This document shows, one piece after another, positions 1-64,000 of a DNA stretch of 64,000 nucleotides. Within the stretch, counting starts at the first letter, position 1. Every line of letters starts with the position of its first letter. Source of the DNA: Clostridia bacterium (lineage in GTDB: Bacteria; Bacillota; Clostridia; Christensenellales; Borkfalkiaceae); the NCBI GenBank assembly GCA_017505465.1, contig JAFVPE010000030.1, positions 62,001 to 126,000 on the forward strand. Direction: 5' to 3'. The translations under genes were made by a program, and so were the position numbers. The notes under the pieces were generated by a model. The model ran no database searches. It saw only the letters and a program-made list of their open reading frames with translations, and had not been told where the DNA came from.

Positions 1-2
1 AC

Positions 3-221
3 GAAGGGGACGTTTTCGTGTTATACACGCAAAGCGACACGGTGTACCGTTCGTTGAACAAGGAAGATCACCGCAATTTGGTTGCGCAGGCGTTTGCGAA
101 TATCGGTATTGCAGAAGGCTCTTTTGAAATTCGTTTGCGCGGTAAAAAATCGGACGAATTTAACAAAGCGGTAGATGAAATTAGAGAAACCTTTCACGGA
201 GTGAAAGTGGATATTAAATAA
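3..221 (+). CDS. dnaX: DNA polymerase III gamma/tau subunit, C-terminal end (partial)
   Basis: An open frame enters from the left edge and ends at 221. It encodes about 72 residues ending in GVKVDIK. The sequence resembles the tail of clostridial DnaX, the clamp-loader ATPase subunit, but the ATPase core is outside the window, so the sequence alone is weak evidence. The call rests mainly on gene order: dnaX, ybaB and recR is a very common bacterial arrangement, and the next two genes are clearly ybaB and recR. An internal GTG at 18 is not taken as the start because the frame is open to the edge. Confidence 0.7.
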   Translation, partial: EGDVFVLYTQSDTVYRSLNKEDHRNLVAQAFANIGIAEGSFEIRLRGKKSDEFNKAVDEIRETFHGVKVDIK

Positions 222-251
222 AAATCACAAGAGAAATCGGAGGAAAATATC

Positions 252-584
252 ATGGCAGGATTCAAAGGCGGCAACAACAATATGCAAAATTTGATGCGTC
301 AAGCACAAAAGATGCAGGAAGAAATGGAAAAGACGGCGGAGCTTTTGGATGATTGGGAAATCGTCGGTACGGCGGCAGGCGAAGCGGTTGTCGTTTATAT
401 GAACGCAAAGAAAATCATCAACGGTATCGAGCTGGACGAAAGCATCGTAGATCCCACGGACGTAGAAATGTTGGAAGACCTTATCATGGCGGCGATCAAC
501 GACGGCTATGCAAAAGCGGATAAGGTTTACGAAGAAAAGATGGGCAAATACGGCAATATGGGTTCGCTCGGGGGAATGATTTAA
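252..584 (+). CDS. ybaB: YbaB/EbfC family nucleoid-associated protein
   Basis: This 110-residue protein belongs to the small YbaB/EbfC family of dimeric DNA-binding nucleoid proteins. It starts with a Gly/Asn-rich stretch, followed by the family helix with NLMRQAQKMQEEMEK, a central beta part and an acidic helix LEDLIMAAINDGYAKA. Family members are usually 100-110 residues, so it is full length. AGGA lies 11 nt upstream of the ATG. It sits between dnaX and recR, the classical order, and recR follows after 4 nt, so the three are probably co-transcribed. Its exact role in this organism cannot be read from the sequence. Confidence 0.93.
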   Translation: MAGFKGGNNNMQNLMRQAQKMQEEMEKTAELLDDWEIVGTAAGEAVVVYMNAKKIINGIELDESIVDPTDVEMLEDLIMAAINDGYAKADKVYEEKMGKYGNMGSLGGMI

Positions 585-588
585 CTTT

Positions 589-1182
589 ATGGATATTTTT
601 ATCGAGCCGATTGGACGGCTCATCAACGAGTTTTCCAAGCTCCCCGGCGTAGGGAAAAAGACGGCGCAACGCTATGCGTATAAGGTTGTCAATATGTCGG
701 AATCGGAAGCGCGCGCTTTTGCGGACGCGATTATAGGAGTGAAGAGAAAAGTCAAATATTGCAAGGTTTGCGGTAATTTCACGGAAGAGGAAACTTGCGG
801 CATTTGCCGTACGCGCGAAAAGAGCGTGATTTGCGTCGTGAAAGAGCCCAAGGACGTAGCGGCGATTGAAAAATTGCACGAATTTAAGGGTGTGTATCAC
901 GTTTTGCACGGGGTAATCGATCCTCTTTCGGGAATTGGACCGAACGATATTCGCATTCGCGAATTGCTCGCTCGTTTGCAGGAAGGGGATGTGAAGGAAG
1001 TTATCGTAGCGACAAATCCCGACGTTTCAGGGGATGCAACGGCGATGTATCTTGCGAAGCTCATCAAACCGTTGGACGTTACGGTAACAAGACTTGCGCA
1101 CGGTATTCCCATTGGCTCGGAAATTGAATACACGGACGACGTGACGCTTGCGCGCGCCTTCGTGGAAAGAAATAAAATTTAA
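589..1182 (+). CDS. recR: Recombination protein RecR
   Basis: RecR loads RecA onto gapped DNA together with RecO and RecF. The 197 residues show the expected order: an N-terminal helix-hairpin-helix (LPGVGKKTAQR, about 18-28), a four-cysteine zinc finger (CKVCGNF then CGICRTR, about 57-75) and a Toprim domain (VVKEPKDVAAIE, then ATNPDVSGDATA). The conserved end GIPIGSEIEYTDDVTL is present. Length is normal for the family (about 198). It starts 4 nt after ybaB and the G-rich end of that gene probably supplies the ribosome site. A small hairpin (1193-1209) without a T-run separates it from gpsA. Confidence 0.97.
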   Translation: MDIFIEPIGRLINEFSKLPGVGKKTAQRYAYKVVNMSESEARAFADAIIGVKRKVKYCKVCGNFTEEETCGICRTREKSVICVVKEPKDVAAIEKLHEFKGVYHVLHGVIDPLSGIGPNDIRIRELLARLQEGDVKEVIVATNPDVSGDATAMYLAKLIKPLDVTVTRLAHGIPIGSEIEYTDDVTLARAFVERNKI

Positions 1183-1222
1183 CTTAAAACGATACGGCTA
1201 TACGCCGTAGGGAGGATGAAAT

Positions 1223-2206
1223 ATGAAAATATCGGTACTTGGTTGTGGGCGTTGGGGCTCGTTTATCGCTTGGTATCTTTGCAATCACGGGCACGACGTT
1301 TATTCGTGGGGACCTGAGGACGACTATTCCTATCAAGTCTTGCGGGATACGGGCAAAAACGAATACGTAGAGCTCGACAAACGCATTCACTTGACTTGCG
1401 ACTTAAAAGAAGCGATTGAACATGCGGAAACGATTATCATTTCCATTTCTTCGCAAGGCTTGCGCGGCTTTATGAAGCGCATTACGGAGCACGACGTTTC
1501 GCAAAAGAACTTTGTTCTTTGCATGAAGGGCATTGAAGTTTCGACGGGCTGCCGTTTGTCCGAGGTGTTGACGCAAAGCGGCATTTCGTCCGATAAAATT
1601 GCGGTTTGGGTTGGGCCGGGGCATATTCAAGCGTTCACGGCAGGCATTCCCAATTGTATGGTTATCGACTCTGCGAACGCAGAATTGAAGGTTCGCCTTG
1701 CAAACGAATTTAAGAGCGATTTGATCCGTTTCTACTATGGGGAAGATTTGATCGGTACGGAGCTTGGTGCGGCAGCGAAGAACGTTATGGGTATTATAGC
1801 AGGTGTGTTGGACGGCTGCGGCTATCAAGCGCTCAAAGGCTCGCTTATGACGCGCGGTGCAAGAGAAGTTGCCCGTCTTATGAAGGCGATGGGCGGCAAC
1901 GAGCTTTCCGCTTACGGCTTGGCGCATCTTGGCGACTACGAAGCCACCTTGTTTAGCGAATTTTCACACAATAGAATGTACGGCGAAATGCTCGTGAAAG
2001 ACGCGAAATTTAACAAGCTTGCAGAGGGTGTACCCACGGCGGCGGCAATGAAGAAACTCGGCGAAAAATACGGCGTGGATTTGCCTTTGACCAACGCAGT
2101 GTATGAAATTTGCTACGGCGAAAGCAACGAGCCGTATCGTGTACGCTGCTTGAATGCGCTTGCGAAGATGTTTGAAAGAGAAACGAAATCGGAATTCTAT
2201 TCCTAA
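1223..2206 (+). CDS. gpsA: Glycerol-3-phosphate dehydrogenase (NAD(P)+)
   Basis: GpsA reduces dihydroxyacetone phosphate to sn-glycerol 3-phosphate, the backbone for phospholipids and teichoic acids. The 327 residues start with the Rossmann motif GCGRWGS (7-13). The segment KNVMGIIAGVLDG contains the catalytic lysine of the family, and SLMTRGAREVARL and LAHLGDYEAT are typical C-terminal-domain signatures. The ATG is preceded by the strong site AGGGAGG. The length is close to the usual 330. A strong terminator follows directly, so the gene ends the dnaX-ybaB-recR-gpsA run. Confidence 0.95.
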   Translation: MKISVLGCGRWGSFIAWYLCNHGHDVYSWGPEDDYSYQVLRDTGKNEYVELDKRIHLTCDLKEAIEHAETIIISISSQGLRGFMKRITEHDVSQKNFVLCMKGIEVSTGCRLSEVLTQSGISSDKIAVWVGPGHIQAFTAGIPNCMVIDSANAELKVRLANEFKSDLIRFYYGEDLIGTELGAAAKNVMGIIAGVLDGCGYQALKGSLMTRGAREVARLMKAMGGNELSAYGLAHLGDYEATLFSEFSHNRMYGEMLVKDAKFNKLAEGVPTAAAMKKLGEKYGVDLPLTNAVYEICYGESNEPYRVRCLNALAKMFERETKSEFYS

Positions 2207-2222
2207 TATAAGAATATAATGT

Positions 2223-2258
2223 AGCCGCTTGCGGAAAATTCCGCAAGCGGCTTTTTTT
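2223..2258 (+). terminator. Intrinsic terminator after gpsA
   Basis: A perfect 12-bp stem (2223-2234 with 2241-2252) closes a 6-nt loop and is followed by a run of T. Confidence 0.95.
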
Positions 2259-2272
2259 GCGCGTAGGTTTAC

Positions 2273-2301
2273 GCATAGAAACGCCCGTATTTCACAAGCT
2301 A
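2273..2301 (+). promoter_or_regulatory. Candidate sigma-F/sigma-G promoter for spoVAC-spoVAD
   Basis: GCATA (2273-2277) is followed after 17 nt by CAAGCTA (2295-2301). This agrees with the forespore sigma consensus (GYATA, then CAnnnTA). In Bacillus subtilis the spoVA operon is sigma-G dependent, which supports the reading. Such short motifs also occur by chance. Confidence 0.45.
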
Positions 2302-2413
2302 TTCTTATGAACAAAGTGAAAATTTTTAACGGGGACGGCAAGAGCCGCGACGAGAGAGAAACTTGCTTCCCCATACAGGGCAAAAAAGAGCAAACGAAGG
2401 GGGTATGTACGCG

Positions 2414-2866
2414 ATGACGGGCAAAAATAGGGAAAATTACAACAAGAATTATATCGCTTACGTCAACTCGTTCGATCCGCCTACACAGCATTTCAAGAAC
2501 TGTTTTCGAGCCTTTATGGTGGGTGGGCTTATCTGCTGCATCGGGCAGTTTTTTCGTGGACTTTACGAGCACGCTTTGGGACTTTCGGGGGACGAGCTTG
2601 CTTCGGCGGTGAGTATCACGCTCATCTTCCTTGGAACGCTTTTGACGGGGCTTGGAGTATATGATCGCATCGGGCGTAACGCAGGGGCAGGCTCCATCGT
2701 GCCGATTACGGGCTTTGCCAACAGCGTGGCTTCGCCCGCCATTGAGTTCAAAACGGAAGGGTTAGTGTACGGCTTGGCGGCAAAAATGTTCGTTGTGGCA
2801 GGGCCGATTATCGTCTACGGAGTACTTGCAGGAACGATAGTGGGGATCATTTATCTATTTTTATAA
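2414..2866 (+). CDS. spoVAC: Stage V sporulation protein AC
   Basis: SpoVAC is an inner-membrane component of the channel that moves dipicolinic acid into the forespore and out during germination. From the ATG at 2414 the protein has 150 residues, the same as the Bacillus subtilis protein. This start is chosen because AAGGGGG ends 10 nt upstream; the ATG at 2405 would sit almost on top of that site. The sequence shows four hydrophobic segments, the motif DPPTQHFKNC near the start, and the conserved loop GAGSIVPITGFANSV. It is followed 8 nt later by spoVAD. Confidence 0.95.
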   Translation: MTGKNRENYNKNYIAYVNSFDPPTQHFKNCFRAFMVGGLICCIGQFFRGLYEHALGLSGDELASAVSITLIFLGTLLTGLGVYDRIGRNAGAGSIVPITGFANSVASPAIEFKTEGLVYGLAAKMFVVAGPIIVYGVLAGTIVGIIYLFL

Positions 2867-2874
2867 GGAGTGCT

Positions 2875-3873
2875 ATGCAAACGATCTTTTTCAAAAACAA
2901 ACCGCGTATTGTGGCAACGGGGACGGTGGCAGGGCCAAAGGAGTGCGCCGGCGTCGTGGGGAAATACGTTGATAAAACGTTGACGGACGATATGTTCGGG
3001 GAAAGCACGTATGAAAAGGCGGAGTGTAAAATGCTCTCTTACGCAATATCGCGGGCGATTGAAAACGCAGGGGCGACGGAAGAGGACGTGGACCTGCTTA
3101 TTTCGGGGGATTTGCTCAACCAAATCATATCTGCGTCCTTTGCCGCACGGGATTTCGACGTTCCCTTTCTCGGCGTATACGGTGCGTGTTCTACGCTTGC
3201 GGAAGCGTTTGCTTTGGCAGGTGCGCTCATCGACGGCGGCTATGCCAAACGGATCGTTGGTGCGACGGGGAGTCACTTTTCGTCGGCGGAAAGGCAATAC
3301 CGTTATCCACTTGAGTTAGGGAACACTCGTCCACCCCAAGCGCAGTGGACGGTAACGGGGGCAGGCGGAGCGTTCATTGCGGACATGGGTGTGTCAAATT
3401 CCCAAATTGCGCTTACGAGCGCAACCTTTGGACGGGTTGTGGATTTCGGTATAACGGACGTGAATAATATGGGTGCCGCAATGGCACCTGCTGCGGCGGA
3501 TACCGTGCTTCGGCACTTGCGCGATACGGGTAGAAGGGCGGAAGATTACGACCTAATTTTGACGGGGGATCTTGGGGCGCTCGGCAGCCGAATTTTTAAG
3601 GATCTCGTTTGGGAAAAAGGAGTGGATTTACAAAAAAATCACGTCGATTGCGGCGAGATTATCTATAAAGTCATCGAAGATGAATTTCAAGGTGGAAGCG
3701 GTGCAGGGTGCAGTGCCGTCGTGTTCAATTCTTACGTTTACGACAAGTTAAAAAAGGGGGAGTTGAATCGGGTGTTGTTGGCGGCGACGGGGGCGCTTTT
3801 GTCCACCGTTTCAAGTGGTCAAGGGGAAAGTATTCCCTGCATTTGCCACGCCGTAAGCATAGAAAACGTTTAA
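2875..3873 (+). CDS. spoVAD: Stage V sporulation protein AD
   Basis: SpoVAD is a soluble, thiolase-fold, membrane-associated protein that binds dipicolinic acid within the SpoVA complex. The 332 residues are close to the usual 338. Recognisable family segments are GTVAGPKECAG near the start, VYGACSTLAEAFALAGALI, and the C-terminal GCSAVVFNSYV. The ribosome site AAGGAG lies 5 nt from the ATG. In most spore formers spoVAE follows directly. Here a terminator and a 14-kb set of carbohydrate genes intervene before spoVAE at 17957. Confidence 0.96.
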   Translation: MQTIFFKNKPRIVATGTVAGPKECAGVVGKYVDKTLTDDMFGESTYEKAECKMLSYAISRAIENAGATEEDVDLLISGDLLNQIISASFAARDFDVPFLGVYGACSTLAEAFALAGALIDGGYAKRIVGATGSHFSSAERQYRYPLELGNTRPPQAQWTVTGAGGAFIADMGVSNSQIALTSATFGRVVDFGITDVNNMGAAMAPAAADTVLRHLRDTGRRAEDYDLILTGDLGALGSRIFKDLVWEKGVDLQKNHVDCGEIIYKVIEDEFQGGSGAGCSAVVFNSYVYDKLKKGELNRVLLAATGALLSTVSSGQGESIPCICHAVSIENV

Positions 3874-3874
3874 A

Positions 3875-3897
3875 AGAGAGCATCGCTCTCTTTTTTT
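3875..3897 (+). terminator. Intrinsic terminator after spoVAD
   Basis: A 7-bp stem (AGAGAGC with GCTCTCT) with a 3-nt loop overlaps the spoVAD end and is followed by eight T. It ends the shortened spoVAC-spoVAD transcript. Confidence 0.85.
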
Positions 3898-3940
3898 ATA
3901 AAAACTATAAAAAATGCAATCGTTTGAAAAAGAAAAGATA

Positions 3941-3969
3941 TTTACACGAGCAAAAAGACGGAGTATAAT
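3941..3969 (+). promoter_or_regulatory. Upstream sigma-A promoter of saccharide operon 1
   Basis: TTTACA (3941-3946), 17 nt, TATAAT (3964-3969). It lies 174 nt before the first gene of the operon and is the first of two tandem promoters. Confidence 0.75.
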
Positions 3970-3995
3970 TAGGGAAAACATAAAAAAACGATGAC

Positions 3996-4014
3996 GCAAT
4001 ATTTATAATATTGC
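3996..4014 (+). promoter_or_regulatory. Palindromic candidate operator between tandem promoters
   Basis: GCAATATT and AATATTGC form 8-bp arms around a 3-nt centre. The site lies just downstream of the first promoter start and upstream of the second -35 box, a position suited to a repressor. No regulator gene is adjacent. Confidence 0.4.
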
Positions 4015-4062
4015 AAAAGTCACAATTTAGTTTGCAAATTTGGCTTATTTTGGTACGAGCCG

Positions 4063-4091
4063 TTGACAAATGAAAAATAGCATTGTATAAT
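4063..4091 (+). promoter_or_regulatory. Downstream sigma-A promoter of saccharide operon 1
   Basis: A consensus TTGACA (4063-4068), 17 nt and TATAAT (4086-4091), about 45 nt before the predicted leader reaches the first ATG. Confidence 0.85.
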
Positions 4092-4142
4092 TGAGACAAT
4101 TTAGAATAACTACGTTATTTACATAAAAAAGAGAGAAAAATT

Positions 4143-5129
4143 ATGAAAGTAGCTGTAATCGGTATCGGTTGTATCGCACAAGTACATATTCCATCCTTGT
4201 TGCATTGCGGACAAGAGATAGTGGCTTTGTGTGATTGCGAAAGGGAAAAATGTGAAAAAGCCGTTCAAAAGTACGGCTTGGAAAAGTCGCGTATCTACAC
4301 GGACTATATCCGTATGTTGGACGAAGTGAAGCCCGAAAGCGTACACGTTTGTACGCCGCATTATTTGCATGCGGAAATGGTTTGCGCTTGCTTGAAGCGC
4401 AATATCAACGTCATATGCGAAAAGCCGCTCGCGATTTCCTTGGAACAGCTCGGCGAGATTGAAAAGGCGGTAAAAGAATCGAGTGCGACGCTCGGCGTAT
4501 GTCATCAAAGACGTTATGAAATGGTAATGCAAGAGATGAAGAGATGCCTTGCTGGGGACGAAATTCTTACGGGCAACGGCAATTTGTGTTGGAGCAGGAA
4601 CGAAGCGTATTACCGATCGGGTGAATGGCGCGGCACAGTTGCGCAAGAGGGCGGCGGCGTTATGATTAACCAAGCGTTGCACACGCTCGATTTACTCCTT
4701 TGGTTTATGGGAATGCCTAGTGCGGTTGTGGCGAACACGGCAAACAATACTCTGCAAGGGGTTATTGAAGTAGAGGATACCGCTTCGGCAATTTTCTATT
4801 TTGACGACGGAAAAAGATTCGTTATCAACGCAACGAACGGCTGCAATTACAGTTTCCACGTAAGCTTGCAGTTCATGAGTAAAACGAAGAACGTGACAAT
4901 CGTTGGTGAAACGGCTATCGTGAACGGCGAAGCGCAAAAAATTGCGGGCGAGAATCCCTTCTACGGCAAGGCGGAATGGGGGGTAGGACACGCGAAGCTT
5001 ATCGATCACTTCTACGAGTGTTTGGCGAAGGGCGAAAAATTCCCGATTGATTTCTATGAAGGGCAGAAGGTCGTTCGTTTGATTTTGGCGATGTATGAAT
5101 CGAAGAGTAAGAAAGTAGAGGTAAAATAA
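4143..5129 (+). CDS. Gfo/Idh/MocA family oxidoreductase (first of island 1)
   Basis: This 328-residue protein has the two-domain Gfo/Idh/MocA fold: an N-terminal NAD(P)-binding Rossmann part (GIGCIA, 7-12), the signature EKP (93-95) that places the catalytic lysine, and a C-terminal beta-sheet domain with YYRSGEWRGT, EEGGGV-like (EGGGVMINQ) and ALHTLDLLLW. These proteins oxidise or reduce sugars, inositols and their derivatives; some relatives are NAD-dependent glycosidases. The substrate cannot be read from the sequence. It shares the YY-S-W-GT and EGGGV pattern with the protein at 47160, so the two look like one subfamily. It opens operon 1 and is separated from the next gene by one base. 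Confidence 0.9.
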   Translation: MKVAVIGIGCIAQVHIPSLLHCGQEIVALCDCEREKCEKAVQKYGLEKSRIYTDYIRMLDEVKPESVHVCTPHYLHAEMVCACLKRNINVICEKPLAISLEQLGEIEKAVKESSATLGVCHQRRYEMVMQEMKRCLAGDEILTGNGNLCWSRNEAYYRSGEWRGTVAQEGGGVMINQALHTLDLLLWFMGMPSAVVANTANNTLQGVIEVEDTASAIFYFDDGKRFVINATNGCNYSFHVSLQFMSKTKNVTIVGETAIVNGEAQKIAGENPFYGKAEWGVGHAKLIDHFYECLAKGEKFPIDFYEGQKVVRLILAMYESKSKKVEVK

Positions 5130-5130
5130 A

Positions 5131-6000
5131 ATGTCGAAAAAAATTGTGATTTTAGGCTGCGAAAATTCTCACGCAAACGCCTTTCTCAATGCTATAAAAA
5201 ATAGCGAAAAGTACGACGTAGAAGTACTCGGAGTGTATAGTGACGAGCAAGATCCCCCTAAAAAGCTTGCGGAAGAATTCGGTGTACCCGTTATGGAGCA
5301 TTATACCGACGGCGTAGGGAAGGTGGACGGCGTGATTATTACAGCACGCCACGGCGACAACCATTATAAATATGCAAAGCCCTATCTTTCCGTAGGGATC
5401 CCCTTGTTCATAGACAAGCCTATTACCGTATCGGAAGAGGACGCTATTGCTTTCGCGAAAGAATTGAAGGCGTACAGCGTACCCGTAACAGGCGGCTCGT
5501 CCTGCCGTTTTGAAAAGACGGTTTTGAAATTGAAAAAGGACGTTGCGGAAGATGTGGACGGCAAGACGCTCGGCGGTTACGTAAGAGCGCCGCTCAACTC
5601 CAAAATGGGCTACGGCGGTTTCTATTTTTACTCGCAGCACCTTGTGGAAATTGTGGGCGAGATTTACGGTAGATTTCCCAAATCGGTGCAAGCGACGGCG
5701 CACGGCGAGCATATTACGGTCGTTTTTCATTATGAAGATTACGACGTAACGGGCGAATTTACGGAAGGTATCTTTACCTATTATGCGGCTCGCTCTGCGG
5801 AAAAGGGTGTTTGTTGTAGTGAGCTTATCATCGGCAGCGAGTGCTTTGAGGCGGAATTCGACGCCTTCTATGATTTGTTGGAAGGCAAGGAGCAAGAGCT
5901 TACCTATGAAGCGTTTATGGCGCCCGTGTTCGTGTTGAACGCCATTCAACGTTCCTTGCAAACGGGTAAAGCGGAGCTCATCGGCAAAATAGAAGAATAA
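5131..6000 (+). CDS. Gfo/Idh/MocA-like oxidoreductase (second of island 1)
   Basis: The 289 residues start with a Rossmann-like strand (KKIVILGCENSHA) and carry DKP (95-97), the family variant of the EKP signature, within FIDKPITVSEEDA. The glycine motif is unusual (GCENSH rather than GxGxxG), so cofactor binding may differ. The C-terminal half is shorter than in the neighbours, with YSQHLVEIVGEIYG as the likely active-site helix. It follows the first Gfo/Idh gene after one base and is clearly in the same transcript. Its substrate is unknown; its place beside NagA suggests a derivative of an amino sugar or a rare sugar. Confidence 0.82.
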   Translation: MSKKIVILGCENSHANAFLNAIKNSEKYDVEVLGVYSDEQDPPKKLAEEFGVPVMEHYTDGVGKVDGVIITARHGDNHYKYAKPYLSVGIPLFIDKPITVSEEDAIAFAKELKAYSVPVTGGSSCRFEKTVLKLKKDVAEDVDGKTLGGYVRAPLNSKMGYGGFYFYSQHLVEIVGEIYGRFPKSVQATAHGEHITVVFHYEDYDVTGEFTEGIFTYYAARSAEKGVCCSELIIGSECFEAEFDAFYDLLEGKEQELTYEAFMAPVFVLNAIQRSLQTGKAELIGKIEE

Positions 6001-6008
6001 ATAACGAT

Positions 6009-7154
6009 ATGATTAGAATTAAAAGTGACAAAATTATCGTTGGCGAAAGTCTATTCGACGGGTACGTGTATGCGTTGAACGGCAAGATCGTCGAAATTTC
6101 AAAAGAAGAAAAAGCCGCGGCGGAATGCTACGATTTTACGGGTAAATACGTGTCCGCAGGCTTTATTGATTTACATACGCACGGCGCAGGCGGACATCCG
6201 TTTATCAACGGAACGGTAGAGGACGTAATTGCAGGGTGTAACTATCATCTAGCACACGGCACGACAACCATTCTTCCCACGATTTCGGCAGGGCCTTTTG
6301 AGAATATGAAAAAGGCGGTGGAAAATATCCGCGCGGCGAAGCAAGACGAGCGGACGAAGAGTAATATTTTGGGCGCGCATTTGGAAGGGCCGTATCTTTC
6401 GGCAAAGCAGTGCGGCGCACAATGTCCGACTTTTATCACCCCCCCTTTGAAAGAGGACTACGAAAGCTTGATGGAAGAATACGGCGACTGCGTGGCTCGT
6501 TGGACGTATGCGCCCGAAAACGACGTGGACGGCTCTTTTTGTAAATATTTGACGGAGCGCGGCGTTATCGTTTCTATCGGACATTCCGACGCGAAATATG
6601 CGGACGTGAAAAGGGGTATTGAAAACGGCGCAAGTCTTGTTACGCATTTGTATTCTTGCACGTCGACGGTCACGCGTGATCACGGATTTAGAAGTCTTGG
6701 CGTGATTGAAAGCGCATTCCTTCGCGACGAGCTGTACGTGGAAATTATTGCGGACGGCAAGCATTTGCCCCCCGAGCTCGTACAAATGATTGTAAAGGTC
6801 AAGGGAAAGGACAAGGTGGCGCTTATCACCGACAGCTTGGAAATTGCAGGGACGGATATCACCGAAGGGGAAATGAGCGGTACTCCCTTTATCGTGGAAG
6901 ACGGAGTTTGCAAACTCAAGGACCGCTCGGCTTTTGCAGGGAGCGTAGCGACTGCGGATCGATTGCTTCGCGTGATGATTCAGGAGTGCGGTTTTAGCTT
7001 GCTCGACGCAGTGCAAATGCTTACGGAAGTACCTGCGAGAATTTTGCAAGTGCAAAAGGGAAAATTGCAGGAAAACTACGATGCGGACGTTGTCGTATTT
7101 GATGAAAATATAACCGTATCCGACGTGTTTGTCGGCGGTAAAAAAATAAATTGA
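6009..7154 (+). CDS. nagA: N-acetylglucosamine-6-phosphate deacetylase
   Basis: NagA removes acetate from GlcNAc-6-phosphate to give glucosamine-6-phosphate. The 381 residues match the amidohydrolase pattern of NagA: GFIDLHTHG (51-59), HLEGPYLS with the metal-ligand glutamate at about 126, histidines at about 192 (IGHSDA) and 213 (VTHLYS), DGKHL near 249-253 and the catalytic aspartate at about 275 (ITDS). The usual HLFNAM segment is replaced by HLYSCTS, so specificity for a related N-acetyl sugar phosphate is possible. No nagB is present in the window. The gene lies in operon 1 between Gfo/Idh genes. Confidence 0.9.
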   Translation: MIRIKSDKIIVGESLFDGYVYALNGKIVEISKEEKAAAECYDFTGKYVSAGFIDLHTHGAGGHPFINGTVEDVIAGCNYHLAHGTTTILPTISAGPFENMKKAVENIRAAKQDERTKSNILGAHLEGPYLSAKQCGAQCPTFITPPLKEDYESLMEEYGDCVARWTYAPENDVDGSFCKYLTERGVIVSIGHSDAKYADVKRGIENGASLVTHLYSCTSTVTRDHGFRSLGVIESAFLRDELYVEIIADGKHLPPELVQMIVKVKGKDKVALITDSLEIAGTDITEGEMSGTPFIVEDGVCKLKDRSAFAGSVATADRLLRVMIQECGFSLLDAVQMLTEVPARILQVQKGKLQENYDADVVVFDENITVSDVFVGGKKIN

Positions 7155-7163
7155 GGTATATTT

Positions 7164-8240
7164 ATGAAAAAACTCAACGTAGCAATAATTGGTCAAGGCA
7201 GAAGCGGTAAAGCGATTCACGGTGTGTACTTTAAGTCGGACAAGAACGTATATTTCAACGTTAAATACGTGATAGAGGCAGACGAGAGCCGTCGTAAGCT
7301 TGCAGAGCAAGAGTATCCCGGTTGCATTGCGCTTGCAACGTATCAAGAGCTGTTTGATAAAAAGGACGTCGATCTTGTGGTGAATGCGTCCTACTCGGAT
7401 ATGCACTACTCGATTGCGAAAGATTTGTTGGAGCATAAGTTCAACGTGCTTAACGAAAAGCCCTTTGCAAGAACCCGTTTTGAGTGCGATACGCTCATCA
7501 AGACGGCGAAAGAAAACGGCGTCAATATTTACGTTTTCCACAACACTTTGTATGCGCCTTATTACAAGCATGCTTTGGAAACGATGAAATCGGGCGTTTT
7601 GGGTGAAATCGTACAAATTAATATTTATCATAATAATTTTTCTCGCCGTTGGGATTGGCAAACCTTGCAAAAGAAAGCAGGCGGTAACGCATACAATACG
7701 GGGCCTCACCCCTTCGGTATTGCGCTTGGCTTACTCGATTTCGACGAACAGACGAGAATCGTTTACAGTGATTTGAAATCCACCTGTCTTTCAAGCGGTG
7801 ACGCAGACGATTACTGCAAGGTATTACTCCGCGCGCCCAATAAGCCGCTCGTGGACTTGGAAGTAAACTCCACCGACCCTTATTGCGGCGGTATGATCGT
7901 TAAGATGCAAGGAACGAACGGCGCTTACAAGAGCGGCGTGAATTGGTTTGAATATAAGTATCTTGCAGAAGGGAAAAATCCCCCCAAAGCGTTGATTGAA
8001 GAATCCTTGAAGGATGCAGACGGCAATCCTGCATATTGCGGTGAAACGCTCGTTTGGGAAGAGAGAAAGGGGGATATCGAAGGGAATGCCTTCACGGTTG
8101 GTGCACCTGCGATTTACGAAGAGATTTACTACAATCTCACAGAAGGTAAGCCGATGACTACTTCCCCCGAAATGGCAAGAAAGATTATCGAAATCATCGA
8201 AACTGCGCATGCACAAAATCCTTTGGAGATGAAATTCTAA
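7164..8240 (+). CDS. Gfo/Idh/MocA family oxidoreductase (third of island 1)
   Basis: This 358-residue protein has the Rossmann motif GQGRSG (10-15), an acidic end of strand 2 (VIEADES) expected for NAD preference, and EKP (98-100) in NVLNEKPFA. The C-terminal domain contains RRWDWQTL and GGNAYNTGPHPFGIALGLL, where Y and H are the probable catalytic residues. The overall form is close to bacterial oxidoreductases of sugar derivatives, but no substrate can be named. It follows nagA by 9 nt. A hairpin lies after it and before the phosphorylase gene. Confidence 0.88.
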   Translation: MKKLNVAIIGQGRSGKAIHGVYFKSDKNVYFNVKYVIEADESRRKLAEQEYPGCIALATYQELFDKKDVDLVVNASYSDMHYSIAKDLLEHKFNVLNEKPFARTRFECDTLIKTAKENGVNIYVFHNTLYAPYYKHALETMKSGVLGEIVQINIYHNNFSRRWDWQTLQKKAGGNAYNTGPHPFGIALGLLDFDEQTRIVYSDLKSTCLSSGDADDYCKVLLRAPNKPLVDLEVNSTDPYCGGMIVKMQGTNGAYKSGVNWFEYKYLAEGKNPPKALIEESLKDADGNPAYCGETLVWEERKGDIEGNAFTVGAPAIYEEIYYNLTEGKPMTTSPEMARKIIEIIETAHAQNPLEMKF

Positions 8241-8249
8241 TTATAAAAG

Positions 8250-8275
8250 CGGAAAAGGCAAAGACGTCTTTTCCG
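8250..8275 (+). terminator. Weak hairpin between Gfo/Idh and GH94 genes
   Basis: An 8-bp stem (CGGAAAAG with CTTTTCCG) closes a 10-nt loop and is followed only by GTTTGTG. It could lower readthrough or protect the upstream mRNA; it is not a strong terminator. Confidence 0.4.
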
Positions 8276-8306
8276 TTTGTGTTATCATAAAATAAGGAAT
8301 TAGATT

Positions 8307-10850
8307 ATGTTACAGAAAAAAATAAAGACGCTTTATGCCCAAGTGAAGAACTTGGAAAATAGCCCCGAAAAAGAAAGCAGAAGAATGCCGTCCGAATGTT
8401 TCTTTCTTGCCGACGGGGCAATTCTTTGTTATCCCCGTGAAATTGGGGATGGGCGTTATCCCTATCAAAAGGACGGGCGCACCCTGTGGGCGTATTCTTC
8501 GGGAAATATGGAAGTAGGGGAAAGCCTTTACAATATTTTCCTTAATTCCACAGAAGGTAAAGAGCCTTACATAGCCTTTTTTGCAGGGGCAAAATGCGAA
8601 AACGGTAAGTATTTCCCTTTGTCGATTACGGGCGTAGCCCGTCAGCCGATGGAATACGGGGTGAACCGTTTTACCGTCTATACGCCCGAAGCGGTGTATT
8701 ACTTTACAGAGACGGAAGAGCTTTTGAGCGCAGTTCGTGCGTTTGTAGATGAGGACAAGCGTATATGTTTCTCCGTATATGCGGAAAATAAAACGGATAA
8801 GCCGCTTGATACCTACCTTGCAGCGTATTTTAATCCGCTTCTTCGTCATCAAGATATGGACGATTTTGAGGATAAGTGGTATAAAGCTTGTACCGCTACG
8901 GAATACGGATACTGTTTTAGAGTGACAGAACATATCAACCGCGATAACTGTATGTTACACTATGCGGCGGTGAAGGCGGAAGGCAGAATAAATCCTTCGG
9001 TCACTACATCAAGATATGACGTGACGGGTTCGACGGCGAGTTGCTTGAATTGCTCCAAGGGCTTGCAAGAGGGCAAGTATGCGAAAGAAAAACCGCATAC
9101 GGAATTTACCGACGTTGCCGTGGCCTCGGATATTAGCAAAATCACTCTTGCCGCAGGCGAGAATCATGCGGTGCATTACGTGATTGCCGTTGCCGACGAT
9201 AAGGCAAAAGCGGAGGCTTTGGCGCAAAAGGATTGTAACGTTGCAAAGGCTTTGGACGATATTTTGGCGAGAGCGGAAGAAGAAGGGGAAAACGATCCCA
9301 TTAAAAAGCTCGACGTGAAATTCGAAGGCTTTACGGGTGTGTTGGAAGGGAAAGAAATTCCTGTAAACGGTTTCTTCTACAACGTAATGAAGCAGGTGGA
9401 TTTCTGTGCTCGTGCAAAGAACTATGCGGGGCCGTATATCGGTGTGCGCGACGTTACACAGCAAGTGGAAGCGGCGATCGTCTGGGATTCTGCTTACGTG
9501 CGTAAAAAGCTTATCGAGGTGCTTTCCTTTACAGGCGACGAAGGGCGTGCGCCCCGTCAGTATTCCTATCCTGCGAGCAGCAAAGTTCCTCCTAAGATGG
9601 ACCTTCGTGCGTACATAGACCAAGGTATTTGGTTGATTGACGCAGTATATACCTATCTTGCCTACACGGGGGATTATTCCATTCTCGACGAGGTTTGCGG
9701 TTACTACAATTTCGACGGTTTCAGTATGAAAGACCGTACGGGACAGACGGTAAAATTCTCTTCTCGCAAAGACAGCGTTTTAGAGCACTTGACTGCGATT
9801 GCCGATTATCTTTGCTCCAATCTTGACGAAAAAACGGATTGTTTGCACGCGTTGTACGGCGATTGGAACGACGCACTCGACGGGCTTGGCAGAACGGATA
9901 AAGCAGGGGCGGATTTCGGCACGGGCGTTTCCGTTATGGCGTCCGAACAGCTCTTCCGCAACCTTACCGCAATGATCGATATTCTCGAACATAAAGGCGG
10001 TAATGGCGATAAAATTGCCGAATATAAAGCGGAAAGAGAGCGTTTAAAGAACGGGCTTATCAAAAATGCCATCGTGTCGAACGGCAAGGAACGTAAAATC
10101 CTGCACGGCTGGGGTGACGAGTATAGTTGGTTTGTGGGCAGCTATTGCGACAACGACGGATATTCGCGCGACAGCATTACCGTCAACGCCTATTGGATTT
10201 TGGCAGGCTTGCACAAGGAATACGGCGAGATTGTTCCCGAAATTTTGAACGCATATAAGCGTTTGGAAGGAAAATACGGTATCAAGACCTTCTTGCCTGC
10301 TTTCGCTCCGACGAACGATAAGGTGGGACGTATTACGCACTTGCCTGAAGGAACGGCGGAAAACGGCGCAACCTATAACCACTCTACGAACTTCGCCATT
10401 TGGTCGTTGTTCGAGCTTGGCGAGGACGAGCTTGCTTGGGAAACGATGTATAAGGTGCTTCCCGTTACCCATTCCTTCATCACGACGACGCCGTTCGTTA
10501 TGCCCAACTCCTTCATTTATAATGAAGAAAGGGGCTTTGACGGCGAGAGTATGAACGATTGGTTCTCGGGATCAGGCTCGGTGCTTATCAAACTGCTTTT
10601 CGGCGGAATTTTCGGCGTTCGTCCCAATCTTGACGGGGTGGAAATTCGTCCTTCTTCGTATATGCCTTGCGAAAAGGCGAGTATCACTTTGAACGTTAAG
10701 GGCGCAAAGGTGAATATCGTTTGCAAAAAGGCGGAAGGCGAGCGCAAATATCTTGTCAACGGCAAGGAATACAAAGTGGAAAATGGCAAGGGAGTTACGC
10801 TCACCAATGCGGAGCTTTCGGGTAATATTCTTATAGAAATATTGAACTAA
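8307..10850 (+). CDS. GH94-type glycoside phosphorylase
   Basis: GH94 enzymes cleave beta-linked disaccharides or oligosaccharides with phosphate, giving a sugar 1-phosphate (cellobiose and chitobiose phosphorylases are examples). This 847-residue protein has the family order: an N-terminal beta-sandwich, a linker, and an (alpha/alpha)6 barrel with YIGVRDVTQQ, DWNDALDGLG (catalytic aspartate in DWND), ENGATYNHSTNFA and DWFSGSGSVLIK, ending in IFGVRPNLDGVEIRP. There is no signal peptide, so it acts in the cytoplasm on imported sugar. With NagA, a GH20 enzyme and a phosphohexomutase nearby, an N-acetylglucosaminyl disaccharide is a reasonable but unproven substrate. Confidence 0.87.
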   Translation: MLQKKIKTLYAQVKNLENSPEKESRRMPSECFFLADGAILCYPREIGDGRYPYQKDGRTLWAYSSGNMEVGESLYNIFLNSTEGKEPYIAFFAGAKCENGKYFPLSITGVARQPMEYGVNRFTVYTPEAVYYFTETEELLSAVRAFVDEDKRICFSVYAENKTDKPLDTYLAAYFNPLLRHQDMDDFEDKWYKACTATEYGYCFRVTEHINRDNCMLHYAAVKAEGRINPSVTTSRYDVTGSTASCLNCSKGLQEGKYAKEKPHTEFTDVAVASDISKITLAAGENHAVHYVIAVADDKAKAEALAQKDCNVAKALDDILARAEEEGENDPIKKLDVKFEGFTGVLEGKEIPVNGFFYNVMKQVDFCARAKNYAGPYIGVRDVTQQVEAAIVWDSAYVRKKLIEVLSFTGDEGRAPRQYSYPASSKVPPKMDLRAYIDQGIWLIDAVYTYLAYTGDYSILDEVCGYYNFDGFSMKDRTGQTVKFSSRKDSVLEHLTAIADYLCSNLDEKTDCLHALYGDWNDALDGLGRTDKAGADFGTGVSVMASEQLFRNLTAMIDILEHKGGNGDKIAEYKAERERLKNGLIKNAIVSNGKERKILHGWGDEYSWFVGSYCDNDGYSRDSITVNAYWILAGLHKEYGEIVPEILNAYKRLEGKYGIKTFLPAFAPTNDKVGRITHLPEGTAENGATYNHSTNFAIWSLFELGEDELAWETMYKVLPVTHSFITTTPFVMPNSFIYNEERGFDGESMNDWFSGSGSVLIKLLFGGIFGVRPNLDGVEIRPSSYMPCEKASITLNVKGAKVNIVCKKAEGERKYLVNGKEYKVENGKGVTLTNAELSGNILIEILN

Positions 10851-10862
10851 GGAGTGAATAAA

Positions 10863-12473
10863 ATGAGTAATTATGAACATATCGGCGTAATGCTGGATAT
10901 GTCCCGTAACGGGGTAATGAAGGTTTCCCAATTGAAGAAATATATCGACTATATTTCCGCGATGGGTTACAATACGTTGGAGCTTTATACGGAAGACACC
11001 TTTGAGATTGAAGGCGAGCCGTATTTCGGCTATATGCGCGGTGCGTACACGGCGGCGGAAATCAAGGAAATCGATGGGTATGCCAAGAGTAAGGGGGTAG
11101 AGCTTATCCCTTGTATTCAAACGCTTGCGCATTTCACGAACGTGAGAAAGCTCCCGAAATATTGGGATCTTTTCGATATGGACGATATCCTTTTGATCGA
11201 CGACGAAAAGGTGTACGACTTCTTGGACAAAATCTTCCGTACGCTTGCGGAAAATTTCACTTCGCGCAACGTCAATATCGGTATGGACGAAGCGCACAAC
11301 GTCGGGCTTGGAAAATTCCTTGAAAGAAACGGCTACCAAAACCGCTCGGAAATCCTTGTCCGTCACTTGAATAGGGTATCCGAAATTGCGAAAAAGTACG
11401 GTTTTACTTGCCATATGTGGAGCGATATGTTCTTCCGTTTGATTAGCGGCGGCTGTTACAGACCGGAGGACTTGAAGGACGTACACGTATCCCCTGAAAT
11501 TGCGTCGAAAGTACCCGAAAACGTTGCGCTTACCTATTGGGATTACTACACCACCGAGCGAGATAAATACGATTTAATGTTCGAAAAGCATCTCGAATTT
11601 GGCAGAGATATATGGTTTGCAGGCGGTGCGTGGACGTGGCAGGGCTTTGCGCCGTTGAACGAATTTACCCTTCGCAGTATGCGTCCTGCTTTGGAAGGCG
11701 CAAGAGCTTGCGGCATTAAAAACGTATTCTTCACCGTTTGGGGGGATAACGGCAAGGAATGCTCCTATTTCTCGATTTTGCCTTCGTTGTACGCGCTCCG
11801 TCAGTTTGCGGACGGCAACTTCGATTTGGAAAAAATCAAAGCGGATATGAAGAAGGAATTTGGGTTTGAGCTCGACGGTTGGCTCGACCTTGATTTGCCC
11901 AACGATATTCGTGTAAACGGTGTAAAATTCGACAAGTGGAACTGTCTTTGCGCAACGATGTTCTATACCGATCCCTTTATGGGCTTGCGTGATTGCGACT
12001 ATGCGGCAATCGATCCAATTCCCTATAAGGACTATGCGGTAAGAATTGCAAAACACGGTGAAAACGCAGGGGAATTTGCGTATATCTTCGACGTACTTTC
12101 CAAGCTTTGCTCCTATCTTGAATACAAAGCGCCTATGGGCATTTTGACGAGAAAGGCGTATAGAGAAAGCAAAGAGGCGCTCCGTCCGTTCGTGGAATAT
12201 TACGAAGAAACGGTGAAGCGTTTAGACGAATTCGTGCCTGTTTATAGAGCGCAATGGTTTAGGGAAAACAAGGCGTTCGGTTGGGAAGTGCAAGAGCTTC
12301 GCTTGGGCGGTGTTCGTGCGCGTATTCTTGGCTGTAAGGCACGCATTCAAGCGTACTTGGATGGGGAAATCGACTGCATTGAAGAGTTAGATGCGGACGT
12401 ATTGCCCAACCTTGACAGGAACGGATTTATGTATCATTTATATCATCACATTGTTAGTGCAAGCGAAATTTAA
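10863..12473 (+). CDS. GH20 family beta-N-acetylhexosaminidase, cytoplasmic
   Basis: GH20 enzymes release terminal GlcNAc or GalNAc using the substrate N-acetyl group as nucleophile. From the ATG at 10863 (AAGGAG 7 nt upstream; the GTG at 10854 lies inside that site) the protein has 536 residues. It starts directly with the TIM barrel (GYNTLELYTED) and has the catalytic Asp-Glu pair at 142-143 in IGMDEAHNVGLG, then HMWSDMFFRL, AGGAWTWQGFAP and FFTVWGDNGKE. The N-terminal domain found in many secreted GH20 enzymes and a signal peptide are missing, so it is intracellular. It is the last gene of operon 1 and is followed by a terminator. Confidence 0.88.
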   Translation: MSNYEHIGVMLDMSRNGVMKVSQLKKYIDYISAMGYNTLELYTEDTFEIEGEPYFGYMRGAYTAAEIKEIDGYAKSKGVELIPCIQTLAHFTNVRKLPKYWDLFDMDDILLIDDEKVYDFLDKIFRTLAENFTSRNVNIGMDEAHNVGLGKFLERNGYQNRSEILVRHLNRVSEIAKKYGFTCHMWSDMFFRLISGGCYRPEDLKDVHVSPEIASKVPENVALTYWDYYTTERDKYDLMFEKHLEFGRDIWFAGGAWTWQGFAPLNEFTLRSMRPALEGARACGIKNVFFTVWGDNGKECSYFSILPSLYALRQFADGNFDLEKIKADMKKEFGFELDGWLDLDLPNDIRVNGVKFDKWNCLCATMFYTDPFMGLRDCDYAAIDPIPYKDYAVRIAKHGENAGEFAYIFDVLSKLCSYLEYKAPMGILTRKAYRESKEALRPFVEYYEETVKRLDEFVPVYRAQWFRENKAFGWEVQELRLGGVRARILGCKARIQAYLDGEIDCIEELDADVLPNLDRNGFMYHLYHHIVSASEI

Positions 12474-12481
12474 CGAGAATG

Positions 12482-12518
12482 CTCCTCTACCTATTATAAT
12501 AGGCAGAGGAGTTTTTTT
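12482..12518 (+). terminator. Intrinsic terminator of saccharide operon 1
   Basis: CTCCTCT-a-CCTATT pairs with AATAGG-c-AGAGGAG with one internal mismatch, followed by seven T. Confidence 0.9.
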
Positions 12519-12571
12519 GTGAAAATCTCATTTTTTTGCTGAATATGTAATGTAATGGATAAAAAATGATA

Positions 12572-12600
12572 TTGACAAACTGCATTTTGCGCAGTATAAT
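12572..12600 (+). promoter_or_regulatory. Sigma-A promoter of saccharide operon 2
   Basis: Consensus TTGACA (12572-12577), 17 nt, TATAAT (12595-12600). The spacer carries a small dyad (ACTGC and GCAGT 7 nt apart) that could be an operator half-site pair. Confidence 0.85.
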
Positions 12601-12668
12601 ATTTATAATGGGGAATTTTGGAAAGGTTTTCGAAATTCTTACAATGAAAAATAACGGAGAAATGATTT

Positions 12669-13754
12669 ATGCAAATGACGTTTCGTTGGTACGGCGAAGG
12701 GAACGACCGTATCAGTTTACAGGACATCAAGCAGATCCCCGGCGTAAAGGGTATCGTATGGGCATTGCATGATAAGATGCCCGGCGAAATTTGGGAAGAA
12801 CATGAAATTGCGGCGGTAAAAGCGCAATGCGATAAGTATGGCTTCAACATCGACGTCGTGGAATCGGTAAACGTACACGACGACATCAAAATCGGTCTGC
12901 CCACGAGAGATAAATACATCGAAAATTACATACAGACCATTCGCAATTTGTCCAAGTTCGGCGTAAAGGTTATCTGCTATAACTTTATGCCCATTTTCGA
13001 TTGGACGAGAAGCAACCTTTTCCACGAAGTGGGCGACGGCTCGACGGCGCTTTTCTATGAAAAGGGAATGATTCAGGACGATTATAACGCAATGGCGAAG
13101 TACATTCTCGACTTCACAGAAAAGTACAATATGTCCTTCCCCGGTTGGGAACCCGAACGTATGGCGAAGCTCGACGAGCTTTTCAAGGCTTATGAAGGAG
13201 TAGATCACGAAAAGCTTTGGGCGAATCTTCAATATTTCCTTGAAGCGTTGATGCCCGTATGCGAAGAAACCGGCATCAAGATGGCTATCCACATGGACGA
13301 TCCACCTTGGGATATTTTCGGCTTGCCCCGTCTTCTCGTAGACGAGCCGAGCATCGATAGATTCTTGAAGATGGTTGACCATCCTTGCAACTGCTTGACG
13401 CTCTGTTCGGGCAGCTTGAATGCAAATCCCGAAAACAACGTTGCGGACATCGTAAGGAAGCATTGCGACCGCATCGCATTTGCGCATATTCGTAACGTAA
13501 AGCATTTCGAGAACGGCGATTTCTCGGAAGCGAGCCACAGAGATTGCGACGGCGACACGGGCATTTTGAATATTCTCAAAGCCTACCACGATTGCGGGTT
13601 CGACGGCTATATCCGTCCCGACCACGGCAGACATCTTTGGGGTGAAAAGGCAGGTACGGTACGCCCCGGCTACGGTTTGTACGATAGAGCGCTCGGCATT
13701 ATGTATATGCTCGGCGTATGGGATATGCTCGATAGATTAGAGGGTAAAAATTAA
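12669..13754 (+). CDS. uxuA: D-mannonate dehydratase
   Basis: UxuA dehydrates D-mannonate to 2-keto-3-deoxygluconate, the central step of glucuronate and fructuronate use. The 361 residues match Gram-positive UxuA in length and in the opening TFRWYGEGNDRIS and QIPGVKGIVWALHD. Further TIM-barrel signatures are VICYNFMPIFDWTR, MAIHMDDPPWDIFGLPR, LCSGSLNANPEN, FAHIRNVKHF and GYIRPDHGRHLWGE, which hold the metal-binding His and Asp residues. GGAG lies about 10 nt before the ATG. It opens operon 2. The partner UxuB-type reductase is three genes downstream, but uxaC, kdgK and kdgA are not in the window. Confidence 0.96.
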   Translation: MQMTFRWYGEGNDRISLQDIKQIPGVKGIVWALHDKMPGEIWEEHEIAAVKAQCDKYGFNIDVVESVNVHDDIKIGLPTRDKYIENYIQTIRNLSKFGVKVICYNFMPIFDWTRSNLFHEVGDGSTALFYEKGMIQDDYNAMAKYILDFTEKYNMSFPGWEPERMAKLDELFKAYEGVDHEKLWANLQYFLEALMPVCEETGIKMAIHMDDPPWDIFGLPRLLVDEPSIDRFLKMVDHPCNCLTLCSGSLNANPENNVADIVRKHCDRIAFAHIRNVKHFENGDFSEASHRDCDGDTGILNILKAYHDCGFDGYIRPDHGRHLWGEKAGTVRPGYGLYDRALGIMYMLGVWDMLDRLEGKN

Positions 13755-13760
13755 GTTATT

Positions 13761-14579
13761 ATGAAAGAATATTTAATTGCAGTGGATATGGAAGGGGTGC
13801 ACGGCGTTAAGGGGGAGCCTTATGAGGTTTCCGTTGCGGCGATTGCGCTTGGGACGCCTTCTTACCAACAGGCGGTTGCTTCCGCAACGCAAGAAGTGAA
13901 CGTAGCCGTTGAGGCGTTGTTTGCAAGCGGTGCAGACCGCGTCGTGATTTGGGACAACCATGCGGCGAGGGATAATCTTGATTTTTCGAAGATTGATCCG
14001 CGCGCGGAAAAGCTTGTAGTAGACCGCACGAAGGGGCGCTTGGAGTTTTTGAAGGACTTTCATTTTGAAGGTATCGTATTCATCGGTTACCATTCGAGAG
14101 CAGGTTCTATCAACGGTACGATGGCGCACACCTATAACGGCTTTGACATTCAATATATGAAGGTGAATGGCAAGCAGCTTGGGGAGTTTGATTTTGATAG
14201 TCATATCGCAGGCGAATACGGCGTTCCGCCCATTTTTGCGGCGAGCGACGACGTTTGCGTCCGTCAAGTTTTGGAATGCAATCCCGACGTGGTTACCGTC
14301 GTTACGAAATATGCAAAGGGTAGACGCAAAGCGGATTTCCGTGATGAAACCGAGGTGCTTTCCGAAATTGCGGAAGGGGTACGCCAAGCGGCGGCAAAGA
14401 AAATTTCGCCCGTAAAATTCACCTATCCCTGCGCGTTTGAAATTCGTTATTCGAGCATGGACGTTGCGGAATGGCGCATGGCGGAGTTTAGCAAAAAGCT
14501 CACGGTTTCCTATGGAGAAGACGCGCACACGCTTTGCGTTACGCTGCAAAACGTAGACGAGCTTAGAATGTTTCTTTAA
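13761..14579 (+). CDS. M55 family D-aminopeptidase (copy 1)
   Basis: M55 (DppA-type) zinc aminopeptidases remove N-terminal D-amino acids such as D-Ala from short peptides. In this 272-residue protein the five expected metal ligands can be placed: D9 and E11 (AVDMEGVHG), H67 (WDNHAA), H111 (GYHSRAG) and E142 (LGEFDFD), matching D8, E10, H60, H104 and E133 of Bacillus DppA. Length is normal. It follows uxuA after 6 nt. A second, clearly related copy follows at 14590. Location inside a uronate operon is unusual and suggests that the substrate carries both sugar and D-amino-acid parts; this is inference. Confidence 0.87.
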   Translation: MKEYLIAVDMEGVHGVKGEPYEVSVAAIALGTPSYQQAVASATQEVNVAVEALFASGADRVVIWDNHAARDNLDFSKIDPRAEKLVVDRTKGRLEFLKDFHFEGIVFIGYHSRAGSINGTMAHTYNGFDIQYMKVNGKQLGEFDFDSHIAGEYGVPPIFAASDDVCVRQVLECNPDVVTVVTKYAKGRRKADFRDETEVLSEIAEGVRQAAAKKISPVKFTYPCAFEIRYSSMDVAEWRMAEFSKKLTVSYGEDAHTLCVTLQNVDELRMFL

Positions 14580-14589
14580 GGAGTTATAA

Positions 14590-15396
14590 ATGGAATATTT
14601 AATAGCGGTAGATTTGGAAGGCGTTCACGGTGTCGTCGGCGAGCCAATGAAAGGCTTGGGCAAAGTGTCCTGCGCTGAAGAATGGAGCAAGGCGGTGGAA
14701 TCCGCAACGGTGGAAATCAATGCGGCAGTAAGAGCGTTGTACGACAGCGGTGCAACGAAAGTGTACGTATGGGATAACCACGCGGGCGGCGGTAATCTCG
14801 ATCCTGCTAAGCTTGATCCCCGCGCACCGATTTTGAGGGTGGATAATAGCCGTCCCCGTATGTCCTTTTTTGCGGAACATAATTTTGCAGGGATGCTGTT
14901 TATTGGATATCATGCGAGAGAGGGTTCGCCTGGTATATTGGCGCACACGTATAATTCGTCGCAAAATCAATATATGAAAGTGAACGGTAAGCAGCTTGGA
15001 GAGTTTGATTTTGACGCTTGTATTGCAGGCTCGTACGGCGTTCCTGCGATCTTTGCGGCGAGCGACGACGTTTGCTTGGCGCAGATTAAAGAGTGTAACC
15101 CCGAAACCGTCACCGTACTCACGAAATATGCAAAGGGTAGAAACGAAGCGGTGTTCCGTGATAGAGCGGACGTGGAAAAGGATATTTACGAAGGGGTAAA
15201 ACGTGCGGTACGCACGAACGTTCCCGTGGTGACGATGTCCTTCCCCTGTGAATACGAAGTACGCTATACCCGTATGGAAATGGCGGCTTGGCTTAAAGCG
15301 GATAAATTGGCGGACTTGGACGTAACGTATGGCGAAGATACCCATATCTTAAAAAAGACTTTGAAAAATATAGACGAGATTCGTCGGTTTTTATAA
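14590..15396 (+). CDS. M55 family D-aminopeptidase (copy 2)
   Basis: This 268-residue protein is a tandem paralogue of the preceding gene, with the same metal-ligand pattern (D8 and E10 in AVDLEGVHG, then WDNHAGGGNL, GYHAREG and LGEFDFD). Long stretches agree between the copies, for example QYMKVNGKQLGEFDFD, FAASDDVC and TKYAKGR, while the first 40 residues and the tail differ. DppA forms a ring of identical subunits, so two copies could form a mixed ring or have different substrate ranges. The gap to copy 1 is 10 nt and contains AAGGAG, so both are translated from one mRNA. Confidence 0.87.
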   Translation: MEYLIAVDLEGVHGVVGEPMKGLGKVSCAEEWSKAVESATVEINAAVRALYDSGATKVYVWDNHAGGGNLDPAKLDPRAPILRVDNSRPRMSFFAEHNFAGMLFIGYHAREGSPGILAHTYNSSQNQYMKVNGKQLGEFDFDACIAGSYGVPAIFAASDDVCLAQIKECNPETVTVLTKYAKGRNEAVFRDRADVEKDIYEGVKRAVRTNVPVVTMSFPCEYEVRYTRMEMAAWLKADKLADLDVTYGEDTHILKKTLKNIDEIRRFL

Positions 15397-15424
15397 CGTA
15401 AAAAATTATTAGGAGTATCAAAAA

Positions 15425-16255
15425 ATGAAAGTACCTTTTAACGTAAATCTTGAAAACAAAGTGGTAGCAATCACAGGTGCAGGCGGCATCATTTGCAGCG
15501 ATTTTGCAAGAGCGCTTGCACAATGCGGCGCAAAGGTTGCCCTTCTCGATATCAACTACGACGCGGCGGCGAAGGTAGCGGAAGAAATCGGCGACAACGC
15601 AATCGCAATCCGTTGCAACTGCTTGGATAAAGCAAGCATCGAAGAAGCAAAAAACACGATCAACGAAAGCTTCGGCGCAGTAAATTTCCTTATCAACGGC
15701 GCAGGCGGTAACAATCCCCGTGCGTCCACGGATAACGAAACGATGACGCCCGATTTGGAAGGGGTGAAGGATTTCTTTGCGTTGGAGGAAAGCGGCTTGA
15801 AATTCGTATTCGACCTTAACATCACGTCGGCGTTCCTTGTCACGCAGGTATTCGCTACCGATATGATTAAGACGGGCGGCAACATCATCAATATTTCTTC
15901 GATGAACGCATACCGTCCCTTGACGAAAATTCCTGCATACTCGGCGGCGAAAGCAGGTATTTCCAACTTCACGCAGTGGCTTGCGGTGCATTTTGCGCCC
16001 TGCAACATTCGTTGCAACGCAATTGCTCCCGGCTTCTTCGTAACCAACCAAAATAGAGCGCTTCTTTTCAATGAGGACGGCACGCCTACGGCAAGAACGG
16101 GCAAGATTTTGGCGGCTACCCCGATGAAGAAATTTGGGGAAATTTCCGACCTTATCGGTTGCTTGCTTTGGCTTGCGGACGATAATGCGAGCGGCTTCGT
16201 AACGGGTACGGTTATTCCCGTTGACGGCGGTTTCTCGGCTTATAGCGGAGTTTAA
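15425..16255 (+). CDS. uxuB: UxuB-type D-mannonate oxidoreductase (SDR family)
   Basis: This 276-residue short-chain dehydrogenase has the cofactor motif TGAGGII (18-24), NNPRAS, the catalytic Ser in NISSMNAYRPL and the YSAAK dyad (about 177-181), and the SDR end PVDGGFSAYSGV. The segments SSMNAYRPLTKIPAYSAAK and FTQWLAVHFA agree with the SDR form of fructuronate reductase of Bacillus (YjmF/UxuB), not with the unrelated long enterobacterial UxuB. It would interconvert fructuronate and mannonate, feeding UxuA in the same operon. RBS AGGAG lies 11 nt before the ATG. Another 2-ketosugar acid is possible as substrate. Confidence 0.87.
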   Translation: MKVPFNVNLENKVVAITGAGGIICSDFARALAQCGAKVALLDINYDAAAKVAEEIGDNAIAIRCNCLDKASIEEAKNTINESFGAVNFLINGAGGNNPRASTDNETMTPDLEGVKDFFALEESGLKFVFDLNITSAFLVTQVFATDMIKTGGNIINISSMNAYRPLTKIPAYSAAKAGISNFTQWLAVHFAPCNIRCNAIAPGFFVTNQNRALLFNEDGTPTARTGKILAATPMKKFGEISDLIGCLLWLADDNASGFVTGTVIPVDGGFSAYSGV

Positions 16256-16258
16256 TGG

Positions 16259-17893
16259 ATGATGACGGAATTTGAAAGATGGCTTCAAAATGCGGACGAA
16301 GAGACCCAAGCGGAGCTTCTTTCCGTTGCGGACAACGCCAAGGAAGTAGAAGATAGATTTTACAAAGCTCTCTCGTTCGGTACGGGCGGACTTCGCGGAA
16401 TCATAGGGGCAGGTACGAATCGAATGAACGATTACACCGTCGGCAAAGCCACTTTGGGGCTTGCGGCGTACCTTCTCGAAACGGTGACGGACAGACGCGC
16501 GAGCATTGCAATCGCATACGATAGCAGAAACAAATCGGCGGAGTTTGCTTCGCTTGCGGCGAAGATTATGTCCGCAAAGGGGATCAAGGCGTATCTTTTT
16601 AGCGAGCTTACGCCCACCCCCGTGCTTTCGTTTGCCGTACGCTATTTGAACGCGGACGCAGGTATCGTCATTACGGCGAGCCACAACCCCAAGAAATACA
16701 ACGGCTATAAGGTGTACAATGCGCTTGGGTGCCAAATTACAGACGAGGCGGCAAAGCGTATTACGGAAAAGATTGACGGCTATGATTATTTCGATAAGTA
16801 CGAGCCGAACGAAAGCCTTGTCGAAGTGTTGGACGGTAGAGTAGAGCGTGCCTTTTTGGATGAAATCAAGAAATTCTCGCTTGCGAATATCCAATCGGAA
16901 AACGCACCGAAAATCGTCTATTCGCCCTTGCACGGCACGGGTAGAAAATACGTACAAAACATCTTGAAGGAAATCGGCGTCACCGATTTGCATACGGTCA
17001 AGGAGCAGGAGCTGCCCGACGGCAATTTCACGACCTGCCCGTATCCCAATCCCGAAGAAAAAGCAGCGTTGACGCTTGCGCTCCGCGATGCGGAAGAATT
17101 GCAGCCCGACCTTGTTATGGCAACCGATCCCGACGCGGATAGAATCGGTATTGCGGTGCAGGACAACGACGGTAAATACGTGCTTTTGAACGGCAATGAA
17201 ACGGGGAGCATTTTGCTTTACTATCTCTTCAATAGAAAGGTAGAGCTCGGCGTGCTCGGCAAGAATCCCACCGTTATCAAGACGATTGTTACGACGGATA
17301 TCGTATTCGATATTGCACAAGAATTTGGTGCGGAAGTCAAGGAGGTTTTGACCGGCTTTAAGTACATCGGCGAAGCCCTTGAAACTACGGAAAACTACGT
17401 GCTTGGCTTGGAAGAGAGCTACGGCTATCTCGTTGGTACGCATGCGCGTGATAAGGATGCCGTTTCTGCGGCGATGATGATCGCGGAAGCTTGCGCATAC
17501 TTCAAGGGGCAAGGCAAATCGCTCTACAACGTGCTTTGCGAAATTTACGCAAAATACGGTGCGTATAGAACGGATTTGCAGTCCATTTCCTTGCCGGGGA
17601 AAGACGGTATGGAAAAGATGAAGGAAATGCTTGCGGCGATTCGCGCGGACAGCGAAAAATCCTTTGACGGGCAAAAATTGACGTTTGCGGACTTCTCGCA
17701 AGGGTTGTTCGGCTTGCCCAAGAGTGACGTTTTGCGTTTCCAAAACAAGGATTATCGAATTATTATTCGTCCGAGCGGAACCGAACCCAAGATGAAGATT
17801 TACTTGCAGGTAAGGGGAACGGACGGCGCGGATGCGGAAAAGAAACTGCAAGCGGTTTCTTCCTTCGTAAAAGCGGAAATTTTGAAAATGTAA
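16259..17893 (+). CDS. Phosphohexomutase (phosphoglucomutase/phosphomannomutase family)
   Basis: Members move a phosphate between C1 and C6 of hexoses. The 544-residue protein has the opening FGTGGLRGIIGAGTNRMN, the active-site phosphoserine loop TASHNPKKYNGYKVY, the metal loop DPDADRIG, the sugar-specificity loop GLEESYGYL and the phosphate-binding end RPSGTEPKMKIYL. It is therefore complete and probably active. In this operon it could convert the sugar 1-phosphate made by the GH94 phosphorylase into the 6-phosphate used by NagA, or serve general glucose-1-phosphate metabolism. GGAG lies 9 nt from the chosen ATG; a second ATG follows directly. Confidence 0.92.
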   Translation: MMTEFERWLQNADEETQAELLSVADNAKEVEDRFYKALSFGTGGLRGIIGAGTNRMNDYTVGKATLGLAAYLLETVTDRRASIAIAYDSRNKSAEFASLAAKIMSAKGIKAYLFSELTPTPVLSFAVRYLNADAGIVITASHNPKKYNGYKVYNALGCQITDEAAKRITEKIDGYDYFDKYEPNESLVEVLDGRVERAFLDEIKKFSLANIQSENAPKIVYSPLHGTGRKYVQNILKEIGVTDLHTVKEQELPDGNFTTCPYPNPEEKAALTLALRDAEELQPDLVMATDPDADRIGIAVQDNDGKYVLLNGNETGSILLYYLFNRKVELGVLGKNPTVIKTIVTTDIVFDIAQEFGAEVKEVLTGFKYIGEALETTENYVLGLEESYGYLVGTHARDKDAVSAAMMIAEACAYFKGQGKSLYNVLCEIYAKYGAYRTDLQSISLPGKDGMEKMKEMLAAIRADSEKSFDGQKLTFADFSQGLFGLPKSDVLRFQNKDYRIIIRPSGTEPKMKIYLQVRGTDGADAEKKLQAVSSFVKAEILKM

Positions 17894-17899
17894 TAGGAC

Positions 17900-17934
17900 G
17901 CGCCGCGGCGAAAAGCCGCGGCGCATATTTTTTT
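17900..17934 (+). terminator. Intrinsic terminator of saccharide operon 2
   Basis: A perfect 10-bp GC-rich stem (17900-17909 with 17915-17924), a 5-nt loop and a T-rich tail. It ends only about 22 nt before the spoVAE start codon. Confidence 0.95.
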
Positions 17935-17956
17935 GTCAATTCCGCAAAATAAAGGT

Positions 17957-18340
17957 ATGTTCGAACAATATTTTGAGATATTTTTAGATTTTTTGAAGGC
18001 ATTTGCCGTCGGTGGGGCAATTTGTATGATCGCGCAAATCGTCATCAATTACACCGACTTGACCGCAGGCAAGATACTCGTGATGTTTATGCTTATCGGC
18101 GTGGTTTTACAAGGCTTGGGATTGTATCAATACCTTGTAGACTTCGCAGGGGCAGGCGCAACTGTGCCCATTTCGGGCTTTGGCTACCTGCTTGCCAACG
18201 GTGCGATTAAGGGGGCGCAAAAGGGCTTTTTCGGGGCATTTACGGGTGCATTATCCGCGGCGAGCGCAGGCATTTCCGCCGCCGTTATCTTTTCGTTTAT
18301 TATGGCGATGATCTTCAAATCACGTACCAAGAAAAATTGA
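17957..18340 (+). CDS. spoVAE: Stage V sporulation protein AE
   Basis: This is the SpoVAE (SpoVAEB-type) membrane subunit of the dipicolinate channel. From the ATG at 17957 (AAAGG 1 nt upstream, weak) it has 127 residues, close to the usual 116, with FLKAFAVGGAICMIAQ, a second hydrophobic segment, the family loop GAGATVPISGFGYLLANGAIKG shared in pattern with SpoVAC, and a fourth hydrophobic segment. An upstream alternative start at 17933 lies within the terminator T-run and is unlikely. It stands alone, 14 kb from spoVAC-spoVAD. It has no clear own promoter, since the terminator of the preceding operon abuts it. Confidence 0.93.
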   Translation: MFEQYFEIFLDFLKAFAVGGAICMIAQIVINYTDLTAGKILVMFMLIGVVLQGLGLYQYLVDFAGAGATVPISGFGYLLANGAIKGAQKGFFGAFTGALSAASAGISAAVIFSFIMAMIFKSRTKKN

Positions 18341-18365
18341 TGCAAACGGTTTGACGGTTGTATTT

Positions 18366-19067
18366 TTACGGCGAAAGCTGCATTTTTCCGCCGAAGATGT
18401 CCGATTGTAGATAGGTGTCGGGAACTTTACCGATGACGATCGATTCCCCTACAAGCACGTCCGTCGTGACGGCGAAATTTTCCGTTTTTGACGGCATAAC
18501 GATGCTAATATCCGCAATCACGTTCAAGTAAATGGAATGCTTCGTTTGGTTGATTCCTACGCTTTCAAAGGTGGAAGAAAATCCGCAAGCCACGCTGCTT
18601 ACGGGAATGATACGGAAATAGATGTTCGGGCCTAACCCTGCGAAGGCTTCGATACCCGTCAATGCCCCAAGCGGCACGGGAATCCCGTTCAAGCTCAAAT
18701 TTTTGAGATTGGATTGGGAAATAGACGCCGTATCGCGCGCAATTTTATTGATTTTTAAGGCGTTTGCGCTCACCGCCGTAATCTCGCCCGTTTCGTTGCG
18801 TGTAATCGTTACAAGGTCTTCATAGCGCATTTCGTCGCTTAACGTATAGTAGACTGCGTCGTTGACGGCGACGGTGGTGCAGGAACGCATCGTCGCTTCG
18901 CTAATTTCAAGCAATACGCGCGTGACGTTCCGTTGAAAATAGACGGCGAGCGCGATAACAAGCGCAACAAAAGCGAGTAAAACCGCAAGTATTTTCCACT
19001 TGCGGTTTTTCTTTTTGCGTGTCCTATTTTTATATTTTGGGATATCGTATTCGGTAAATCTCGTCAT
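18366..19067 (-). CDS. yunB: Sporulation protein YunB
   Basis: YunB is needed for proper spore formation in Bacillus; its biochemical role is not established. The 233-residue protein has a basic N-terminus, one membrane anchor (about 26-44, ILAVLLAFVALVIALAVYF) and an outside domain with NVTRVLLEISEATMRSCTTVAVNDAV, GIPVPLGALTGI and the hallmark GINQTKHSIYLNV. Its ATG overlaps the murG stop codon by 4 nt, so the two are translationally coupled. Convergent with spoVAE across 25 nt. Confidence 0.93.
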   Translation of the reverse strand: MTRFTEYDIPKYKNRTRKKKNRKWKILAVLLAFVALVIALAVYFQRNVTRVLLEISEATMRSCTTVAVNDAVYYTLSDEMRYEDLVTITRNETGEITAVSANALKINKIARDTASISQSNLKNLSLNGIPVPLGALTGIEAFAGLGPNIYFRIIPVSSVACGFSSTFESVGINQTKHSIYLNVIADISIVMPSKTENFAVTTDVLVGESIVIGKVPDTYLQSDIFGGKMQLSP

Positions 19068-20116
19068 TTTTTGAGATATTGGCGGAGCACCCTTAAAATA
19101 TTTTCGTTGCCGTAGGCAAGGTTTTGTTCGGTAAGATTGGCGTGGAGCTGTTCGTCCGCAAAGGTGTGTTCTATAAATTGCGGCAGGGAGTCAAGCTGAC
19201 TTTGGGGAAGTATATTGCAAAGCCCCTTGCGGTGGAAATACTCCGCATTTTGCTTTTGATCTCCACGGGTTTGCCCTTCCAAAGGGACGAGTAGAGCCGC
19301 CTTTTTGAGCGCAAGAAGCTCGAATATCGTCCCTGCGCCTGCGCGGGATAAAACCACGTCTGCACAAGCGTATGCCATACCCATGTCCGTGATGAATTCC
19401 GTTTGACGGTAGTTTTTTACCTTGTTTTGAACAAGATTTCCCTTACCGACAACGTGCAGGACAAAATAGCGCTCCGTCAACGTTTTCAAATGTTTTTTCA
19501 CTGCGTCGTTGATGGACTTACTGCCGCTTCCGCCGCCGAATACGAGCAGTACCTTTGCGGAAAGGGGTATATCCATCGCCTTTCTCGCTTCCGTTTTGGT
19601 ATATGAAAGCAAGCTCTTGCGCAAGGGCGCGCCGCTATATTTGCCGTTGGGTACGGTATCCGCCGTTTCGGGGAAGGACGTGAAGAGATACTCGCACTTT
19701 CTCGCCGTCAAGCGGTTGGAAAGCCCAACGGAAAAATCACTCTCGTGCGCAAAGCAAGGAATTTTCAACTTCCGTGCGGCAAAAATGACGGGCAGAGCGA
19801 CGTAACCGCCCTTGGAAAACACCACGTCGGGGGCAAAGGTTTTTAAGCCTTGCTCCGCTTGCTTCACCGCTTTGATAAAGGCGAAAGGAATTTTGACGTT
19901 GTTCTTTAAACCCTTCCAACCGCCGCCTCGCACGAGCTTTGGACACCGCAAGGTGTAATAGGGGATTTTTCGTTCTCCGACGATGCTTTTTTCAATGCCG
20001 TCCGTGCCCATATAACAAACGTCCGCTTCGCCCGTAGAAAGTAGCTCTTCCATCAATGCAATATTGGGGATTACGTGCCCTGCAGAGCCGCCCCCCGTAA
20101 ACAAAATTTTCTTCAT
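19064..20116 (-). CDS. murG: Undecaprenyl-PP-MurNAc-pentapeptide N-acetylglucosaminyltransferase
   Basis: MurG adds GlcNAc to lipid I to make lipid II at the inner face of the membrane. From the ATG at 20116 the protein has 350 residues. It starts with the glycine loop KKILFTGGGSAGHVIPN and contains VFSKGGYVALPV, AHESDFSVGLSNR, LVFGGGSGSKSIND and SRAGAGTIFELLALKKAALLVP, all typical of the clostridial GT28 branch. The longer open frame reaching 20200 is rejected because it runs back through the terminator of the upstream gene. There is no Shine-Dalgarno site; a TATAAT box lies 6 nt from the ATG. Pairing with yunB suggests use in sporulation as well as growth. Confidence 0.93.
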   Translation of the reverse strand: MKKILFTGGGSAGHVIPNIALMEELLSTGEADVCYMGTDGIEKSIVGERKIPYYTLRCPKLVRGGGWKGLKNNVKIPFAFIKAVKQAEQGLKTFAPDVVFSKGGYVALPVIFAARKLKIPCFAHESDFSVGLSNRLTARKCEYLFTSFPETADTVPNGKYSGAPLRKSLLSYTKTEARKAMDIPLSAKVLLVFGGGSGSKSINDAVKKHLKTLTERYFVLHVVGKGNLVQNKVKNYRQTEFITDMGMAYACADVVLSRAGAGTIFELLALKKAALLVPLEGQTRGDQKQNAEYFHRKGLCNILPQSQLDSLPQFIEHTFADEQLHANLTEQNLAYGNENILRVLRQYLKK

Positions 20117-20122
20117 AGTATT

Positions 20123-20128
20123 ATTATA
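20123..20128 (-). promoter_or_regulatory. -10 box immediately upstream of murG (predicted leaderless start)
   Basis: TATAAT on the minus strand ends 6 nt before the murG ATG. The -35 region at 17-nt spacing reads GAATAC and is poor, so an alternative sigma factor or low activity is possible. Confidence 0.45.
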
Positions 20129-20154
20129 GACGGTGGACAAGTCGGGTATTCCAT

Positions 20155-20184
20155 AAAAAAACTCCCTCTTATCAAAAGAGGGAG
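20155..20184 (-). terminator. Intrinsic terminator of the WYL regulator gene
   Basis: A 9-bp stem (CTCCCTCTT with AAGAGGGAG) overlaps the stop codon of the regulator and is followed on the minus strand by a T-run. Confidence 0.9.
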
Positions 20185-20825
20185 AAATCATTCTTTTCAA
20201 AGGGGCGTTTGTGGAAGGTTTGTTCCGTTTTCAATACGGAACGGATTTCCTTGATAGGGAAAATAGCGAAGTCGCGCTTTAAGTGACAAAAGGCGAAAAG
20301 TTGCCACTCGCCGTCACGCAAAAGCAGGGTATGCGGCTCGATTCTTCGAACCGTTTTTTTCTCGCTTATAAGGGTGATTTCAAGCACCGTTTTGCTTTTT
20401 AGCGCGTCTTGAATGGGCGAAAGCACGCCGCGGCTTTCCTTGGGGGAATCCAAGATGAAAATATCCCCAACGTCCCCCGTAAATGCGGTGTCAAGCTTCT
20501 CTTTTTTAAGAGTGGCGGAGAGCTTTCTCTTGGCGCTTAAAAACCGCTCGTCGGCGGTCTGCGCATAGGTGAGGGCAAGCGCTTCCACCGTCGCTTGGTA
20601 TTCCGTTTCCGTCAAAAAACCGACGGGGAGCTTGTAGCTATCCGCAAGGCAAATGCCGCCGTTTCTGCCCCGCTTTACAAAGACGGGAACGTGCTCGGAT
20701 AAAAGCTCTACGTAGCGATACACCGTTCGTGGGGAGATTTCGTATTTTTCCGAAAGATAGCTCGCCGTTAGCCTGCGCTTTTGCAAAAGCTCGAATAAAA
20801 TTGCCAAAAGTGTTTTAAATTTCAT
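20172..20825 (-). CDS. HTH-WYL domain transcriptional regulator
   Basis: From the ATG at 20825 the protein has 217 residues. The N-terminal helix-turn-helix (LLQKRRLTASYLSEKYEISPRTVYRYVE, about 12-39) is of the HTH_11 type. The rest resembles a WYL domain, with KTVLEITLISEKKTVRRIEPHTLLLRDGEWQLFAFC. WYL regulators sense small ligands or nucleic-acid species and act as repressors or activators. The target cannot be named; divergent tyrS and the downstream murG are neighbours. The ATG has no Shine-Dalgarno site and is placed 6 nt after a consensus -10 box, so the mRNA is predicted to be leaderless. Confidence 0.85.
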   Translation of the reverse strand: MKFKTLLAILFELLQKRRLTASYLSEKYEISPRTVYRYVELLSEHVPVFVKRGRNGGICLADSYKLPVGFLTETEYQATVEALALTYAQTADERFLSAKRKLSATLKKEKLDTAFTGDVGDIFILDSPKESRGVLSPIQDALKSKTVLEITLISEKKTVRRIEPHTLLLRDGEWQLFAFCHLKRDFAIFPIKEIRSVLKTEQTFHKRPFEKNDFSLF

Positions 20826-20831
20826 AGGGAA

Positions 20832-20860
20832 ATTATAGCATACTTGCCGTGAAATGTCAA
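20832..20860 (-). promoter_or_regulatory. Consensus sigma-A promoter giving a leaderless WYL-regulator mRNA
   Basis: On the minus strand: TTGACA (20860-20855), 17 nt, extended TGC-TATAAT (20837-20832), then 6 nt to the ATG. Initiation about 7 nt after the -10 box would fall on the A of the start codon. Confidence 0.85.
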
Positions 20861-20897
20861 GTTTTGGGAAGAATATGGGGAAGGTTGGGCAAAACGC

Positions 20898-20926
20898 TTG
20901 ACAATTCATGCGGAAAAGTGTACATT
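20898..20926 (+). promoter_or_regulatory. Sigma-A promoter of tyrS
   Basis: TTGACA (20898-20903), 17 nt, TACATT (20921-20926). The leader is only about 30 nt, so no T-box riboswitch precedes this aminoacyl-tRNA synthetase gene. Confidence 0.75.
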
Positions 20927-20961
20927 TATTGTATTGACTTTGTCAAAAAGGAGATTTACAC

Positions 20962-22155
20962 ATGGCTAACGTAATGGATACGCTTCGCGCAAGAGGCTTC
21001 GTAAAACAGACGGTATTTGAAGAAGAACTGTACGAAAAGCTCGGCAAGGAAAGCGTGCCTTTCTATATCGGCTTCGACCCCACGGCGGATTCCTTGCACG
21101 TAGGGCACTTTATGCAGCTCATCGCAATGCACCACATGCAACAGGCAGGACATAAGCCCATCATTTTGATCGGCGGCGGTACGGCGATGGTAGGCGATCC
21201 TTCGGGCAGAACGGATATGCGTTCGATGATGACGAAGGAAACGATTCGTCACAACGTGGAATGCTTCAAAAAGCAAATGTCCCGTTTTATCGATTTCGAG
21301 GGCGAAAACGCGGCAATTGTCGTAGACAACGGCGATTGGTTGCTCGACTTGAACTATATCGATTTCTTGCGTGAAATCGGCGCACATTTCTCGGTGAACA
21401 CGATGCTTCGCGCGGAATGCTTCAAACAGCGTTTGGAAAGAGGGCTTTCCTTCCTTGAATTCAACTATATGTTGATGCAGGGGTACGATTTCCTTGTGCT
21501 TTATAGAAAGTACGGCTGTCAACTTGAGCTTGGCGGCGACAATCAATGGAGTAACATTCTCGCAGGCGCAAACTTGATTCGCGTCAAGGAACAAAAGCCC
21601 GCTTATGCAATGACTTTTACCTTACTCACGACGTCGGACGGCAAGAAGATGGGCAAGACGGCAAAGGGTGCGGTTTGGCTTGACGAAAACAAGACGACGC
21701 CTTATGAATTCTATCAATATTGGCGCAATATTGCGGACGAGGACGTGGAAAAGTGCATGAAATTGCTCACGTTCTTGCCTTTGGAACAAATTCAGGAGCT
21801 TTGCGCACACAAGGACGAGCGTATCAACCACGCAAAGGAAGTGCTTGCGTACGAGCTTACGAAGGAAGTACACGGCGAAGAGAAGGCAAACCTTGCGCAA
21901 AGCCAAGCAAAGGCGGCGTTTGGCGGTGCGGATGCGGAGCTTTTGACGAAGGAAGTGTCGGGTGTTGCGACGGTGGTAGCGGCGATGGTAGCGGCAGGCG
22001 TTGCGAAGTCCAACGGCGAAGCAAGACGCTTGATCGAACAAGGGGGCGTTTCCGTAGATGATACGAAGGTAACGGACGTGAATATGCCTATCCCTGCAAA
22101 CGAATTCGTTTTGCATAAGGGTAAAAAGGTACACCTTAAAATCGTAGTAAAATAA
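20962..22155 (+). CDS. tyrS: Tyrosyl-tRNA synthetase
   Basis: TyrS charges tRNA-Tyr. The 397-residue class I enzyme has the HIGH-type motif in [10 protein letters not shown] (about 47-56), [10 protein letters not shown], the tyrosine-binding region [11 protein letters not shown] and GGDNQWSN, the KMSKS-type motif as KKMGKT, and a C-terminal S4 RNA-binding domain ([16 protein letters not shown]). This is the shorter, TyrRZ-like bacterial form judging by the region before the S4 domain; that assignment is tentative. The RBS AAGGAG lies 9 nt before the ATG. The gene is monocistronic between a promoter and a terminator. Confidence 0.96.
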
Positions 22156-22160
22156 AGAAA

Positions 22161-22190
22161 AAAAGGACGGAATAACGCCGTCCTTTTTTA
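22161..22190 (+). terminator. Intrinsic terminator of tyrS
   Basis: A 10-bp stem AAAAGGACGG with CCGTCCTTTT, a 7-nt loop and a T-run. Confidence 0.93.
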
Positions 22191-22201
22191 AATAAGGACA
22201 A

Positions 22202-22834
22202 ATGGAAAAATCGGTAAGGACGGTATTTGGCCGTCACGAGAGTGAAAAAATAATAGAAAGGTCCCGATTTTTGACCTACTCCGCGCACGTGGAAAGCGAG
22301 GAGGAGGCACGGGCGTTCGTGGCAGAGATTCGCTCCAAGCACTCGCTTGCCACGCACGTTTGTTATGCTTTTATTTCCGACAAGACAGGGAACTTACAAC
22401 GCTTTTCCGACGACGGCGAGCCGCAGGGCACGGCAGGCGTTCCCATTTTAGAAGTGCTCAAATCCAAAAAGCTCTTTGAAACGGCGGTGGCGGTCGTGCG
22501 CTATTTCGGTGGTATCAAGCTTGGTGCAGGGGGGCTTGTCCGCGCCTATTCTTCGTCGGCGGCAGAAAATCTCGACGGGGCGGATATTCGCATTCTTGAA
22601 ATGTGTCGAGAGTATCTCATCGAGGTCGATTATACGGGTATCGACGGGGTGCAAAAATACCTTTCAACGCATCCCTGCTCCCTTCTTTCCACCGATTACG
22701 GTGAAAAAGTGTGCTTCAATATCGCCGTAAAAAAGGTGGAAGCGGAAGCTTTCGTTAGTGAACTTGTGGATTACATGCAAGGCAGAGTGGAAATAGAATC
22801 GGGAGAGGAATATTACGCTCCTTTTAAAGAATAA
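22202..22834 (+). CDS. YigZ/IMPACT family protein (UPF0029)
   Basis: The 210 residues carry the UPF0029 signature: GEPQGTAGVPILEVL followed by VAVVRYFGGIKLGAGGLVRAYSS (split here as two blocks), with a C-terminal ferredoxin-like domain (DUF1949). Relatives are the eukaryotic GCN2 regulator IMPACT and bacterial YigZ/YvyE; the bacterial function is poorly defined. The gene starts just 11 nt after the tyrS terminator and has only a weak ribosome site (AAGGA), with no clear own promoter, so expression may depend on readthrough. It ends in its own terminator. Confidence 0.92.
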   Translation: MEKSVRTVFGRHESEKIIERSRFLTYSAHVESEEEARAFVAEIRSKHSLATHVCYAFISDKTGNLQRFSDDGEPQGTAGVPILEVLKSKKLFETAVAVVRYFGGIKLGAGGLVRAYSSSAAENLDGADIRILEMCREYLIEVDYTGIDGVQKYLSTHPCSLLSTDYGEKVCFNIAVKKVEAEAFVSELVDYMQGRVEIESGEEYYAPFKE

Positions 22835-22859
22835 AAGCTCCAAGAAGGGGGGCTTTTTT
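22833..22859 (+). terminator. Intrinsic terminator of the IMPACT-family gene
   Basis: AAAAGCTCC pairs with GGGGCTTTT (one G-T pair) and a T-run follows. The stem begins at the stop codon. Confidence 0.8.
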
Positions 22860-22870
22860 CTTTTCAACTG

Positions 22871-22900
22871 TTGATAACGTGGGAAAAGGTGTGATACAAT
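22871..22900 (+). promoter_or_regulatory. Sigma-A promoter of the aldo/keto reductase gene
   Basis: TTGATA (22871-22876), 18 nt, extended TGA-TACAAT (22895-22900). Confidence 0.75.
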
Positions 22901-22928
22901 AATATGAGAACGTAAAGGGGGAACTCTT

Positions 22929-23855
22929 ATGAAATACTGTAATCTTGGTGATATTCGCGCGTCGGCAATCGTGATGGGCTGTATGCGTATCGCGGACAAG
23001 CCTTTGGAACAGACGGAAAAAACCATGGTCACGGCAATGGGTACGGGCGTGAATATGTTCGACCTTGCGGACGTGTACGGGGCAGGGGATTGCGAACGCA
23101 TCTTCGGCGTTGCCATTCGCGACCTTGGCGTAGCGCGCAAGGACTATATTTTGCAAACGAAATGCGGTATCCGCAAGGAAGCAGATGGCTCGATTACCCG
23201 TTTCGACTTTTCCAAGGATTATATCATTGCTTCCGCAGAAGCGAGTCTTCGTAGGCTTAACACCGAATATATCGACGTCTTGCTTTTGCACCGTCCCGAT
23301 ACGCTCGTAGAAACGGACGAAGTGGCGGAAGCTTTCTTGCAGCTTCGTGTGGCAGGTAAGGTGCGCGCATTCGGCGTGAGCAACTTTTCCGCAATGCAAA
23401 TGAGGCTTTTCCGCTCGGCGGGTATTGAAATCGTTGCAAATCAAATGCAGTTTTCGCTTGGACACACTGCGCCTATCGACGCAGGCTTCAACGTCAATAT
23501 GTACAAGAATGAAAGCGTCACCCGTGCGGGGGACGCGATGGAATATGCACGCCTTCGCGGCATTCCTTTGCAGGCTTGGTCGCCTTTGCAGTACGGCTTC
23601 TTTGACGGCGTGTTTATCGGGAATGAAAAATTCCCCAAGCTCAATGCAGAGCTCAACCGCTTGGCAGAAAAATACGAAGTATCGCCCACGGCAATTGCAT
23701 TTGCGTGGATTTTGCGCCACCCTGCGTTCAAGCAGGCGGTAACGGGTACGAGCGATCCCGAACACATGAAAGAAATTTGCGCGGCAGGGGAATTGGAGCT
23801 CACGAGAGAAGAGTGGTATTCTCTCTACCTTTCTACGGGTAAAGTGTTGCCGTAA
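22929..23855 (+). CDS. Aldo/keto reductase
   Basis: This 308-residue TIM-barrel NAD(P)H oxidoreductase resembles the YdhF-type family. Visible features are GCMRIADKPLE at the start, the catalytic Asp and Tyr in FDLADVYGAG, the Lys in LQTKCGIRKE, the His region LLLHRPDTLV, GVSNFSAMQM, and the cofactor-binding end VTGTSDPEHMKE. Substrates of this group are varied small carbonyls, so no reaction is named. The RBS is AAAGGGGG. The gene is transcribed alone from its own promoter; no clear terminator is seen after it. Confidence 0.93.
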   Translation: MKYCNLGDIRASAIVMGCMRIADKPLEQTEKTMVTAMGTGVNMFDLADVYGAGDCERIFGVAIRDLGVARKDYILQTKCGIRKEADGSITRFDFSKDYIIASAEASLRRLNTEYIDVLLLHRPDTLVETDEVAEAFLQLRVAGKVRAFGVSNFSAMQMRLFRSAGIEIVANQMQFSLGHTAPIDAGFNVNMYKNESVTRAGDAMEYARLRGIPLQAWSPLQYGFFDGVFIGNEKFPKLNAELNRLAEKYEVSPTAIAFAWILRHPAFKQAVTGTSDPEHMKEICAAGELELTREEWYSLYLSTGKVLP

Positions 23856-23931
23856 GCAAAGCTTGTAGGACGCTTCGAAAAGTCATAAAAGCATAGAAAA
23901 TGGACAAAAAAGGCGAAAATATTGGAAAGTA

Positions 23932-23946
23932 TGTACAAAGTGTACA
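23932..23946 (+). promoter_or_regulatory. Double TGTACA palindrome upstream of the sugar-ABC ATPase gene
   Basis: Two TGTACA hexamers, each its own palindrome, are separated by AAG and lie about 35 nt before the -35 box. This is a possible binding site for an unknown regulator. Confidence 0.3.
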
Positions 23947-23977
23947 ATTCAAAGGGGCAATTTTGTGCTTTTTTCCA

Positions 23978-24006
23978 TTGTAATTTTTCTTGAAATATAG
24001 TAAAAT
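23978..24006 (+). promoter_or_regulatory. Candidate sigma-A promoter of the sugar-ABC ATPase gene
   Basis: TTGTAA (23978-23983), 17 nt, TAAAAT (24001-24006). Confidence 0.6.
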
Positions 24007-24051
24007 ATTAGTAATGAATAAAATGGTTTAATCCATTAGGAGGAAAATATT

Positions 24052-25440
24052 ATGTCAGGTCTTTTGCTGAAAGGCATTAACAAAGTTTACCCTTCCGGTG
24101 TACAAGCAGTATTTAATTTCTGTCTCGACATCAGAGATAAGGAATTCATCGTACTCGTTGGCCCTTCCGGTTGCGGTAAGTCTACGACTCTTCGTATGAT
24201 CGCAGGTTTGGAAGAAATTTCGTCCGGTGAACTCTACATCGACGGCAGACTTGTAAACGACGTTGTTCCTAAGGACAGAGATATCGCGATGGTATTCCAA
24301 AACTACGCGCTCTATCCTCACATGACCGTATACGACAACATGGCGTTCGGTTTGAAGCTTCGTAAAATCCCCAAGGAAATCATCGATCAAAAGGTTAAAG
24401 CAGCAGCTGAAATCCTTGGCATCACCGATTATCTTTCCAGAAAGCCGAAGGCTTTGTCCGGCGGTCAAAGACAACGTGTTGCGCTCGGCCGTACGATCGT
24501 TCGTGAACCCAAGGTATTCTTGCTCGACGAACCTTTGTCCAACCTCGACGCAAAGCTTCGTGCTTCGATGAGAACGGAAATTTCCAAGCTTCACGCTCGT
24601 CTTGCTACGACGTTTATCTACGTTACGCACGACCAAATCGAAGCTATGACGATGGGTACCCGTATCGTTGTTATGAAAGACGGTTTCATGCAACAGGTTG
24701 ATACCCCTCAAAACCTTTACGATTATCCCGTAAACCTTTTCGTTGCAAGCTTCATTGGTACGCCTCAAATGAACTTCTTCAAGGAAGCTACCTTGACTAG
24801 CGAAAAAGGTAAGATTTACGTAAACTTCATCGGTAACAACAAGATCCTTCTTCCTAAGAGCGTAGCTGCTAGAATTAAGAATCTTGACGAATACCTTGAT
24901 ACCGGTAAGATTGTAACGCTCGGCGTTCGTCCCGAAGATATCCATCAGGATCAGATGTTCATCGAGAACTCGCCTGAAACGGTTGTAAAAGCTCGTATCG
25001 ACGTTATCGAAAAGCTCGGTGCTGAAACGCAAGTTTACTGCGAACTTGACTTCGAAGACAAGGAAGGTTCCATTATCGACAACTCCACGCAGATGATCGC
25101 GAAGATTTCTAGCCGTGCTGTCGTTGCTCTTAACGAAGTTATCGATCTTGCATTCGACGCTAACCACATTCACCTTTTCGATGGCGAAACGGAAGCAACC
25201 CTTCTTGAAAGAGATGAAGGTTACGAAGTTATCGAAGAAAATGCAGAAGGTTCGGCATTCGTTCCTCCTACACCTCAAGAAATGCGCGCTCAAATCGACG
25301 CAGCTCGCGTAGTTACGAAGGAAATGAAAGCGCAGGCTAGAAAGGATGCAAAACTTGCTAAACAACAAGCGAAGCTTCAAGCGGAAGCAGCTGCAAAGCA
25401 AGCGGAATCCGATGACGAATTGCCCAACGCAGACGTTTAA
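24052..25440 (+). CDS. MsmX/UgpC-type sugar ABC transporter ATPase with long C-terminal tail
   Basis: This ATPase class energises carbohydrate importers and in Firmicutes a single one often serves many. The 462 residues show Walker A GPSGCGKST (37-45), the Q-loop MVFQNYALYPHM, the signature LSGGQRQRVALGR, Walker B FLLDEPLSNLDAKLR, the switch histidine in VTHDQ, and a regulatory OB-fold region. Family members usually have about 370 residues. Here about 70 extra residues follow, ending in an Ala/Lys/Gln-rich, probably helical stretch (KAQARKDAKLAKQQAKLQAE) and an acidic tip. Codon use (many GCT, GGT, CTT) differs from the neighbours and suggests high expression. No permease or binding protein is adjacent, as expected for a shared ATPase. 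Confidence 0.92.
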   Translation: MSGLLLKGINKVYPSGVQAVFNFCLDIRDKEFIVLVGPSGCGKSTTLRMIAGLEEISSGELYIDGRLVNDVVPKDRDIAMVFQNYALYPHMTVYDNMAFGLKLRKIPKEIIDQKVKAAAEILGITDYLSRKPKALSGGQRQRVALGRTIVREPKVFLLDEPLSNLDAKLRASMRTEISKLHARLATTFIYVTHDQIEAMTMGTRIVVMKDGFMQQVDTPQNLYDYPVNLFVASFIGTPQMNFFKEATLTSEKGKIYVNFIGNNKILLPKSVAARIKNLDEYLDTGKIVTLGVRPEDIHQDQMFIENSPETVVKARIDVIEKLGAETQVYCELDFEDKEGSIIDNSTQMIAKISSRAVVALNEVIDLAFDANHIHLFDGETEATLLERDEGYEVIEENAEGSAFVPPTPQEMRAQIDAARVVTKEMKAQARKDAKLAKQQAKLQAEAAAKQAESDDELPNADV

Positions 25441-25451
25441 TTAGAAAAAGG

Positions 25452-25482
25452 AACGCACTCCAAACGGAGTGCGTTTTTTTTT
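25452..25482 (+). terminator. Intrinsic terminator of the sugar-ABC ATPase gene
   Basis: A 10-bp stem AACGCACTCC with GGAGTGCGTT, a 4-nt loop and nine T. Confidence 0.95.
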
Positions 25483-25490
25483 GTATAAAG

Positions 25491-25518
25491 AATACCCCGC
25501 GTTTTTGCGCGGGGTATT
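25491..25518 (-). terminator. Hairpin terminator after spoIIE
   Basis: AATACCCCGCG pairs with CGCGGGGTATT immediately beyond the spoIIE stop codon on the minus strand. The T-run is modest, but the stem is strong. Confidence 0.75.
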
Positions 25519-25520
25519 TA

Positions 25521-27830
25521 TTATGCCTTGCTTTTGAATAATCGTACGGCAACCGCCGTCATATCGTCTTTTGCAACGCCGCCGTGCGCTTTGAGCGCAG
25601 TATCCAAAAGGGTGTCGGCAAGCTCCTGCGGATTGTGCGCAGGGATAGAGCGAAGCTGCTCGTAAAGATCGGCGGCAGAGCCAAAAGCTTCGCTGATCCC
25701 GTCGCTAATGAATAGCAAGACGTCGTTTTCCGCTAGGGTATAGCTAGCGGTATCGGGGTGCAAATTATCCAAAATGCCAAGCGGCAACGAGTGGCTTTCC
25801 AACACTTTTACCGTATTTCCCGACAAAATAAAGGCGATAGGCGAACCGATTTTTACGATATCCGTTTTGCCGCTATCAAGGTCGATCATACACACGTCTA
25901 CGCAAGCAAAGCTTTCTTCCTTGCTAAACGTTAAAAGCTTATTGATGGTGGTGAGCACGAGCTCGGAAGGCATTTTTGCTCGATAAAAGCTCTCTAAAAG
26001 GCTAATCGTACTTTCGGAAATTCGTTTTGCGTATTCGCCGCTCCCCATTCCATCGGAAAGGGCGACCATAAACCGCCGCTCGTCTAACTTAATGACGGAG
26101 TGGGTGTCACCGCTAGCATTTGCGCCGTCTTTTTGCACAGTTGCCACGCCAAAAGCCGCATCGTAATACGCCTTTTTTCGTAAAATGCACGCAAATTTAT
26201 CTTGATCTAGCGGAATACGTTCGGAGATGATCATTGGATGGTTTAAAATATGCGACGCAACGGCGGCAAGCTTTTTGACGTCCGCCCGTCCAAACGTCAC
26301 TAGCGAAAGGGTTAAATTTTCTTCTTCCCCGTAAACAAGCACTTCGGAGCAAACAATTCCTGCGCTAAGGAAGGCAATATTAAGCGCTCGTTCCTTATCC
26401 GTGTATAAGTGTAGGGGCTCGCTTTGTTCAAGTGCAAGATTTTTCAAAATTTCACTCACGCCTTGCGCTTGCCCTGCGAGTAACGCTCGCCCTGAAGCGG
26501 CGTTTTCCGCTTCCGTAACGTGATTTTTGTATTCCCCAAGCTGTTTATTCATTGAATAAAGAATTTCGCTTTGGTTTATACATACGGTTGCAAGATCTTT
26601 AGGTATGTCGATAAGGCTTACCTTGCCTTTCATGCACCCGACGTGTATTAACGTGTCAAATGCAGGCTCTAACGTGCGTTTTGCACAATCGGCATATTGA
26701 GGACAACGCTTGCAAACGTCGTCTTGGACGTAGGTAAATATGTATTCGCGCACGCTTGCTTCGGCTTCCGACGCGCCGAGTGCGTTAAAAGTTGCTTGAA
26801 TTTCACGGAATACGGCGGAAATTTCAAAGAGCTTTTCCCCGACGGCGGCACGGTTACGATTGATAGCGATGCGTGAAAGATGTTTTTCTCGGTAGAAGAT
26901 AAGACGATTCTCCAAATTCCGCACGATGGGGGTGGGAATAAGCACGAAGAGGAGTACGGGAATAAGTACGGAAAGGAGCGTGGCAACAAGCTGCGCCGTT
27001 TTATACTCGTACAAACCTTGGAAATATCCGTACCCAAAGAATACGGCGAGTACGGCAAGTGCCGCGCCGATTCGTCCCGACTTTATGAGGACGGTTACCG
27101 CTACGCCATAGAGAAAAAATATTTCGGGCGAGAGATGAAAAACGAGCAATGGCGGCAGGGAAAGACAAAAGGCGCAAACGAGCGCGGATGCGTCCTTTGT
27201 AGCGCACGCGAAAAGGAGTAAAAGGAAAATTGCAATACCCATATACGCATTGAAACCCAAGAAGCGGCATATTCCCACACCGATAAGCACGAGAAAAAAC
27301 ACTGAAAAAATCCCTTCGTCATTTCGTAAACGGCATTTGAGCAGTTTTTTAAGGAGTGCCTTTAAGGCGACGGAAAAAATCGCGCCGATAAGGAATAATA
27401 GAGCCGCGGCAATTACCTTTTGTCCCCATTCTCCGATAGTAAGACGGGTTTCAAAGGGGAGCGTGTAGGGGGTAAACGGCGCAAGCGCAACGTATAAACC
27501 GAGCGCAAACGTCAAACCAAGCATAGAAAATAGATTTGACTTTTTCAAACCCTCGTGCCGAATATGCCGCTGCCACAAACCGCCGCAGGAAACGAATAAG
27601 GCTTGTCCGAAATAGAGGAAAATCAACAATACGTTTTTGCTAAAAAGGGCAGGTAAAAAGCACAGTATTGCCGACGGAATGATGCTCAAGCCTGCCGACA
27701 GCATTCCGTATAAGAGGGCAATAGAAAAAGGTTCGCCATTGTCCCCGACAAAATATAAAAATATTGCCGCCGCACCGAACAAAAGGTATAAAAACAGCCG
27801 CGGAAAATCGATTTTCTTTCGAATACGCAT
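25521..27830 (-). CDS. spoIIE: Stage II sporulation protein E (PP2C-type phosphatase)
   Basis: SpoIIE dephosphorylates the anti-anti-sigma factor SpoIIAA to activate sigma-F in the forespore and also acts at the polar septum. From the ATG at 27830 (GAGG 6 nt upstream) the protein has 769 residues. It starts with a membrane region of about ten hydrophobic segments (first 300 residues), followed by a central regulatory domain with a Cys cluster (VCKRCPQYADCAKR), and a C-terminal PP2C domain with DGMGSGEYAKRISEST, ACVDVCMIDL, KIGSPIAFI, SLPLGIL, FISDGISEAF and KDDMTAVAVRL, which hold the metal-binding aspartates. Domain order and length are those of the family. Confidence 0.95.
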   Translation of the reverse strand: MRIRKKIDFPRLFLYLLFGAAAIFLYFVGDNGEPFSIALLYGMLSAGLSIIPSAILCFLPALFSKNVLLIFLYFGQALFVSCGGLWQRHIRHEGLKKSNLFSMLGLTFALGLYVALAPFTPYTLPFETRLTIGEWGQKVIAAALLFLIGAIFSVALKALLKKLLKCRLRNDEGIFSVFFLVLIGVGICRFLGFNAYMGIAIFLLLLFACATKDASALVCAFCLSLPPLLVFHLSPEIFFLYGVAVTVLIKSGRIGAALAVLAVFFGYGYFQGLYEYKTAQLVATLLSVLIPVLLFVLIPTPIVRNLENRLIFYREKHLSRIAINRNRAAVGEKLFEISAVFREIQATFNALGASEAEASVREYIFTYVQDDVCKRCPQYADCAKRTLEPAFDTLIHVGCMKGKVSLIDIPKDLATVCINQSEILYSMNKQLGEYKNHVTEAENAASGRALLAGQAQGVSEILKNLALEQSEPLHLYTDKERALNIAFLSAGIVCSEVLVYGEEENLTLSLVTFGRADVKKLAAVASHILNHPMIISERIPLDQDKFACILRKKAYYDAAFGVATVQKDGANASGDTHSVIKLDERRFMVALSDGMGSGEYAKRISESTISLLESFYRAKMPSELVLTTINKLLTFSKEESFACVDVCMIDLDSGKTDIVKIGSPIAFILSGNTVKVLESHSLPLGILDNLHPDTASYTLAENDVLLFISDGISEAFGSAADLYEQLRSIPAHNPQELADTLLDTALKAHGGVAKDDMTAVAVRLFKSKA

Positions 27831-27859
27831 AAAAAACCTCCACAACGCGATTGCCTTTC

Positions 27860-27892
27860 ATTATAAAGGAAATCCCGTTGCGGAATTTGACT
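27860..27892 (-). promoter_or_regulatory. Candidate spoIIE promoter with 21-nt spacing and a Spo0A-like box
   Basis: On the minus strand TATAAT (27865-27860) lies 21 nt from AGTCAA (27892-27887), which is part of AGTCAAA, one base from the 0A-box core TGTCRAA. Spo0A-activated sigma-A promoters of spoIIE and spoIIG in Bacillus have such long spacers. The match is suggestive only. Confidence 0.4.
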
Positions 27893-27915
27893 GTTTCTGC
27901 CGTATCACGGCAATT

Positions 27916-28266
27916 TTATGAATTTACGGGGAAACCAAGACTAATCAAAATTGCTCGATTTACCTTCACCATTGTTGCAGGGGGGAGTTCCCCGATGCGT
28001 TCTTTCAAGCGCCTTTTATCGAGCGTGCGAATTTGTTCAAGCAAAATTACGCTGTCCTTCGCAAGTCCGTACGCCGACGGAAGCTCGATGTGCGTAGGGA
28101 GCTTTGCTTTGTTGATTTTGCTCGTTACCGCAGCGGCGATAACGGTGGGGGAGTATTTGTTTCCTACGTCGTTTTGTACGACGAGCACGGGGCGGATACC
28201 GCCTTGTTCGCTCCCCACAACGGGGGAAAGATCCGCATAATACAGTTCACCGCGCTTTACGTTCAT
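27916..28266 (-). CDS. MazF/PemK-type endoribonuclease toxin (EndoA-like)
   Basis: MazF enzymes cut mRNA at short motifs. From the ATG at 28266 (AGAGG 7 nt upstream) the protein has 116 residues, the usual size, with the family pattern [65 protein letters not shown]. In Bacillus the antitoxin gene lies directly upstream. Here only about 170 nt separate it from pgi, filled by the pgi terminator, and no antitoxin frame is seen. A hairpin TGCCGT-ACGGCA lies after the gene. It may act without a linked antitoxin or be paired with a distant one. Confidence 0.92.
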
Positions 28267-28393
28267 AATCATACCTCTTTTGAAAACCGAACAAAAACTC
28301 CTTGCTACATTATATGTAATGGGGGAAAAGTCCGTTCGTTTTCGTTTTTCTTACGTGAATTATGGACGGAATTTTTCTCTTTTATACGTAAAA

Positions 28394-28420
28394 ACGGCTC
28401 TCCGTTTTCGGGAGAGCCGC
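28394..28420 (-). terminator. Intrinsic terminator of pgi
   Basis: CGGCTCTCC pairs with GGAGAGCCG around a short loop; on the minus strand it follows pgi and is followed by five T. Confidence 0.88.
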
Positions 28421-28439
28421 TTATTTTTTGTTTTTGCTT

Positions 28440-29873
28440 TTAGATAATGCAGTTGGGATCTTTTGCGGGAAGGGAATCAAGCTCTTCCTTCTTCGCTGCA
28501 TAGCCTGCCTTGCCAAGGAGTGCGAAGGTTGCAATTTTGCCTTCTTCAACGCCCGGTTGATTGAAGGTGTTGATGTTGAGCATTGCGCCTGCGTAAGCCG
28601 TTTGCAATTCAAACAAGAACAAAAGCTGTCCAAGGGTGAAGGCGTTGAGTTCGGGAATCCAAAGGGTGTAGTTCATTCTGCCTGCTTTCGTCAAAGCGTA
28701 TGCAGTAGCCGCATTTTCCGCTTGGATAAGCTCTTCCATCGTATGTCCGCCAAGGAACGCTACGTCGGGAATGTTCTCACAGCCGTGGGGGATAGGCATT
28801 TCGCAACCGTACTTTTTCAAGGAAAGGAAGGTTACGACTTTGTCGTAAGGGCCTTCGGTATAAAGCTGCACTTGGGAATGTTGATCGGTTGCGCCGAGCG
28901 CTTTTACGGGCGTTTGACCGTAGTTGCAGGGCTTGCCGTCAAGGGTAACGTTTTTGCCGAGCGATTCCGCCCAAAGCTGACAGTACCAATCTGCAAGGAA
29001 TTTAAGATTATCGGAGTAGGGCATCATAACGCCGACGTTTTTGCCTTCGTCCATCGCCGCAACTTGTAATACTGCGCACATCAACGCAGGGTTGTGGCGC
29101 ATAGCGGGCTTGTTACAAATGGAATCCATATACGCCGCGCCTGCAAGCAAGCCTACGATATCGATGCCGAGCACCGCCGCAGGGAGCAAACCAACGGGAC
29201 AAAGCTGCGAGAATCTGCCGCCAACACCGTCGGGGAGCACGTAGCTCTTAATGCCGCCGCATTCGTCGGAAATCTTTTTAAGGTTGCCTTTCTTTTCGTC
29301 CGTCGTGAAAATAACGTTGTCTTTGATATTGACGTTTGCCTTGGTAAGAAGGTCGAGAATTACGAGATATTGCGTCATCGTTTCGCTCGTTGCGCCCGAT
29401 TTGGAAATGACGTTGAAGCAAGTCTTTTCGGGCTCGATAACGTCGAGAAGGTCGCGCATTCTAACGGGATCAACGTTGTCTTCTACGTAGAATTTCGGGC
29501 CTTTTCTCTTGGATTTGGGAAGGTCGTTATAGTGCAAATGGCAAAGCGCATTGAACGCCATAATAGGGCCGAGCGCACTGCCGCCGATGCCGAGAACAAC
29601 GAAATATTGGAAGTTCTTTCTAACTTCTTTCGCCGTTTTTTGGATATCCGCAACGATTTCCTTTTGGTTGTAGGGGAGTTCCGTCCAACCCATGTAAAGT
29701 TCGTCCTTGCCACGGTTTTCCTTCACGTATCTAAACGCTGCGTTCGCCTTGGACGCATAGGAAGAAAGCTTTCTTTCGGTGAAACCCTTGTCACCCAAAA
29801 ACTTTTCCGTCATGTTGTTATAATCTAATGTCACGCGCATGGAATTGCGCCATTCTCTTGTTTTGTAGCCCAT
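28440..29873 (-). CDS. pgi: Glucose-6-phosphate isomerase
   Basis: Pgi interconverts glucose-6-phosphate and fructose-6-phosphate. From the ATG at 29873 (AAGGAG 8 nt upstream) the protein has 477 residues. Signatures are VVLGIGGSALGP, the phosphate-binding SKSGATSET, the region GGRFSQLCPVGLLPAAVLGID with the catalytic-site Arg-Phe-Ser motif, ATDQHSQVQLYTEGP with the catalytic His, and a C-terminal LNINTFNQPGVEEGK. An upstream frame extension to 29957 crosses the promoter and is rejected. It is probably monocistronic, with consensus promoter and terminator. Confidence 0.96.
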   Translation of the reverse strand: MGYKTREWRNSMRVTLDYNNMTEKFLGDKGFTERKLSSYASKANAAFRYVKENRGKDELYMGWTELPYNQKEIVADIQKTAKEVRKNFQYFVVLGIGGSALGPIMAFNALCHLHYNDLPKSKRKGPKFYVEDNVDPVRMRDLLDVIEPEKTCFNVISKSGATSETMTQYLVILDLLTKANVNIKDNVIFTTDEKKGNLKKISDECGGIKSYVLPDGVGGRFSQLCPVGLLPAAVLGIDIVGLLAGAAYMDSICNKPAMRHNPALMCAVLQVAAMDEGKNVGVMMPYSDNLKFLADWYCQLWAESLGKNVTLDGKPCNYGQTPVKALGATDQHSQVQLYTEGPYDKVVTFLSLKKYGCEMPIPHGCENIPDVAFLGGHTMEELIQAENAATAYALTKAGRMNYTLWIPELNAFTLGQLLFLFELQTAYAGAMLNINTFNQPGVEEGKIATFALLGKAGYAAKKEELDSLPAKDPNCII

Positions 29874-29903
29874 AAAAATCTCCTTATAATTATTTGCAAT
29901 TTT

Positions 29904-29932
29904 ATTGTACTCTTTTTCTGTGTCTCTGTCAA
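29904..29932 (-). promoter_or_regulatory. Sigma-A promoter of pgi
   Basis: On the minus strand TTGACA (29932-29927), 17 nt, TACAAT (29909-29904), giving a leader of about 25 nt. Confidence 0.82.
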
Positions 29933-29985
29933 GGGACTGACGAAAGAAAATTGCCAAAATGGGGGATTTTTATGCAAAAAAGTTG

Positions 29986-31530
29986 TCAAAATGCGCGGTT
30001 TTTGCGTTTGGAACGTTTTTTGAAAGGGAAGAGAAAACGTGCTTTTTTAAGATCGAACGCACCGACGGCGGCGTACACAAACACGCTGACAACGGCAAGC
30101 AAAAGGACGGTGAGCAGAAGGGATACGAATTCACCTGCGAAATACTTAAAAAGGCGGTTGGCGAGTACGCCCAAAAGGGAAATAGGCAGCATGGCAAGCA
30201 GTAGGGGTAAATACTCGTGAACGAATACCTGCCTACCCCGTTTTTCGTAAAATGGGCATTTTTTCGAGAGAAAAACAAGGTTGCATACGGCGTTGACGAG
30301 ATAACTTGCGCCCAACCCCACCACGTAAGCGTAGCCGCCGCAAAGAGCAGGCAAAAACAGCACGCAAAGCAGCATTACCGCCGCTCCGATGAAGTAAAAA
30401 AGAAAGGTTTGCTTTTCAAAGCCCATGGAGTTGAGCATAGCGGTTGTAATCATCGTAACACTCATCGGCAAAAGGAGCAATGCGCTGCGTTGAATCATCT
30501 CGCCTGCCGTTTGGTTGGAATAGGCGATTGTACCAATGTCCGCACCGACGGCGAAAAAGAAGGGGATCAACACGCAGGCAACAAGGACGGCGAACTTCAA
30601 GCCGCGCGCCAAATTGGTGCGCAAACGCAGATGGTTTTTGCGGTAAAAATCTTCGGAAAGCTCAGGGACGAGTACGAGCGCAATCGAGCCGATAACGGTA
30701 GACGGTATAAACAAAATCGGGATCACCATACCTGTAACGATACCGAAGGTTTTTAAGGCTTCGGCGTGGCTTGCCCCCGCTTTTACAAGCATTGCAGGCA
30801 ACAAAACGGCGACGGCGGAAGTGACGAGCGCACCGCTCGCGCGGACGGACGTAATGGGCAAAGTGGCGGTGAAAAGGGGTTTTAGCGTACCTTTGGGATT
30901 GCCGATTTTCCCCTTTTTAATAAAGAACCAAGTAACGGAAATGGTAAACGAGAAAATATAGGAAATCACGACCGCCCAAGCAGCTTTTTCCGCGCCAATT
31001 TCCGACGAAGAAACGTTGCGTAAAAGCAAAATTCCTGCAATCACCATCACGCTTTCTTCTGCAATTTCCATTATCGAAGGGGCTAAAAATTCTTTGTTTC
31101 CCCAAAAGAAACCGCGAAGGACGGCATAGATAGCGGAAAGGCTTAATCCGATGAGCAGAATGCGGAATACGCCGTAGCTTCGCATATCCGAAAAGAGAAA
31201 GGTGAGCTTGCCGCCAAAGATGGCGAGCAAGATTGCAACGGGCAGGGTGAGCAGAAGGCACGCCGTAATACCTGCGCCGACGGCTTTTCGTTCGCCGTTT
31301 ACGTCGTTTTCCGCCTTGCTTTTGGAAATCATTCGAGAAACGGTAATAGGGATTCCGCCCGTGCCGATAGTGAGAAATAGCCCGAACAAAGAAAGGGCGA
31401 CTTGGTACAATCCAAGCCCTTCCGCGCCGATAAGGCGGGAAAGGACGATGCGGTATAGAAATCCGAGCGCACGCTCGGCAATAGAGAGCCCCGTAACGAT
31501 GGAAGCATTGGCGACGACTTTGTTTTTCAT
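29986..31530 (-). CDS. spoVB: Stage V sporulation protein B family lipid flippase
   Basis: This 514-residue integral membrane protein belongs to the MATE-like MOP superfamily that includes SpoVB, MurJ and Wzx flippases. It starts with NASIVTGLSIAERALGFLYRIVLSRLIGAEGLGLYQ (opening of the family, split over the first two helices) and shows about 14 hydrophobic segments, with basic loops and a basic tail. SpoVB is needed for spore cortex assembly in Bacillus and probably moves lipid-linked precursors. A MurJ-like role in vegetative cells is the main alternative. Its start is 95 nt from the divergent LysM gene. A weak -10-like TAAAAT lies 6 nt from its ATG, but AAGGAT also fits a ribosome site. 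Confidence 0.88.
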   Translation of the reverse strand: MKNKVVANASIVTGLSIAERALGFLYRIVLSRLIGAEGLGLYQVALSLFGLFLTIGTGGIPITVSRMISKSKAENDVNGERKAVGAGITACLLLTLPVAILLAIFGGKLTFLFSDMRSYGVFRILLIGLSLSAIYAVLRGFFWGNKEFLAPSIMEIAEESVMVIAGILLLRNVSSSEIGAEKAAWAVVISYIFSFTISVTWFFIKKGKIGNPKGTLKPLFTATLPITSVRASGALVTSAVAVLLPAMLVKAGASHAEALKTFGIVTGMVIPILFIPSTVIGSIALVLVPELSEDFYRKNHLRLRTNLARGLKFAVLVACVLIPFFFAVGADIGTIAYSNQTAGEMIQRSALLLLPMSVTMITTAMLNSMGFEKQTFLFYFIGAAVMLLCVLFLPALCGGYAYVVGLGASYLVNAVCNLVFLSKKCPFYEKRGRQVFVHEYLPLLLAMLPISLLGVLANRLFKYFAGEFVSLLLTVLLLAVVSVFVYAAVGAFDLKKARFLFPFKKRSKRKNRAF

Positions 31531-31625
31531 ATCCTTATTTTACGGCGTATCGCATGAAAATAGAACGGACGAGCGGTGATAATTTGCGGTATATTTTATG
31601 CGGATTTTCGCATATATTGATAGCG

Positions 31626-31907
31626 ATGTTAAAGAGTGAAAAAAGAAAATTTTATCGGGTGCGAAGGGGGCAAAGCTTGCGAGAAATTGCGGCGTTTTTC
31701 AGCGTCTCGCCAAGGTTGCTTGCAAAGGTAAACGGGTTGACGACGGAACCGTTCGAAGGGCAAATCCTTGTGATTCCGCAGGCTTGTGGAAACGCTTACA
31801 CCGTTCAAGAAGGGGATACGAAAACGCTTCTTTGCGGCGGCGATGAAAAGTACCGTGAGAAAAACGGTACGGACGTGTTTTATATCGGTATGCGCGTGAT
31901 TTTATAG
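31626..31907 (+). CDS. Small LysM-domain protein
   Basis: The gene is divergent from spoVB. From the ATG at 31626 the protein has 93 residues; a longer in-frame start at 31554 would add 24 residues, and neither start has a clear ribosome site. It contains one clear LysM repeat (YRVRRGQSLREIAAFFSVSP then LLAKVNGL and GQILVIP) and a second, shorter LysM-like repeat (YTVQEGD to YIGMRVIL). LysM binds GlcNAc-containing glycans, especially peptidoglycan. No signal peptide is seen, which is usual for spore-coat and cortex LysM proteins made in the mother cell. A spore role is inferred from its neighbours. Confidence 0.75.
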   Translation: MLKSEKRKFYRVRRGQSLREIAAFFSVSPRLLAKVNGLTTEPFEGQILVIPQACGNAYTVQEGDTKTLLCGGDEKYREKNGTDVFYIGMRVIL

Positions 31908-31963
31908 GTAACAAATACAAACCGAGCGGAATAAAATGTAATAAGTAACGATTATGCGAACAA

Positions 31964-31991
31964 CCGAAAAAACGGAATACCGCCTTTTCGG
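31964..31991 (+). other. Two-part hairpin before the 32017 gene
   Basis: CCGAAAA pairs with TTTTCGG, and inside this CGG-AATA-CCG forms a second stem. No T-run follows. It lies 25 nt before the next ATG and may be an mRNA leader structure or a weak terminator of the LysM gene. Confidence 0.45.
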
Positions 31992-32016
31992 ATTTATTCG
32001 TAACAGGAGGTAAATC

Positions 32017-32688
32017 ATGTCCTTTTATTCCAATTTTCAGTCGGATAAATGCCCGGGCGCTGTCACGGGCAATCCCTTGAACGGCTTGACGGAAAAGGTG
32101 TGCATTCAAGCGGAAAAGATTTTCGACGCGGCAATCAAGCAAAGTCGTATTGAAAACTATACGCTCGTCCTTTCCGATTTAACGCCTGCCGAGCCTACAT
32201 ATCCTTTGACCTTCGTTTCCGCGCGTTCGACGACGAGTGCGGCGACGGTTACCAATCTTGTTATCGAACGTCAACCCGACAAGCAGTGTGCGAGAGTGCA
32301 AGGCACGGTGAGCGTTCCCGTCGAAGTGCTTTACACGGACGCAAACGGTGTTGACGGTAGCGCAACGGGGACGGTTTCTGTTCCCGTTGACGTACTTCTC
32401 TTCGTACCTGCCCCTTCCATTATGCCTTTTTCCGTGCAAGCGGTGGCGAGTGTGGTTGCGCCCGAAGGTACGTTTGATACGACGACAAGCGGTTTTATCG
32501 TCAGTCTTTGCGTAACGATTATTCTCAAAATTTCCATGCCTGTGGAATTGCTCGTTCCCACCTACGGCTATTGTGCAATTCCGCCTGCGCAGGAATACTC
32601 GCAGGAAGTGTGCGCAGGGTTCTTCGAACTGCCCCTTTACCCGCAAGGTAGTAGTAGGGGTGGGGGATGTAAGAACTGCACCCGTTAA
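32017..32688 (+). CDS. Conserved-looking protein with Cys-rich ends, possibly spore-related
   Basis: No characterised family was recognised. The 223-residue protein starts with MSFYSNFQSDKCPGAVTGNP, includes NGLTEKVCIQAEKIFDAAIKQ, then two repeated VSVPVEVL/VSVPVDVL beta segments, a hydrophobic stretch VSLCVTIILKISMPVELLVP, and a tail with PPAQEY and GGGCKNC. There is no signal peptide. The strong ribosome site AACAGGAGG lies 7 nt upstream. The CPGAVTGNPLNGL-type opening seems familiar from hypothetical proteins of spore-forming Clostridia, but this is memory and was not checked. The position after a LysM gene and spoVB fits a coat or exosporium protein; this is inference. Confidence 0.7.
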   Translation: MSFYSNFQSDKCPGAVTGNPLNGLTEKVCIQAEKIFDAAIKQSRIENYTLVLSDLTPAEPTYPLTFVSARSTTSAATVTNLVIERQPDKQCARVQGTVSVPVEVLYTDANGVDGSATGTVSVPVDVLLFVPAPSIMPFSVQAVASVVAPEGTFDTTTSGFIVSLCVTIILKISMPVELLVPTYGYCAIPPAQEYSQEVCAGFFELPLYPQGSSRGGGCKNCTR

Positions 32689-32713
32689 AGAGTAAACGAA
32701 GAATCTGCTACGA

Positions 32714-32767
32714 AATGCGGCGTTGCACTGCGTTTTTCTCGCTCGTTTACGTCAAGTAAACTCCCGT
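32714..32767 (+). repeat. Dispersed repeat family A, copy 1
   Basis: A 54-nt sequence repeated exactly 104 nt downstream. It contains a hairpin GTTTAC-GTCAA-GTAAAC (32745-32761). A diverged relative lies at 38375. Confidence 0.93.
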
Positions 32768-32817
32768 CGAAAAGCCTCGCGCGTCTTGCCTTTCTTGCAG
32801 CTTGCTTCGTTTACGAG

Positions 32818-32871
32818 AATGCGGCGTTGCACTGCGTTTTTCTCGCTCGTTTACGTCAAGTAAACTCCCGT
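32818..32871 (+). repeat. Dispersed repeat family A, copy 2
   Basis: An exact second copy of 32714-32767. The 50 nt between the copies (starting CGAAAAGCCTCGCG) also have a counterpart next to the relative at 38375. Confidence 0.93.
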
Positions 32872-32936
32872 TTGTAAAACTCAAAAAACAATTTATCGAA
32901 ACGGTGGCGAAAGCCGCCGTTTTTCTTTGGAAAGCC

Positions 32937-32965
32937 TTGACAAATCAAGCGAAAACGGATATAAT
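32937..32965 (+). promoter_or_regulatory. Consensus promoter giving a leaderless phosphoesterase mRNA
   Basis: TTGACA (32937-32942), 17 nt, TATAAT (32960-32965), then 6 nt to the ATG at 32972. There is no Shine-Dalgarno site. Confidence 0.87.
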
Positions 32966-32971
32966 AGCAGT

Positions 32972-33664
32972 ATGAATATTTATGCGATCAGCGATTTGCA
33001 CTTATCGAATACCGCCGACAAGCCGATGGATATTTTCGGCGGAAATTGGGAGGGGCATTTCGAAAAAATAAAATCCGATTGGCTTGCAACGGTCAAGGAA
33101 GAGGACGTGGTACTTATTTCGGGGGATATCAGTTGGGCGATGAAGCTCGAAGATGCTCTTGTAGATTTGCGCGCCCTTGCCGAGCTTCCGGGGAAAAAGG
33201 TGTTCATTCGCGGCAACCATGATTATTGGTGGAACGGTATCACCAAGCTGCGTGATAGCGCGCCCGACGAAAGCTTCGTGTTTTTGCAAACGGACGCAAC
33301 GAGAATCGGGGAATACGTTATCGTCGGCTCGCGAGGGTGGACTTGTCCGGGTAGCGCCGATTATACCGAGCAGGACGAGAAGCTCTACAAGCGTGAAGCG
33401 GAGCGTTTTCGCTTGGCGTTTGCGGATGCGGCGAAGCTTAAACAGGAAGGGGATAAGTTGATTGCGATGATCCATTATCCGCCCTTTTCCTTGAAAGGGG
33501 ATACCCTTTTTACCGAGCTTTTTGAAACGAATAAGGTGGATAAAGCGGTGTTTGGGCACATTCACGGTGCGGTGTATTTTCCGCTCAAAACGGAGCGCAA
33601 CGGGGTGCAGTATATTCTCGCCTCCTGCGACAAGGTGGGGTTCCGCCTTGTAAAAATCTATTGA
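32972..33664 (+). CDS. Calcineurin-like metallophosphoesterase
   Basis: From the ATG at 32972 the protein has 230 residues. The two-metal phosphoesterase motifs are all present: DLHLS (about 7-11, Asp and His), GDISWAM (Asp), RGNHDYWW (Asn-His-Asp), MIHYPPF (His) and FGHIHGAV (His-x-His). These enzymes split phosphomono- or diesters, but the substrate is not predictable here. The upstream in-frame extension to 32927 would include the promoter and is rejected. The ATG is 6 nt from the -10 box, so the mRNA should start at the start codon. Confidence 0.92.
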   Translation: MNIYAISDLHLSNTADKPMDIFGGNWEGHFEKIKSDWLATVKEEDVVLISGDISWAMKLEDALVDLRALAELPGKKVFIRGNHDYWWNGITKLRDSAPDESFVFLQTDATRIGEYVIVGSRGWTCPGSADYTEQDEKLYKREAERFRLAFADAAKLKQEGDKLIAMIHYPPFSLKGDTLFTELFETNKVDKAVFGHIHGAVYFPLKTERNGVQYILASCDKVGFRLVKIY

Positions 33665-33673
33665 TTTTTAATA

Positions 33674-33714
33674 AAAGGGTTCGAAAGCCGAAAAAAACGG
33701 CTTTCGAACCCTTT
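33674..33714 (+). terminator. Long hairpin terminator after the phosphoesterase gene
   Basis: A perfect 17-bp stem (33674-33690 with 33698-33714) with an A7 loop. The 3' side is only moderately T-rich, and its end overlaps the pyrB -35 box. Confidence 0.85.
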
Positions 33715-33740
33715 ACTTTACAAAAAAAAAGTGTTATAAT
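33712..33740 (+). promoter_or_regulatory. Promoter of the pyr operon
   Basis: TTTACT (33712-33717), 17 nt, extended TGT-TATAAT (33735-33740). The leader of about 60 nt has no PyrR attenuator hairpin that I can see. Confidence 0.75.
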
Positions 33741-33808
33741 GAATAGTGGCGAACAATGGCTTTGAACTATGTTCAAACTTGTGGGTTATAAGAAAAAAGG
33801 AGACGGAT

Positions 33809-34735
33809 ATGCTCAAAAGAAAGGACTTGTTGGGTTTGATCGATATTTCCGCGGAAGAGATTACGGAAATTCTCGATTTGGCGCAAGAATTCAAAAACCG
33901 CATCAAACGCGGCGAAAAGAAGATGAATCATCTCGACGGCAAAACGGTAACGATTCTCTTCTACGAAAATAGTACGAGAACGCGTACGAGCTTTGAACAG
34001 GCGGCAAAATATCTGGGCGCAACGGCGATCAATATCGAGGCGAGTACGTCGTCCGTGGCGAAAGGGGAAACGCTTGTGGATACAGGAAAAACGCTCGACG
34101 CGCAGAGAAACGATTTCATCGTGATGCGACATCCGATGGGCGGCGCGCCTTACCTGCTTGCAAAAACGGTAAAGGCAGGCGTGCTCAACGCAGGCGACGG
34201 CATCAACGAACATCCCACGCAGGCGCTTTTGGACATGCTCACGATGCGTGAGGTTTACGGCTCGTTGAAGGGCTTGAAGGTGGCTATTCTTGGCGACATC
34301 AAGCACTCGCGCGTGGCAAAATCCAACCTTTTCGGTTTAAAGAAAATGGGCGCGGAAGTAGCAATGTACGCTCCGCAAACGCTTATCCCCAAGGGAATGG
34401 ATCAGCTCGGCGCAAAAATTTGCAAATCCCGTCAAGAAGCCTTGGACGGCGCGGACGTCGTCATGGGCTTGCGTATTCAGCTTGAACGCCAAGAAGCAGG
34501 GAACTTCCCTTCGCTCGGCGAATATGCGGCGAACTACGGGGTGAACGAAGAATTGCTTTCGCTTGCGAAGCCGAACGCAATCGTGTTGCATCCCGGTCCT
34601 GTAAACCGCGGCGTGGAATTGACGAGCGGCGTTATCGACCACGAGCGCAGTCACATTGAAGACCAAGTGCTTTCGGGCGTAGCCGTTCGTATGGCGGCGT
34701 TGACGCTTATGAACGAAGCGAGAAGGGGGAACTAA
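33809..34735 (+). CDS. pyrB: Aspartate carbamoyltransferase, catalytic subunit
   Basis: PyrB joins carbamoyl phosphate and aspartate, the first committed step of pyrimidine synthesis. From the ATG at 33809 (AAAAGGAG 6 nt upstream) the protein has 308 residues with the carbamoyl-phosphate loop ENSTRTRTSFE, the 80s loop SSVAKGETL, VMRHPMGGAP, HPTQALLDML, the aspartate-binding region MGLRIQLERQ and HPGPVNRGVEL. No pyrI regulatory subunit follows, as usual in Gram-positives. It heads a six-gene run pyrB-C-F-K-D-E. The carbamoyl-phosphate synthase genes are not in the window. Confidence 0.97.
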   Translation: MLKRKDLLGLIDISAEEITEILDLAQEFKNRIKRGEKKMNHLDGKTVTILFYENSTRTRTSFEQAAKYLGATAINIEASTSSVAKGETLVDTGKTLDAQRNDFIVMRHPMGGAPYLLAKTVKAGVLNAGDGINEHPTQALLDMLTMREVYGSLKGLKVAILGDIKHSRVAKSNLFGLKKMGAEVAMYAPQTLIPKGMDQLGAKICKSRQEALDGADVVMGLRIQLERQEAGNFPSLGEYAANYGVNEELLSLAKPNAIVLHPGPVNRGVELTSGVIDHERSHIEDQVLSGVAVRMAALTLMNEARRGN

Positions 34736-34736
34736 T

Positions 34737-35999
34737 ATGATTATTCGAAACGGAAACGTAGTTTTGAAGAACTCGGTGGAAAAGAAGGATATTCTCGTAG
34801 AGAACGGCAAAATCGTCAAGATTGCGGACTGTATTCCCGCAAACGGCAGTGAAGAAATCAATGCGGCGGGCAAGCACGTTTTCCCCGGCTTGATCGATAT
34901 GCACGTACACCTTCGCGAGCCTGGCTTTGAGAAAAAAGAAGACATCGAAAGCGGCGCAAGGGCGGCGGTTAAAGGCGGATTTACGCAGGTATGCTGTATG
35001 CCCAACACCAACCCCGTTGTGGATAATAAGGTGGTCGTTACCTATATAAAAGCGAGAGAAAAAGAAGTCAATCTTTGTAAAATTCATCCCATCGGCGCAA
35101 TTACGAAAGGCTTGCAGGGAAAGGAAATGGCAGGGATTGCGAGTATGAAAAAGGCGGGCGCAGTAGCAATTTCCGACGACGGCGTAGCCGTTAAGAACGC
35201 GCGTCTTATGCGCCTTGCAATGGAATATGCAAAGGGCTTTGATATGATTTGCCTTTGCCATTGCGAAGATAAGGATTTGGTAGACGGCGGCTCGGTACAC
35301 GAAGGGTTGAGCGCAACGATTGCAGGGCTTCGCGGTATTCCCCGCGCGGCGGAAGACGTCATCATCGCACGTGAACTTTCCCTTGCGGAAACGCTCGATT
35401 GCCCCGTGCATATTTGCCACGTTTCGACGTATAGCGGGGTGAGAATGATCCGCGACGCAAAGAGAGCAGGTATCAAAGTAACGGCGGAAACTTGTCCCCA
35501 TTACTACTCCTTTACAGACGAAATCGTTAGAACGTACGATACGAACACGAAGGTGAATCCGCCCATTCGTGAAGAAATTGATAAACAAGCGATTTTGGAA
35601 GGCTTGAAGGACGGCACGCTCGACTGTATCGTCACCGACCATGCACCGCACCACTTCGACGATAAGAACGTGGAATATCAACAAGCGGCGTTTGGGATCA
35701 GCGGCATTGAAACGTCGTTTGGGTTTGCGATTACGAACCTGTATAAAGCAGGGGTGTTGAGCTTGAATGAAATCGCCGACAGAATGTCGGGTGCGCCTGC
35801 GCGTATTCTTGGCTTGGAAGGCGGCGAAATTAAGGAAGGCGGCGTAGCGGATTTCACGATTGCGGATTTGGACGAAGAATGGACGATTGAGCCTGAAAAA
35901 TTCGTCAGCAAGGGCAAGAACAATCCTTTCGGCGGCACGAAGCTTTACGGCGCAGTGAAATACACGATTGTAGACGGCGAAATTAAATATCAAGCGTAA
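34737..35999 (+). CDS. pyrC: Dihydroorotase
   Basis: PyrC closes carbamoyl-aspartate to dihydroorotate. The 420-residue type I amidohydrolase has the metal site DMHVHLREPG (about 56-65), the Cys-Cys-Met-Pro-Asn-Thr-Asn motif (CCMPNTNPV), LCHCEDKDL, HICHVST and VTDHAPHHFDDK (catalytic Asp). The start ATG overlaps the upstream stop region by spacing of one base (AAGGGGGA before it), so translation is coupled to pyrB. Length and motif order are normal. Confidence 0.97.
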   Translation: MIIRNGNVVLKNSVEKKDILVENGKIVKIADCIPANGSEEINAAGKHVFPGLIDMHVHLREPGFEKKEDIESGARAAVKGGFTQVCCMPNTNPVVDNKVVVTYIKAREKEVNLCKIHPIGAITKGLQGKEMAGIASMKKAGAVAISDDGVAVKNARLMRLAMEYAKGFDMICLCHCEDKDLVDGGSVHEGLSATIAGLRGIPRAAEDVIIARELSLAETLDCPVHICHVSTYSGVRMIRDAKRAGIKVTAETCPHYYSFTDEIVRTYDTNTKVNPPIREEIDKQAILEGLKDGTLDCIVTDHAPHHFDDKNVEYQQAAFGISGIETSFGFAITNLYKAGVLSLNEIADRMSGAPARILGLEGGEIKEGGVADFTIADLDEEWTIEPEKFVSKGKNNPFGGTKLYGAVKYTIVDGEIKYQA

Positions 36000-36011
36000 A
36001 AGGAGAGAACT

Positions 36012-36920
36012 ATGATTACGGATAAGCTCATCGACGGCATTATTGCAATGCAAAACCCTACCTGCGTAGGCTTGGATACGTTGTTCGACTATCTTCCCGA
36101 CGATATGAGAGAAGGGGCAAAGACGTTTGACGACGTTGCGGAAAGAGTGTTTGCATTCAATAAGAAGATTATTGATAACGTTTACGATATTGTTCCTTCC
36201 GTAAAGGTACAAATCGCATATTATGAAATGTACGGCGTGGCAGGTATGAAGGCATACTACGAAACGCTCAAATACGCGGCGGAAAAGGGACTCGTCGTTA
36301 TTGCGGACGCAAAGCGCAACGACATCGGCTCTACGGCGAGCTGTTATGCTAAGGCATTCCTTGGCGAAACGCAGGTAAACGACGGCTTGATGAAGGCATT
36401 TCCTTCCGATTACGTAACGGTAAACGGCTATCTTGGTTCGGACGGGATCGTACCGTTTGTGGAGCAGTGCGAAAAGAACGATAAGGGTATTTTCGTGCTT
36501 GTTAAGACGTCTAACCCTTCGGGTGCGGAAATTCAAAACATGGTACTTGACAACGGCATGCCTATGTACGAATACGTGGGCGGCTTGGTGGAAAAGTGGG
36601 GGGCAAGCACGATTGGCAAATACGGCTATTCGGCAGTAGGTGCGGTTGTTGGCGCAACGCATCCCACGGAAGCGGCACGTCTTCGTGAAGTATTGCCGCA
36701 TACCTTCTTCCTGATTCCCGGCTATGGCGCGCAGGGCGGCAACGCAGAAATGCTCAAGAGCTGTTTTGGCGCAGACGGCCTTGGCGGTGTAGTAAACAAT
36801 TCGCGCGGTATCTTGTGCGCATACAAGAAAAACGGCGGCACATACTACGACGCAGCACGTGCGGCGTGTATTGCGATGCAAAAAGACTTGTCGAGCGTCA
36901 TCGGCAAAATGGGCAAATAA
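36012..36920 (+). CDS. pyrF: Orotidine-5'-phosphate decarboxylase (type 2)
   Basis: PyrF removes CO2 from OMP to give UMP. The 302-residue protein is of the longer type 2 family, with VGLDTLFDYLP near the start, SVKVQIAYYE, the catalytic Lys-Asp-Lys-type motif ADAKRNDIGSTA, the phosphate loop FLIPGYGAQGG and NNSRGILCAY. RBS AAAAGGAG is upstream. A 670-nt non-coding spacer rich in small palindromes follows before pyrK, which is unusual within an operon. Confidence 0.96.
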   Translation: MITDKLIDGIIAMQNPTCVGLDTLFDYLPDDMREGAKTFDDVAERVFAFNKKIIDNVYDIVPSVKVQIAYYEMYGVAGMKAYYETLKYAAEKGLVVIADAKRNDIGSTASCYAKAFLGETQVNDGLMKAFPSDYVTVNGYLGSDGIVPFVEQCEKNDKGIFVLVKTSNPSGAEIQNMVLDNGMPMYEYVGGLVEKWGASTIGKYGYSAVGAVVGATHPTEAARLREVLPHTFFLIPGYGAQGGNAEMLKSCFGADGLGGVVNNSRGILCAYKKNGGTYYDAARAACIAMQKDLSSVIGKMGK

Positions 36921-36925
36921 CAGGC

Positions 36926-37400
36926 AGTCGAGAAACTCAGTTTCTCGTGGATTCCAAAGGCGAAGCCTTTGTAGGTGTGGCAAAGCCACAAAAATATGCC
37001 CCCAATAAGCAAGCTCTGCTTGCGCACAGTAGGAAGTCGAGAAACTCAGTTTCTCGTGGATTCCAAAGGCAAAGCCTTTGTAGGTGTGGCAAAGCCACAA
37101 AAATATGCCCACAATAAGCAAGCTCCGCTTGCGCACAGTAGGAAGTCGAGAAACTCAGTTTCTCGTGGGGCGCAGGGGCAACGCCCCGCAATGCAAGCCT
37201 CAAATAAGCAAGCTGCGCTTGCGTAACTACCGCGAAAGCGTTGAATCGCCGTAAGGCGAAAGCAACCTATAATAAGCAAGCTCCGCTTGCGCACAGTAGG
37301 AAGTCGAGAAACTCAGTTTCTCGTGGATTCCAAAGGCGAAGCCTTTGTAGGTGTGGCAGAGCCACAAAAATGTGCCCCAAATAAGCAAGCTCCGCTTGCG
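36926..37400 (+). repeat. Tandem micro-hairpin repeat array in the pyrF-pyrK spacer (family B)
   Basis: Four units start with AGTCGAGAAACTCAG at 36926, 37035, 37144 and 37302 (spacing 109, 109 and 158 nt). A typical unit holds four perfect small hairpins with 3-nt loops, e.g. in unit 1 at 36930-36946, 36955-36971, 36976-36990 and 37009-37023. In unit 3 two hairpins are replaced by a different one (GGGGC-AAC-GCCCC), so the array looks modular. Since 109 is not a multiple of 3, a conserved reading frame is excluded. Confidence 0.92.
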
Positions 37401-37409
37401 CACTATGTC

Positions 37410-37590
37410 ATAAGGCATCTACGCAACGAAAGTTGCGCCGTTTATATCCCAACAAAGCAAAACGCAGTTTTGCGTCACCACCGCGAAAGCGGTCCATCGC
37501 CGTTTGGCGAAATCAAACCCCAAACAAAAGCAACCGGTAGGTTGCGCAACTACCGTAAAACGGTGAATCGCCATTTGGCGAAAAGGAAAC
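37410..37590 (+). repeat. Series of unrelated micro-hairpins before pyrK
   Basis: A run of short perfect dyads follows the array: GCAAC-GAAA-GTTGC, GCAAAAC-GCA-GTTTTGC, ACCGC-GAAA-GCGGT, TCGCC-GTTT-GGCGA, GCAACC-GGTA-GGTTGC, ACCGT-AAA-ACGGT and TCGCC-ATTT-GGCGA. Several have GNRA-type tetraloops (GAAA). The last ends just before the pyrK ribosome site. Confidence 0.88.
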
Positions 37591-37594
37591 AACT

Positions 37595-38350
37595 ATGAAA
37601 GATTACGTTGCAACCATTATCAAAAACGAGCAAATTGCCGAAAACGTCTATGCGGTCACCTTTGACCTTGGTGAAGAAGCGAAGGTGCGCTGTGGACAGT
37701 TCGGCAATATTTCCGTCGGCGAAACTCATCTTTTGCGCCGCCCGATTGCCATTTGTAAAGCGGAAGGGAACGAGGTTACCTTTTGCTACCAAATCAAGGG
37801 CGAAGGTACGCAAAAATTAAAAACAATGGGGGCAGGTACGAAATTAAACGTACTTATGCCGCTCGGCAACGGCTTCTACGTGGAAGAAGAGGAAAAGAAA
37901 GTGGCGCTCGTTGGCGGCGGCGTCGGCGTGTTCCCGCTTATTTCCGTCTTGCGTGCGTACGCATCCACGAAAGAAATTTCCGCCTATATCGGTTATAGAA
38001 ACAAAGCGGCGGTTTGCGGCGTGGAAGAGTTCGCAAAAGCGCAAAAATTCCTGCTCGTAACCGACGATGGCAGCTACGGCTCGCAAATGAACGCCGTACA
38101 AGCATTTGAAGCGGATCTTGCAAAGGGCAACCGCCCTGACGTGGTGCTTGCATGCGGCCCTACGCCTATGCTCCGCGCTTTGAAAACGCTCGTGGAAAGA
38201 GAAAATCTCAACTGCTACGTATCTTTGGAAGAACGTATGGGTTGCGGCATCGGCGCGTGCCTTGTCTGCGTATGCAATATGACGGATGGCAAGCGCGCAA
38301 GAGTTTGTAAGGACGGCCCCGTATTTAACAGTCGCGACGTTTCTCTTTAA
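37595..38350 (+). CDS. pyrK: Dihydroorotate dehydrogenase electron-transfer subunit
   Basis: PyrK carries FAD and a [2Fe-2S] cluster and passes electrons from PyrD to NAD+. The 251 residues show the FAD site RRPIAICKAEG, the NAD-binding glycine loop VGGGVGVFPL, and the C-terminal cluster ligands in MGCGIGACLVCVC followed by a fourth Cys (VCKDGPVF). AAAAGG lies 7 nt upstream of the ATG. It is the partner of the PyrD encoded next, so this organism has the heterotetrameric class 1B enzyme. Confidence 0.95.
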   Translation: MKDYVATIIKNEQIAENVYAVTFDLGEEAKVRCGQFGNISVGETHLLRRPIAICKAEGNEVTFCYQIKGEGTQKLKTMGAGTKLNVLMPLGNGFYVEEEEKKVALVGGGVGVFPLISVLRAYASTKEISAYIGYRNKAAVCGVEEFAKAQKFLLVTDDGSYGSQMNAVQAFEADLAKGNRPDVVLACGPTPMLRALKTLVERENLNCYVSLEERMGCGIGACLVCVCNMTDGKRARVCKDGPVFNSRDVSL

Positions 38351-38374
38351 ACGCATATCTGCGTCGCAATACTG

Positions 38375-38450
38375 TGTTGCGCTATGTTTTTCTTGCTCGT
38401 GTACGGGTAGTACACGCCCATCGAAAAGCCTCGTGCGCTTTGTCTTGCTC
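38375..38450 (+). repeat. Diverged copy of repeat family A in the pyrK-pyrD spacer
   Basis: TGTTGCGCTATGTTTTTCTT and what follows aligns with 32722 onward. The hairpin here is GTGTAC-GGGTA-GTACAC (38399-38415) against GTTTAC/GTAAAC in the other copies: one T-A pair has become G-C on both sides, a compensatory change. The flank TCGAAAAGCCTCG is also shared. Confidence 0.8.
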
Positions 38451-38503
38451 GCATCTCTACGTTTGGTGGAATACTTAAAAAAGAACGAATAAGGAAAAAG
38501 AAT

Positions 38504-39421
38504 ATGGCGAATTTATCGGTAAATCTTTGCGGTGTAAATTTCAAAAATCCCGTTATTGCGGCTTCGGGAACGTACGGTTTTGGGCGTGAGTTCAACGAAC
38601 TTTACGATATCGGCAAAATCGGCGGCGTGTCCACGAAGGGCATGACGTTAGAGCCTCGGCTCGGCAATCCCGTTCCCCGTATTGCGGAATCGCGCGGGGT
38701 AATTCTCAACGCAGTCGGTTTGCAAAATCCCGGTGTGGAGCATTTCATCGAAAATGATTTGGAATGGCTCAAAGCAACGGGTACGGTTGTGATTGCGAAC
38801 GTCGCAGGCAAGACACTTGATGACTATGCAGGCATTTGCGCAAGACTCGACGGGCTTGTGGATATGATTGAATTGAACATTTCCTGCCCCAACGTAAAGA
38901 GCGGCGGTATGGCGTTCGGGATTAAGCCCGAATCGGTGGAGCAGGTTACGCGTGCGGCGAAGAGCGCGTTGAAGGTAACGCCGTTGATTGTAAAGCTTTC
39001 CCCCAACGTAGAGAGCATTGCGGAAAACGCCCGTGCGGCTGAAAGGGGGGGCGCGGATTGTATTTCGCTCATCAACACGTTGACGGGCATGGCGATTGAT
39101 ATTGAGCGCCGCAAACCGATTATTGCCAACAATACGGGCGGCGTATCGGGCGCAGGCGTGAAGCCGATTGCGGTGCGTATGGTCTACGAAGCGTCGCAGG
39201 CGGTGAAGATTCCCGTGATCGGTATGGGCGGTATCACGTGTGCGGAAGACGCCATTGAATTTTTGATGGCAGGCGCGGCGGCGGTGCAGGTAGGCACGGC
39301 GAACTTTACCGATCCGTATGCAATGCCTAAAATTATTGACGGCTTGAACGCGTGGTGCGACAAGCACGGCATCGCGAACGTATCCGAGCTCACGGGCACG
39401 TTGCAACTCAACCAAAGATAA
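38504..39421 (+). CDS. pyrD: Dihydroorotate dehydrogenase (NAD+), catalytic subunit
   Basis: PyrD oxidises dihydroorotate to orotate with FMN. The 305-residue class 1B protein has SVNLCGVNFKNPVIAASGTYG at its start (two blocks), VSTKGMTLEPRLGN, NISCPNVKSGG with the catalytic Cys, LIVKLSPNV, NNTGGVSGAGVKP and GMGGITCAEDAIEFLMAGA for FMN phosphate. It pairs with PyrK upstream. RBS is AAGGAAA. A partial family B repeat follows in the spacer to pyrE. Confidence 0.96.
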   Translation: MANLSVNLCGVNFKNPVIAASGTYGFGREFNELYDIGKIGGVSTKGMTLEPRLGNPVPRIAESRGVILNAVGLQNPGVEHFIENDLEWLKATGTVVIANVAGKTLDDYAGICARLDGLVDMIELNISCPNVKSGGMAFGIKPESVEQVTRAAKSALKVTPLIVKLSPNVESIAENARAAERGGADCISLINTLTGMAIDIERRKPIIANNTGGVSGAGVKPIAVRMVYEASQAVKIPVIGMGGITCAEDAIEFLMAGAAAVQVGTANFTDPYAMPKIIDGLNAWCDKHGIANVSELTGTLQLNQR

Positions 39422-39428
39422 CGATAGG

Positions 39429-39555
39429 GAGTCGAGAAACTTTCCAAAGGCAGAGCCTTTGGCGGTGTGGCAGAGCCACAAAAATAGCCCATAAAAGCAA
39501 GCTTTGCTTGCGCTATAACCGCGCAAGCGGTCCATACGACGAAAGTCGTCCAATA
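39429..39555 (+). repeat. Partial micro-hairpin repeat (family B) in the pyrD-pyrE spacer
   Basis: It begins GAGTCGAGAAACTTTCCAAAG, which matches a family B unit lacking the second half of the first hairpin, then keeps the CAAAGG-CCTTTG, TGTGGC-GCCACA and GCAAGC-GCTTGC type hairpins. It ends with ACCGC-GCAA-GCGGT and ACGAC-GAAA-GTCGT. Confidence 0.88.
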
Positions 39556-39589
39556 AACTACAATAAAAACCGATAGGAGAGAAAATATT

Positions 39590-40252
39590 ATGGCTTACAC
39601 CTACAAAGAAGAATTTATCCGTTTCATGGTAGACAACGGCGTTTTGAAATTCGGTCAATTCACCTTGAAGAGCGGCAGACTTGCACCCTATTTCATCAAT
39701 ACGGGCAACTATAAAACGGGCAAACAGCTCGCAAAGCTCGGCGAATATTACGCAGCTTGCATTCACGACAACGGCTTGCAGGCGGAAACCCTTGTCGGCC
39801 CTGCGTATAAGGGGATTCCTTTGTCCGTAGCAACCGCAATCGCTATGTATCATAATTATAATGAAGAGCTCAATTACTGTTTCGACCGTAAAGAAGTAAA
39901 AGACCACGGCGAAGGCGGTCTTTTCGTAGGCAAGCAGCTTGTGGACGGGGAAAAAGTTATCATCATCGAAGACGTTATGACGTCGGGCAAGGCTTTGCGT
40001 GAAATTTTACCCAAGCTCGAAGCGGCGGCAAAGGTAAACGTTGTCGGTATGATTATTTCCGTAGACCGTAGAGAAAAGGGCTTGACGAGCGATTTGTCTG
40101 CGGTTTCCGAAGCGAAAAAGGAATTTGGTATCGACGTGTATTCCGTCGTAACGATGGACGACATCATCGCGGCGATTGAAAACGGCGTGGTAGACGGCAA
40201 GGAGCATCTTGAAGCGATGTATGCTTACCGTAACACGTACGGCGCAAAATAA
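39590..40252 (+). CDS. pyrE: Orotate phosphoribosyltransferase
   Basis: PyrE joins orotate and PRPP to form OMP. The 220-residue protein has the opening LKFGQFTLKSGRLAPYFINTG, the substrate loop YKGIPLSV, the flexible-loop region RKEVKDHGEGG and the PRPP-binding signature VIIIEDVMTSGKAL. This form, with the conserved KSGR and no N-terminal decarboxylase domain, is complete. AGGAGAG is upstream. It is the last of the six pyr genes. Confidence 0.96.
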   Translation: MAYTYKEEFIRFMVDNGVLKFGQFTLKSGRLAPYFINTGNYKTGKQLAKLGEYYAACIHDNGLQAETLVGPAYKGIPLSVATAIAMYHNYNEELNYCFDRKEVKDHGEGGLFVGKQLVDGEKVIIIEDVMTSGKALREILPKLEAAAKVNVVGMIISVDRREKGLTSDLSAVSEAKKEFGIDVYSVVTMDDIIAAIENGVVDGKEHLEAMYAYRNTYGAK

Positions 40253-40434
40253 GGCATAGAGCGTTTGTCGATTTTCGGCAATCGTATATGCGGCAAGGTG
40301 CGTTCTATCGTGCGCTCGGTCGTTTTGGTGACGGTAGATTTTGCGTGCTTATCAAAAGCGCGCGGATTGGAAAAGATAAAAAAGGCGGCGGATAAAAGAC
40401 AAGCCGCTAACAATACGTATTGATTTTTTCTCAT
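40225..40434 (-). CDS. Possible small membrane-anchored protein
   Basis: A 69-residue open frame starts at the ATG at 40434. It has MRKNQ followed by a hydrophobic segment (YVLLAACLLSAAFFIF) and a basic, Arg/Lys/Thr-rich tail. The form suggests a membrane-anchored peptide. There is no Shine-Dalgarno site, no clear promoter, and the end overlaps pyrE by 28 nt on the other strand, so it may be chance. It would fill the otherwise empty pyrE-trpS gap. Confidence 0.3.
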   Translation of the reverse strand: MRKNQYVLLAACLLSAAFFIFSNPRAFDKHAKSTVTKTTERTIERTLPHIRLPKIDKRSMPYFAPYVLR

Positions 40435-40492
40435 ATACAAAGTATGTGAAAACGAGGGATTGCTATACCTCGAAAATCGAAAGGAGTGAATT

Positions 40493-41545
40493 ATGAAAAA
40501 CATTATTTTGACGGGGGATAGACCTTCGGGAAAATTACACATCGGGCATTACGTTGGCTCTCTCAAACGCCGCGTGGAGCTGCAAAATAGCGGTAAGTTT
40601 GATAAAATCTACATCATGATTGCGGACGCGCAAGCATTGACGGATAATTTCGATAATCCCGAAAAGGTACGCGCAAACATTACGGAAGTAGCGCTCGACT
40701 ATTTGGCGTGCGGACTCGATCCTAAAAAATCGACGATTTTCGTACAATCACACGTAGAACAGCTCACCGAGCTTACTTTCTATTATATGAACCTCGTTAC
40801 CCTTTCTCGTTTGGAACGAAATCCGACGGTAAAGACGGAGATGAAGCAAAAGAATTTCGAAACGTCCATTCCCATGGGCTTTTTGACCTATCCCGTGTCG
40901 CAAACGGCGGATATTACGGCGTTTAAGGCGAATACCGTACCCGTAGGGGAAGACCAACTTCCCATGCTCGAACAGGCGAGAGAAATCGTGAGAAGTTTCA
41001 ACGGTTTGTACGGGGAAACGCTCGTAGAGCCCAAAGCGGTATTGCCCGAAAATAAATCCTGCTTGCGTTTGCCCGGAACGGACGGTATGGCGAAGATGAG
41101 TAAATCGCTCGGCAACTGTATCTACCTTTCGGATAGTGCGGACGAAATCAAACGCAAGGTTATGGGTATGTACACCGATCCCAACCACATCAAGGTGACC
41201 GATCCCGGCGATACGAAGAATAACCCCACGTTTATTTATCTCGACGCATTCTCGACGGAAGAGCATTTCAAGAAATACTTGCCCGAATATGCGAATCTTG
41301 ATGAATTGAAGGCGCATTACGAGCGTGGCGGGCTTGGTGATATGAAGGTAAAACGTTTCTTGAACGAAGTTATGCAGGAAACGCTTGCGCCTATCCGCGA
41401 GAGAAGGGAAGAGCTTGCAAAGGATATTCCTGCAATTTGGGATATGTTATATAGAGGAAGCGAAATTGCGAGAGCCGCAGCGGCAGAAACGCTTGCGGAA
41501 GTAAAAAAATCAATGCGTATCGACTATTTTGCGGATAGAAAATAA
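40493..41545 (+). CDS. trpS: Tryptophanyl-tRNA synthetase
   Basis: TrpS charges tRNA-Trp. The 350-residue class I enzyme has [17 protein letters not shown] with the HIGH motif (about 6-22), [16 protein letters not shown], and KMSKS in [11 protein letters not shown]. The [15 protein letters not shown] form is typical of the second bacterial TrpRS group. The gene follows pyrE after 240 nt, with AAAGGAG before the ATG. No T-box leader and no strong promoter are seen, so it may be read from the pyr operon. A strong terminator follows. Confidence 0.95.
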
Positions 41546-41580
41546 TGGTAAATAAAATGTGTAAAAACATTTCATGATAT

Positions 41581-41610
41581 AAAAGCGGCGAGAAATTTCT
41601 CGCCGCTTTT
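41581..41610 (+). terminator. Intrinsic terminator of trpS
   Basis: A perfect 12-bp stem AAAAGCGGCGAG with CTCGCCGCTTTT around AAATTT; the 3' arm ends in four T. Confidence 0.9.
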
Positions 41611-41613
41611 ATA

Positions 41614-41650
41614 AAACAGCAGCCGCTCTTTTTTAGAGCGGCTGCTGTTT
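41614..41650 (-). terminator. Intrinsic terminator of the XRE regulator gene
   Basis: AAACAGCAGCCGCTCT pairs perfectly with AGAGCGGCTGCTGTTT and overlaps the stop codon of the minus-strand gene. Confidence 0.85.
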
Positions 41651-41861
41651 AACAATCGGATAAACCTAAAATATAATCTGCGCTACAATCTAACAACTTG
41701 CACAGTTTGGCTAAGGTATCCAAAGCAGGAAAAATGTCCTTTTTCATATATTTTGATACGGTTTGTGGGGATACGGATATCTCTTTCGCAATCACGTTTT
41801 GCGGTATCCCAGAATTTTTTATGCATTCCCTTAAACGAAGTTGTATTGACTGTAAGTCCAT
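41649..41861 (-). CDS. Small XRE-family transcriptional regulator
   Basis: From the ATG at 41861 (AAGGAG 8 nt upstream) the protein has 70 residues and is nearly all a Cro/CI-type helix-turn-helix: LRECIKNSGIPQNVIAKEISVSPQTVSKYMKKD, then FPALDTLAKLCKLLDCSADYILGL. Such single-domain regulators usually repress their own and a divergent promoter. It is divergent from the zinc-ribbon membrane protein gene, and a 9-bp inverted repeat lies between them over the -35 box, which fits this model. Confidence 0.9.
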   Translation of the reverse strand: MDLQSIQLRLRECIKNSGIPQNVIAKEISVSPQTVSKYMKKDIFPALDTLAKLCKLLDCSADYILGLSDC

Positions 41862-41907
41862 ATGCTTAGCTCCTTGCATCATTATTCTGATACTAATAAT
41901 CGCACGT

Positions 41908-41936
41908 TATACGATTATTTGCTTGACAATCGTATA
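41908..41936 (+). promoter_or_regulatory. Candidate operator of the XRE regulator
   Basis: TATACGATT (41908-41916) and AATCGTATA (41928-41936) are perfect inverted arms with centres 20 nt apart, two helical turns. They overlap the -35 box of the rightward promoter. Confidence 0.6.
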
Positions 41937-41952
41937 TTAGGTGATGTATAAT
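41923..41952 (+). promoter_or_regulatory. Sigma-A promoter of the zinc-ribbon membrane protein gene
   Basis: TTGACA (41923-41928), 18 nt, TATAAT (41947-41952), 30 nt before the ATG. Confidence 0.8.
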
Positions 41953-41981
41953 ATGAATAACAATATTTTGGAGGTTGTTTT

Positions 41982-43316
41982 ATGTTTATACGTTTGATTA
42001 AAACGCTTATGGGCAAAGTGGATACGTATGAAGGCACGATAGAATGTTCAAAATCGTTGGACGAAGTTCTTGACCTTGTACGTCATTTCCGTGAGAAAAG
42101 AGATTTTTGGCTTAGTCCTCACGAGGTCATCAAGGATGTTCGCAATTTTGGTTACTATGATATAGGTAAGGGACCTAAAAATGCGCCGAATCAAAAAATT
42201 CTCTGGCATTTTACGGTTATGTATATGAATGGCGTGGCTTATCAAGTAAAATTGAGATTGACGACTTGTTGCTCGAAAATTGTATTTAATGAGTTCAAGA
42301 AGCAGTTGGAGGCTTTGCCTGACTTAGAAAAGGTTAATATTGAGGAGCCTGCTGCGCCTGCGATTGACTATGCAACCAAAACGATGTTGGAACTTGTTGA
42401 ATTGCTAGACGAAAGCGCAAGTAATTTTGCGGATGCGCCTAGCGCTAGTATGTTTGAACCGATGAAAGCGATTAAAGAGGAGCTTGCAAAACGCATTAAA
42501 AAAGTGCCTTTGGATGCACGTGGGCAATTCTCACAACCTATGTCGCAAATTGATATGTATATAAGTACAATTAATACGCAGCTTTCCAATTCTGTAATGG
42601 CGGCGCAAATTTCCTCGTTTGCCGGGACGTACGTTTCGCAAATTCAGTCGCAGTTGCCATCTATTATGAGTGCCGTGAAGGCGTTGACCGAAGATATGGT
42701 CGCTGCGCCTGTGAAGCCTGCTCCTGTCGTAGAAAAGAAGGTTGAGTCCGTAGTAGCAGAGTCGGTTACGCCCGTTGCTTCTACAATGCCTATGGAAGCT
42801 GTGCCTGTTGTGCCCGTCGCGCCCGTGGCACCCGTTGCTTCTGCAATGCCTGTTCAAGCTTCCAAGAAACTTTGCGTGAATTGTGGTAAAGAGAATGATG
42901 TTGCTGCTGTTTATTGTATGCATTGTGGCAAGACGGCGGACGTGAAAGAGGTGGAACAAAAAACGAATGAAGTGCAGAAGGTAGCAGAAGAAAAACCGAA
43001 CAATAAAATTATTACTTATGCATCGTTTGCTTCTATTGCCTTGTCATTTATCGCCATGCTATTCATATTTATAAACGCGGGGAATGATAGTAATATTCCT
43101 GGCTTGATGATTGTAGCGACGGTTTTCTCTGCGTTGACTATTGTTTCGGCGGGATGCGCTTGCGCTATTGCATTTATCAAAAAAGAGCAGTCTTTGGTGA
43201 AGGTATTAACCATTACAAACACTGTTTTTGCTTTAGTGCTGTTCATTGCGTGTCTTATGCATTACGTTTCGATTATGCATTACATAGAGATTAATCCTTT
43301 TTACCCTTATTATTAA
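41982..43316 (+). CDS. Unrecognised protein with zinc ribbon and C-terminal membrane segments
   Basis: No known family was recognised for the N-terminal part. In the 444 residues I see an N-terminal soluble domain (to about 130), a helical middle (about 125-240), a Pro/Val/Ala-rich linker with repeated PVAP (about 245-305), a four-Cys zinc ribbon (CVNCGKEND then YCMHCGK, about 306-327), a charged stretch and four hydrophobic segments to the end. Zinc ribbons joined to membrane segments are common in Gram-positive proteins of unknown role. GGAGG lies 8 nt upstream. Codon use is more A/T- and GTT-rich than in the neighbours, so this gene and its divergent regulator may have been acquired. Confidence 0.8.
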   Translation: MFIRLIKTLMGKVDTYEGTIECSKSLDEVLDLVRHFREKRDFWLSPHEVIKDVRNFGYYDIGKGPKNAPNQKILWHFTVMYMNGVAYQVKLRLTTCCSKIVFNEFKKQLEALPDLEKVNIEEPAAPAIDYATKTMLELVELLDESASNFADAPSASMFEPMKAIKEELAKRIKKVPLDARGQFSQPMSQIDMYISTINTQLSNSVMAAQISSFAGTYVSQIQSQLPSIMSAVKALTEDMVAAPVKPAPVVEKKVESVVAESVTPVASTMPMEAVPVVPVAPVAPVASAMPVQASKKLCVNCGKENDVAAVYCMHCGKTADVKEVEQKTNEVQKVAEEKPNNKIITYASFASIALSFIAMLFIFINAGNDSNIPGLMIVATVFSALTIVSAGCACAIAFIKKEQSLVKVLTITNTVFALVLFIACLMHYVSIMHYIEINPFYPYY

Positions 43317-43330
43317 AGAATGGAATAAAA

Positions 43331-43360
43331 CGCTCCAAGCTTCATAGCTTGGGGCGTACT
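43331..43360 (+). terminator. Intrinsic terminator after the zinc-ribbon protein gene
   Basis: CGCTCCAAGC pairs with GCTTGGGGCG (one G-T pair), followed by TACTATTTTT. Confidence 0.8.
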
Positions 43361-43386
43361 ATTTTTAATCGAAAGGGGAAAGAAAA

Positions 43387-43412
43387 AAGCCGAGGAACTT
43401 GTCCTCGGCTTT
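43387..43412 (-). terminator. Intrinsic terminator of hup
   Basis: AAGCCGAGGA pairs with TCCTCGGCTT around a 5-nt loop; six T follow on the minus strand. Confidence 0.9.
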
Positions 43413-43425
43413 CATAGATCTCTAA

Positions 43426-43701
43426 TTAGTTGTTGATGATATCCTTGTAAGCTTTACCGAATTTCATAACGGGCTTCTTGCAAGCGGGGATAGCTACGGG
43501 AGCTTTCGTTTGAGGGTTGATACCCGTCTTAGCTGCAACGTCTTTCACTTCGATCGTGCCGAAGCCAACGAGTTGTACTTTTTCACCAGCTTTCAAAGCT
43601 TCCGTTACGCTTGCTACGAGCGCTTCGTATGCTTTCGCTGCATCTTTGTTCGATAAACCTGCTTTTTCTGCAATTGCTTTAATCAATTCGCCTTTGTTCA
43701 T
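43426..43701 (-). CDS. hup: DNA-binding protein HU
   Basis: HU is the main histone-like protein that bends and compacts DNA. The 91-residue protein has the family order: MNKGELIKAIAEKAGLS, AAKAYEALVASVTEALKAG, the core VQLVGFGTIEVKD, the DNA-binding arm region (AAKTGINPQTKAPVAIPACKKPVMKFGKAY in total), and KDIINN. The arm has TGINPQTKAPVAIPA, close to the standard GRNPQTGE-IPA pattern. AAAGGGGA lies upstream. It has its own consensus promoter and terminator, as expected for a highly expressed gene. Confidence 0.97.
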   Translation of the reverse strand: MNKGELIKAIAEKAGLSNKDAAKAYEALVASVTEALKAGEKVQLVGFGTIEVKDVAAKTGINPQTKAPVAIPACKKPVMKFGKAYKDIINN

Positions 43702-43758
43702 AGAGAATCCCCTTTAATTTTTATTATTCTTAAAAACATAAAATCTTTAAGTAATTTA

Positions 43759-43787
43759 ATTATAACGGATAGAAAAGCATTTGTCAA
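43759..43787 (-). promoter_or_regulatory. Sigma-A promoter of hup
   Basis: On the minus strand TTGACA (43787-43782), 17 nt, TATAAT (43764-43759). The leader of about 50 nt is A/T-rich. Confidence 0.88.
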
Positions 43788-43931
43788 GTACTGAAAGCAA
43801 AAAAAATCGACGAAAACCCTTAAAAATAAAGGTTTTTTTGTCCATAGGGACACTTTTGACAGGTGGATTTTGGCGAAAAGTAAAGACGAATGGCGAAAGC
43901 TGTTCGCATTTGCTATATTTTGTGTTTTGTT

Positions 43932-44150
43932 TTATGCTGATTCTGAGCTTCTTTCGGGGTATTGAGTCGGTTTTTCTTCGGTTTCCGCAGCCTTGTCCCA
44001 TTCCCCAATGTCACGGTAGACGATTCGGTTTTTTTGAGTGGAATATCTTGAATATTTTTTGGCGCGTTTACCGACCTCAATCCTCGCAATAAACAATCTT
44101 ACAATTTCGGGCGTTAGTAGGTCAAGGCTTTTGTGCTTTTTAGCTTTTTT
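43932..44150 (-). pseudogene. C-terminal remnant of a large serine recombinase
   Basis: Read on the minus strand from a TAG at 44151-44153 to a TAA at 43932, the frame gives AKKHKSLDLLTPEIVRLFI, then ARIEVGKRAKKYSR, then NRIVYRDIGEWD. This follows the C-terminal (DUF4368-like) pattern of Firmicutes transposon resolvases, LTPE-I---FI-RIEV------KYSR-----I-YRDIG. No start codon, catalytic serine domain or recombinase domain is present. It is a truncated relic of a mobile element between hup and the AraC-controlled island. No matching ends or target duplication were found by eye. Confidence 0.8.
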
Positions 44151-44182
44151 CTATATAAGCGTCGCAGGCGCGCTCGCAAAAG

Positions 44183-45070
44183 TCAAGGTGTCGTCTTACT
44201 ATGTAGGTGTTTACTATCGGTCTTTTGTAGGTTTTTCGGAGAAATACCGTACATGTTCTTAAAAGCTTTACTGAAAGAATATAAATTATATCCAAGCATT
44301 TCGGCGATTTCACTGATACTTTTTTTCTTTTCAAGAATAAGCGCTTTCCCTGTTTCCATTTTACGGTGCTTGTGGTATTCCGATAATGTTTTTCCCGTTG
44401 TGCGCTGAAAAAGTCCGGAAAGATAACCATAGCTGTAATTAAATTTAGGGGCAAGCTCTTCTAATTTTTTAATGGTATAAATATGCGTATCAATATAATT
44501 CATTAACTGAAAGCACAATACTTCAGGCTCGGAAATGGTCGTTGTGTTTTGAGGAATGCTATTAAAGTCGCGGATCAAATACACGATAATCAACTGAAAA
44601 ATATCGATTAGCGCAGTTTGAGAGTGTGGTTGCTCTTGAGATATGAATTCGGATATTGCATATTCTATAAGCTGTGAAATTTTGCCGTCTTGGAAGAGGC
44701 GTTTATCACCGCCTCTATAATTGCGTGTGATATTTTTCAAATCCTTGTCGAGCGTTTTATCTACGCAGTAAAAGGAAAAAAAGTCGTATTCTAGGCGAAC
44801 GTCTTGATCTGCCTTGATTTCATGAATATCACATGGAAATGAAAGATAGATGTCGCCTGCTTTTACGATGCTTTCTTCTCCATTGGTAATAATACTGCCG
44901 CTGCCTTTGGTGACGATTGTCAATTCAAACCAATTCAAATGAGGGTGAGGAGAAATAATTTCCATGGGTTCGCAATATCTTCTCCCTAATTGCAAAAGGT
45001 GGATGTTGCCAAAGGGTAAAGGATTCTCAACGTAATGGTTGATTAAGTGATAACGCGTTTTATTTTCCAT
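44183..45070 (-). CDS. AraC-family transcriptional regulator
   Basis: This 295-residue protein has an N-terminal cupin-like sensing domain (HPHLNWFELTIVTKGSG, then GDIYLSFPCDIHEI) and a C-terminal double helix-turn-helix with KKLEELAPKFNYSYGYLSGLFQRTTG, LSEYHKHRKMETGKALI and ISEIAEMLGYNLYSFSKAFKNMYGISP. The type is common for sugar-responsive activators. AAGGAGG lies before the ATG. It is divergent from the Gfo/Idh operon at 45269, which it probably controls, with both promoters and a 12-bp palindrome between them. The last 16 residues look unlike the family end. Confidence 0.92.
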   Translation of the reverse strand: MENKTRYHLINHYVENPLPFGNIHLLQLGRRYCEPMEIISPHPHLNWFELTIVTKGSGSIITNGEESIVKAGDIYLSFPCDIHEIKADQDVRLEYDFFSFYCVDKTLDKDLKNITRNYRGGDKRLFQDGKISQLIEYAISEFISQEQPHSQTALIDIFQLIIVYLIRDFNSIPQNTTTISEPEVLCFQLMNYIDTHIYTIKKLEELAPKFNYSYGYLSGLFQRTTGKTLSEYHKHRKMETGKALILEKKKSISEIAEMLGYNLYSFSKAFKNMYGISPKNLQKTDSKHLHSKTTP

Positions 45071-45093
45071 TCCAGCCCTCCTTGTTGACTATA

Positions 45094-45122
45094 ATTATAA
45101 AAAAAATATGTGGCTATGTCAA
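45094..45122 (-). promoter_or_regulatory. Sigma-A promoter of the AraC-family gene
   Basis: On the minus strand TTGACA (45122-45117), 17 nt, TATAAT (45099-45094). Confidence 0.82.
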
Positions 45123-45206
45123 TGTTTTGATAAAGAAATTGATATTTTTTTCGTTGAATATTTAAGAAATATGAAAAAATGATAAATTTTGCGTGAACTA
45201 TAACCA

Positions 45207-45235
45207 TTTACTTGTACAAGTATTTATTATATGAT
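45207..45235 (+). promoter_or_regulatory. Promoter of the second Gfo/Idh operon with embedded palindrome
   Basis: TTTACT (45207-45212), 17 nt, TATGAT (45230-45235). The perfect palindrome ACTTGTACAAGT (45210-45221) overlaps the -35 box and the spacer, and is a likely operator. Confidence 0.65.
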
Positions 45236-45268
45236 AGAAATACAAATTTTCTTAAGGAGAAATAGATT

Positions 45269-46324
45269 ATGACGGTAGTAGCAGTAATTGGTTGCGGAAG
45301 AATTTCCGATATAGCGCATTTTCCTGCGCTTTCCCAAATGGATAACGTGAGAATTAAATACGCTTGTGATTTATTAATTGAAAAAGCGGAAGAAAAGAAA
45401 GCGAAATATCCTAAAATTGAAAACGTAATTACGGATTATAAAGTGGTGCTTGCGGACGAAGAAGTGGACGCGGTGTTCGTTTTGACGCCCAACTATGCGC
45501 ATTACACGATCACGATGGATGCGTTAAAAGCAGGAAAGCACGTGCTTTGTGAAAAGCCTATCACGGTAAATTATGCGCTTTCGGTGGAGATGGCAGAAGA
45601 AGCCAAAAAACAGGGTAAAATTCTTGATATAGGCGTTTGCAACCGTTATCAAAAATCGGTGGAAATGTTGCGTGAATGGGCAGACGCAGGGAAATTTGGC
45701 GACATTTATCACGTGTACTGTTCTTTCCGTGATTTTAGAAGTATTCCCGGGCTTGGCGGCGCGTTTACGACGAAATCGCAATCGGGCGGCGGCGTTTTGA
45801 TTGACTGGGGAATTCATTTCCTCGATTTGATTTTGTACGTGCTTGGCGGCGCAAAGATTAAGAGTGTTACTTGTGATGCGTACAATGAAATGGCGAAGGA
45901 TATGAAATCGTACAAATACCACGGTATGTGGGCGGAAGACACCTCGGATATCGAAAACGGAACGAACGACGTGGACGATTTTATCACGGGGCATATTCGT
46001 ACGGATAAGGCAAGTATTTCCTTTAACGGCGCGTGGGCGCAGAACATTAATAAATACGAGCTGTTTATCGACTTTATGGGGGATAAAGGCGGCGCAAGAT
46101 TGACCTACGGCGGCAAGTTTGAATTTTACGACGGACAAACTCTTGAAACCATCACTCCCGAATATGATATTCCCAATATGTATCTTTGTGAGGATACGGC
46201 GTTTATACAGTCCATTGAAACGGGTGTAAAAGATAAGAACAATATTGATAACATTCTTGAAAGTATGAAATTGCTTGATGCGTTGTATACGTCAGCCGAA
46301 AAGAAAGAGGAGATTAGATTCTAA
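45269..46324 (+). CDS. Gfo/Idh/MocA family oxidoreductase (first of island 2)
   Basis: The 351-residue protein has the Rossmann motif GCGRISD (9-15), the strand-2 end ACDLLIEKA, the EKP motif in VLCEKPITVN, and the C-terminal part with GLGGAFTTKSQSGGGVLIDWG, then HFLDLILYVLGG. The GGGVLIDWGIHFLD pattern with His and Asp is the usual catalytic region. It probably oxidises or reduces a sugar or sugar derivative with NAD(H); the substrate is unknown. It opens a four-gene operon; its stop codon TAA shares one base with the next start (TAATG). AAGGAG is 8 nt upstream. Confidence 0.9.
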   Translation: MTVVAVIGCGRISDIAHFPALSQMDNVRIKYACDLLIEKAEEKKAKYPKIENVITDYKVVLADEEVDAVFVLTPNYAHYTITMDALKAGKHVLCEKPITVNYALSVEMAEEAKKQGKILDIGVCNRYQKSVEMLREWADAGKFGDIYHVYCSFRDFRSIPGLGGAFTTKSQSGGGVLIDWGIHFLDLILYVLGGAKIKSVTCDAYNEMAKDMKSYKYHGMWAEDTSDIENGTNDVDDFITGHIRTDKASISFNGAWAQNINKYELFIDFMGDKGGARLTYGGKFEFYDGQTLETITPEYDIPNMYLCEDTAFIQSIETGVKDKNNIDNILESMKLLDALYTSAEKKEEIRF

Positions 46325-47163
46325 TGAAGACGGTTGGTTTTATTGATTATTTTTTGAATGAATGGCACGCGAACGAATACCCTGCAATGATTAAGGCGTA
46401 CAATGAAAAAAACGGAACGGATTATCAGGTGAAATATGCTTGGGCGGAAATGGATATCCCCGGGGGGATGAGCACCGATGAATGGTGCGAACTTCACGGC
46501 GTTATTCGCTGTAATTCGATGAAAGAACTTTGCGCGAAATGCGATTACGTATTTGTGTTGGCGCCCTCAAATCCCGAAAAACATTTGGAGTACGCAAAAG
46601 AAGTATTCGAATGTGGAAAGAATCCTTATATAGATAAGACGTTTGCTCCTGATTATGCAACTGCGAAAGAGATTTATGCGCTTGCGGAAAAGCACGGAGT
46701 GAAGTTTTTTAGTAGCTCCGCTTTGCGTTATGCGGATGAACTCAACGCATACATGGGGACGGCAAAAGTCATTTCTACGGTAGGTGGCGGCTCCAATTTT
46801 GACGAGTACGTAATTCACCAAATCGAGATGGCGGTGAAGTGTCTTGGCGTTGGTGCGGAGAAGGTGCGTTATAGCAAACATGCCGATCAGGAATGGGCAG
46901 AGGTATCCTATCCCGACGGAAGATATGCGACAATGATGTTTGCGCCCTGTATGCCGTTTGCAGCAACGGTGGCAGACAAAGAAGGACGCTCTGCGCACGT
47001 AGAAATCAATTCCCCATTTTTTGATAATTTGATTGCGGATATTTTCCATTTCTTTGAAACGGGGGAAACGTCCTTTTGTTCTTGCGAAACGTTAGAGGTT
47101 ATGAAGATTAGGGAAAGGGTTATAGAAGCAAAATCAAAAGCAGGGATATGGTTGAACGTATGA
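46324..47163 (+). CDS. Gfo/Idh-like protein, short form (second of island 2)
   Basis: The 279-residue protein aligns in layout with the Gfo/Idh family but is short. It starts KTVGFIDYFLNEWHANEYP, lacking a canonical GxGxxG, and has LCAKCDYVFVLAPSNPEKHLEYA, PYIDKTFAPDYATAKEI (a Lys in DKT instead of EKP) and GGGSNFDEYVIHQIEMAVKCLG. The changed cofactor loop and motif make a standard dehydrogenase role uncertain; it could be a partner subunit or an enzyme with altered chemistry. It is coupled at both ends: one-base overlap with the gene before and four-base overlap with the gene after. Confidence 0.78.
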   Translation: MKTVGFIDYFLNEWHANEYPAMIKAYNEKNGTDYQVKYAWAEMDIPGGMSTDEWCELHGVIRCNSMKELCAKCDYVFVLAPSNPEKHLEYAKEVFECGKNPYIDKTFAPDYATAKEIYALAEKHGVKFFSSSALRYADELNAYMGTAKVISTVGGGSNFDEYVIHQIEMAVKCLGVGAEKVRYSKHADQEWAEVSYPDGRYATMMFAPCMPFAATVADKEGRSAHVEINSPFFDNLIADIFHFFETGETSFCSCETLEVMKIRERVIEAKSKAGIWLNV

Positions 47164-48173
47164 AAACATTAAGAGTTGGCTTAATAGGTTGCGGTCGGAT
47201 TTCCGTTATGCATCTTAAGTCGATTGCGTTTTTAGAGGAAACGGAACTAATTGCATGTTGTGATATTAAAAAAGAACGCGCCGATGAAGTTGCAACGAAA
47301 TACGGGGCGAAAGCGTACTATTCGTATGAGGAAATGTTGGATAACGAAACCCTCGACGCCGTACATATTTGCTTGCCGCATTATTTGCACAGCAAAGCGG
47401 CTTGTTACGCCTTTGAAAAAGGGGTAAACGTTTTAACGGAAAAGCCGATGGACGTTGACTTGCAGAGCGCGGAAAACGCTGTGCAAAAGGCGAAAGAAAA
47501 AGGCGTTTTATACGGCGTTATTTTTCAGTGCCGCTATAACAATTCCGCACAGCTTGTGAAGAAGGCGTTACAAAGTGGGAAGCTCGGTAAAATTATTTCC
47601 GCCCGCTCGACGCTTACGTGGACGCGTCCCGATAGTTACTATGCGGAAAGCGATTGGAAGGGGACTTGGGACAAGGAAGGCGGCGGCGTTGTGATCGATC
47701 AAGCCATTCATTCCATAGACCTTGTAAACTGGTTGGTGGATAGCAAAATACAGAGCGTTTCCTGCTCCATGGCAAACCGCGGGCATAAGGTAGTGGACGT
47801 AGAGGATAGCGCCGAGGGCTTAATTACCTATAAAAACGGGGTAAGATACGGGTTTTACTGTATGAACAATTACGGTTGTGACGAGCCGATTGAAATCCGT
47901 CTTTACTGTGAAAAGGGCAAGGCTGTCTTTGGGTACGATGATGCGTATATTGCGTATAACGATGGAGCAAGCGAAGAAGCGCATCAAGATGACAAGATAG
48001 TGGAATATGAAGGCGGAAAGGATTATTGGGGTTTTCAACATATTCGGCAAATACGGCAATTTTATAATGCGGTATTGAAAAGAGAACCGCTTGAAATCAG
48101 CGGCGAGGAAGCTTTGAAAACACACCGTCTAATTATGGAAATTTACAAAATGGGCAAGGCAGGTATGAGATGA
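47160..48173 (+). CDS. Gfo/Idh/MocA family oxidoreductase (third of island 2)
   Basis: From the ATG at 47160 (overlapping the upstream TGA; an in-frame ATG at 47148 is the alternative) the protein has 337 residues. It has GLIGCGRISVMH, TEKPMDVDLQ, and the C-terminal pattern YYAESDWKGTWDKEGGGVVIDQAIHSIDL (quoted in parts as SDWKGT, EGGGVVIDQ, HSIDL). The same pattern is present in the first gene of island 1 at 4143, so these two are probably close paralogues with related substrates. The last codons overlap the next gene (ATGA), so the operon is translated as a coupled unit. Confidence 0.9.
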   Translation: MKTLRVGLIGCGRISVMHLKSIAFLEETELIACCDIKKERADEVATKYGAKAYYSYEEMLDNETLDAVHICLPHYLHSKAACYAFEKGVNVLTEKPMDVDLQSAENAVQKAKEKGVLYGVIFQCRYNNSAQLVKKALQSGKLGKIISARSTLTWTRPDSYYAESDWKGTWDKEGGGVVIDQAIHSIDLVNWLVDSKIQSVSCSMANRGHKVVDVEDSAEGLITYKNGVRYGFYCMNNYGCDEPIEIRLYCEKGKAVFGYDDAYIAYNDGASEEAHQDDKIVEYEGGKDYWGFQHIRQIRQFYNAVLKREPLEISGEEALKTHRLIMEIYKMGKAGMR

Positions 48174-49018
48174 AAATAGGCGTAATTACAGATTGTTTCA
48201 AAAAAACGCACGAAGAAGGAATAAAGCAAGCGGCAACGTTGGGGCTTGACGGCGTTCAAATTTACGCCACGACGGGTGAATTTTCACCTGCGTTATCCGC
48301 AGAAAAAAAAGCCGAATACAAACGGCTGTTACAAGAAAAAGGTTTGGTTGTCTCTGCGCTTTGCGGGGATATGGGCGGATATGGGTTTGAAATTGCCGAG
48401 GATAATGCGGAGCGTATCGAAAAGACAAAGCGCATTATCGATCTTGCCGTAGAATTTGGAGCAAAGGTTGTTACAACGCATATCGGGGTGATTCCCGAAG
48501 AAAAGAGCCACCCTAGGTACGAGGTTATGCTTTCTGCATTGACGGAATGTGGGCTATACGCAAAGGAAAAAGGGGTAACGCTTGCAATAGAAACGGGGCC
48601 CGAAAAGGCGAAAACTTTGTTGGCGTTTATAGAAGATACCAAAGGCGGCGTGGGCGTCAACCTTGATCCTGCAAACTTTACAATGGTAACGGGGCAAGAC
48701 GCCGTAGAAGCGGTGTATTTGCTGAAAGATCATATTGTGCATACGCATGCGAAAGACGGCAGAATGTTAAATGAAAATCAAAATCCTGCGGACGTGTATC
48801 ACGCCTTTGCGGTTGGCGGCGTAGACGCGCTCAATGCTTGCGAAGGGTTCAAAGAACTTCCCCTTGGCGAGGGGGACGTGGATTGGGAGCAATACATCAA
48901 AGCATTGCGCGAAATTGGTTATGACGGCTTTTTGACGATTGAGCGTGAATGTGGGGATACTCCTGAGGAGGATATAGCCAAGGCAGTTTCTTTCCTTAAA
49001 AAGTGTTTAACTGATTAA
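48170..49018 (+). CDS. Sugar phosphate isomerase/epimerase (AP endonuclease 2-like TIM barrel)
   Basis: The 282-residue protein belongs to the xylose-isomerase-like TIM-barrel family. It shows GLDGVQIYATTGEF, VTTHIGVIPEE, the metal-ligand Glu in LAIETGPEKA, GVNLDPANFTM, VHTHAKDGRM (His and Asp ligands), PLGEGDVDWEQYIKALREIGYDG and TIERECGD (Glu ligand). Members include inosose dehydratase, 3-ketosugar enzymes and glycoside-cleaving subunits that work with Gfo/Idh oxidoreductases. Here it follows three Gfo/Idh genes with a 4-nt overlap, so joint action on one substrate is likely. The exact reaction is not known. Confidence 0.9.
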   Translation: MKIGVITDCFKKTHEEGIKQAATLGLDGVQIYATTGEFSPALSAEKKAEYKRLLQEKGLVVSALCGDMGGYGFEIAEDNAERIEKTKRIIDLAVEFGAKVVTTHIGVIPEEKSHPRYEVMLSALTECGLYAKEKGVTLAIETGPEKAKTLLAFIEDTKGGVGVNLDPANFTMVTGQDAVEAVYLLKDHIVHTHAKDGRMLNENQNPADVYHAFAVGGVDALNACEGFKELPLGEGDVDWEQYIKALREIGYDGFLTIERECGDTPEEDIAKAVSFLKKCLTD

Positions 49019-49041
49019 AATTTAATAATGAAACGCATCAC

Positions 49042-49075
49042 AGACAGCAGGGGATTCCTTGCTGTCTAAATTTTT
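49042..49075 (+). terminator. Intrinsic terminator of the second Gfo/Idh operon
   Basis: AGACAGCA pairs with TGCTGTCT around a partly paired loop; TAAATTTTT follows. Confidence 0.75.
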
Positions 49076-49096
49076 CTCAAAATTCGCGCTTTGCGC

Positions 49097-49145
49097 ATAA
49101 AAAATCCCCGAAAACCGCTCATTAAAAGGCTTTCAGGGATTTTTC
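49097..49145 (-). terminator. Terminator hairpin of the YitT-family gene
   Basis: AAAAATCCC pairs with GGGATTTTT around a long, partly paired loop; T-rich on the minus-strand side. Confidence 0.7.
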
Positions 49146-49147
49146 GA

Positions 49148-50188
49148 TTAAATGTCGTCTTTGTGGAAACCAAGTCCCAAAACTTGGGACGTATTCGACA
49201 TCACCGCGAAGGAATCGGGGTCTACTTGACGCACGATTCTTTGCAACGCTACGATCTGTCTGCGAGATACTACGCAAAGCAACATCGACTTGTCTTCTTT
49301 GGTGTACATACCTTTGGCAGGAAGTGCGGTTACGCCGCGGCTAAGCTCTTTCATAATCGCCTTGCTCATTTCTTCGGGCTTGCTCGTGATGATACGGAAT
49401 TCGATTGCGGAGTGGAAGCCGTTCGTTACCGATTCATTCGTCTTGCTTTCAATGTACGATTCAAATGCCGACAGGACAATGGGCAAAAGGAGCAATCCAT
49501 AGTGGATATGACCGTCCTCCGTGCGAGGCAAGGGGTTGAGAATCATATGAATGATGACGACGTAGCTTACGATGACAACGCAGTTAATCGCAAATAACAT
49601 CCAAGCAATGGAAGTTGCTTTAAATTTCTTTTGAATCATGACGGCAAGGATATCCGCGCCGCCCGTACTGCCTCCTACTTTGAAAGCAAGTGCAATGGAT
49701 ACACCGATACAAAGCCCTGCCGCCAACGCCGCAAAAAGCTTGGAGGCTTCGCCGCCGGGGAATACGATTTCAAAATTCGGGGCGAGTTGTTCGAGCAAGA
49801 GCAGCCAAACGGATTGCATGCCGATATTAATAGACGTGAGAATCGCAAATTTCTTTTTTACGAAAAAGAAAGAAAGGATGACAAGCGGAAGGTTTAAGGC
49901 AAGGGACATAAGACTTTGTGGAACTTTGCCACCCGTAGCTTCTGCCACAAGAATAGCGATACCGCTTGCACCGCCGATGGTGAAATCGTTACATACAATC
50001 AACGTCTTTGCCGCGAAGGCAATGAGGAGCGAGGATAAAAGCGTGTACAAGACACCCTTAATCCACGTTGAAATTACGCCTTTTTTCGTGCTTGATTCCG
50101 CGTCTATGTTTTCTTTCGTGATTTTAGGGGGAAGGTCGGGGATTTCTTGCTGCGTCCCGTTTTCCGTAACGAGTTCGTTCTCTTCCAT
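49148..50188 (-). CDS. YitT-family membrane protein (DUF161-DUF2179)
   Basis: From the ATG at 50188 (GAGG 9 nt upstream) the protein has 346 residues. An N-terminal cytoplasmic stretch of about 45 residues precedes six hydrophobic segments, with NDFTIGGASGIAILVAEATGG and FKVGGSTGGADILAVMIQKK, the two Gly-rich signatures of the family. A C-terminal DUF2179 domain follows (EFRIITSKPEEMSKAI, RGVTALPAKGMYT, LLCVVSRRQI). Many Firmicutes have several paralogues; the function is not established. Confidence 0.9.
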   Translation of the reverse strand: MEENELVTENGTQQEIPDLPPKITKENIDAESSTKKGVISTWIKGVLYTLLSSLLIAFAAKTLIVCNDFTIGGASGIAILVAEATGGKVPQSLMSLALNLPLVILSFFFVKKKFAILTSINIGMQSVWLLLLEQLAPNFEIVFPGGEASKLFAALAAGLCIGVSIALAFKVGGSTGGADILAVMIQKKFKATSIAWMLFAINCVVIVSYVVIIHMILNPLPRTEDGHIHYGLLLLPIVLSAFESYIESKTNESVTNGFHSAIEFRIITSKPEEMSKAIMKELSRGVTALPAKGMYTKEDKSMLLCVVSRRQIVALQRIVRQVDPDSFAVMSNTSQVLGLGFHKDDI

Positions 50189-50285
50189 AAATATATACCT
50201 CAATCAAATTTATCCAAGGGATATTGTAACATATTTTTATTGTCACTGCAAGTAGTTGTGTAAAATTATCGGCAAATTTTTACAT

Positions 50286-50322
50286 AAAAAGCCGCTCCGC
50301 AATTTGTTTTTTGCGGAGCGGC
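50286..50322 (-). terminator. Intrinsic terminator of rplI
   Basis: A perfect 12-bp stem (50291-50302 with 50311-50322) with T5 on the minus-strand side. Confidence 0.93.
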
Positions 50323-50336
50323 GTAAATTCACTCAA

Positions 50337-50777
50337 TTATTGCGGTTCTACCACGAAATTGATTTTCGTGATAACGCCTTCCATCAAACGGATTTCCGCA
50401 GGGAAAGAGCCGAGCGTTTTTACGTTGTCCATTTTAATTTTCTTCTTGTCGATGTCGTAGCCGGCGTCCGCCAAAGCCGCCGCCACGTGTGCTGCCGTTA
50501 CCGAGCCGAACACTTTGCCATTCTCACCCGTTTTAATTTTTACGCTGACCGACTTGCCGTTAAGCTCCGCAGCCAATGCTTTGAGCGCCTTAACTTCTTC
50601 CGCCTTATGGAATTCTTGTGCGGCTTTCTTTTGTGCCGCTTCATGTACGTTGCTTGCCGTAGCCGCTTTTGCAAGTCCTTTTTTAATAAGGAAGTTCCGT
50701 CCGTAGCCGTCTGCCACTTCTACGACGTCACCTTTTTTGCCCGTGCCTTTAACGTCTGCAATCAAAATAACTTTCAT
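50337..50777 (-). CDS. rplI: Ribosomal protein L9
   Basis: L9 is a two-domain large-subunit protein. From the ATG at 50777 (GGAGG 8 nt upstream) it has 146 residues. It starts [30 protein letters not shown] (opening blocks [20 protein letters not shown]), followed by the long connecting helix and a C-terminal domain with [16 protein letters not shown] and [10 protein letters not shown]. The two-residue longer start (MYM) would leave only 2 nt to the ribosome site and is rejected, as is the open extension to 51101. In many Firmicutes rplI is next to dnaB or the GdpP gene; here it is alone, with its own promoter and terminator. Confidence 0.96.
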
Positions 50778-50810
50778 ATACATATCCTCCTGTATTTCTT
50801 TTCCAATTCT

Positions 50811-50839
50811 ATTGTACAAGATTTTTTTGAAATTGTCAA
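50811..50839 (-). promoter_or_regulatory. Sigma-A promoter of rplI
   Basis: On the minus strand TTGACA (50839-50834), 17 nt, TACAAT (50816-50811). Confidence 0.83.
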
Positions 50840-50893
50840 TACTCTGCAAGAAATTTGCGCATACTGTTTCTACCTTGAAAGGAGGATTTTTAT

Positions 50894-51058
50894 ATGATGA
50901 ACGAAGAAAGAGACGTAAATACTTGTATCGGCTGTAACGTAACCGAATGTAAGTACAACCGCGCAGGGGATTATTGTACCTTGCGTAAAATCCACGTAGG
51001 CAACACTTGCAATGAAGCAGGGTGCTGTACTTGCTGCGATAGTTTCGAAAAGAAGTAA
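50894..51058 (+). CDS. DUF1540-type small cysteine-rich protein
   Basis: A 54-residue gene too short for routine ORF calls. The sequence has eight Cys in the pattern [35 protein letters not shown], typical of DUF1540 proteins of Clostridia, which are likely metal-binding. The ribosome site GGAGG ends 8 nt before the ATG at 50894. A very strong terminator follows, showing that this is a real transcription unit. No function is known for the family. Some members are found in spores, but nothing here proves it. Confidence 0.85.
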
Positions 51059-51076
51059 GATTCAGCGTGGATATGC

Positions 51077-51116
51077 AAAGCGCCGCCTTGCTTTTGAGCA
51101 AGGCGGCGCTTTCTTC
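51077..51116 (+). terminator. Strong intrinsic terminator after the DUF1540 gene
   Basis: A perfect 16-bp stem (51077-51092 with 51097-51112) with a TTTG loop, then TCTTCG. Confidence 0.9.
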
Positions 51117-51168
51117 GTTCGCTAAAATATATCGAATAGATAATTTTTTATCGATTGGTGTAAATCGC

Positions 51169-51197
51169 TTGATTTTTATCGAATTAAGGTGTATAAT
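51169..51197 (+). promoter_or_regulatory. Sigma-A promoter of the PTS IIC gene, with repeated TATCGAWT boxes
   Basis: TTGATT (51169-51174), 17 nt, TATAAT (51192-51197). Three boxes of the form TATCGAAT or TATCGATT lie at about 51129, 51149 and 51177, possible sites for an unknown regulator. Confidence 0.65.
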
Positions 51198-51227
51198 AAA
51201 AGTATCCTAAAATAGGAGCTTACGAAA

Positions 51228-52324
51228 ATGGAACAAACAAAAAAGGAAAATAAATTTGTTTCTTACTTGAAGGCGTTGCCCAAGCGGTATTTTATCACGG
51301 CGTTTTCGGGCATGGCACAAGGGTTGTTCGTCACCTTAATTGCAGGGACGATTCTCGCGCAAATTGCAGGTTGGATCAACTTAATAGGGGACGGCAACTA
51401 CGTAGGGACGGCGTTGACGTACATAGCGAATATCGCCAAATCCTTGATGGGCGTCGGTATCGGCGTCGGTATTGCCTACGCACTTGGGAAAAATAAACTG
51501 CTGATTTTCTCGGCGGCGGTGGCATTACGGCGCTTACGTTTGGTGCGCCCGGGAATCCTATCGGTGCGTACGTGGTGACGATGCTCGTCGTGGAAGTGGT
51601 AGGGCTTTACGCAGGGAAAACCAAATTGGATATTTTGCTTGTACCGCTCGGCGCGCTTATCCTTTCGCTTGGCGGCGTATATCTTGCCTATCCGTTTATT
51701 TGGCTTGTCAACCAACTTGGCGTGCTGATTGCAATGGCAACGGATTTCACTCCTTTCTTTATGGGGATTATCATTGCGGTGGTAATGGGTGTGCTTTTGA
51801 CCATGCCCACGTCGTCCGCGGCGATTTGGGTGGCGGTGGCAACGCCCGTCATTACGGGTTTTGCAAACGGCACGGTTTCGCAGGCGAACTACGATGCGAT
51901 GCTCCTTGCAGGCGGTGCAGCGACGGTTGGTTGCGCCTGCCATATGGTCGGCTTTGCCGTGGCGAGCTTCCGTGAGAATAAATTTAGCGGTTTGATTTCG
52001 CAGGGGATCGGCACGAGTATGCTACAAATTCCCAATATCATGAAACGCCCGATTATTATGCTTCCGATGATTGTATCGAGCGCTATTTGCGGACCTTTGG
52101 CAACCTGCGTGTTTAAGTTGAAATGCGGTACGGCAGGCGGCGGTATGGGCACGAGCGGTTTGGTTGGTATCTTCGATTTGTGGCAGTACACGGACGGGGT
52201 ACTTGGGAAAATCGGTATTTTCGTGCTGATGATCGTCCTGCCTGCGGTGTTAAATATCGTCTTTTCGGAAATTATGCGAAAGCTCAAATGGATTCGCCCG
52301 AACGATATGAAATTGCCCGAATAA
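51228..52324 (+). pseudogene. PTS-type IIC membrane protein, interrupted by a -1 frameshift
   Basis: The first frame (from the ATG at 51228, AGGAG upstream) encodes LPKRYFITAFSGMAQGLFVT and KSLMGVGIGVGIAYALGKN. The second frame continues the same protein without a gap: GGGITALTFGAPGNPIGAY, then WLVNQLGVLIAMATDF, MPTSSAAIWVA, GGAATVGCACHMVGFAV and GTSGLVGIFDLWQY, ending at 52324. Joined, they give about 364 residues, a full-length integral membrane protein of the PTS_IIC (PF13303-like) type. The switch lies near 51509-51512, beside a TTTTCT stretch, consistent with one missing base. It may be a mutation or a sequence error. No IIA or IIB gene is adjacent. Confidence 0.8.
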
Positions 52325-52330
52325 AAAAAG

Positions 52331-52360
52331 AAATCCGAGTTGAAAAACTCGGATTTTTTA
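52331..52360 (+). terminator. Bidirectional terminator between the PTS IIC and DUF1846 genes
   Basis: AAATCCGAGTT pairs with AACTCGGATTT around GAAA; A-run on the left and T-run on the right serve both converging genes. Confidence 0.92.
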
Positions 52361-52361
52361 G

Positions 52362-53846
52362 TTATGCTTGTTCGTTGACAAAGATTTGGCGTTCGGGCTC
52401 GCAGGTTAAGTGCATACCCAGCGTTTTGAAGGTTTTTTCGTCCACGTGCGCCAACATGACGGTGGAGTGGACTTCACAGCCTTTCAATTTGTCCAACTGT
52501 TGAATTGCCTTTTTCGCTTTGGGACTATTTACGGCGCAAATGGAAAGCGCCATAAGGATTTCGTCCGTATGCAAACGGGGGTTTGCCGAGCCCATGTGCT
52601 TAACCTTCAATTGTTGAATGGGCTCGATGATGGTGGGGGAAATGAGTTCGAGTTTATCGTCAATGCCGCCGAGCACCTTCAAGGCGTTGAGCATCGCCGC
52701 AGCCGAAGCGCCCAAAAGCGCGCTTGTTTTGCCTGTAATAATGCGTCCGTCGTTGAGTTCAATGGCAACGGCAGGCGCGCCCGTTTCTTCCGCTTTGGAA
52801 AGGGCGGGGGCAACCGCTTTTCTATCGTCTACCGAGATGCCTGATTTGCTCATCATCAGTTCGAGCTTGCTTACGACGTCTCTCGAAATTCTGCCTTTTT
52901 TCGCGTCGCAAAGCGCAGCGTAGTAGCGGCGAATGATTTCATTGTTCGACGCTTCACGGCAAGCTTGGTCGTCCACGATGCAAAAACCTGCCATATTTAC
53001 GCCCATATCCGTGGGGGATTTGTAGGGGGAATACCCCAAAATTTTGCTGAGCATCGCCGACACTACGGGGAAAATTTCCACGTCACGGTTATAGTTCACC
53101 GCCAAAGAGCCGTAGGCGTCCAAGTGATAGTGGTCGATCATATTCACGTCGTTCAAATCGGCGGTAGCCGCTTCGTACGCGACGTTGACGGGGTGAGAAA
53201 GGGGAAGGTTCCAAATAGGGAAGGTTTCAAACTTCGCATAACCTGCTTTCACGCCGCGTTGATTTTCGTGATAAAGTTGGGAAAGGCAAGTCGCCATTTT
53301 ACCGCTTCCGGGACCGGGGGCGGTAACCACTACCAAACGGCGTTTCGTAGGGATGTATTCGTTTCGTCCGTAGCCTTCTTCGCTTACGATTTTCGATACG
53401 TCCGAAGGGTATCCTTCAATGGGGTAGTGCTTGTATACGGGAATGCCGAGATTGGTCAAACGCTTGATAAAGCCGTCCACGGCAGGTTGCGGTTGGTACA
53501 TCGTCATAACCACGCTGCCAACGTACAAGCCCTTGCTCTTGAAAATATCGATAAGGCGAATGACGTCCGCGTCGTAGGTAATTCCAAGGTCGCTGCGGTA
53601 CTTATTCTTCACGATATCGTTTGCGTTAATGACGACAAGAATTTCCGCAATCGAGCGGAGCTTCAACAGCATTTTGATTTTACTGTCGGGCTCAAAACCG
53701 GGCAAAACGCGGGACGCGTGGTAGTCGTCGAAGAGCTTACCGCCGAATTCGAGGTAGAGCTTGTCGCCGAAAGAGTCGATGCGTTCTTGGATTTTTTCCG
53801 ATTGCAAAGACAGATACTGCTTGTTATCGAACCCGATTTTGTTCAT
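52362..53846 (-). CDS. DUF1846 (UPF0371) family protein
   Basis: From the ATG at 53846 (AAAGGAG 6 nt upstream) the protein has 494 residues, the usual length. It starts KIGFDNKQYLSLQSEKI and has the family blocks YLEFGGKLFDDYHASRVLPGFEPD, KHYPIEGYPSDV, VTAPGPGSGKMATCLSQLYH (a P-loop-like stretch), PTDMGVNMAGF and NPRLHTDEILMALSICAV. The family is widespread in Firmicutes and structures are known, but its reaction is not established to my knowledge. It is monocistronic with its own promoter. Confidence 0.93.
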   Translation of the reverse strand: MNKIGFDNKQYLSLQSEKIQERIDSFGDKLYLEFGGKLFDDYHASRVLPGFEPDSKIKMLLKLRSIAEILVVINANDIVKNKYRSDLGITYDADVIRLIDIFKSKGLYVGSVVMTMYQPQPAVDGFIKRLTNLGIPVYKHYPIEGYPSDVSKIVSEEGYGRNEYIPTKRRLVVVTAPGPGSGKMATCLSQLYHENQRGVKAGYAKFETFPIWNLPLSHPVNVAYEAATADLNDVNMIDHYHLDAYGSLAVNYNRDVEIFPVVSAMLSKILGYSPYKSPTDMGVNMAGFCIVDDQACREASNNEIIRRYYAALCDAKKGRISRDVVSKLELMMSKSGISVDDRKAVAPALSKAEETGAPAVAIELNDGRIITGKTSALLGASAAAMLNALKVLGGIDDKLELISPTIIEPIQQLKVKHMGSANPRLHTDEILMALSICAVNSPKAKKAIQQLDKLKGCEVHSTVMLAHVDEKTFKTLGMHLTCEPERQIFVNEQA

Positions 53847-53886
53847 AAACTTCTCCTTTGTTATCGCCAAAAGCATTATCTTTTAC

Positions 53887-53915
53887 AGTATAGCAAATTC
53901 GAGAAAAAAAGTCAA
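53887..53915 (-). promoter_or_regulatory. Sigma-A promoter of the DUF1846 gene
   Basis: On the minus strand TTGACT (53915-53910), 17 nt, extended TGC-TATACT (53892-53887). Confidence 0.78.
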
Positions 53916-53964
53916 GGAAGTAAACGGGGAAAAGAGGGGCTTGCAGGAAATTTTTTGCAAAAAA

Positions 53965-53991
53965 AAGACAAGCCTGTTAAAGACTTGCCTT
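53965..53991 (-). terminator. Intrinsic terminator of the NUDIX gene
   Basis: AAGGCAAGTC pairs with GGCTTGTCTT (two G-T pairs) and a T-run follows on the minus strand. Confidence 0.85.
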
Positions 53992-53995
53992 TTCG

Positions 53996-54490
53996 TTAAA
54001 TTTTCTTTTTGAGTTCGCGAACGGCGTGGGTTAAGAAATATTCCGCCGTCGTGCCCTTGCGAATGAGCTGTAAAGCTTCTTCGGGGGTGCACCAACGCGC
54101 CTCGGCTACTTCGTCTTCCTTCAACTTGATTGTCTTTTCTTCTACGATAACGATGAAGTTGAGCATCAACACTTCTTTAAGTGCGTGGTAGCGAGAGGAC
54201 ATATACTTTGCTTTCACGACGTCAAGGCCAAGCTCTTCTTTGATTTCGCGAGGGACTGCCTTTTCCGCATTTTCGCCCTTTTTGATGTATCCTGCAAACA
54301 GAATAAAATCGTCGTCTTCTACGTGCTTTGCAAGCAAAATTTTATCTTGCGTGCGGTTGGTTACGACCATGGATACCGCTACGGGGAATTGAGGGAACAT
54401 ATAAGCTTCGCATTTTCCGCAATAGGGAATAAGTCCTTCGTTTTCACAAAAGCGCAAGGTGAGTTTCTCTCCGCATTCTCTACAATACAT
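53996..54490 (-). CDS. NUDIX hydrolase with N-terminal zinc ribbon (NudC-like)
   Basis: NUDIX enzymes split nucleoside diphosphates linked to another group. The 164-residue protein starts with a four-Cys zinc ribbon (YCRECGEKL then PYCGKCEAY), followed by a NUDIX domain with the full box GYIKKGENAEKAVPREIKEELG (Gly, Glu and the RE-EE-G core in place). The zinc ribbon before the NUDIX domain recalls NADH pyrophosphatase/decapping NudC, but the protein is shorter and lacks the NudC N-terminal domain and clear SQPWPFPxS motif. Substrate unknown. Its mRNA has a 130-nt structured leader. Confidence 0.9.
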   Translation of the reverse strand: MYCRECGEKLTLRFCENEGLIPYCGKCEAYMFPQFPVAVSMVVTNRTQDKILLAKHVEDDDFILFAGYIKKGENAEKAVPREIKEELGLDVVKAKYMSSRYHALKEVLMLNFIVIVEEKTIKLKEDEVAEARWCTPEEALQLIRKGTTAEYFLTHAVRELKKKI

Positions 54491-54513
54491 ACTTTTTACC
54501 TCCTTTTCATAAT

Positions 54514-54610
54514 CAAAGAAATATAATCTGAACCAAGATTTTTGGCGGCAAATTTCTTCGCCTACTGCGTTGAACTCCTTGATAAACCGTCGGATTATAT
54601 TGCTTTGGTT
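54514..54610 (-). promoter_or_regulatory. Structured 5' leader of the NUDIX gene, candidate riboregulator
   Basis: On the minus strand CAAAGCAATATAATCCG pairs with CAGATTATATTTCTTTG at 15 of 17 positions, enclosing 60 nt that contain a GGCGAA-TTTGCC hairpin. AACCAAAG at the 5' edge can also pair with CTTGGTT inside the loop, which competes with the outer stem. The ribosome site AAGGAGG lies 12-18 nt past the 3' arm. No known riboswitch class was recognised. Confidence 0.5.
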
Positions 54611-54628
54611 AAACGTTCATTCTATATA

Positions 54629-54657
54629 ATAATACTCCCGTTTGAAAAAATTGTCAA
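54629..54657 (-). promoter_or_regulatory. Sigma-A promoter of the NUDIX gene
   Basis: On the minus strand TTGACA (54657-54652), 17 nt, TATTAT (54634-54629). Predicted start near 54622 gives a leader of about 130 nt. Confidence 0.72.
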
Positions 54658-54717
54658 GGGGTCAAGAAAAATTTGTGAATTTTTTATGCAAAAAGTGTCG
54701 ATAGGGGGTATTTGTGT

Positions 54718-54746
54718 TTGACAAGCGTAGAAAAATGCGGTATAAT
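54718..54746 (+). promoter_or_regulatory. Sigma-A promoter of purA
   Basis: Consensus TTGACA (54718-54723), 17 nt, TATAAT (54741-54746). Transcription should begin near 54753, within or next to GCAAGT of the leader hairpin. Confidence 0.87.
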
Positions 54747-54751
54747 TAGTT

Positions 54752-54814
54752 GCAAGTAAAAATGCGACGGAAAGCGTTTTGGCTTGTAAAAGTCAAAGGG
54801 CTTTTATTTTTTTT
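54752..54814 (+). promoter_or_regulatory. purA leader with 5' hairpin and intrinsic terminator (attenuator)
   Basis: A 5' hairpin (GCAAGT with GCTTGT, enclosing AAAATGC with GCGTTTT and loop GACGGAAA) is followed at once by a terminator: TAAAAGTC (54787-54794) with GGCTTTTA (54799-54806) and eight T. The purA ATG is 38 nt further. A terminator between promoter and gene implies controlled readthrough. No known riboswitch was recognised. Confidence 0.7.
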
Positions 54815-54851
54815 GTTTAAAAGAATTCACCAAAAGGAGAACGTAGATAAT

Positions 54852-56126
54852 ATGCTTACATCCATTTGCGGTATCAATTGGGGCGACGAAGGAAAAGGGA
54901 GAATGGTCGACCTTTTGAGCGAAAAATTCGACGTTGTTTGTCGCTACCAAGGCGGTAATAACGCAGGCCACACCGTTATCAACGAACGCGGTAAGTTCAT
55001 TTTGAATCTTTTGCCTTCGGGTATTCTTCGCGAAGACGTTGTCAACGTGATGGGACCTGGTATGGTTATCGACATTAAGCACCTTTGCGGAGAAATTGCA
55101 AAGTTGCAGGAAGCAGGGATTAAAATTACCCCCGAAAATTTAAAGATTTCCGATCGTGCGGTTATCACAATGCCGTACCACGTTTTGATGGACTGCTTGG
55201 AAGAAGACCGTCTTGCAGGCAAGAAATTCGGCTCTACCCGTCGCGGGATCGGCCCCGTGTATGCGGATAAGTTCTTCAAAAAGGTATTCCGTATGGGCGA
55301 GCTTTTGAATACCGAACGCCTTTATGCGCGTGTTGCAGACATCGTGGAATGGAAAAATCTCACCGTTGTCGGCGGCTACAAGGCGGAAGAAGTGAAAACG
55401 GAAGATATGATTGCATATTTCGAAGAATACGGCAAAAAGCTTGCTCCGTTCGTATGCGACGTAGGGCTTTACTTGACGAAAGCGAACGACGAAGGCAAGA
55501 ACATCATGTTTGAAGCGCAGCTTGGCGCAATGCGCGATATCGATTTCGGTATCCATCCCTATACGTCGTCCTCTTCGACGATTGCGGCATACGCACCCAT
55601 CGGCGCGGGCGTTCCACAACTTCAACTTGACAATTCTATCGGTATTATGAAAGCCTATTCCACCTGCGTAGGGGAAGGCCCTTTCACAGCGGAATATTTC
55701 GGCGAAAAGGCGGAAAAGCTCCGTGATCTCGGCGGCGAATACGGCGCGGCTACGGGCAGACCCCGTCGCGTTGGTCCTTTCGATATCGTAGCTTCCCGTT
55801 ACGGCATTCGTTGCCAAGGCGCAACGGAGATTGCTCTCACGAAAATGGACGTCCTTTCCGGCTATGAAGAAATCGAGGTTTGCGTAGCATACGAGCTTAA
55901 CGGTGAAATCATTCACGAGTTCCCGTTCATCGACGTTTTGGACGATTGCAAGCCTGTATTCGAAACGGTAAAGGGTTGGAATTGCGACATTTCCAAGTGC
56001 AGAAAGAAGGAAGATTTGCCCAAGGAAGCGCTCGACTACGTTAGATACCTTGAAAAAGCTTGCGGCTGCAAGATCAAATACGTATCCGTCGGCGCAGAAC
56101 GCGACGCGTATATCGAAATGTACTAA
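54852..56126 (+). CDS. purA: Adenylosuccinate synthetase
   Basis: PurA joins IMP and aspartate with GTP, the first step from IMP to AMP. From the ATG at 54852 the protein has 424 residues, the normal length. It starts with the phosphate loop CGINWGDEGKGRMVDLL, and has NNAGHTVINERGKF, GSTRRGIGPVYADK, TSSSSTIAAYAPIGAG, GRPRRVGPFDIVASRYG and a C-terminal SVGAERDAYI. The open extension upstream to 54750 passes through the leader terminator and is rejected. AGGAG lies 12 nt upstream, a slightly long spacing. The leader carries a terminator. Confidence 0.97.
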   Translation: MLTSICGINWGDEGKGRMVDLLSEKFDVVCRYQGGNNAGHTVINERGKFILNLLPSGILREDVVNVMGPGMVIDIKHLCGEIAKLQEAGIKITPENLKISDRAVITMPYHVLMDCLEEDRLAGKKFGSTRRGIGPVYADKFFKKVFRMGELLNTERLYARVADIVEWKNLTVVGGYKAEEVKTEDMIAYFEEYGKKLAPFVCDVGLYLTKANDEGKNIMFEAQLGAMRDIDFGIHPYTSSSSTIAAYAPIGAGVPQLQLDNSIGIMKAYSTCVGEGPFTAEYFGEKAEKLRDLGGEYGAATGRPRRVGPFDIVASRYGIRCQGATEIALTKMDVLSGYEEIEVCVAYELNGEIIHEFPFIDVLDDCKPVFETVKGWNCDISKCRKKEDLPKEALDYVRYLEKACGCKIKYVSVGAERDAYIEMY

Positions 56127-56133
56127 GGTTTAT

Positions 56134-56162
56134 TCCCTGCGGTTTTTCCGCAGGGAGTTTTT
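56134..56162 (+). terminator. Intrinsic terminator of purA
   Basis: TCCCTGCGG pairs with CCGCAGGGA around T5, followed by GTTTTTA. Confidence 0.92.
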
Positions 56163-56220
56163 ATAAGCAACACAAATATTTCCTATAAAAAAGTTGGATA
56201 AATTTTTTATGTGTGAATAC

Positions 56221-56249
56221 TTGAAAAATGGCGCAACAAGTGTTATAAT
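56221..56249 (+). promoter_or_regulatory. Sigma-A promoter of ddh
   Basis: TTGAAA (56221-56226), 17 nt, extended TGT-TATAAT (56244-56249). Confidence 0.82.
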
Positions 56250-56279
56250 GATAGCAGATATTTTTTAACGAGGTACTTT

Positions 56280-57260
56280 ATGAGTATTCGTATCGGCATT
56301 TACGGTTACGGGAATTTAGGCAAGGGCGTGGAGCTTGCGATAGGGCAAAATCCCGACTTGACCGCAGTGGGCGTGTTCACAAGACGTGCGCCTGAAAGCG
56401 TGAAAACGTTGACGGGGTTGCCCGTGTATTTCGTTTCCAAAATGGAAGAAATGCAAGATAAAATCGACGTGATGATCCTTTGCGGCGGCAGTGCAACCGA
56501 CCTACCCAAGCAAACGCCTTATTTGGCACAGTATTTTAACGTTGTGGATAGCTTCGACACGCACGCAAAGATTTCCGAGCATTTGAAAAACGTGCACGCG
56601 GCGGCGGTAAAGGCAGGGAAAACGGCGGTTATTTCCGCAGGTTGGGATCCCGGTATGTTCTCGCTTGCCCGTTTGTATTCGGACGCAATCCTTTCCCAAG
56701 GGAAGGACTATACCTTTTGGGGAAAAGGGGTTAGCCAAGGGCATTCGGACGCAATCCGCCGTATCGAAGGCGTGCTCGACGCGCGGCAATATACCATTCC
56801 GACGCAATCGGCAATCGAACGTGTACGCAACGGGGAAGATCCCGTTCTTTCCACCTCGGAAAAGCACGAAAGAGAGTGCTACGTCGTGGTAGCGGACGGT
56901 GCGGATAAAGCCCGTATCGAAAAAGAAATTAAGGAAATGCCCAACTATTTTGCGGACTATCATACGACGGTGCATTTCATTTCCCAAGAAGAATTGAACG
57001 AGAAACACGCAGGATTGCCGCACGGCGGTTCGGTGATTCGCAGCGGCGTCACGGGGAATGGAAAAAACAGACACGTGATTGAATATTCCTTGAAGCTCGA
57101 TTCCAATCCCGAGTTTACGGCGTCTGTACTCGTGGCTTGCGCAAGGGCGGCGTATCGGTTGAATAAGGAAGGAGTAATCGGTGGCAAAACGATGCTTGAT
57201 ATTCCCCCCGTTTACCTTTCGGCAAACAGCAGGGAAACGCTTATTTCCACCCTGTTATAA
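56280..57260 (+). CDS. ddh: meso-Diaminopimelate D-dehydrogenase
   Basis: Ddh makes meso-diaminopimelate from tetrahydrodipicolinate in one step with NADPH and ammonia, supplying peptidoglycan and lysine. The 326 residues have the cofactor motif GYGNLGKGVE (9-18), VFTRRAPESV (basic residues for NADPH), CGGSATDLP, FNVVDSFDTH, ISAGWDPGMFSLAR, WGKGVSQGHSDAIRRI and GGKTMLDIPPVYLS, all typical of the enzyme. GAGG is 9 nt upstream. It is monocistronic. Its presence means the organism has the direct dehydrogenase route to meso-DAP. Confidence 0.96.
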   Translation: MSIRIGIYGYGNLGKGVELAIGQNPDLTAVGVFTRRAPESVKTLTGLPVYFVSKMEEMQDKIDVMILCGGSATDLPKQTPYLAQYFNVVDSFDTHAKISEHLKNVHAAAVKAGKTAVISAGWDPGMFSLARLYSDAILSQGKDYTFWGKGVSQGHSDAIRRIEGVLDARQYTIPTQSAIERVRNGEDPVLSTSEKHERECYVVVADGADKARIEKEIKEMPNYFADYHTTVHFISQEELNEKHAGLPHGGSVIRSGVTGNGKNRHVIEYSLKLDSNPEFTASVLVACARAAYRLNKEGVIGGKTMLDIPPVYLSANSRETLISTLL

Positions 57261-57281
57261 TTTCATAAGTAAAAGCACACA

Positions 57282-57306
57282 AAGCGCGGCAAAATGCCGC
57301 GCTTTT
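57282..57306 (+). terminator. Intrinsic terminator of ddh
   Basis: A perfect 11-bp stem AAAGCGCGGCA with TGCCGCGCTTT around AAA; CCTTTTTT follows. Confidence 0.92.
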
Positions 57307-57323
57307 CCTTTTTTGCGTAATTG

Positions 57324-57351
57324 TTCCACAAATGGATAAAGGTTTGTGGAA
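57324..57351 (+). promoter_or_regulatory. Inverted repeat upstream of the 57483 gene
   Basis: TTCCACAAA (57324-57332) and TTTGTGGAA (57343-57351) are perfect arms 10 nt apart, 50 nt before the -35 box; a possible regulator site. Confidence 0.4.
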
Positions 57352-57400
57352 TGTGAAGATGAAAAATGTGAAAAAATTCTTTATTTCATAGAAATAACGG

Positions 57401-57429
57401 TTGAATTTTTTTGTTGAATATTTTATAAT
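57401..57429 (+). promoter_or_regulatory. Sigma-A promoter of the membrane protein/LTA-synthase operon
   Basis: TTGAAT (57401-57406), 17 nt, TATAAT (57424-57429). Confidence 0.78.
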
Positions 57430-57482
57430 AGAAAAGTACGCAGCACACGTGCGCGTGCAAAAACGAACCAAAGAGGCGAGTT

Positions 57483-58379
57483 ATGCAAGAGAAGAAAAAA
57501 TACGTGAGAAACGTTATGGATATTGCAAAAAACCTTGCGAGATACGCGTTGTATTTCCTTGCGGTGGTATTGACGCCGCTCATTGCAACGCCGATTGCAA
57601 AGCTTTTCGATTGGTGTGTACTCGATTGGTCGTCCCCCGGACAGCTTCGCGGTTTCTTCACCGATTTGTTTACGGCGATTTTGTGGCTTAACGAGCTTGT
57701 GGTAATTTTGATCGTAGAACATTTCGCAAAACGTTCTTTTGAGAAGAAGATGGGCGAGACGGGTATTCGCGAATTGCAGGGCGATGAATTGGCGGTAGAG
57801 CCGCTCCTGCAGGAAACGGAAGCGGAAGCGGAAGTCGCTGCAACCGAGGCGGAAACAATGTTCAAGGGAGAAGAAAAGACGCTCTTGAAAAAGGAAAAGC
57901 TTTCCCAACGGGTGAATAGTTGGTGGAAGCCGAAGCCGATGCTGCCCTTGCGAAACGTAGGTATCTTGTTCCTTATCACGGCGGCTTGTATTTTGCTTAT
58001 TAGCGTGCAGATCGATTTCCAAGTAAAGCCTTTCTACGATTTGGGGGACAAGACGACGTACAGTGAAATCGTCAATATGCTCGGGTTCCTTGTGATGAAC
58101 TTGTTCAAGTGTATTTGGATCGTTATGATTATTCAATCGGCGCTTGGTATTTGGCAGGCGCTTATGGAATATTGCAACGTTGCACACGTTAAGTTTATCA
58201 AATGGATTGGCGCAGGCGCAATGGTGCTCTTGTTCGGTTTGTACGACGTATTCACTTCCGCAAATCCTTTTGCTTGGACGTATATTATTTTCTACGTGGC
58301 GTTCACGGCGATTTATTATTTCCAACAAAGAAGCAACGTAAAATCTTATTTATTGATTTTCTTTCTCTATATTTTCTAA
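57483..58379 (+). CDS. Unrecognised multi-pass membrane protein
   Basis: No family was recognised. The 298-residue protein has two hydrophobic segments in the first 85 residues (YALYFLAVVLTPLIATPIA and LFTAILWLNELVVILIVEHF), a cytoplasmic-type acidic linker rich in Glu/Ala (about 95-135, EAEAEVAATEAETM), then a Lys-rich stretch, and four more hydrophobic segments to the end. AGAGGCG precedes the ATG. It shares the promoter with the LTA-synthase-like gene 24 nt downstream, so it may assist in polymer synthesis or membrane assembly of that enzyme; this is inferred from position only. Confidence 0.8.
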   Translation: MQEKKKYVRNVMDIAKNLARYALYFLAVVLTPLIATPIAKLFDWCVLDWSSPGQLRGFFTDLFTAILWLNELVVILIVEHFAKRSFEKKMGETGIRELQGDELAVEPLLQETEAEAEVAATEAETMFKGEEKTLLKKEKLSQRVNSWWKPKPMLPLRNVGILFLITAACILLISVQIDFQVKPFYDLGDKTTYSEIVNMLGFLVMNLFKCIWIVMIIQSALGIWQALMEYCNVAHVKFIKWIGAGAMVLLFGLYDVFTSANPFAWTYIIFYVAFTAIYYFQQRSNVKSYLLIFFLYIF

Positions 58380-58403
58380 TGGTAACGCAAGGAGTTTAGA
58401 CAA

Positions 58404-60611
58404 ATGAAAATGAAAACTTTCATTGAAAAAGTAGCGGCTTGGCTGAAAGCAAATCAGCTTGCGCTCATATATTTTGTATTTGCGATTGCCATTGAAATGG
58501 TGGCGGTATTTTCCGTCGAGAAAAACGCATTCATGAGCAGACCTTTCCTTTTGCTTGGGTTGCTCATCTTCATTACGGGTGGGTTACTCTTGATTCCCGA
58601 CGATCGCATTCGTTTGCCGGTCGGTGCGTTGTTTCTTGTGGCGCAAGTGGTTATCGACTTGATTTTTGCCGCACTCTTCGATATGACGGGGCAGTATTTC
58701 GAGTTTAGCTTGCTCAACCTTCGTAACGACGCAGTTGCGGCGTTGGAAAAAATCCCCGTAAACTTTCTCGTATTCTACGTCGGCTTGTTTTGCTGCGTAG
58801 CTTATATCGTTTACGGCTTACGCTTGATTAGAGGGCGCGACAAATCCAAGAAAAAGGGGAAAACAAGTAAAAAGCCGTTCTTCTTCTATGCAGGTACGGT
58901 GCTTGTGGGCGTTGCGACGCTTTTCGGCTCCTTCTTTGCGTACTATCCCCAAAATACGAATAAGTATGAAGAAATGGTCATGGGTAAATCGACGAGCGTT
59001 TACGCTTCGTACGGTATGCTCGGCAATCTCATCGGGGAAGTAGGTACGACGATCCGCGGCGACAGAAGCACGATGTCCAACGATCAAATTGAAGACTTCA
59101 TTTACGGCAAAAAATCGGGTGGGGAATTTAATTCGAAGTACGTGTCCAATCAAACGGAATTCTTTGGAAAATCCAAGGATAAAAACGTCGTTGTGATTTT
59201 GAGCGAATCCTTTGAATGGTACTCGTTTATGCGCAGCGAAGCGTTTTACGATTCCCCCAACGCCTTGGCGTTTACGGAAGAACAGCTTGCGGCGTTGTAT
59301 CCCAATCTCACCCGTTTCTATAACGAGAGCGTGGTTGCGACGAACTTCCATTCCCGTGAAAAGACGGACGCTTCCGAAACGTTGACGATTTTGGGTTGCT
59401 ATCCTACGGAAAAATATATTACGTACGACTATTATGACGTAACGATGCCGCAAACGATGCCCAACGTGATGAAGCTTTTTGATACGGATATTCAGGCTCG
59501 TTCCTTCCACAACGGCGAAAAGACCTTCTATAACCGTGAGGTAACGCATAAAACCTTCGGATTTGAAGGCTTGACGGACCGTTTCGATATGGCGGACAAG
59601 GCAAACGCTTTGTACGAAGAACAAAAGAAGGCACTTATCGAGAGCGGGAAAACGGAAGAGGCGGAAAAGCTCACGCCCATTTTTACCGACTATAAAGAAA
59701 AATACGACGAAATGAATTTGGACAGCGAAATGATCGAGATTTGTAAGGACGAAATGTTCCCTGCGGACAAGCGTTTCTATACGTATATCACGACCATTAG
59801 TATGCACGGTGCGTATTACAACCGCCGCAGTCTTGCAGACGAGCGAGCGGAAGTGGAAAGCGTGCTTGGCGCAAACTTGCCCAAGACGTCGGACGAAAAG
59901 GGGAATATCTTGCTCCATTATATGGTAACGGCGAAGGAATTTGACGATGCAGTCGGTTGCATTTACGCCGATTTGGAAAGCAAGAATCTTTTGGACAAAA
60001 CGACCATTCTTATGTTCGGCGACCACAATGCGTACTACAACGAGCTTAGCAATTACGTGAAGGATATCGACGGTTACAAGACCGAACGCAAATTCACGGA
60101 TATGTACAAAGTGCCCTTGATGATTCGCGATAGCGACTTGACGCAAGCGGTACAAGATAAGTGGCAAACCCGTTTCATCGACAAGTTTACCTGCACGTCG
60201 GATGTTATGCCTACCTTGCTTGATTTGCTTGGTATTCGCTATTTCAAGAATCTGTATTACGGGCATTCGATTTTCGACTATCAAACGCAGGATAAAGACA
60301 AGGACGGTATTCCCGATAAGGATGAAAACGGAAAACCCATTCTCACGCCCGTGGAATCGGTGTTGTATTCCCGTTCGTACGATATTTTCGTGTTTGAAGG
60401 GATTGTCGGCAGAAGCGTTATCACGCATCTTTATAAACAAGACGGTTTGAGCGCAGGGCGTATCCAAGGTTACGAGAATGAAGCGAGAGAGCTTGTCGAG
60501 AAGATAAAGCATTGCGACTATATCTTCAAGCAGGACTATTTTGCAACGCCTGCAAAGAAACAATTGTTCCAAGACAATTTAATGAGTATCAATACGCAAA
60601 AGCTTGCGTAA
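58404..60611 (+). CDS. LTA-synthase-family membrane sulfatase (phosphoglycerol transferase)
   Basis: LtaS-type enzymes polymerise glycerol phosphate from phosphatidylglycerol outside the membrane. The 735 residues comprise five N-terminal hydrophobic segments (to about 190), a linker, and an extracellular sulfatase-fold domain with NVVVILSESFEWY (metal-ligand Glu), the nucleophile region EKTDASETLTILGCYPTE (Thr), SMHGAYYNRR, and FGDHNAYYNE (metal Asp-His). The family length is about 650. An extra loop with DKDKDGIPDKDENG (about 629-642) resembles a calcium-binding Asp-rich loop. Whether it makes LTA or another glycerophosphate polymer is unknown. RBS AAGGAG is 12 nt upstream. Confidence 0.88.
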   Translation: MKMKTFIEKVAAWLKANQLALIYFVFAIAIEMVAVFSVEKNAFMSRPFLLLGLLIFITGGLLLIPDDRIRLPVGALFLVAQVVIDLIFAALFDMTGQYFEFSLLNLRNDAVAALEKIPVNFLVFYVGLFCCVAYIVYGLRLIRGRDKSKKKGKTSKKPFFFYAGTVLVGVATLFGSFFAYYPQNTNKYEEMVMGKSTSVYASYGMLGNLIGEVGTTIRGDRSTMSNDQIEDFIYGKKSGGEFNSKYVSNQTEFFGKSKDKNVVVILSESFEWYSFMRSEAFYDSPNALAFTEEQLAALYPNLTRFYNESVVATNFHSREKTDASETLTILGCYPTEKYITYDYYDVTMPQTMPNVMKLFDTDIQARSFHNGEKTFYNREVTHKTFGFEGLTDRFDMADKANALYEEQKKALIESGKTEEAEKLTPIFTDYKEKYDEMNLDSEMIEICKDEMFPADKRFYTYITTISMHGAYYNRRSLADERAEVESVLGANLPKTSDEKGNILLHYMVTAKEFDDAVGCIYADLESKNLLDKTTILMFGDHNAYYNELSNYVKDIDGYKTERKFTDMYKVPLMIRDSDLTQAVQDKWQTRFIDKFTCTSDVMPTLLDLLGIRYFKNLYYGHSIFDYQTQDKDKDGIPDKDENGKPILTPVESVLYSRSYDIFVFEGIVGRSVITHLYKQDGLSAGRIQGYENEARELVEKIKHCDYIFKQDYFATPAKKQLFQDNLMSINTQKLA

Positions 60612-60617
60612 AAAAGC

Positions 60618-60652
60618 ACCGCCCCGACGTTTTCATCGGGGCGGTTTTTTTT
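60618..60652 (+). terminator. Intrinsic terminator after the LTA-synthase-like gene
   Basis: ACCGCCCCGA pairs with TCGGGGCGGT around 8 nt, followed by eight T. The converging radA gene ends 10 nt beyond and may use the reverse side. Confidence 0.93.
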
Positions 60653-60662
60653 AAACAATTTA

Positions 60663-62093
60663 TCATTCGTCCGTTTTGCTGCCAAAGGTAGGGGGAGCGT
60701 TTGTAGGGCGAAGGTTCAACGCCTTAATCATTTGCCCGACGTACTGTACGGGTATAAGCTCGATTTTGCCTTTGTATTTTTCGCAGGCTTTCATATTTTT
60801 AGCGGGCAAAATCACCCGTTTGAAGCCCGTTTTGATGCATTCGTAAACACGTTTATCCGCATAGGCTACGGGGCGGATTTCCCCCGTCAAACCCACTTCG
60901 CCAAAGAGCGCGGTGTATTTGTCGATAGGGGCGTCGTTCGCCGCACTTGCCAAAGCGGCGCAAATCGCAAGGTCGACGGACGGCTCGTCCAAGCGGATAC
61001 CGCCCATGGCGTTGATATACACGTCCGACGCGTAGAAGGGAATGCCGCAACGTTTTTCAAGGACGGCAATAAGCACGACGAGCTTGTTATAGTCCACGCC
61101 AAGGCTCATGCGGCGCGGTTGCCCGTACGCCGTTTTGGAAATGAGCGTTTGCAATTCCACGTTCATGCAACGGTTGCCGCTCTCGGAAGGGGTAACGGCA
61201 GAGCCTGCCGCAAGTCCGCGCGTTTCGGAAAGGAAAATTTCGGCGTAGTCGGTTACACTCTTAATGCCCGTGTCCGTCATCTCGAATACGCCCACCTCTT
61301 GCGCCGAGCCAAAACGGTTTTTCACGGCGCGGAGCAGCTTGAAATTATCTTCCTGCTGTCCTTCGAAATAGAGCACGGTGTCCATAATATGTTCGAGTAC
61401 CTTCGGCCCTGCAAGCGAGCCTTCCTTCGTTACGTGACCGATAATAAAGAAAGTGATGTTTTGCGATTTTGCAATCCGCATAAGCCTTGCCGCACATTCG
61501 CGCACCTGCCCGACGGAACCTGCCGCAGACGAAAGGGCTTCGGTGTAAATAGCTTGTACGGAGTCAATGATTACGAATTTGCTTTCGCCGAGCGAGTTTT
61601 CAATGTCCTCTAAGCACGTTTCGTTGAGCAAAAGAAGATTGTCGGAGTTGAGCCCCAAACGCTCGCAACGCATTTTGACTTGTGAACAGCTTTCTTCGGC
61701 GGAAACGTAGAGTGTGGGGGAAGGCTGCGTAGCGGCAAGATGCGACGCCACCTGCGTAAGCAGGGTGGATTTCCCGATGCCGGGATCGCCGCCAAGCAGC
61801 ACGAGCGAGCCTCTTACAATACCGCCGCCAAGGACGGTGTCGAACTCCGCAATGCCGCTTTTCACACGGTCAAATTTCTCGTAGCCAACCTTGGAAAGGG
61901 GGAGCGCGCGCGTTTTCATCTCGGACACGCCCCTGCGCAAATCGTTTTTCGTGGGTTCTGCCACACGGACGAGCTCTTCTTGGAAAGTATTAAAATTGCC
62001 GCAGTCGGGGCATCTGCCAAGCCATTTCGGCGTGGCAAAGCCGCAGTTTGAACAAACGAATTGACTTGTCGGCGCTTTTTGTTTGGTAGCCAT
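60663..62093 (-). CDS. radA: DNA repair protein RadA
   Basis: RadA (Sms) is a RecA-like ATPase that helps branch migration in recombination. The 476 residues show an N-terminal C4 zinc finger (CSNCGFATPKW then CPDCGNF), Walker A GGDPGIGKSTLL, SAEESCSQVKMR, Walker B region FVIIDSVQAIY, the RadA-specific motif KNRFG, and a C-terminal Lon-protease-like domain (DVYINAMGGIRLDEPSVDLAICAAL, GEVGLTGEIRPV). The family usually has about 455 residues. In many Firmicutes disA follows radA; here ispDF is the upstream neighbour at 27 nt and disA is not present in the window. Confidence 0.97.
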   Translation of the reverse strand: MATKQKAPTSQFVCSNCGFATPKWLGRCPDCGNFNTFQEELVRVAEPTKNDLRRGVSEMKTRALPLSKVGYEKFDRVKSGIAEFDTVLGGGIVRGSLVLLGGDPGIGKSTLLTQVASHLAATQPSPTLYVSAEESCSQVKMRCERLGLNSDNLLLLNETCLEDIENSLGESKFVIIDSVQAIYTEALSSAAGSVGQVRECAARLMRIAKSQNITFFIIGHVTKEGSLAGPKVLEHIMDTVLYFEGQQEDNFKLLRAVKNRFGSAQEVGVFEMTDTGIKSVTDYAEIFLSETRGLAAGSAVTPSESGNRCMNVELQTLISKTAYGQPRRMSLGVDYNKLVVLIAVLEKRCGIPFYASDVYINAMGGIRLDEPSVDLAICAALASAANDAPIDKYTALFGEVGLTGEIRPVAYADKRVYECIKTGFKRVILPAKNMKACEKYKGKIELIPVQYVGQMIKALNLRPTNAPPTFGSKTDE

Positions 62094-62120
62094 AATGAAT
62101 CACCTAATGAACGTAGTATT

Positions 62121-63239
62121 TTATAACGTGCGAAGCAGTACGTAAGCGTTTACGGTAATGCCCTTGCCTTCGCCGACGTAGCCCAAGCCTTCGTTCGTGC
62201 CTGCGGAAATGCCGATTGCCGTCGGATCGACCTTCAATACGCCCGAAAGGGCGTTTTTCATATCGTCGATATATTTTGCAAGGCGGGGCTTTTCCGCTTG
62301 GATTGCCACGGAAAGATTCTTCACCGCATAGCCTTGCTCGCCTATCATCGAAAGCACCTGCTCCAACATACTCATAGAGCTTGCGCCCTTCCATTTTTCG
62401 TCCGTATCGGGGAAGTAATGCCCGATATCCTTCAAGCCTGCCGCCGAAAGGAGCGCGTCCATCACGGCGTGTACCAAAACGTCCCCGTCGCTATGGGCAA
62501 TCAAGCCGCTTTCCGAAGGGATTTTCACGCCTGCGAGCAGGATATAGTCCTGCGCCTTGCCGAATGCGTGCGTATCTACCCCGAAGCCGCAACGCGCGGT
62601 GTTATCGCGGAAGTCTTCCGCATAGGTGAGCTTGATATTTTCACGGCTACCTTCGCAAAGATAGGGCGCTCCGCAATAGCGAGCAAACACCGACGAATCG
62701 TCCGTGTAGGAAGGGGATTCTTCTTCAAAAGCCCGTTCGTAGGCGCAAGTGATATTCTCACGGAAAAAGCCCTGCGGCGTTTGAATTTGACGAAGGGTAT
62801 CGCGGTTGGGAACGTTGATGACCTTGCCGTTTTTGACGGTGGCAACCGTATCACGGCATTCCACGGCGCAAATACCGCTGCCGTTCCTCTTCACACTTTC
62901 GATACAGCCTTCAATCACCGTGCGCGTAACGTACGGTCTTGCCCCGTCGTGGATAAGTACGATATCCGCCGTTGCCGACTTTAAGGCATTGTAGACGGAG
63001 TGAGAGCGGCTCTCGCCGCCCAAGACGACTTTCGCGCGAGGGAGCGTGGTAACGAGCGAAGATATTTCTTCAAAATCTGCTTCCGACGCCGTGACGATTA
63101 TCTCGTCGATAGCAGGGAAATCAAAGGCGGAAAGGGTTGTACGTAACGCCTTATCGCCCACCAAAAGCTTGTTCTTTTCAAAGCCTGCGCGCGCGCCTTT
63201 GCCTGCGGCGCAAATAATGGCACATACCGTTTGTTTCAT
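62121..63239 (-). CDS. ispDF: Bifunctional IspD-IspF (MEP isoprenoid pathway)
   Basis: This fusion carries two non-consecutive steps of the MEP pathway: MEP cytidylyltransferase and MEcPP synthase. Of 372 residues, the first about 215 form IspD (ICAAGKGARAGFEKNK with the CTP-binding loop, HDGARPYV, DTLRQIQTPQGF) and the rest form IspF (GFGVDTHAFG with metal ligands Asp and His, AHSDGDVLVHAVMDAL, DIGHYFPDTD, NLSVAIQAEKPRL, GISAGTNEGLGYVGEGKGI). Both parts look complete. Fusions are known in several bacterial groups; separate genes are more usual in Firmicutes. The start overlaps the stop of the S4 gene by 4 nt, so translation is coupled. Confidence 0.96.
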   Translation of the reverse strand: MKQTVCAIICAAGKGARAGFEKNKLLVGDKALRTTLSAFDFPAIDEIIVTASEADFEEISSLVTTLPRAKVVLGGESRSHSVYNALKSATADIVLIHDGARPYVTRTVIEGCIESVKRNGSGICAVECRDTVATVKNGKVINVPNRDTLRQIQTPQGFFRENITCAYERAFEEESPSYTDDSSVFARYCGAPYLCEGSRENIKLTYAEDFRDNTARCGFGVDTHAFGKAQDYILLAGVKIPSESGLIAHSDGDVLVHAVMDALLSAAGLKDIGHYFPDTDEKWKGASSMSMLEQVLSMIGEQGYAVKNLSVAIQAEKPRLAKYIDDMKNALSGVLKVDPTAIGISAGTNEGLGYVGEGKGITVNAYVLLRTL

Positions 63240-63478
63240 ACGATCACCTCGTAAAGGGAAGCGGCCTCTTCCTTTTTTACCGTTTCCTTGATGTTTATTA
63301 TGCGGAATTTCAACACGCCCGAAGCGTACAACACTTCCACGACGTCGCCGATTTTAACGGCGGTGGAGGGTTTTGCCGGTTTGCCGTTGATAACGACCTT
63401 TTCTTCCGAGCAGGCCTCTTGCGCCACGGTGCGGCGCTTCAAAATACGTGAAACTTTGAGAAATTTGTCGATTCTCAT
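63236..63478 (-). CDS. rqcP: S4-domain RNA-binding protein, RqcP/YabO-like
   Basis: From the ATG at 63478 (AAGGAG 9 nt upstream) the protein has 80 residues, nearly all an S4 domain: MRIDKFLKVSRILKRRTVAQEAC, KVVINGKPAKPSTAVKIGDVVEV. RqcP (YabO) works with RqcH to add alanine tails to peptides on stalled large ribosomal subunits in Bacillus, and this size and opening fit well. In spore formers yabP and yabQ often follow, but here ispDF follows with a 4-nt overlap. A simple Hsp15-like role is the alternative. The extension to 63583 is rejected, as it crosses the divergent promoter. Confidence 0.87.
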   Translation of the reverse strand: MRIDKFLKVSRILKRRTVAQEACSEEKVVINGKPAKPSTAVKIGDVVEVLYASGVLKFRIINIKETVKKEEAASLYEVIV

Positions 63479-63539
63479 AAGAGAAAGCTCCTTTTTTGTG
63501 GATAACGCAAAAAAATTTTCAAAACTTTTCAAAAAATAC

Positions 63540-63568
63540 TTGACATCTTTTTTTGGGGGCGATATAAT
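63540..63568 (+). promoter_or_regulatory. Sigma-A promoter upstream of rpoB
   Basis: Consensus TTGACA (63540-63545), 17 nt, TATAAT (63563-63568). The predicted rpoB leader is about 255 nt, A/T-rich. Between 63575 and 63829 I see no gene; TTTTGGCAGGGAATTTACCCCAAAA (63623-63647, quoted as arms TTTTGG and CCAAAA with inner GGGAATTTACCC) could form a hairpin. Confidence 0.8.
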
Positions 63569-63829
63569 TAGATAATGTATCATTATGCTTAAAATGGTGT
63601 AATATCGCGTAAAGTCGAATTTTTGGCAGGGAATTTACCCCAAAAATCGTCAAAAATAGAGGAAAAAGCGGTAAAAATTCTTTTCATTATATATATTATA
63701 ACCGAAAAGAGCACAAAAGTAAAGCGTAAGATATAAAAAAATCAAACCAAGACAAAAATTTCGATTTTTATCGATGAAAAGATATACTCGGTAGATCGCC
63801 TAAAAAAATTAAGGAGCAAAATTTAAGCG

Positions 63830-64000
63830 ATGGATTTACCTATTCAAAAGTATGGCAAAACCGAAAGAAGAAAATTCGGTAACATCAACGAAGTAATCGA
63901 CATTCCCGATCTTGTTGAAATCCAAAAAGACAGCTACAATACCTTCATCGAAGAAGGGATCAGCGAAGTTTTTGAAGATTTCTCTCCGATCACCGATTAC
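63830..64000 (+). CDS. rpoB: RNA polymerase beta subunit, N-terminal start (partial)
   Basis: The frame starts at the ATG at 63830 (AAGGAG about 13 nt upstream) and runs off the right edge. The first 57 residues include KYGKTERRKFGNI, IDIPDLVEIQKDSYNTF, EGISEVFEDFSPI, the standard Firmicutes RpoB opening (PDLIEIQ-SY-WFL-EGL-E-F-D-SPI-D). RpoB is usually cotranscribed after rplJ-rplL. Here its upstream neighbour is the divergent S4/ispDF/radA group, and it has its own promoter and long leader. Confidence 0.96.
   Translation, partial: MDLPIQKYGKTERRKFGNINEVIDIPDLVEIQKDSYNTFIEEGISEVFEDFSPITDY

Follow-up and report, generated by a model that had tools for sequence, protein, structure and literature searches.

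In the window, i.e., the stretch of 64,000 nucleotides from a Clostridia bacterium analysed here, the pyrF-pyrK spacer is most probably a composite copy of a mobile repeat family which is restricted to one genus, non-autonomous, modular and built of short hairpins, any effect on pyrK being secondary; we assign to this reading a probability of about 0.7. For this family, referred to as ‘type A’, we observe directly (i) dispersed copies, (ii) a modular grammar, (iii) orthologous gaps that are empty or nearly so, (iv) paired substitutions in the stems, and (v) a preference for C-G pairs closing the loops. From its dispersed copies, the very uneven counts between species, the empty orthologous gaps, the occurrence in both orientations and the nesting we infer that type A is a non-autonomous element, which would be moved in trans by some enzyme.

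Modular architecture of the spacer and of type A

The genome holding the window (G000; 1.66 Mb, 41 contigs, 82.5% complete) has uncultured Clostridia as relatives, mostly from ruminant and deer hindgut according to the sequence records. The window carries pyrC, pyrF, pyrK, pyrD and pyrE in this order, with the identities that a previous, sequence-only reading of this DNA had given to them. The frames on both sides of the 674-nt spacer (Table 1) are intact; gene borders are from a simple codon-usage caller, and gap limits may be off by a few codons. A mechanical search for perfect stems of at least 5 bp with loops of 3-4 nt yielded 24 hairpins comprising 56% of the spacer, which is thus indeed filled with short perfect hairpins, as had been noticed. 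Folding of the region as RNA, one of the checks proposed along with that observation, gave -256.3 kcal/mol when compared with -193.7 (sd 6.6) for shuffled sequences (z = -9.5). The tandem units of 109 nt are likewise real (36922-37168; 2.3 copies, 97% match), heads recurring within the spacer at intervals of 109, 109 and 158 nt, and so is the swapping of single hairpins described before: unit 3 has GGGGC.AAC.GCCCC where the other units have the CAAAGGC and TGTGGC hairpins. The complete order is H1 H2 H3 T1, H1 H2 H3 T1, H1 G T1 T2 T3 T1, H1 H2 H3 T1 T2 T3, T1 T2 T3, T1 T2 T3, in which a few hairpins are imperfect and hence outside the count of 24. A likely pyrK ribosome-binding site, AAAAGGAAACAACT, lies directly 3' of the last tail module.

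Table 1. Parts of the hairpin arrays in the pyr operon and the neighbouring genes (positions in the window)
Feature	Position	Strand	Remarks
pyrF, orotidine-5'-phosphate decarboxylase	36012..36920	+	TIGR02127; upstream neighbour of array; frame intact
Composite type A hairpin array, whole pyrF-pyrK spacer	36921..37594	+	Head-first along transcription
Unit 1	36924..37032	+	GCAGT tag (GAAGT variant), H1 CGAGAAAC.TCA.GTTTCTCG (36929-36947), H2 CAAAGGC, H3 TGTGGC, linker, T1 GCAAGC
Unit 2	37033..37141	+	Tandem copy of unit 1 (109-nt period)
Unit 3	37142..37299	+	H1, GGGGC.AAC.GCCCC replacing H2-H3, T1, imperfect T2, T3 TCGCC.GTAA, second T1
Unit 4	37300..37402	+	H1, H2, H3, linker GCCCCAAATAA, T1 (37385-37399)
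T2 and T3	37403..37454	+	T2 ATGTC.ATAA.GGCAT (one T-G wobble); T3 CGCAAC.GAAA.GTTGCG (37422-37437)
Repeated tail module	37457..37510	+	T1' GCAAAAC.GCA (37457-37473), T2' ACCGC.GAAA (37480-37493), T3' TCGCC.GTTT (37497-37510)
Repeated tail module	37530..37581	+	T1'' GCAACC.GGTA (37530-37545), T2'' ACCGT.AAA (37552-37564), T3'' TCGCC.ATTT (37568-37581)
pyrK-type dihydroorotate dehydrogenase electron transfer subunit	37595..38350	+	Downstream neighbour; 36 relatives found with pyrK
Second type A copy, shorter, pyrD-pyrE spacer	39422..39589	+	H2, H3, T1, T2 kept; H1 broken by deletion (CGAGAAAC joined to TTTCC)

When every array in 441 kb of G000 is read together with arrays in relatives, a common plan emerges, consisting of one head (the tag GGAAGT and three hairpins) and a variable number of three-hairpin modules with a GCCCCAAATAA-type linker. 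Read head-first, the head is GGAAGT, H1 (CGAGAAAC.TCA.GTTTCTCG), tggatt, H2 (CCAAAGGC.AGA.GCCTTTGG), cgg, H3 (TGTGGC.AGA.GCCACA) and aaaatAGCCCCAAATAA, and the repeated module that follows is T1 (GCAAGC.NNN.GCTTGC), gctacc, T2 (ATGCC.GTAA.GGCAT or ACCGC.GAA.GCGGT), ca, T3 (CGCAAC.GAAA.GTTGCG or TCGCC.GTAA.GGCGA) and ccatAGCCCCAAATAA. Variants carry the GGGGC hairpin in place of H2-H3, or have no H2. Most copies are single-headed, while double-headed copies with inverted ends occur at C26:4806/5037 and C31:38030/38259. The longest stretch which the window array has in common with other loci, about 210 nt, opens with unit 4 (87% identity to G000:C30:98155-98369 and 85% to G000:C14:4798-5002). 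In a single array of a relative (L077; G034:C2:32500-33300), the H1 loop is TCA in some units and its reverse complement TGA in others; inversion of the whole palindrome would explain this mixture, and one substitution also suffices.

Dispersal and orthologous gaps

A search of the genome assembly and its relatives, proposed along with the suggestion that the spacer might belong to an unnamed family of palindromic elements, found copies in both and bears this suggestion out. In G000, the spacer matches 42 places (E 0.001 or better). The head motif GAAGTCNAGRAACTCAGTTYCTNG, the free positions of which carry no complementarity requirement, is present in 17 of 57 genus genomes, with 53 copies in G023, 37 in G000, 29 in G073, 25 in G006, 9 in G011, 8 in G019 and none in most others (0 copies in 40 of the 57). 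An order-wide sample of 396 genomes includes four of the genus, among which only G000 was positive, and the motif is absent from the other 392. Arrays of at least four hairpins number 27 in 377 kb of G000 contigs, which were selected for carrying matches; genus loci for which pyrK was the sole selection criterion have 9 in 275 kb, and other families 1 in 354 kb. Intergenic hairpins of at least 6 bp reach 5.9 per kb in the array-carrying G000 contigs, whereas coding DNA has 0.94 per kb and shuffled sequences have 0.67. Type A copies adjoin many unrelated genes and are found in both orientations, convergent gaps included. Rfam 15 gave no family above the gathering score for the window, and a literature search among open-licence papers revealed no earlier description of type A. 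A phage origin was rejected, there being no type A match among phage records or viral contigs.

The sequence-only reading had also considered that a structured stretch of mRNA might set the expression of pyrK-pyrD, and the presence of two arrays in the pyr operon of G000 might at first sight favour such an operon-specific leader. However, the pyrF-pyrK gap is at most 40 nt long in 23 of 36 genomes (often 0-4 nt), the pyrD-pyrE gap is at most 40 nt long in 24 of 35, and type A also flanks the unrelated genes mentioned above. Longer pyr gaps hold type A in the window and in locus L018, a hairpin element with GTGAATT linkers in L001 and L128, and a third element in L010 and L014; among long pyrF-pyrK gaps, other sequence or unrelated elements are in fact commoner than type A. 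A dedicated pyr leader, largely refuted by the comparison of gaps, is thus very improbable. An assembly artefact or chance is something we give hardly any credence: the sequence is indeed a metagenome-assembled genome and some copies lie at contig ends, but genomes of 17 species, assembled independently, show the same grammar within contigs and at different loci, and the hairpin excess is far above that of shuffles. Between pyrK and pyrD of several relatives (L002, L003, L009, L022, L029) there is a reading frame of about 1.1 kb, which by eye appears glycerate kinase-like.

The comparison of gaps extends beyond the pyr operon. Array-filled gaps of 486, 328, 805, 267, 275, 813, 311 and 145 nt have orthologous gaps of 3, 18, 10, 20, 6, 40-55, 47-58 and 2-12 nt, respectively; one further ortholog of the 145-nt gap measures 112 nt, and for a few other arrays the orthologous gaps are also long. 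The nearest relative of G000 is 82% identical in DNA. The array head commonly lies about 1-15 nt past the upstream stop codon, as is expected if insertion is tolerated only in the interval that separates this codon from the following ribosome-binding site. Type A elements would have been inserted into intergenic gaps, among them tight intervals of this kind within operons, and the arrays would subsequently grow by tandem duplication and exchange of modules. The separation of pyrF and pyrK translation by an untranslated, structured spacer would be a by-product.

Hairpin folding, strand and putative mobilization

The sequence-only reading held that selection acts on structure, and two kinds of evidence agree with this view. 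When heads were collected by tag and loop alone, with no stem imposed, 96.7% of the cells of the alignment pair, as opposed to at most 52% with the partner slid, helix 2 having a lower paired share because tetraloops in place of the triloop put part of it out of register. Both sides of the stem changed in 97 cells, compared with 24.8 (sd 5.4) in shuffles. Among 63 sequences, for example, the second pair of H1 is G-C 37 times, A-U 20 times, C-G 5 times and G-U once, and pairing is perfect also in genomes with just one to three copies. Moreover, in the 303 distinct perfect hairpins of head-anchored regions the loop is closed by C-G in 254 cases (84%; T-A 20, A-T 18, G-C 11), whereas coding DNA controls show 337 of 1363 (25%), each pair type being close to 25%; the outer stem pair of the same 303 hairpins is mixed (101, 70, 69, 63). 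Paired stem changes and C-G loop closing point to selection acting on the folded hairpin, the closing pair being the strongest single sign.

The loops follow a rule broader than the GNRA type noted before. Sizes of 3-4 nt and the occurrence of GNRA loops hold, but triloops are commoner than tetraloops, and the pattern on the head-first strand is G-N-N-A: distinct tetraloop hairpins comprise 40 GNRA, 23 GNYA (63 G-N-N-A altogether), 13 TNNC and 36 others. As this rule is strand-specific, the head-first strand is probably the one that folds. The hairpins would be needed by the element itself, either as folded single-stranded DNA or as RNA. The motif d(cGNNAg) is also among the stable DNA tetraloops, and the GNYA loops would be in keeping with it. 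Thermodynamics favour a C-G closing pair both in GNRA-type loops of RNA and in d(GNA), a family of DNA triloops (PMC5815330). The closing rule therefore tells us that some single strand folds, but it does not discriminate between RNA and DNA.

It is pertinent to ask if the arrays serve the host as mRNA elements for post-transcriptional control, i.e., for protection of 3' ends, translational uncoupling or graded expression of operons, as has been proposed for REP sequences between operon genes. The start of many arrays shortly after the upstream stop codon and the GNNA loops on the head-first strand are in line with such a role, and so is the skew of terminator-like sites in the window array (37107-37545), where the antisense (minus) strand has eight of the nine and the sense strand the remaining one; this fits read-through in sense, although the skew is partly a matter of composition. 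Single mismatches likewise include more G-T than A-C (33 versus 16 for all hairpins; 16 and 21 in shuffles), but the difference is not significant for distinct hairpins (19 versus 15). A strong bias in orientation, apparent from 32 versus 17 counted hairpin clusters, which are not independent, was dropped since one count per co-directional gap gives 21 head-first and 13 opposite (p = 0.23). Considering further that the same gene pair may have an array in one genome and none in another, that copies also reside in convergent gaps and that 40 of 57 genus members have no head motif, we regard a function in host RNA as unlikely. Quite unlikely, too, is maintenance of the stems by mutation only, that is, by quasipalindrome correction through intrastrand template switching as the DNA is replicated, structural selection being absent. 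Nearly all stems are perfect, few intermediates exist and the type of a pair can flip (G-C to C-G, A-U to U-A), an indication that a stem may change in a single step, and template switching in replication has been documented to produce such one-step changes in RNA genes, where they are linked to stable short loops (PMC8794818). Yet this process does not obviously predict the closing-pair rule or the strand-specific GNNA loops, it leaves the conserved, dispersed linkers and modules unexplained, and coding DNA of the same genomes exhibits no enrichment in hairpins. As template switching alone does not readily explain the closing pair, we consider it a helper rather than the cause: for a mobile, hairpin-built family, template-switch repair may assist in keeping the stems perfect. 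From the terminator-like sites one may also note that a reversed array could halt transcription while a head-first array is read through.

Candidates for the enzyme that would mobilize type A were sought in the array-rich genomes, which are 73-94% complete, so that the absence of a transposase candidate is weak evidence. Y1 profiles gave no match in G000, G023, G006, G011, G019 and G004, all incomplete genomes, and a broken copy in G073; of the 57 genus genomes, 20 have a match above the cut-off, mainly those devoid of the head motif, and RAYT/Y1 was accordingly rejected. Reverse transcriptase (RVT_1), with no match in G000, G023, G073, G006 and G011 and one in G019, was rejected for its absence from the richest genomes, and IS110 for lack of any match in the array-rich genomes G000, G023, G006 and G011. 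A search for Y2/IS91 yielded zero matches, controls included, and therefore speaks neither for nor against this type. An autonomous partner flanked by heads was also discarded, the genes between neighbouring heads being housekeeping-like by inspection, with no transposase seen.

Other repeat families and known repeat systems

Type A is not the only repeat family at these loci. ‘Type B’, a second hairpin family, has a constant 7-nt linker, GTGAATT, between hairpins with mutually unrelated stems, the linker being inverted (AATTCAC) in the second half; it is found at L001:3777-4000, at L081:19776-20000 and in the pyrF-pyrK and pyrD-pyrE gaps of L128. Its 33 linker-bounded perfect hairpins compare with 1.25 expected, and to find linkers conserved but stems free is opposite to what is usually seen. 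‘Type C’ (about 150 nt, AACGNCGTATATGCGTCGCA...CTTGCTCGCATCTNCGCCGTTTT) is located at 38351-38503 of the window, in the pyrK-pyrD gap, and at 32703-32812; several relatives also carry it between their pyr genes. ‘Type D’ (about 117 nt) nests in hairpins of types A and C: it lies within a type A H3 at G000:C16:14590-14705 (L042), within H1 at L012:4768-4853, and also occurs at G000:C26:8772-9134 (L045), a pattern suggesting that it inserts into hairpin loops or close to them.

It is tempting to speculate, albeit with considerable doubt, that these elements represent a class of mobile repeats which conserves linkers, tag and a fold rule (perfect stem of 5-8 bp, loop of 3-4 nt, C-G closing), while the stems are freely rewritten, probably by template switching; that unrelated families (A and B) obey the same rule would point to one shared hairpin-reading machinery. 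Type A in itself provides several hundred natural, perfect micro-hairpins under a visible rule, with stem sequence free but fold and closing pair not, which permits direct tests of selection versus template switching as the source of stem perfection and of DNA versus RNA as the folding molecule. It is also evident that essential operons of this genus tolerate repeated insertion, by which non-coding, structured DNA of as much as 0.8 kb comes to lie between genes, and type A would point to some mobilizing enzyme.

Among known systems, we place type A with the interspersed palindromic repeats, as a novel variant that is neither REP nor BOX. REP and BIME sequences carry a GTAG or CGTC tag beside a perfect hairpin with a loop of 2-5 nt, show complementary stem variants and occur as single, paired or grouped units, as described in a survey in which no Firmicutes are listed (PMC3733652). 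Type A shares with them a short tag beside a perfect hairpin, complementary stem changes, an intergenic location and dispersal as single, paired and grouped units, and many intergenic copies of short palindromes are present, but as strings of different palindromes. However, its tag is GGAAGT: no GTAG or CGTC tag was found beside type A palindromes, the heads carrying GAAGT and GTAG being present in some flanks only. As neither this tag nor the RAYT association is found, no RAYT having been detected in the array-rich, though incomplete, genomes, type A is not filed as REP. CRISPR arrays combine identical repeats with unique spacers of equal length, whereas type A units lie 109, 109 and 158 nt apart and their content is common throughout. 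Like MITEs, type A is small, non-coding, base-paired and devoid of a transposase gene; some copies have inverted ends, being double-headed, most are single-headed, and a partner transposase was not found.

The initial verdict that the spacer is unlike REP, BOX or CRISPR elements holds for REP and CRISPR but just in part for BOX. The BOX elements of Streptococcus pneumoniae, boxA-(boxB)n-boxC, are composite, intergenic, predicted to fold as RNA and probably non-autonomous (PMC3049150), and type A likewise combines a unique end module with a variable number of internal modules. In this comparison, which is based on described architecture, type A differs in belonging to another taxon, in having modules that are strings of 5-8 bp hairpins, and in that no match of terminal repeats to a resident transposon has been shown. 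In the organelle DNA of Volvox carteri, short palindromic repeats with loops of 3-5 nt, thought to be selfish, fill most of the intergenic space, lie in either orientation and are nested within each other (PMC2670323), so that small-loop hairpins filling intergenic DNA, both orientations and nested insertion are features in common with type A. The Volvox palindromes belong to an algal organelle, however, and mostly have a fixed TAAA/TTTA loop, and the portions of that paper drawn on here report no head-plus-module grammar with conserved linkers. Structurally, type A is then nearest to the Volvox organelle palindromes and, for its modular architecture, to the BOX elements.
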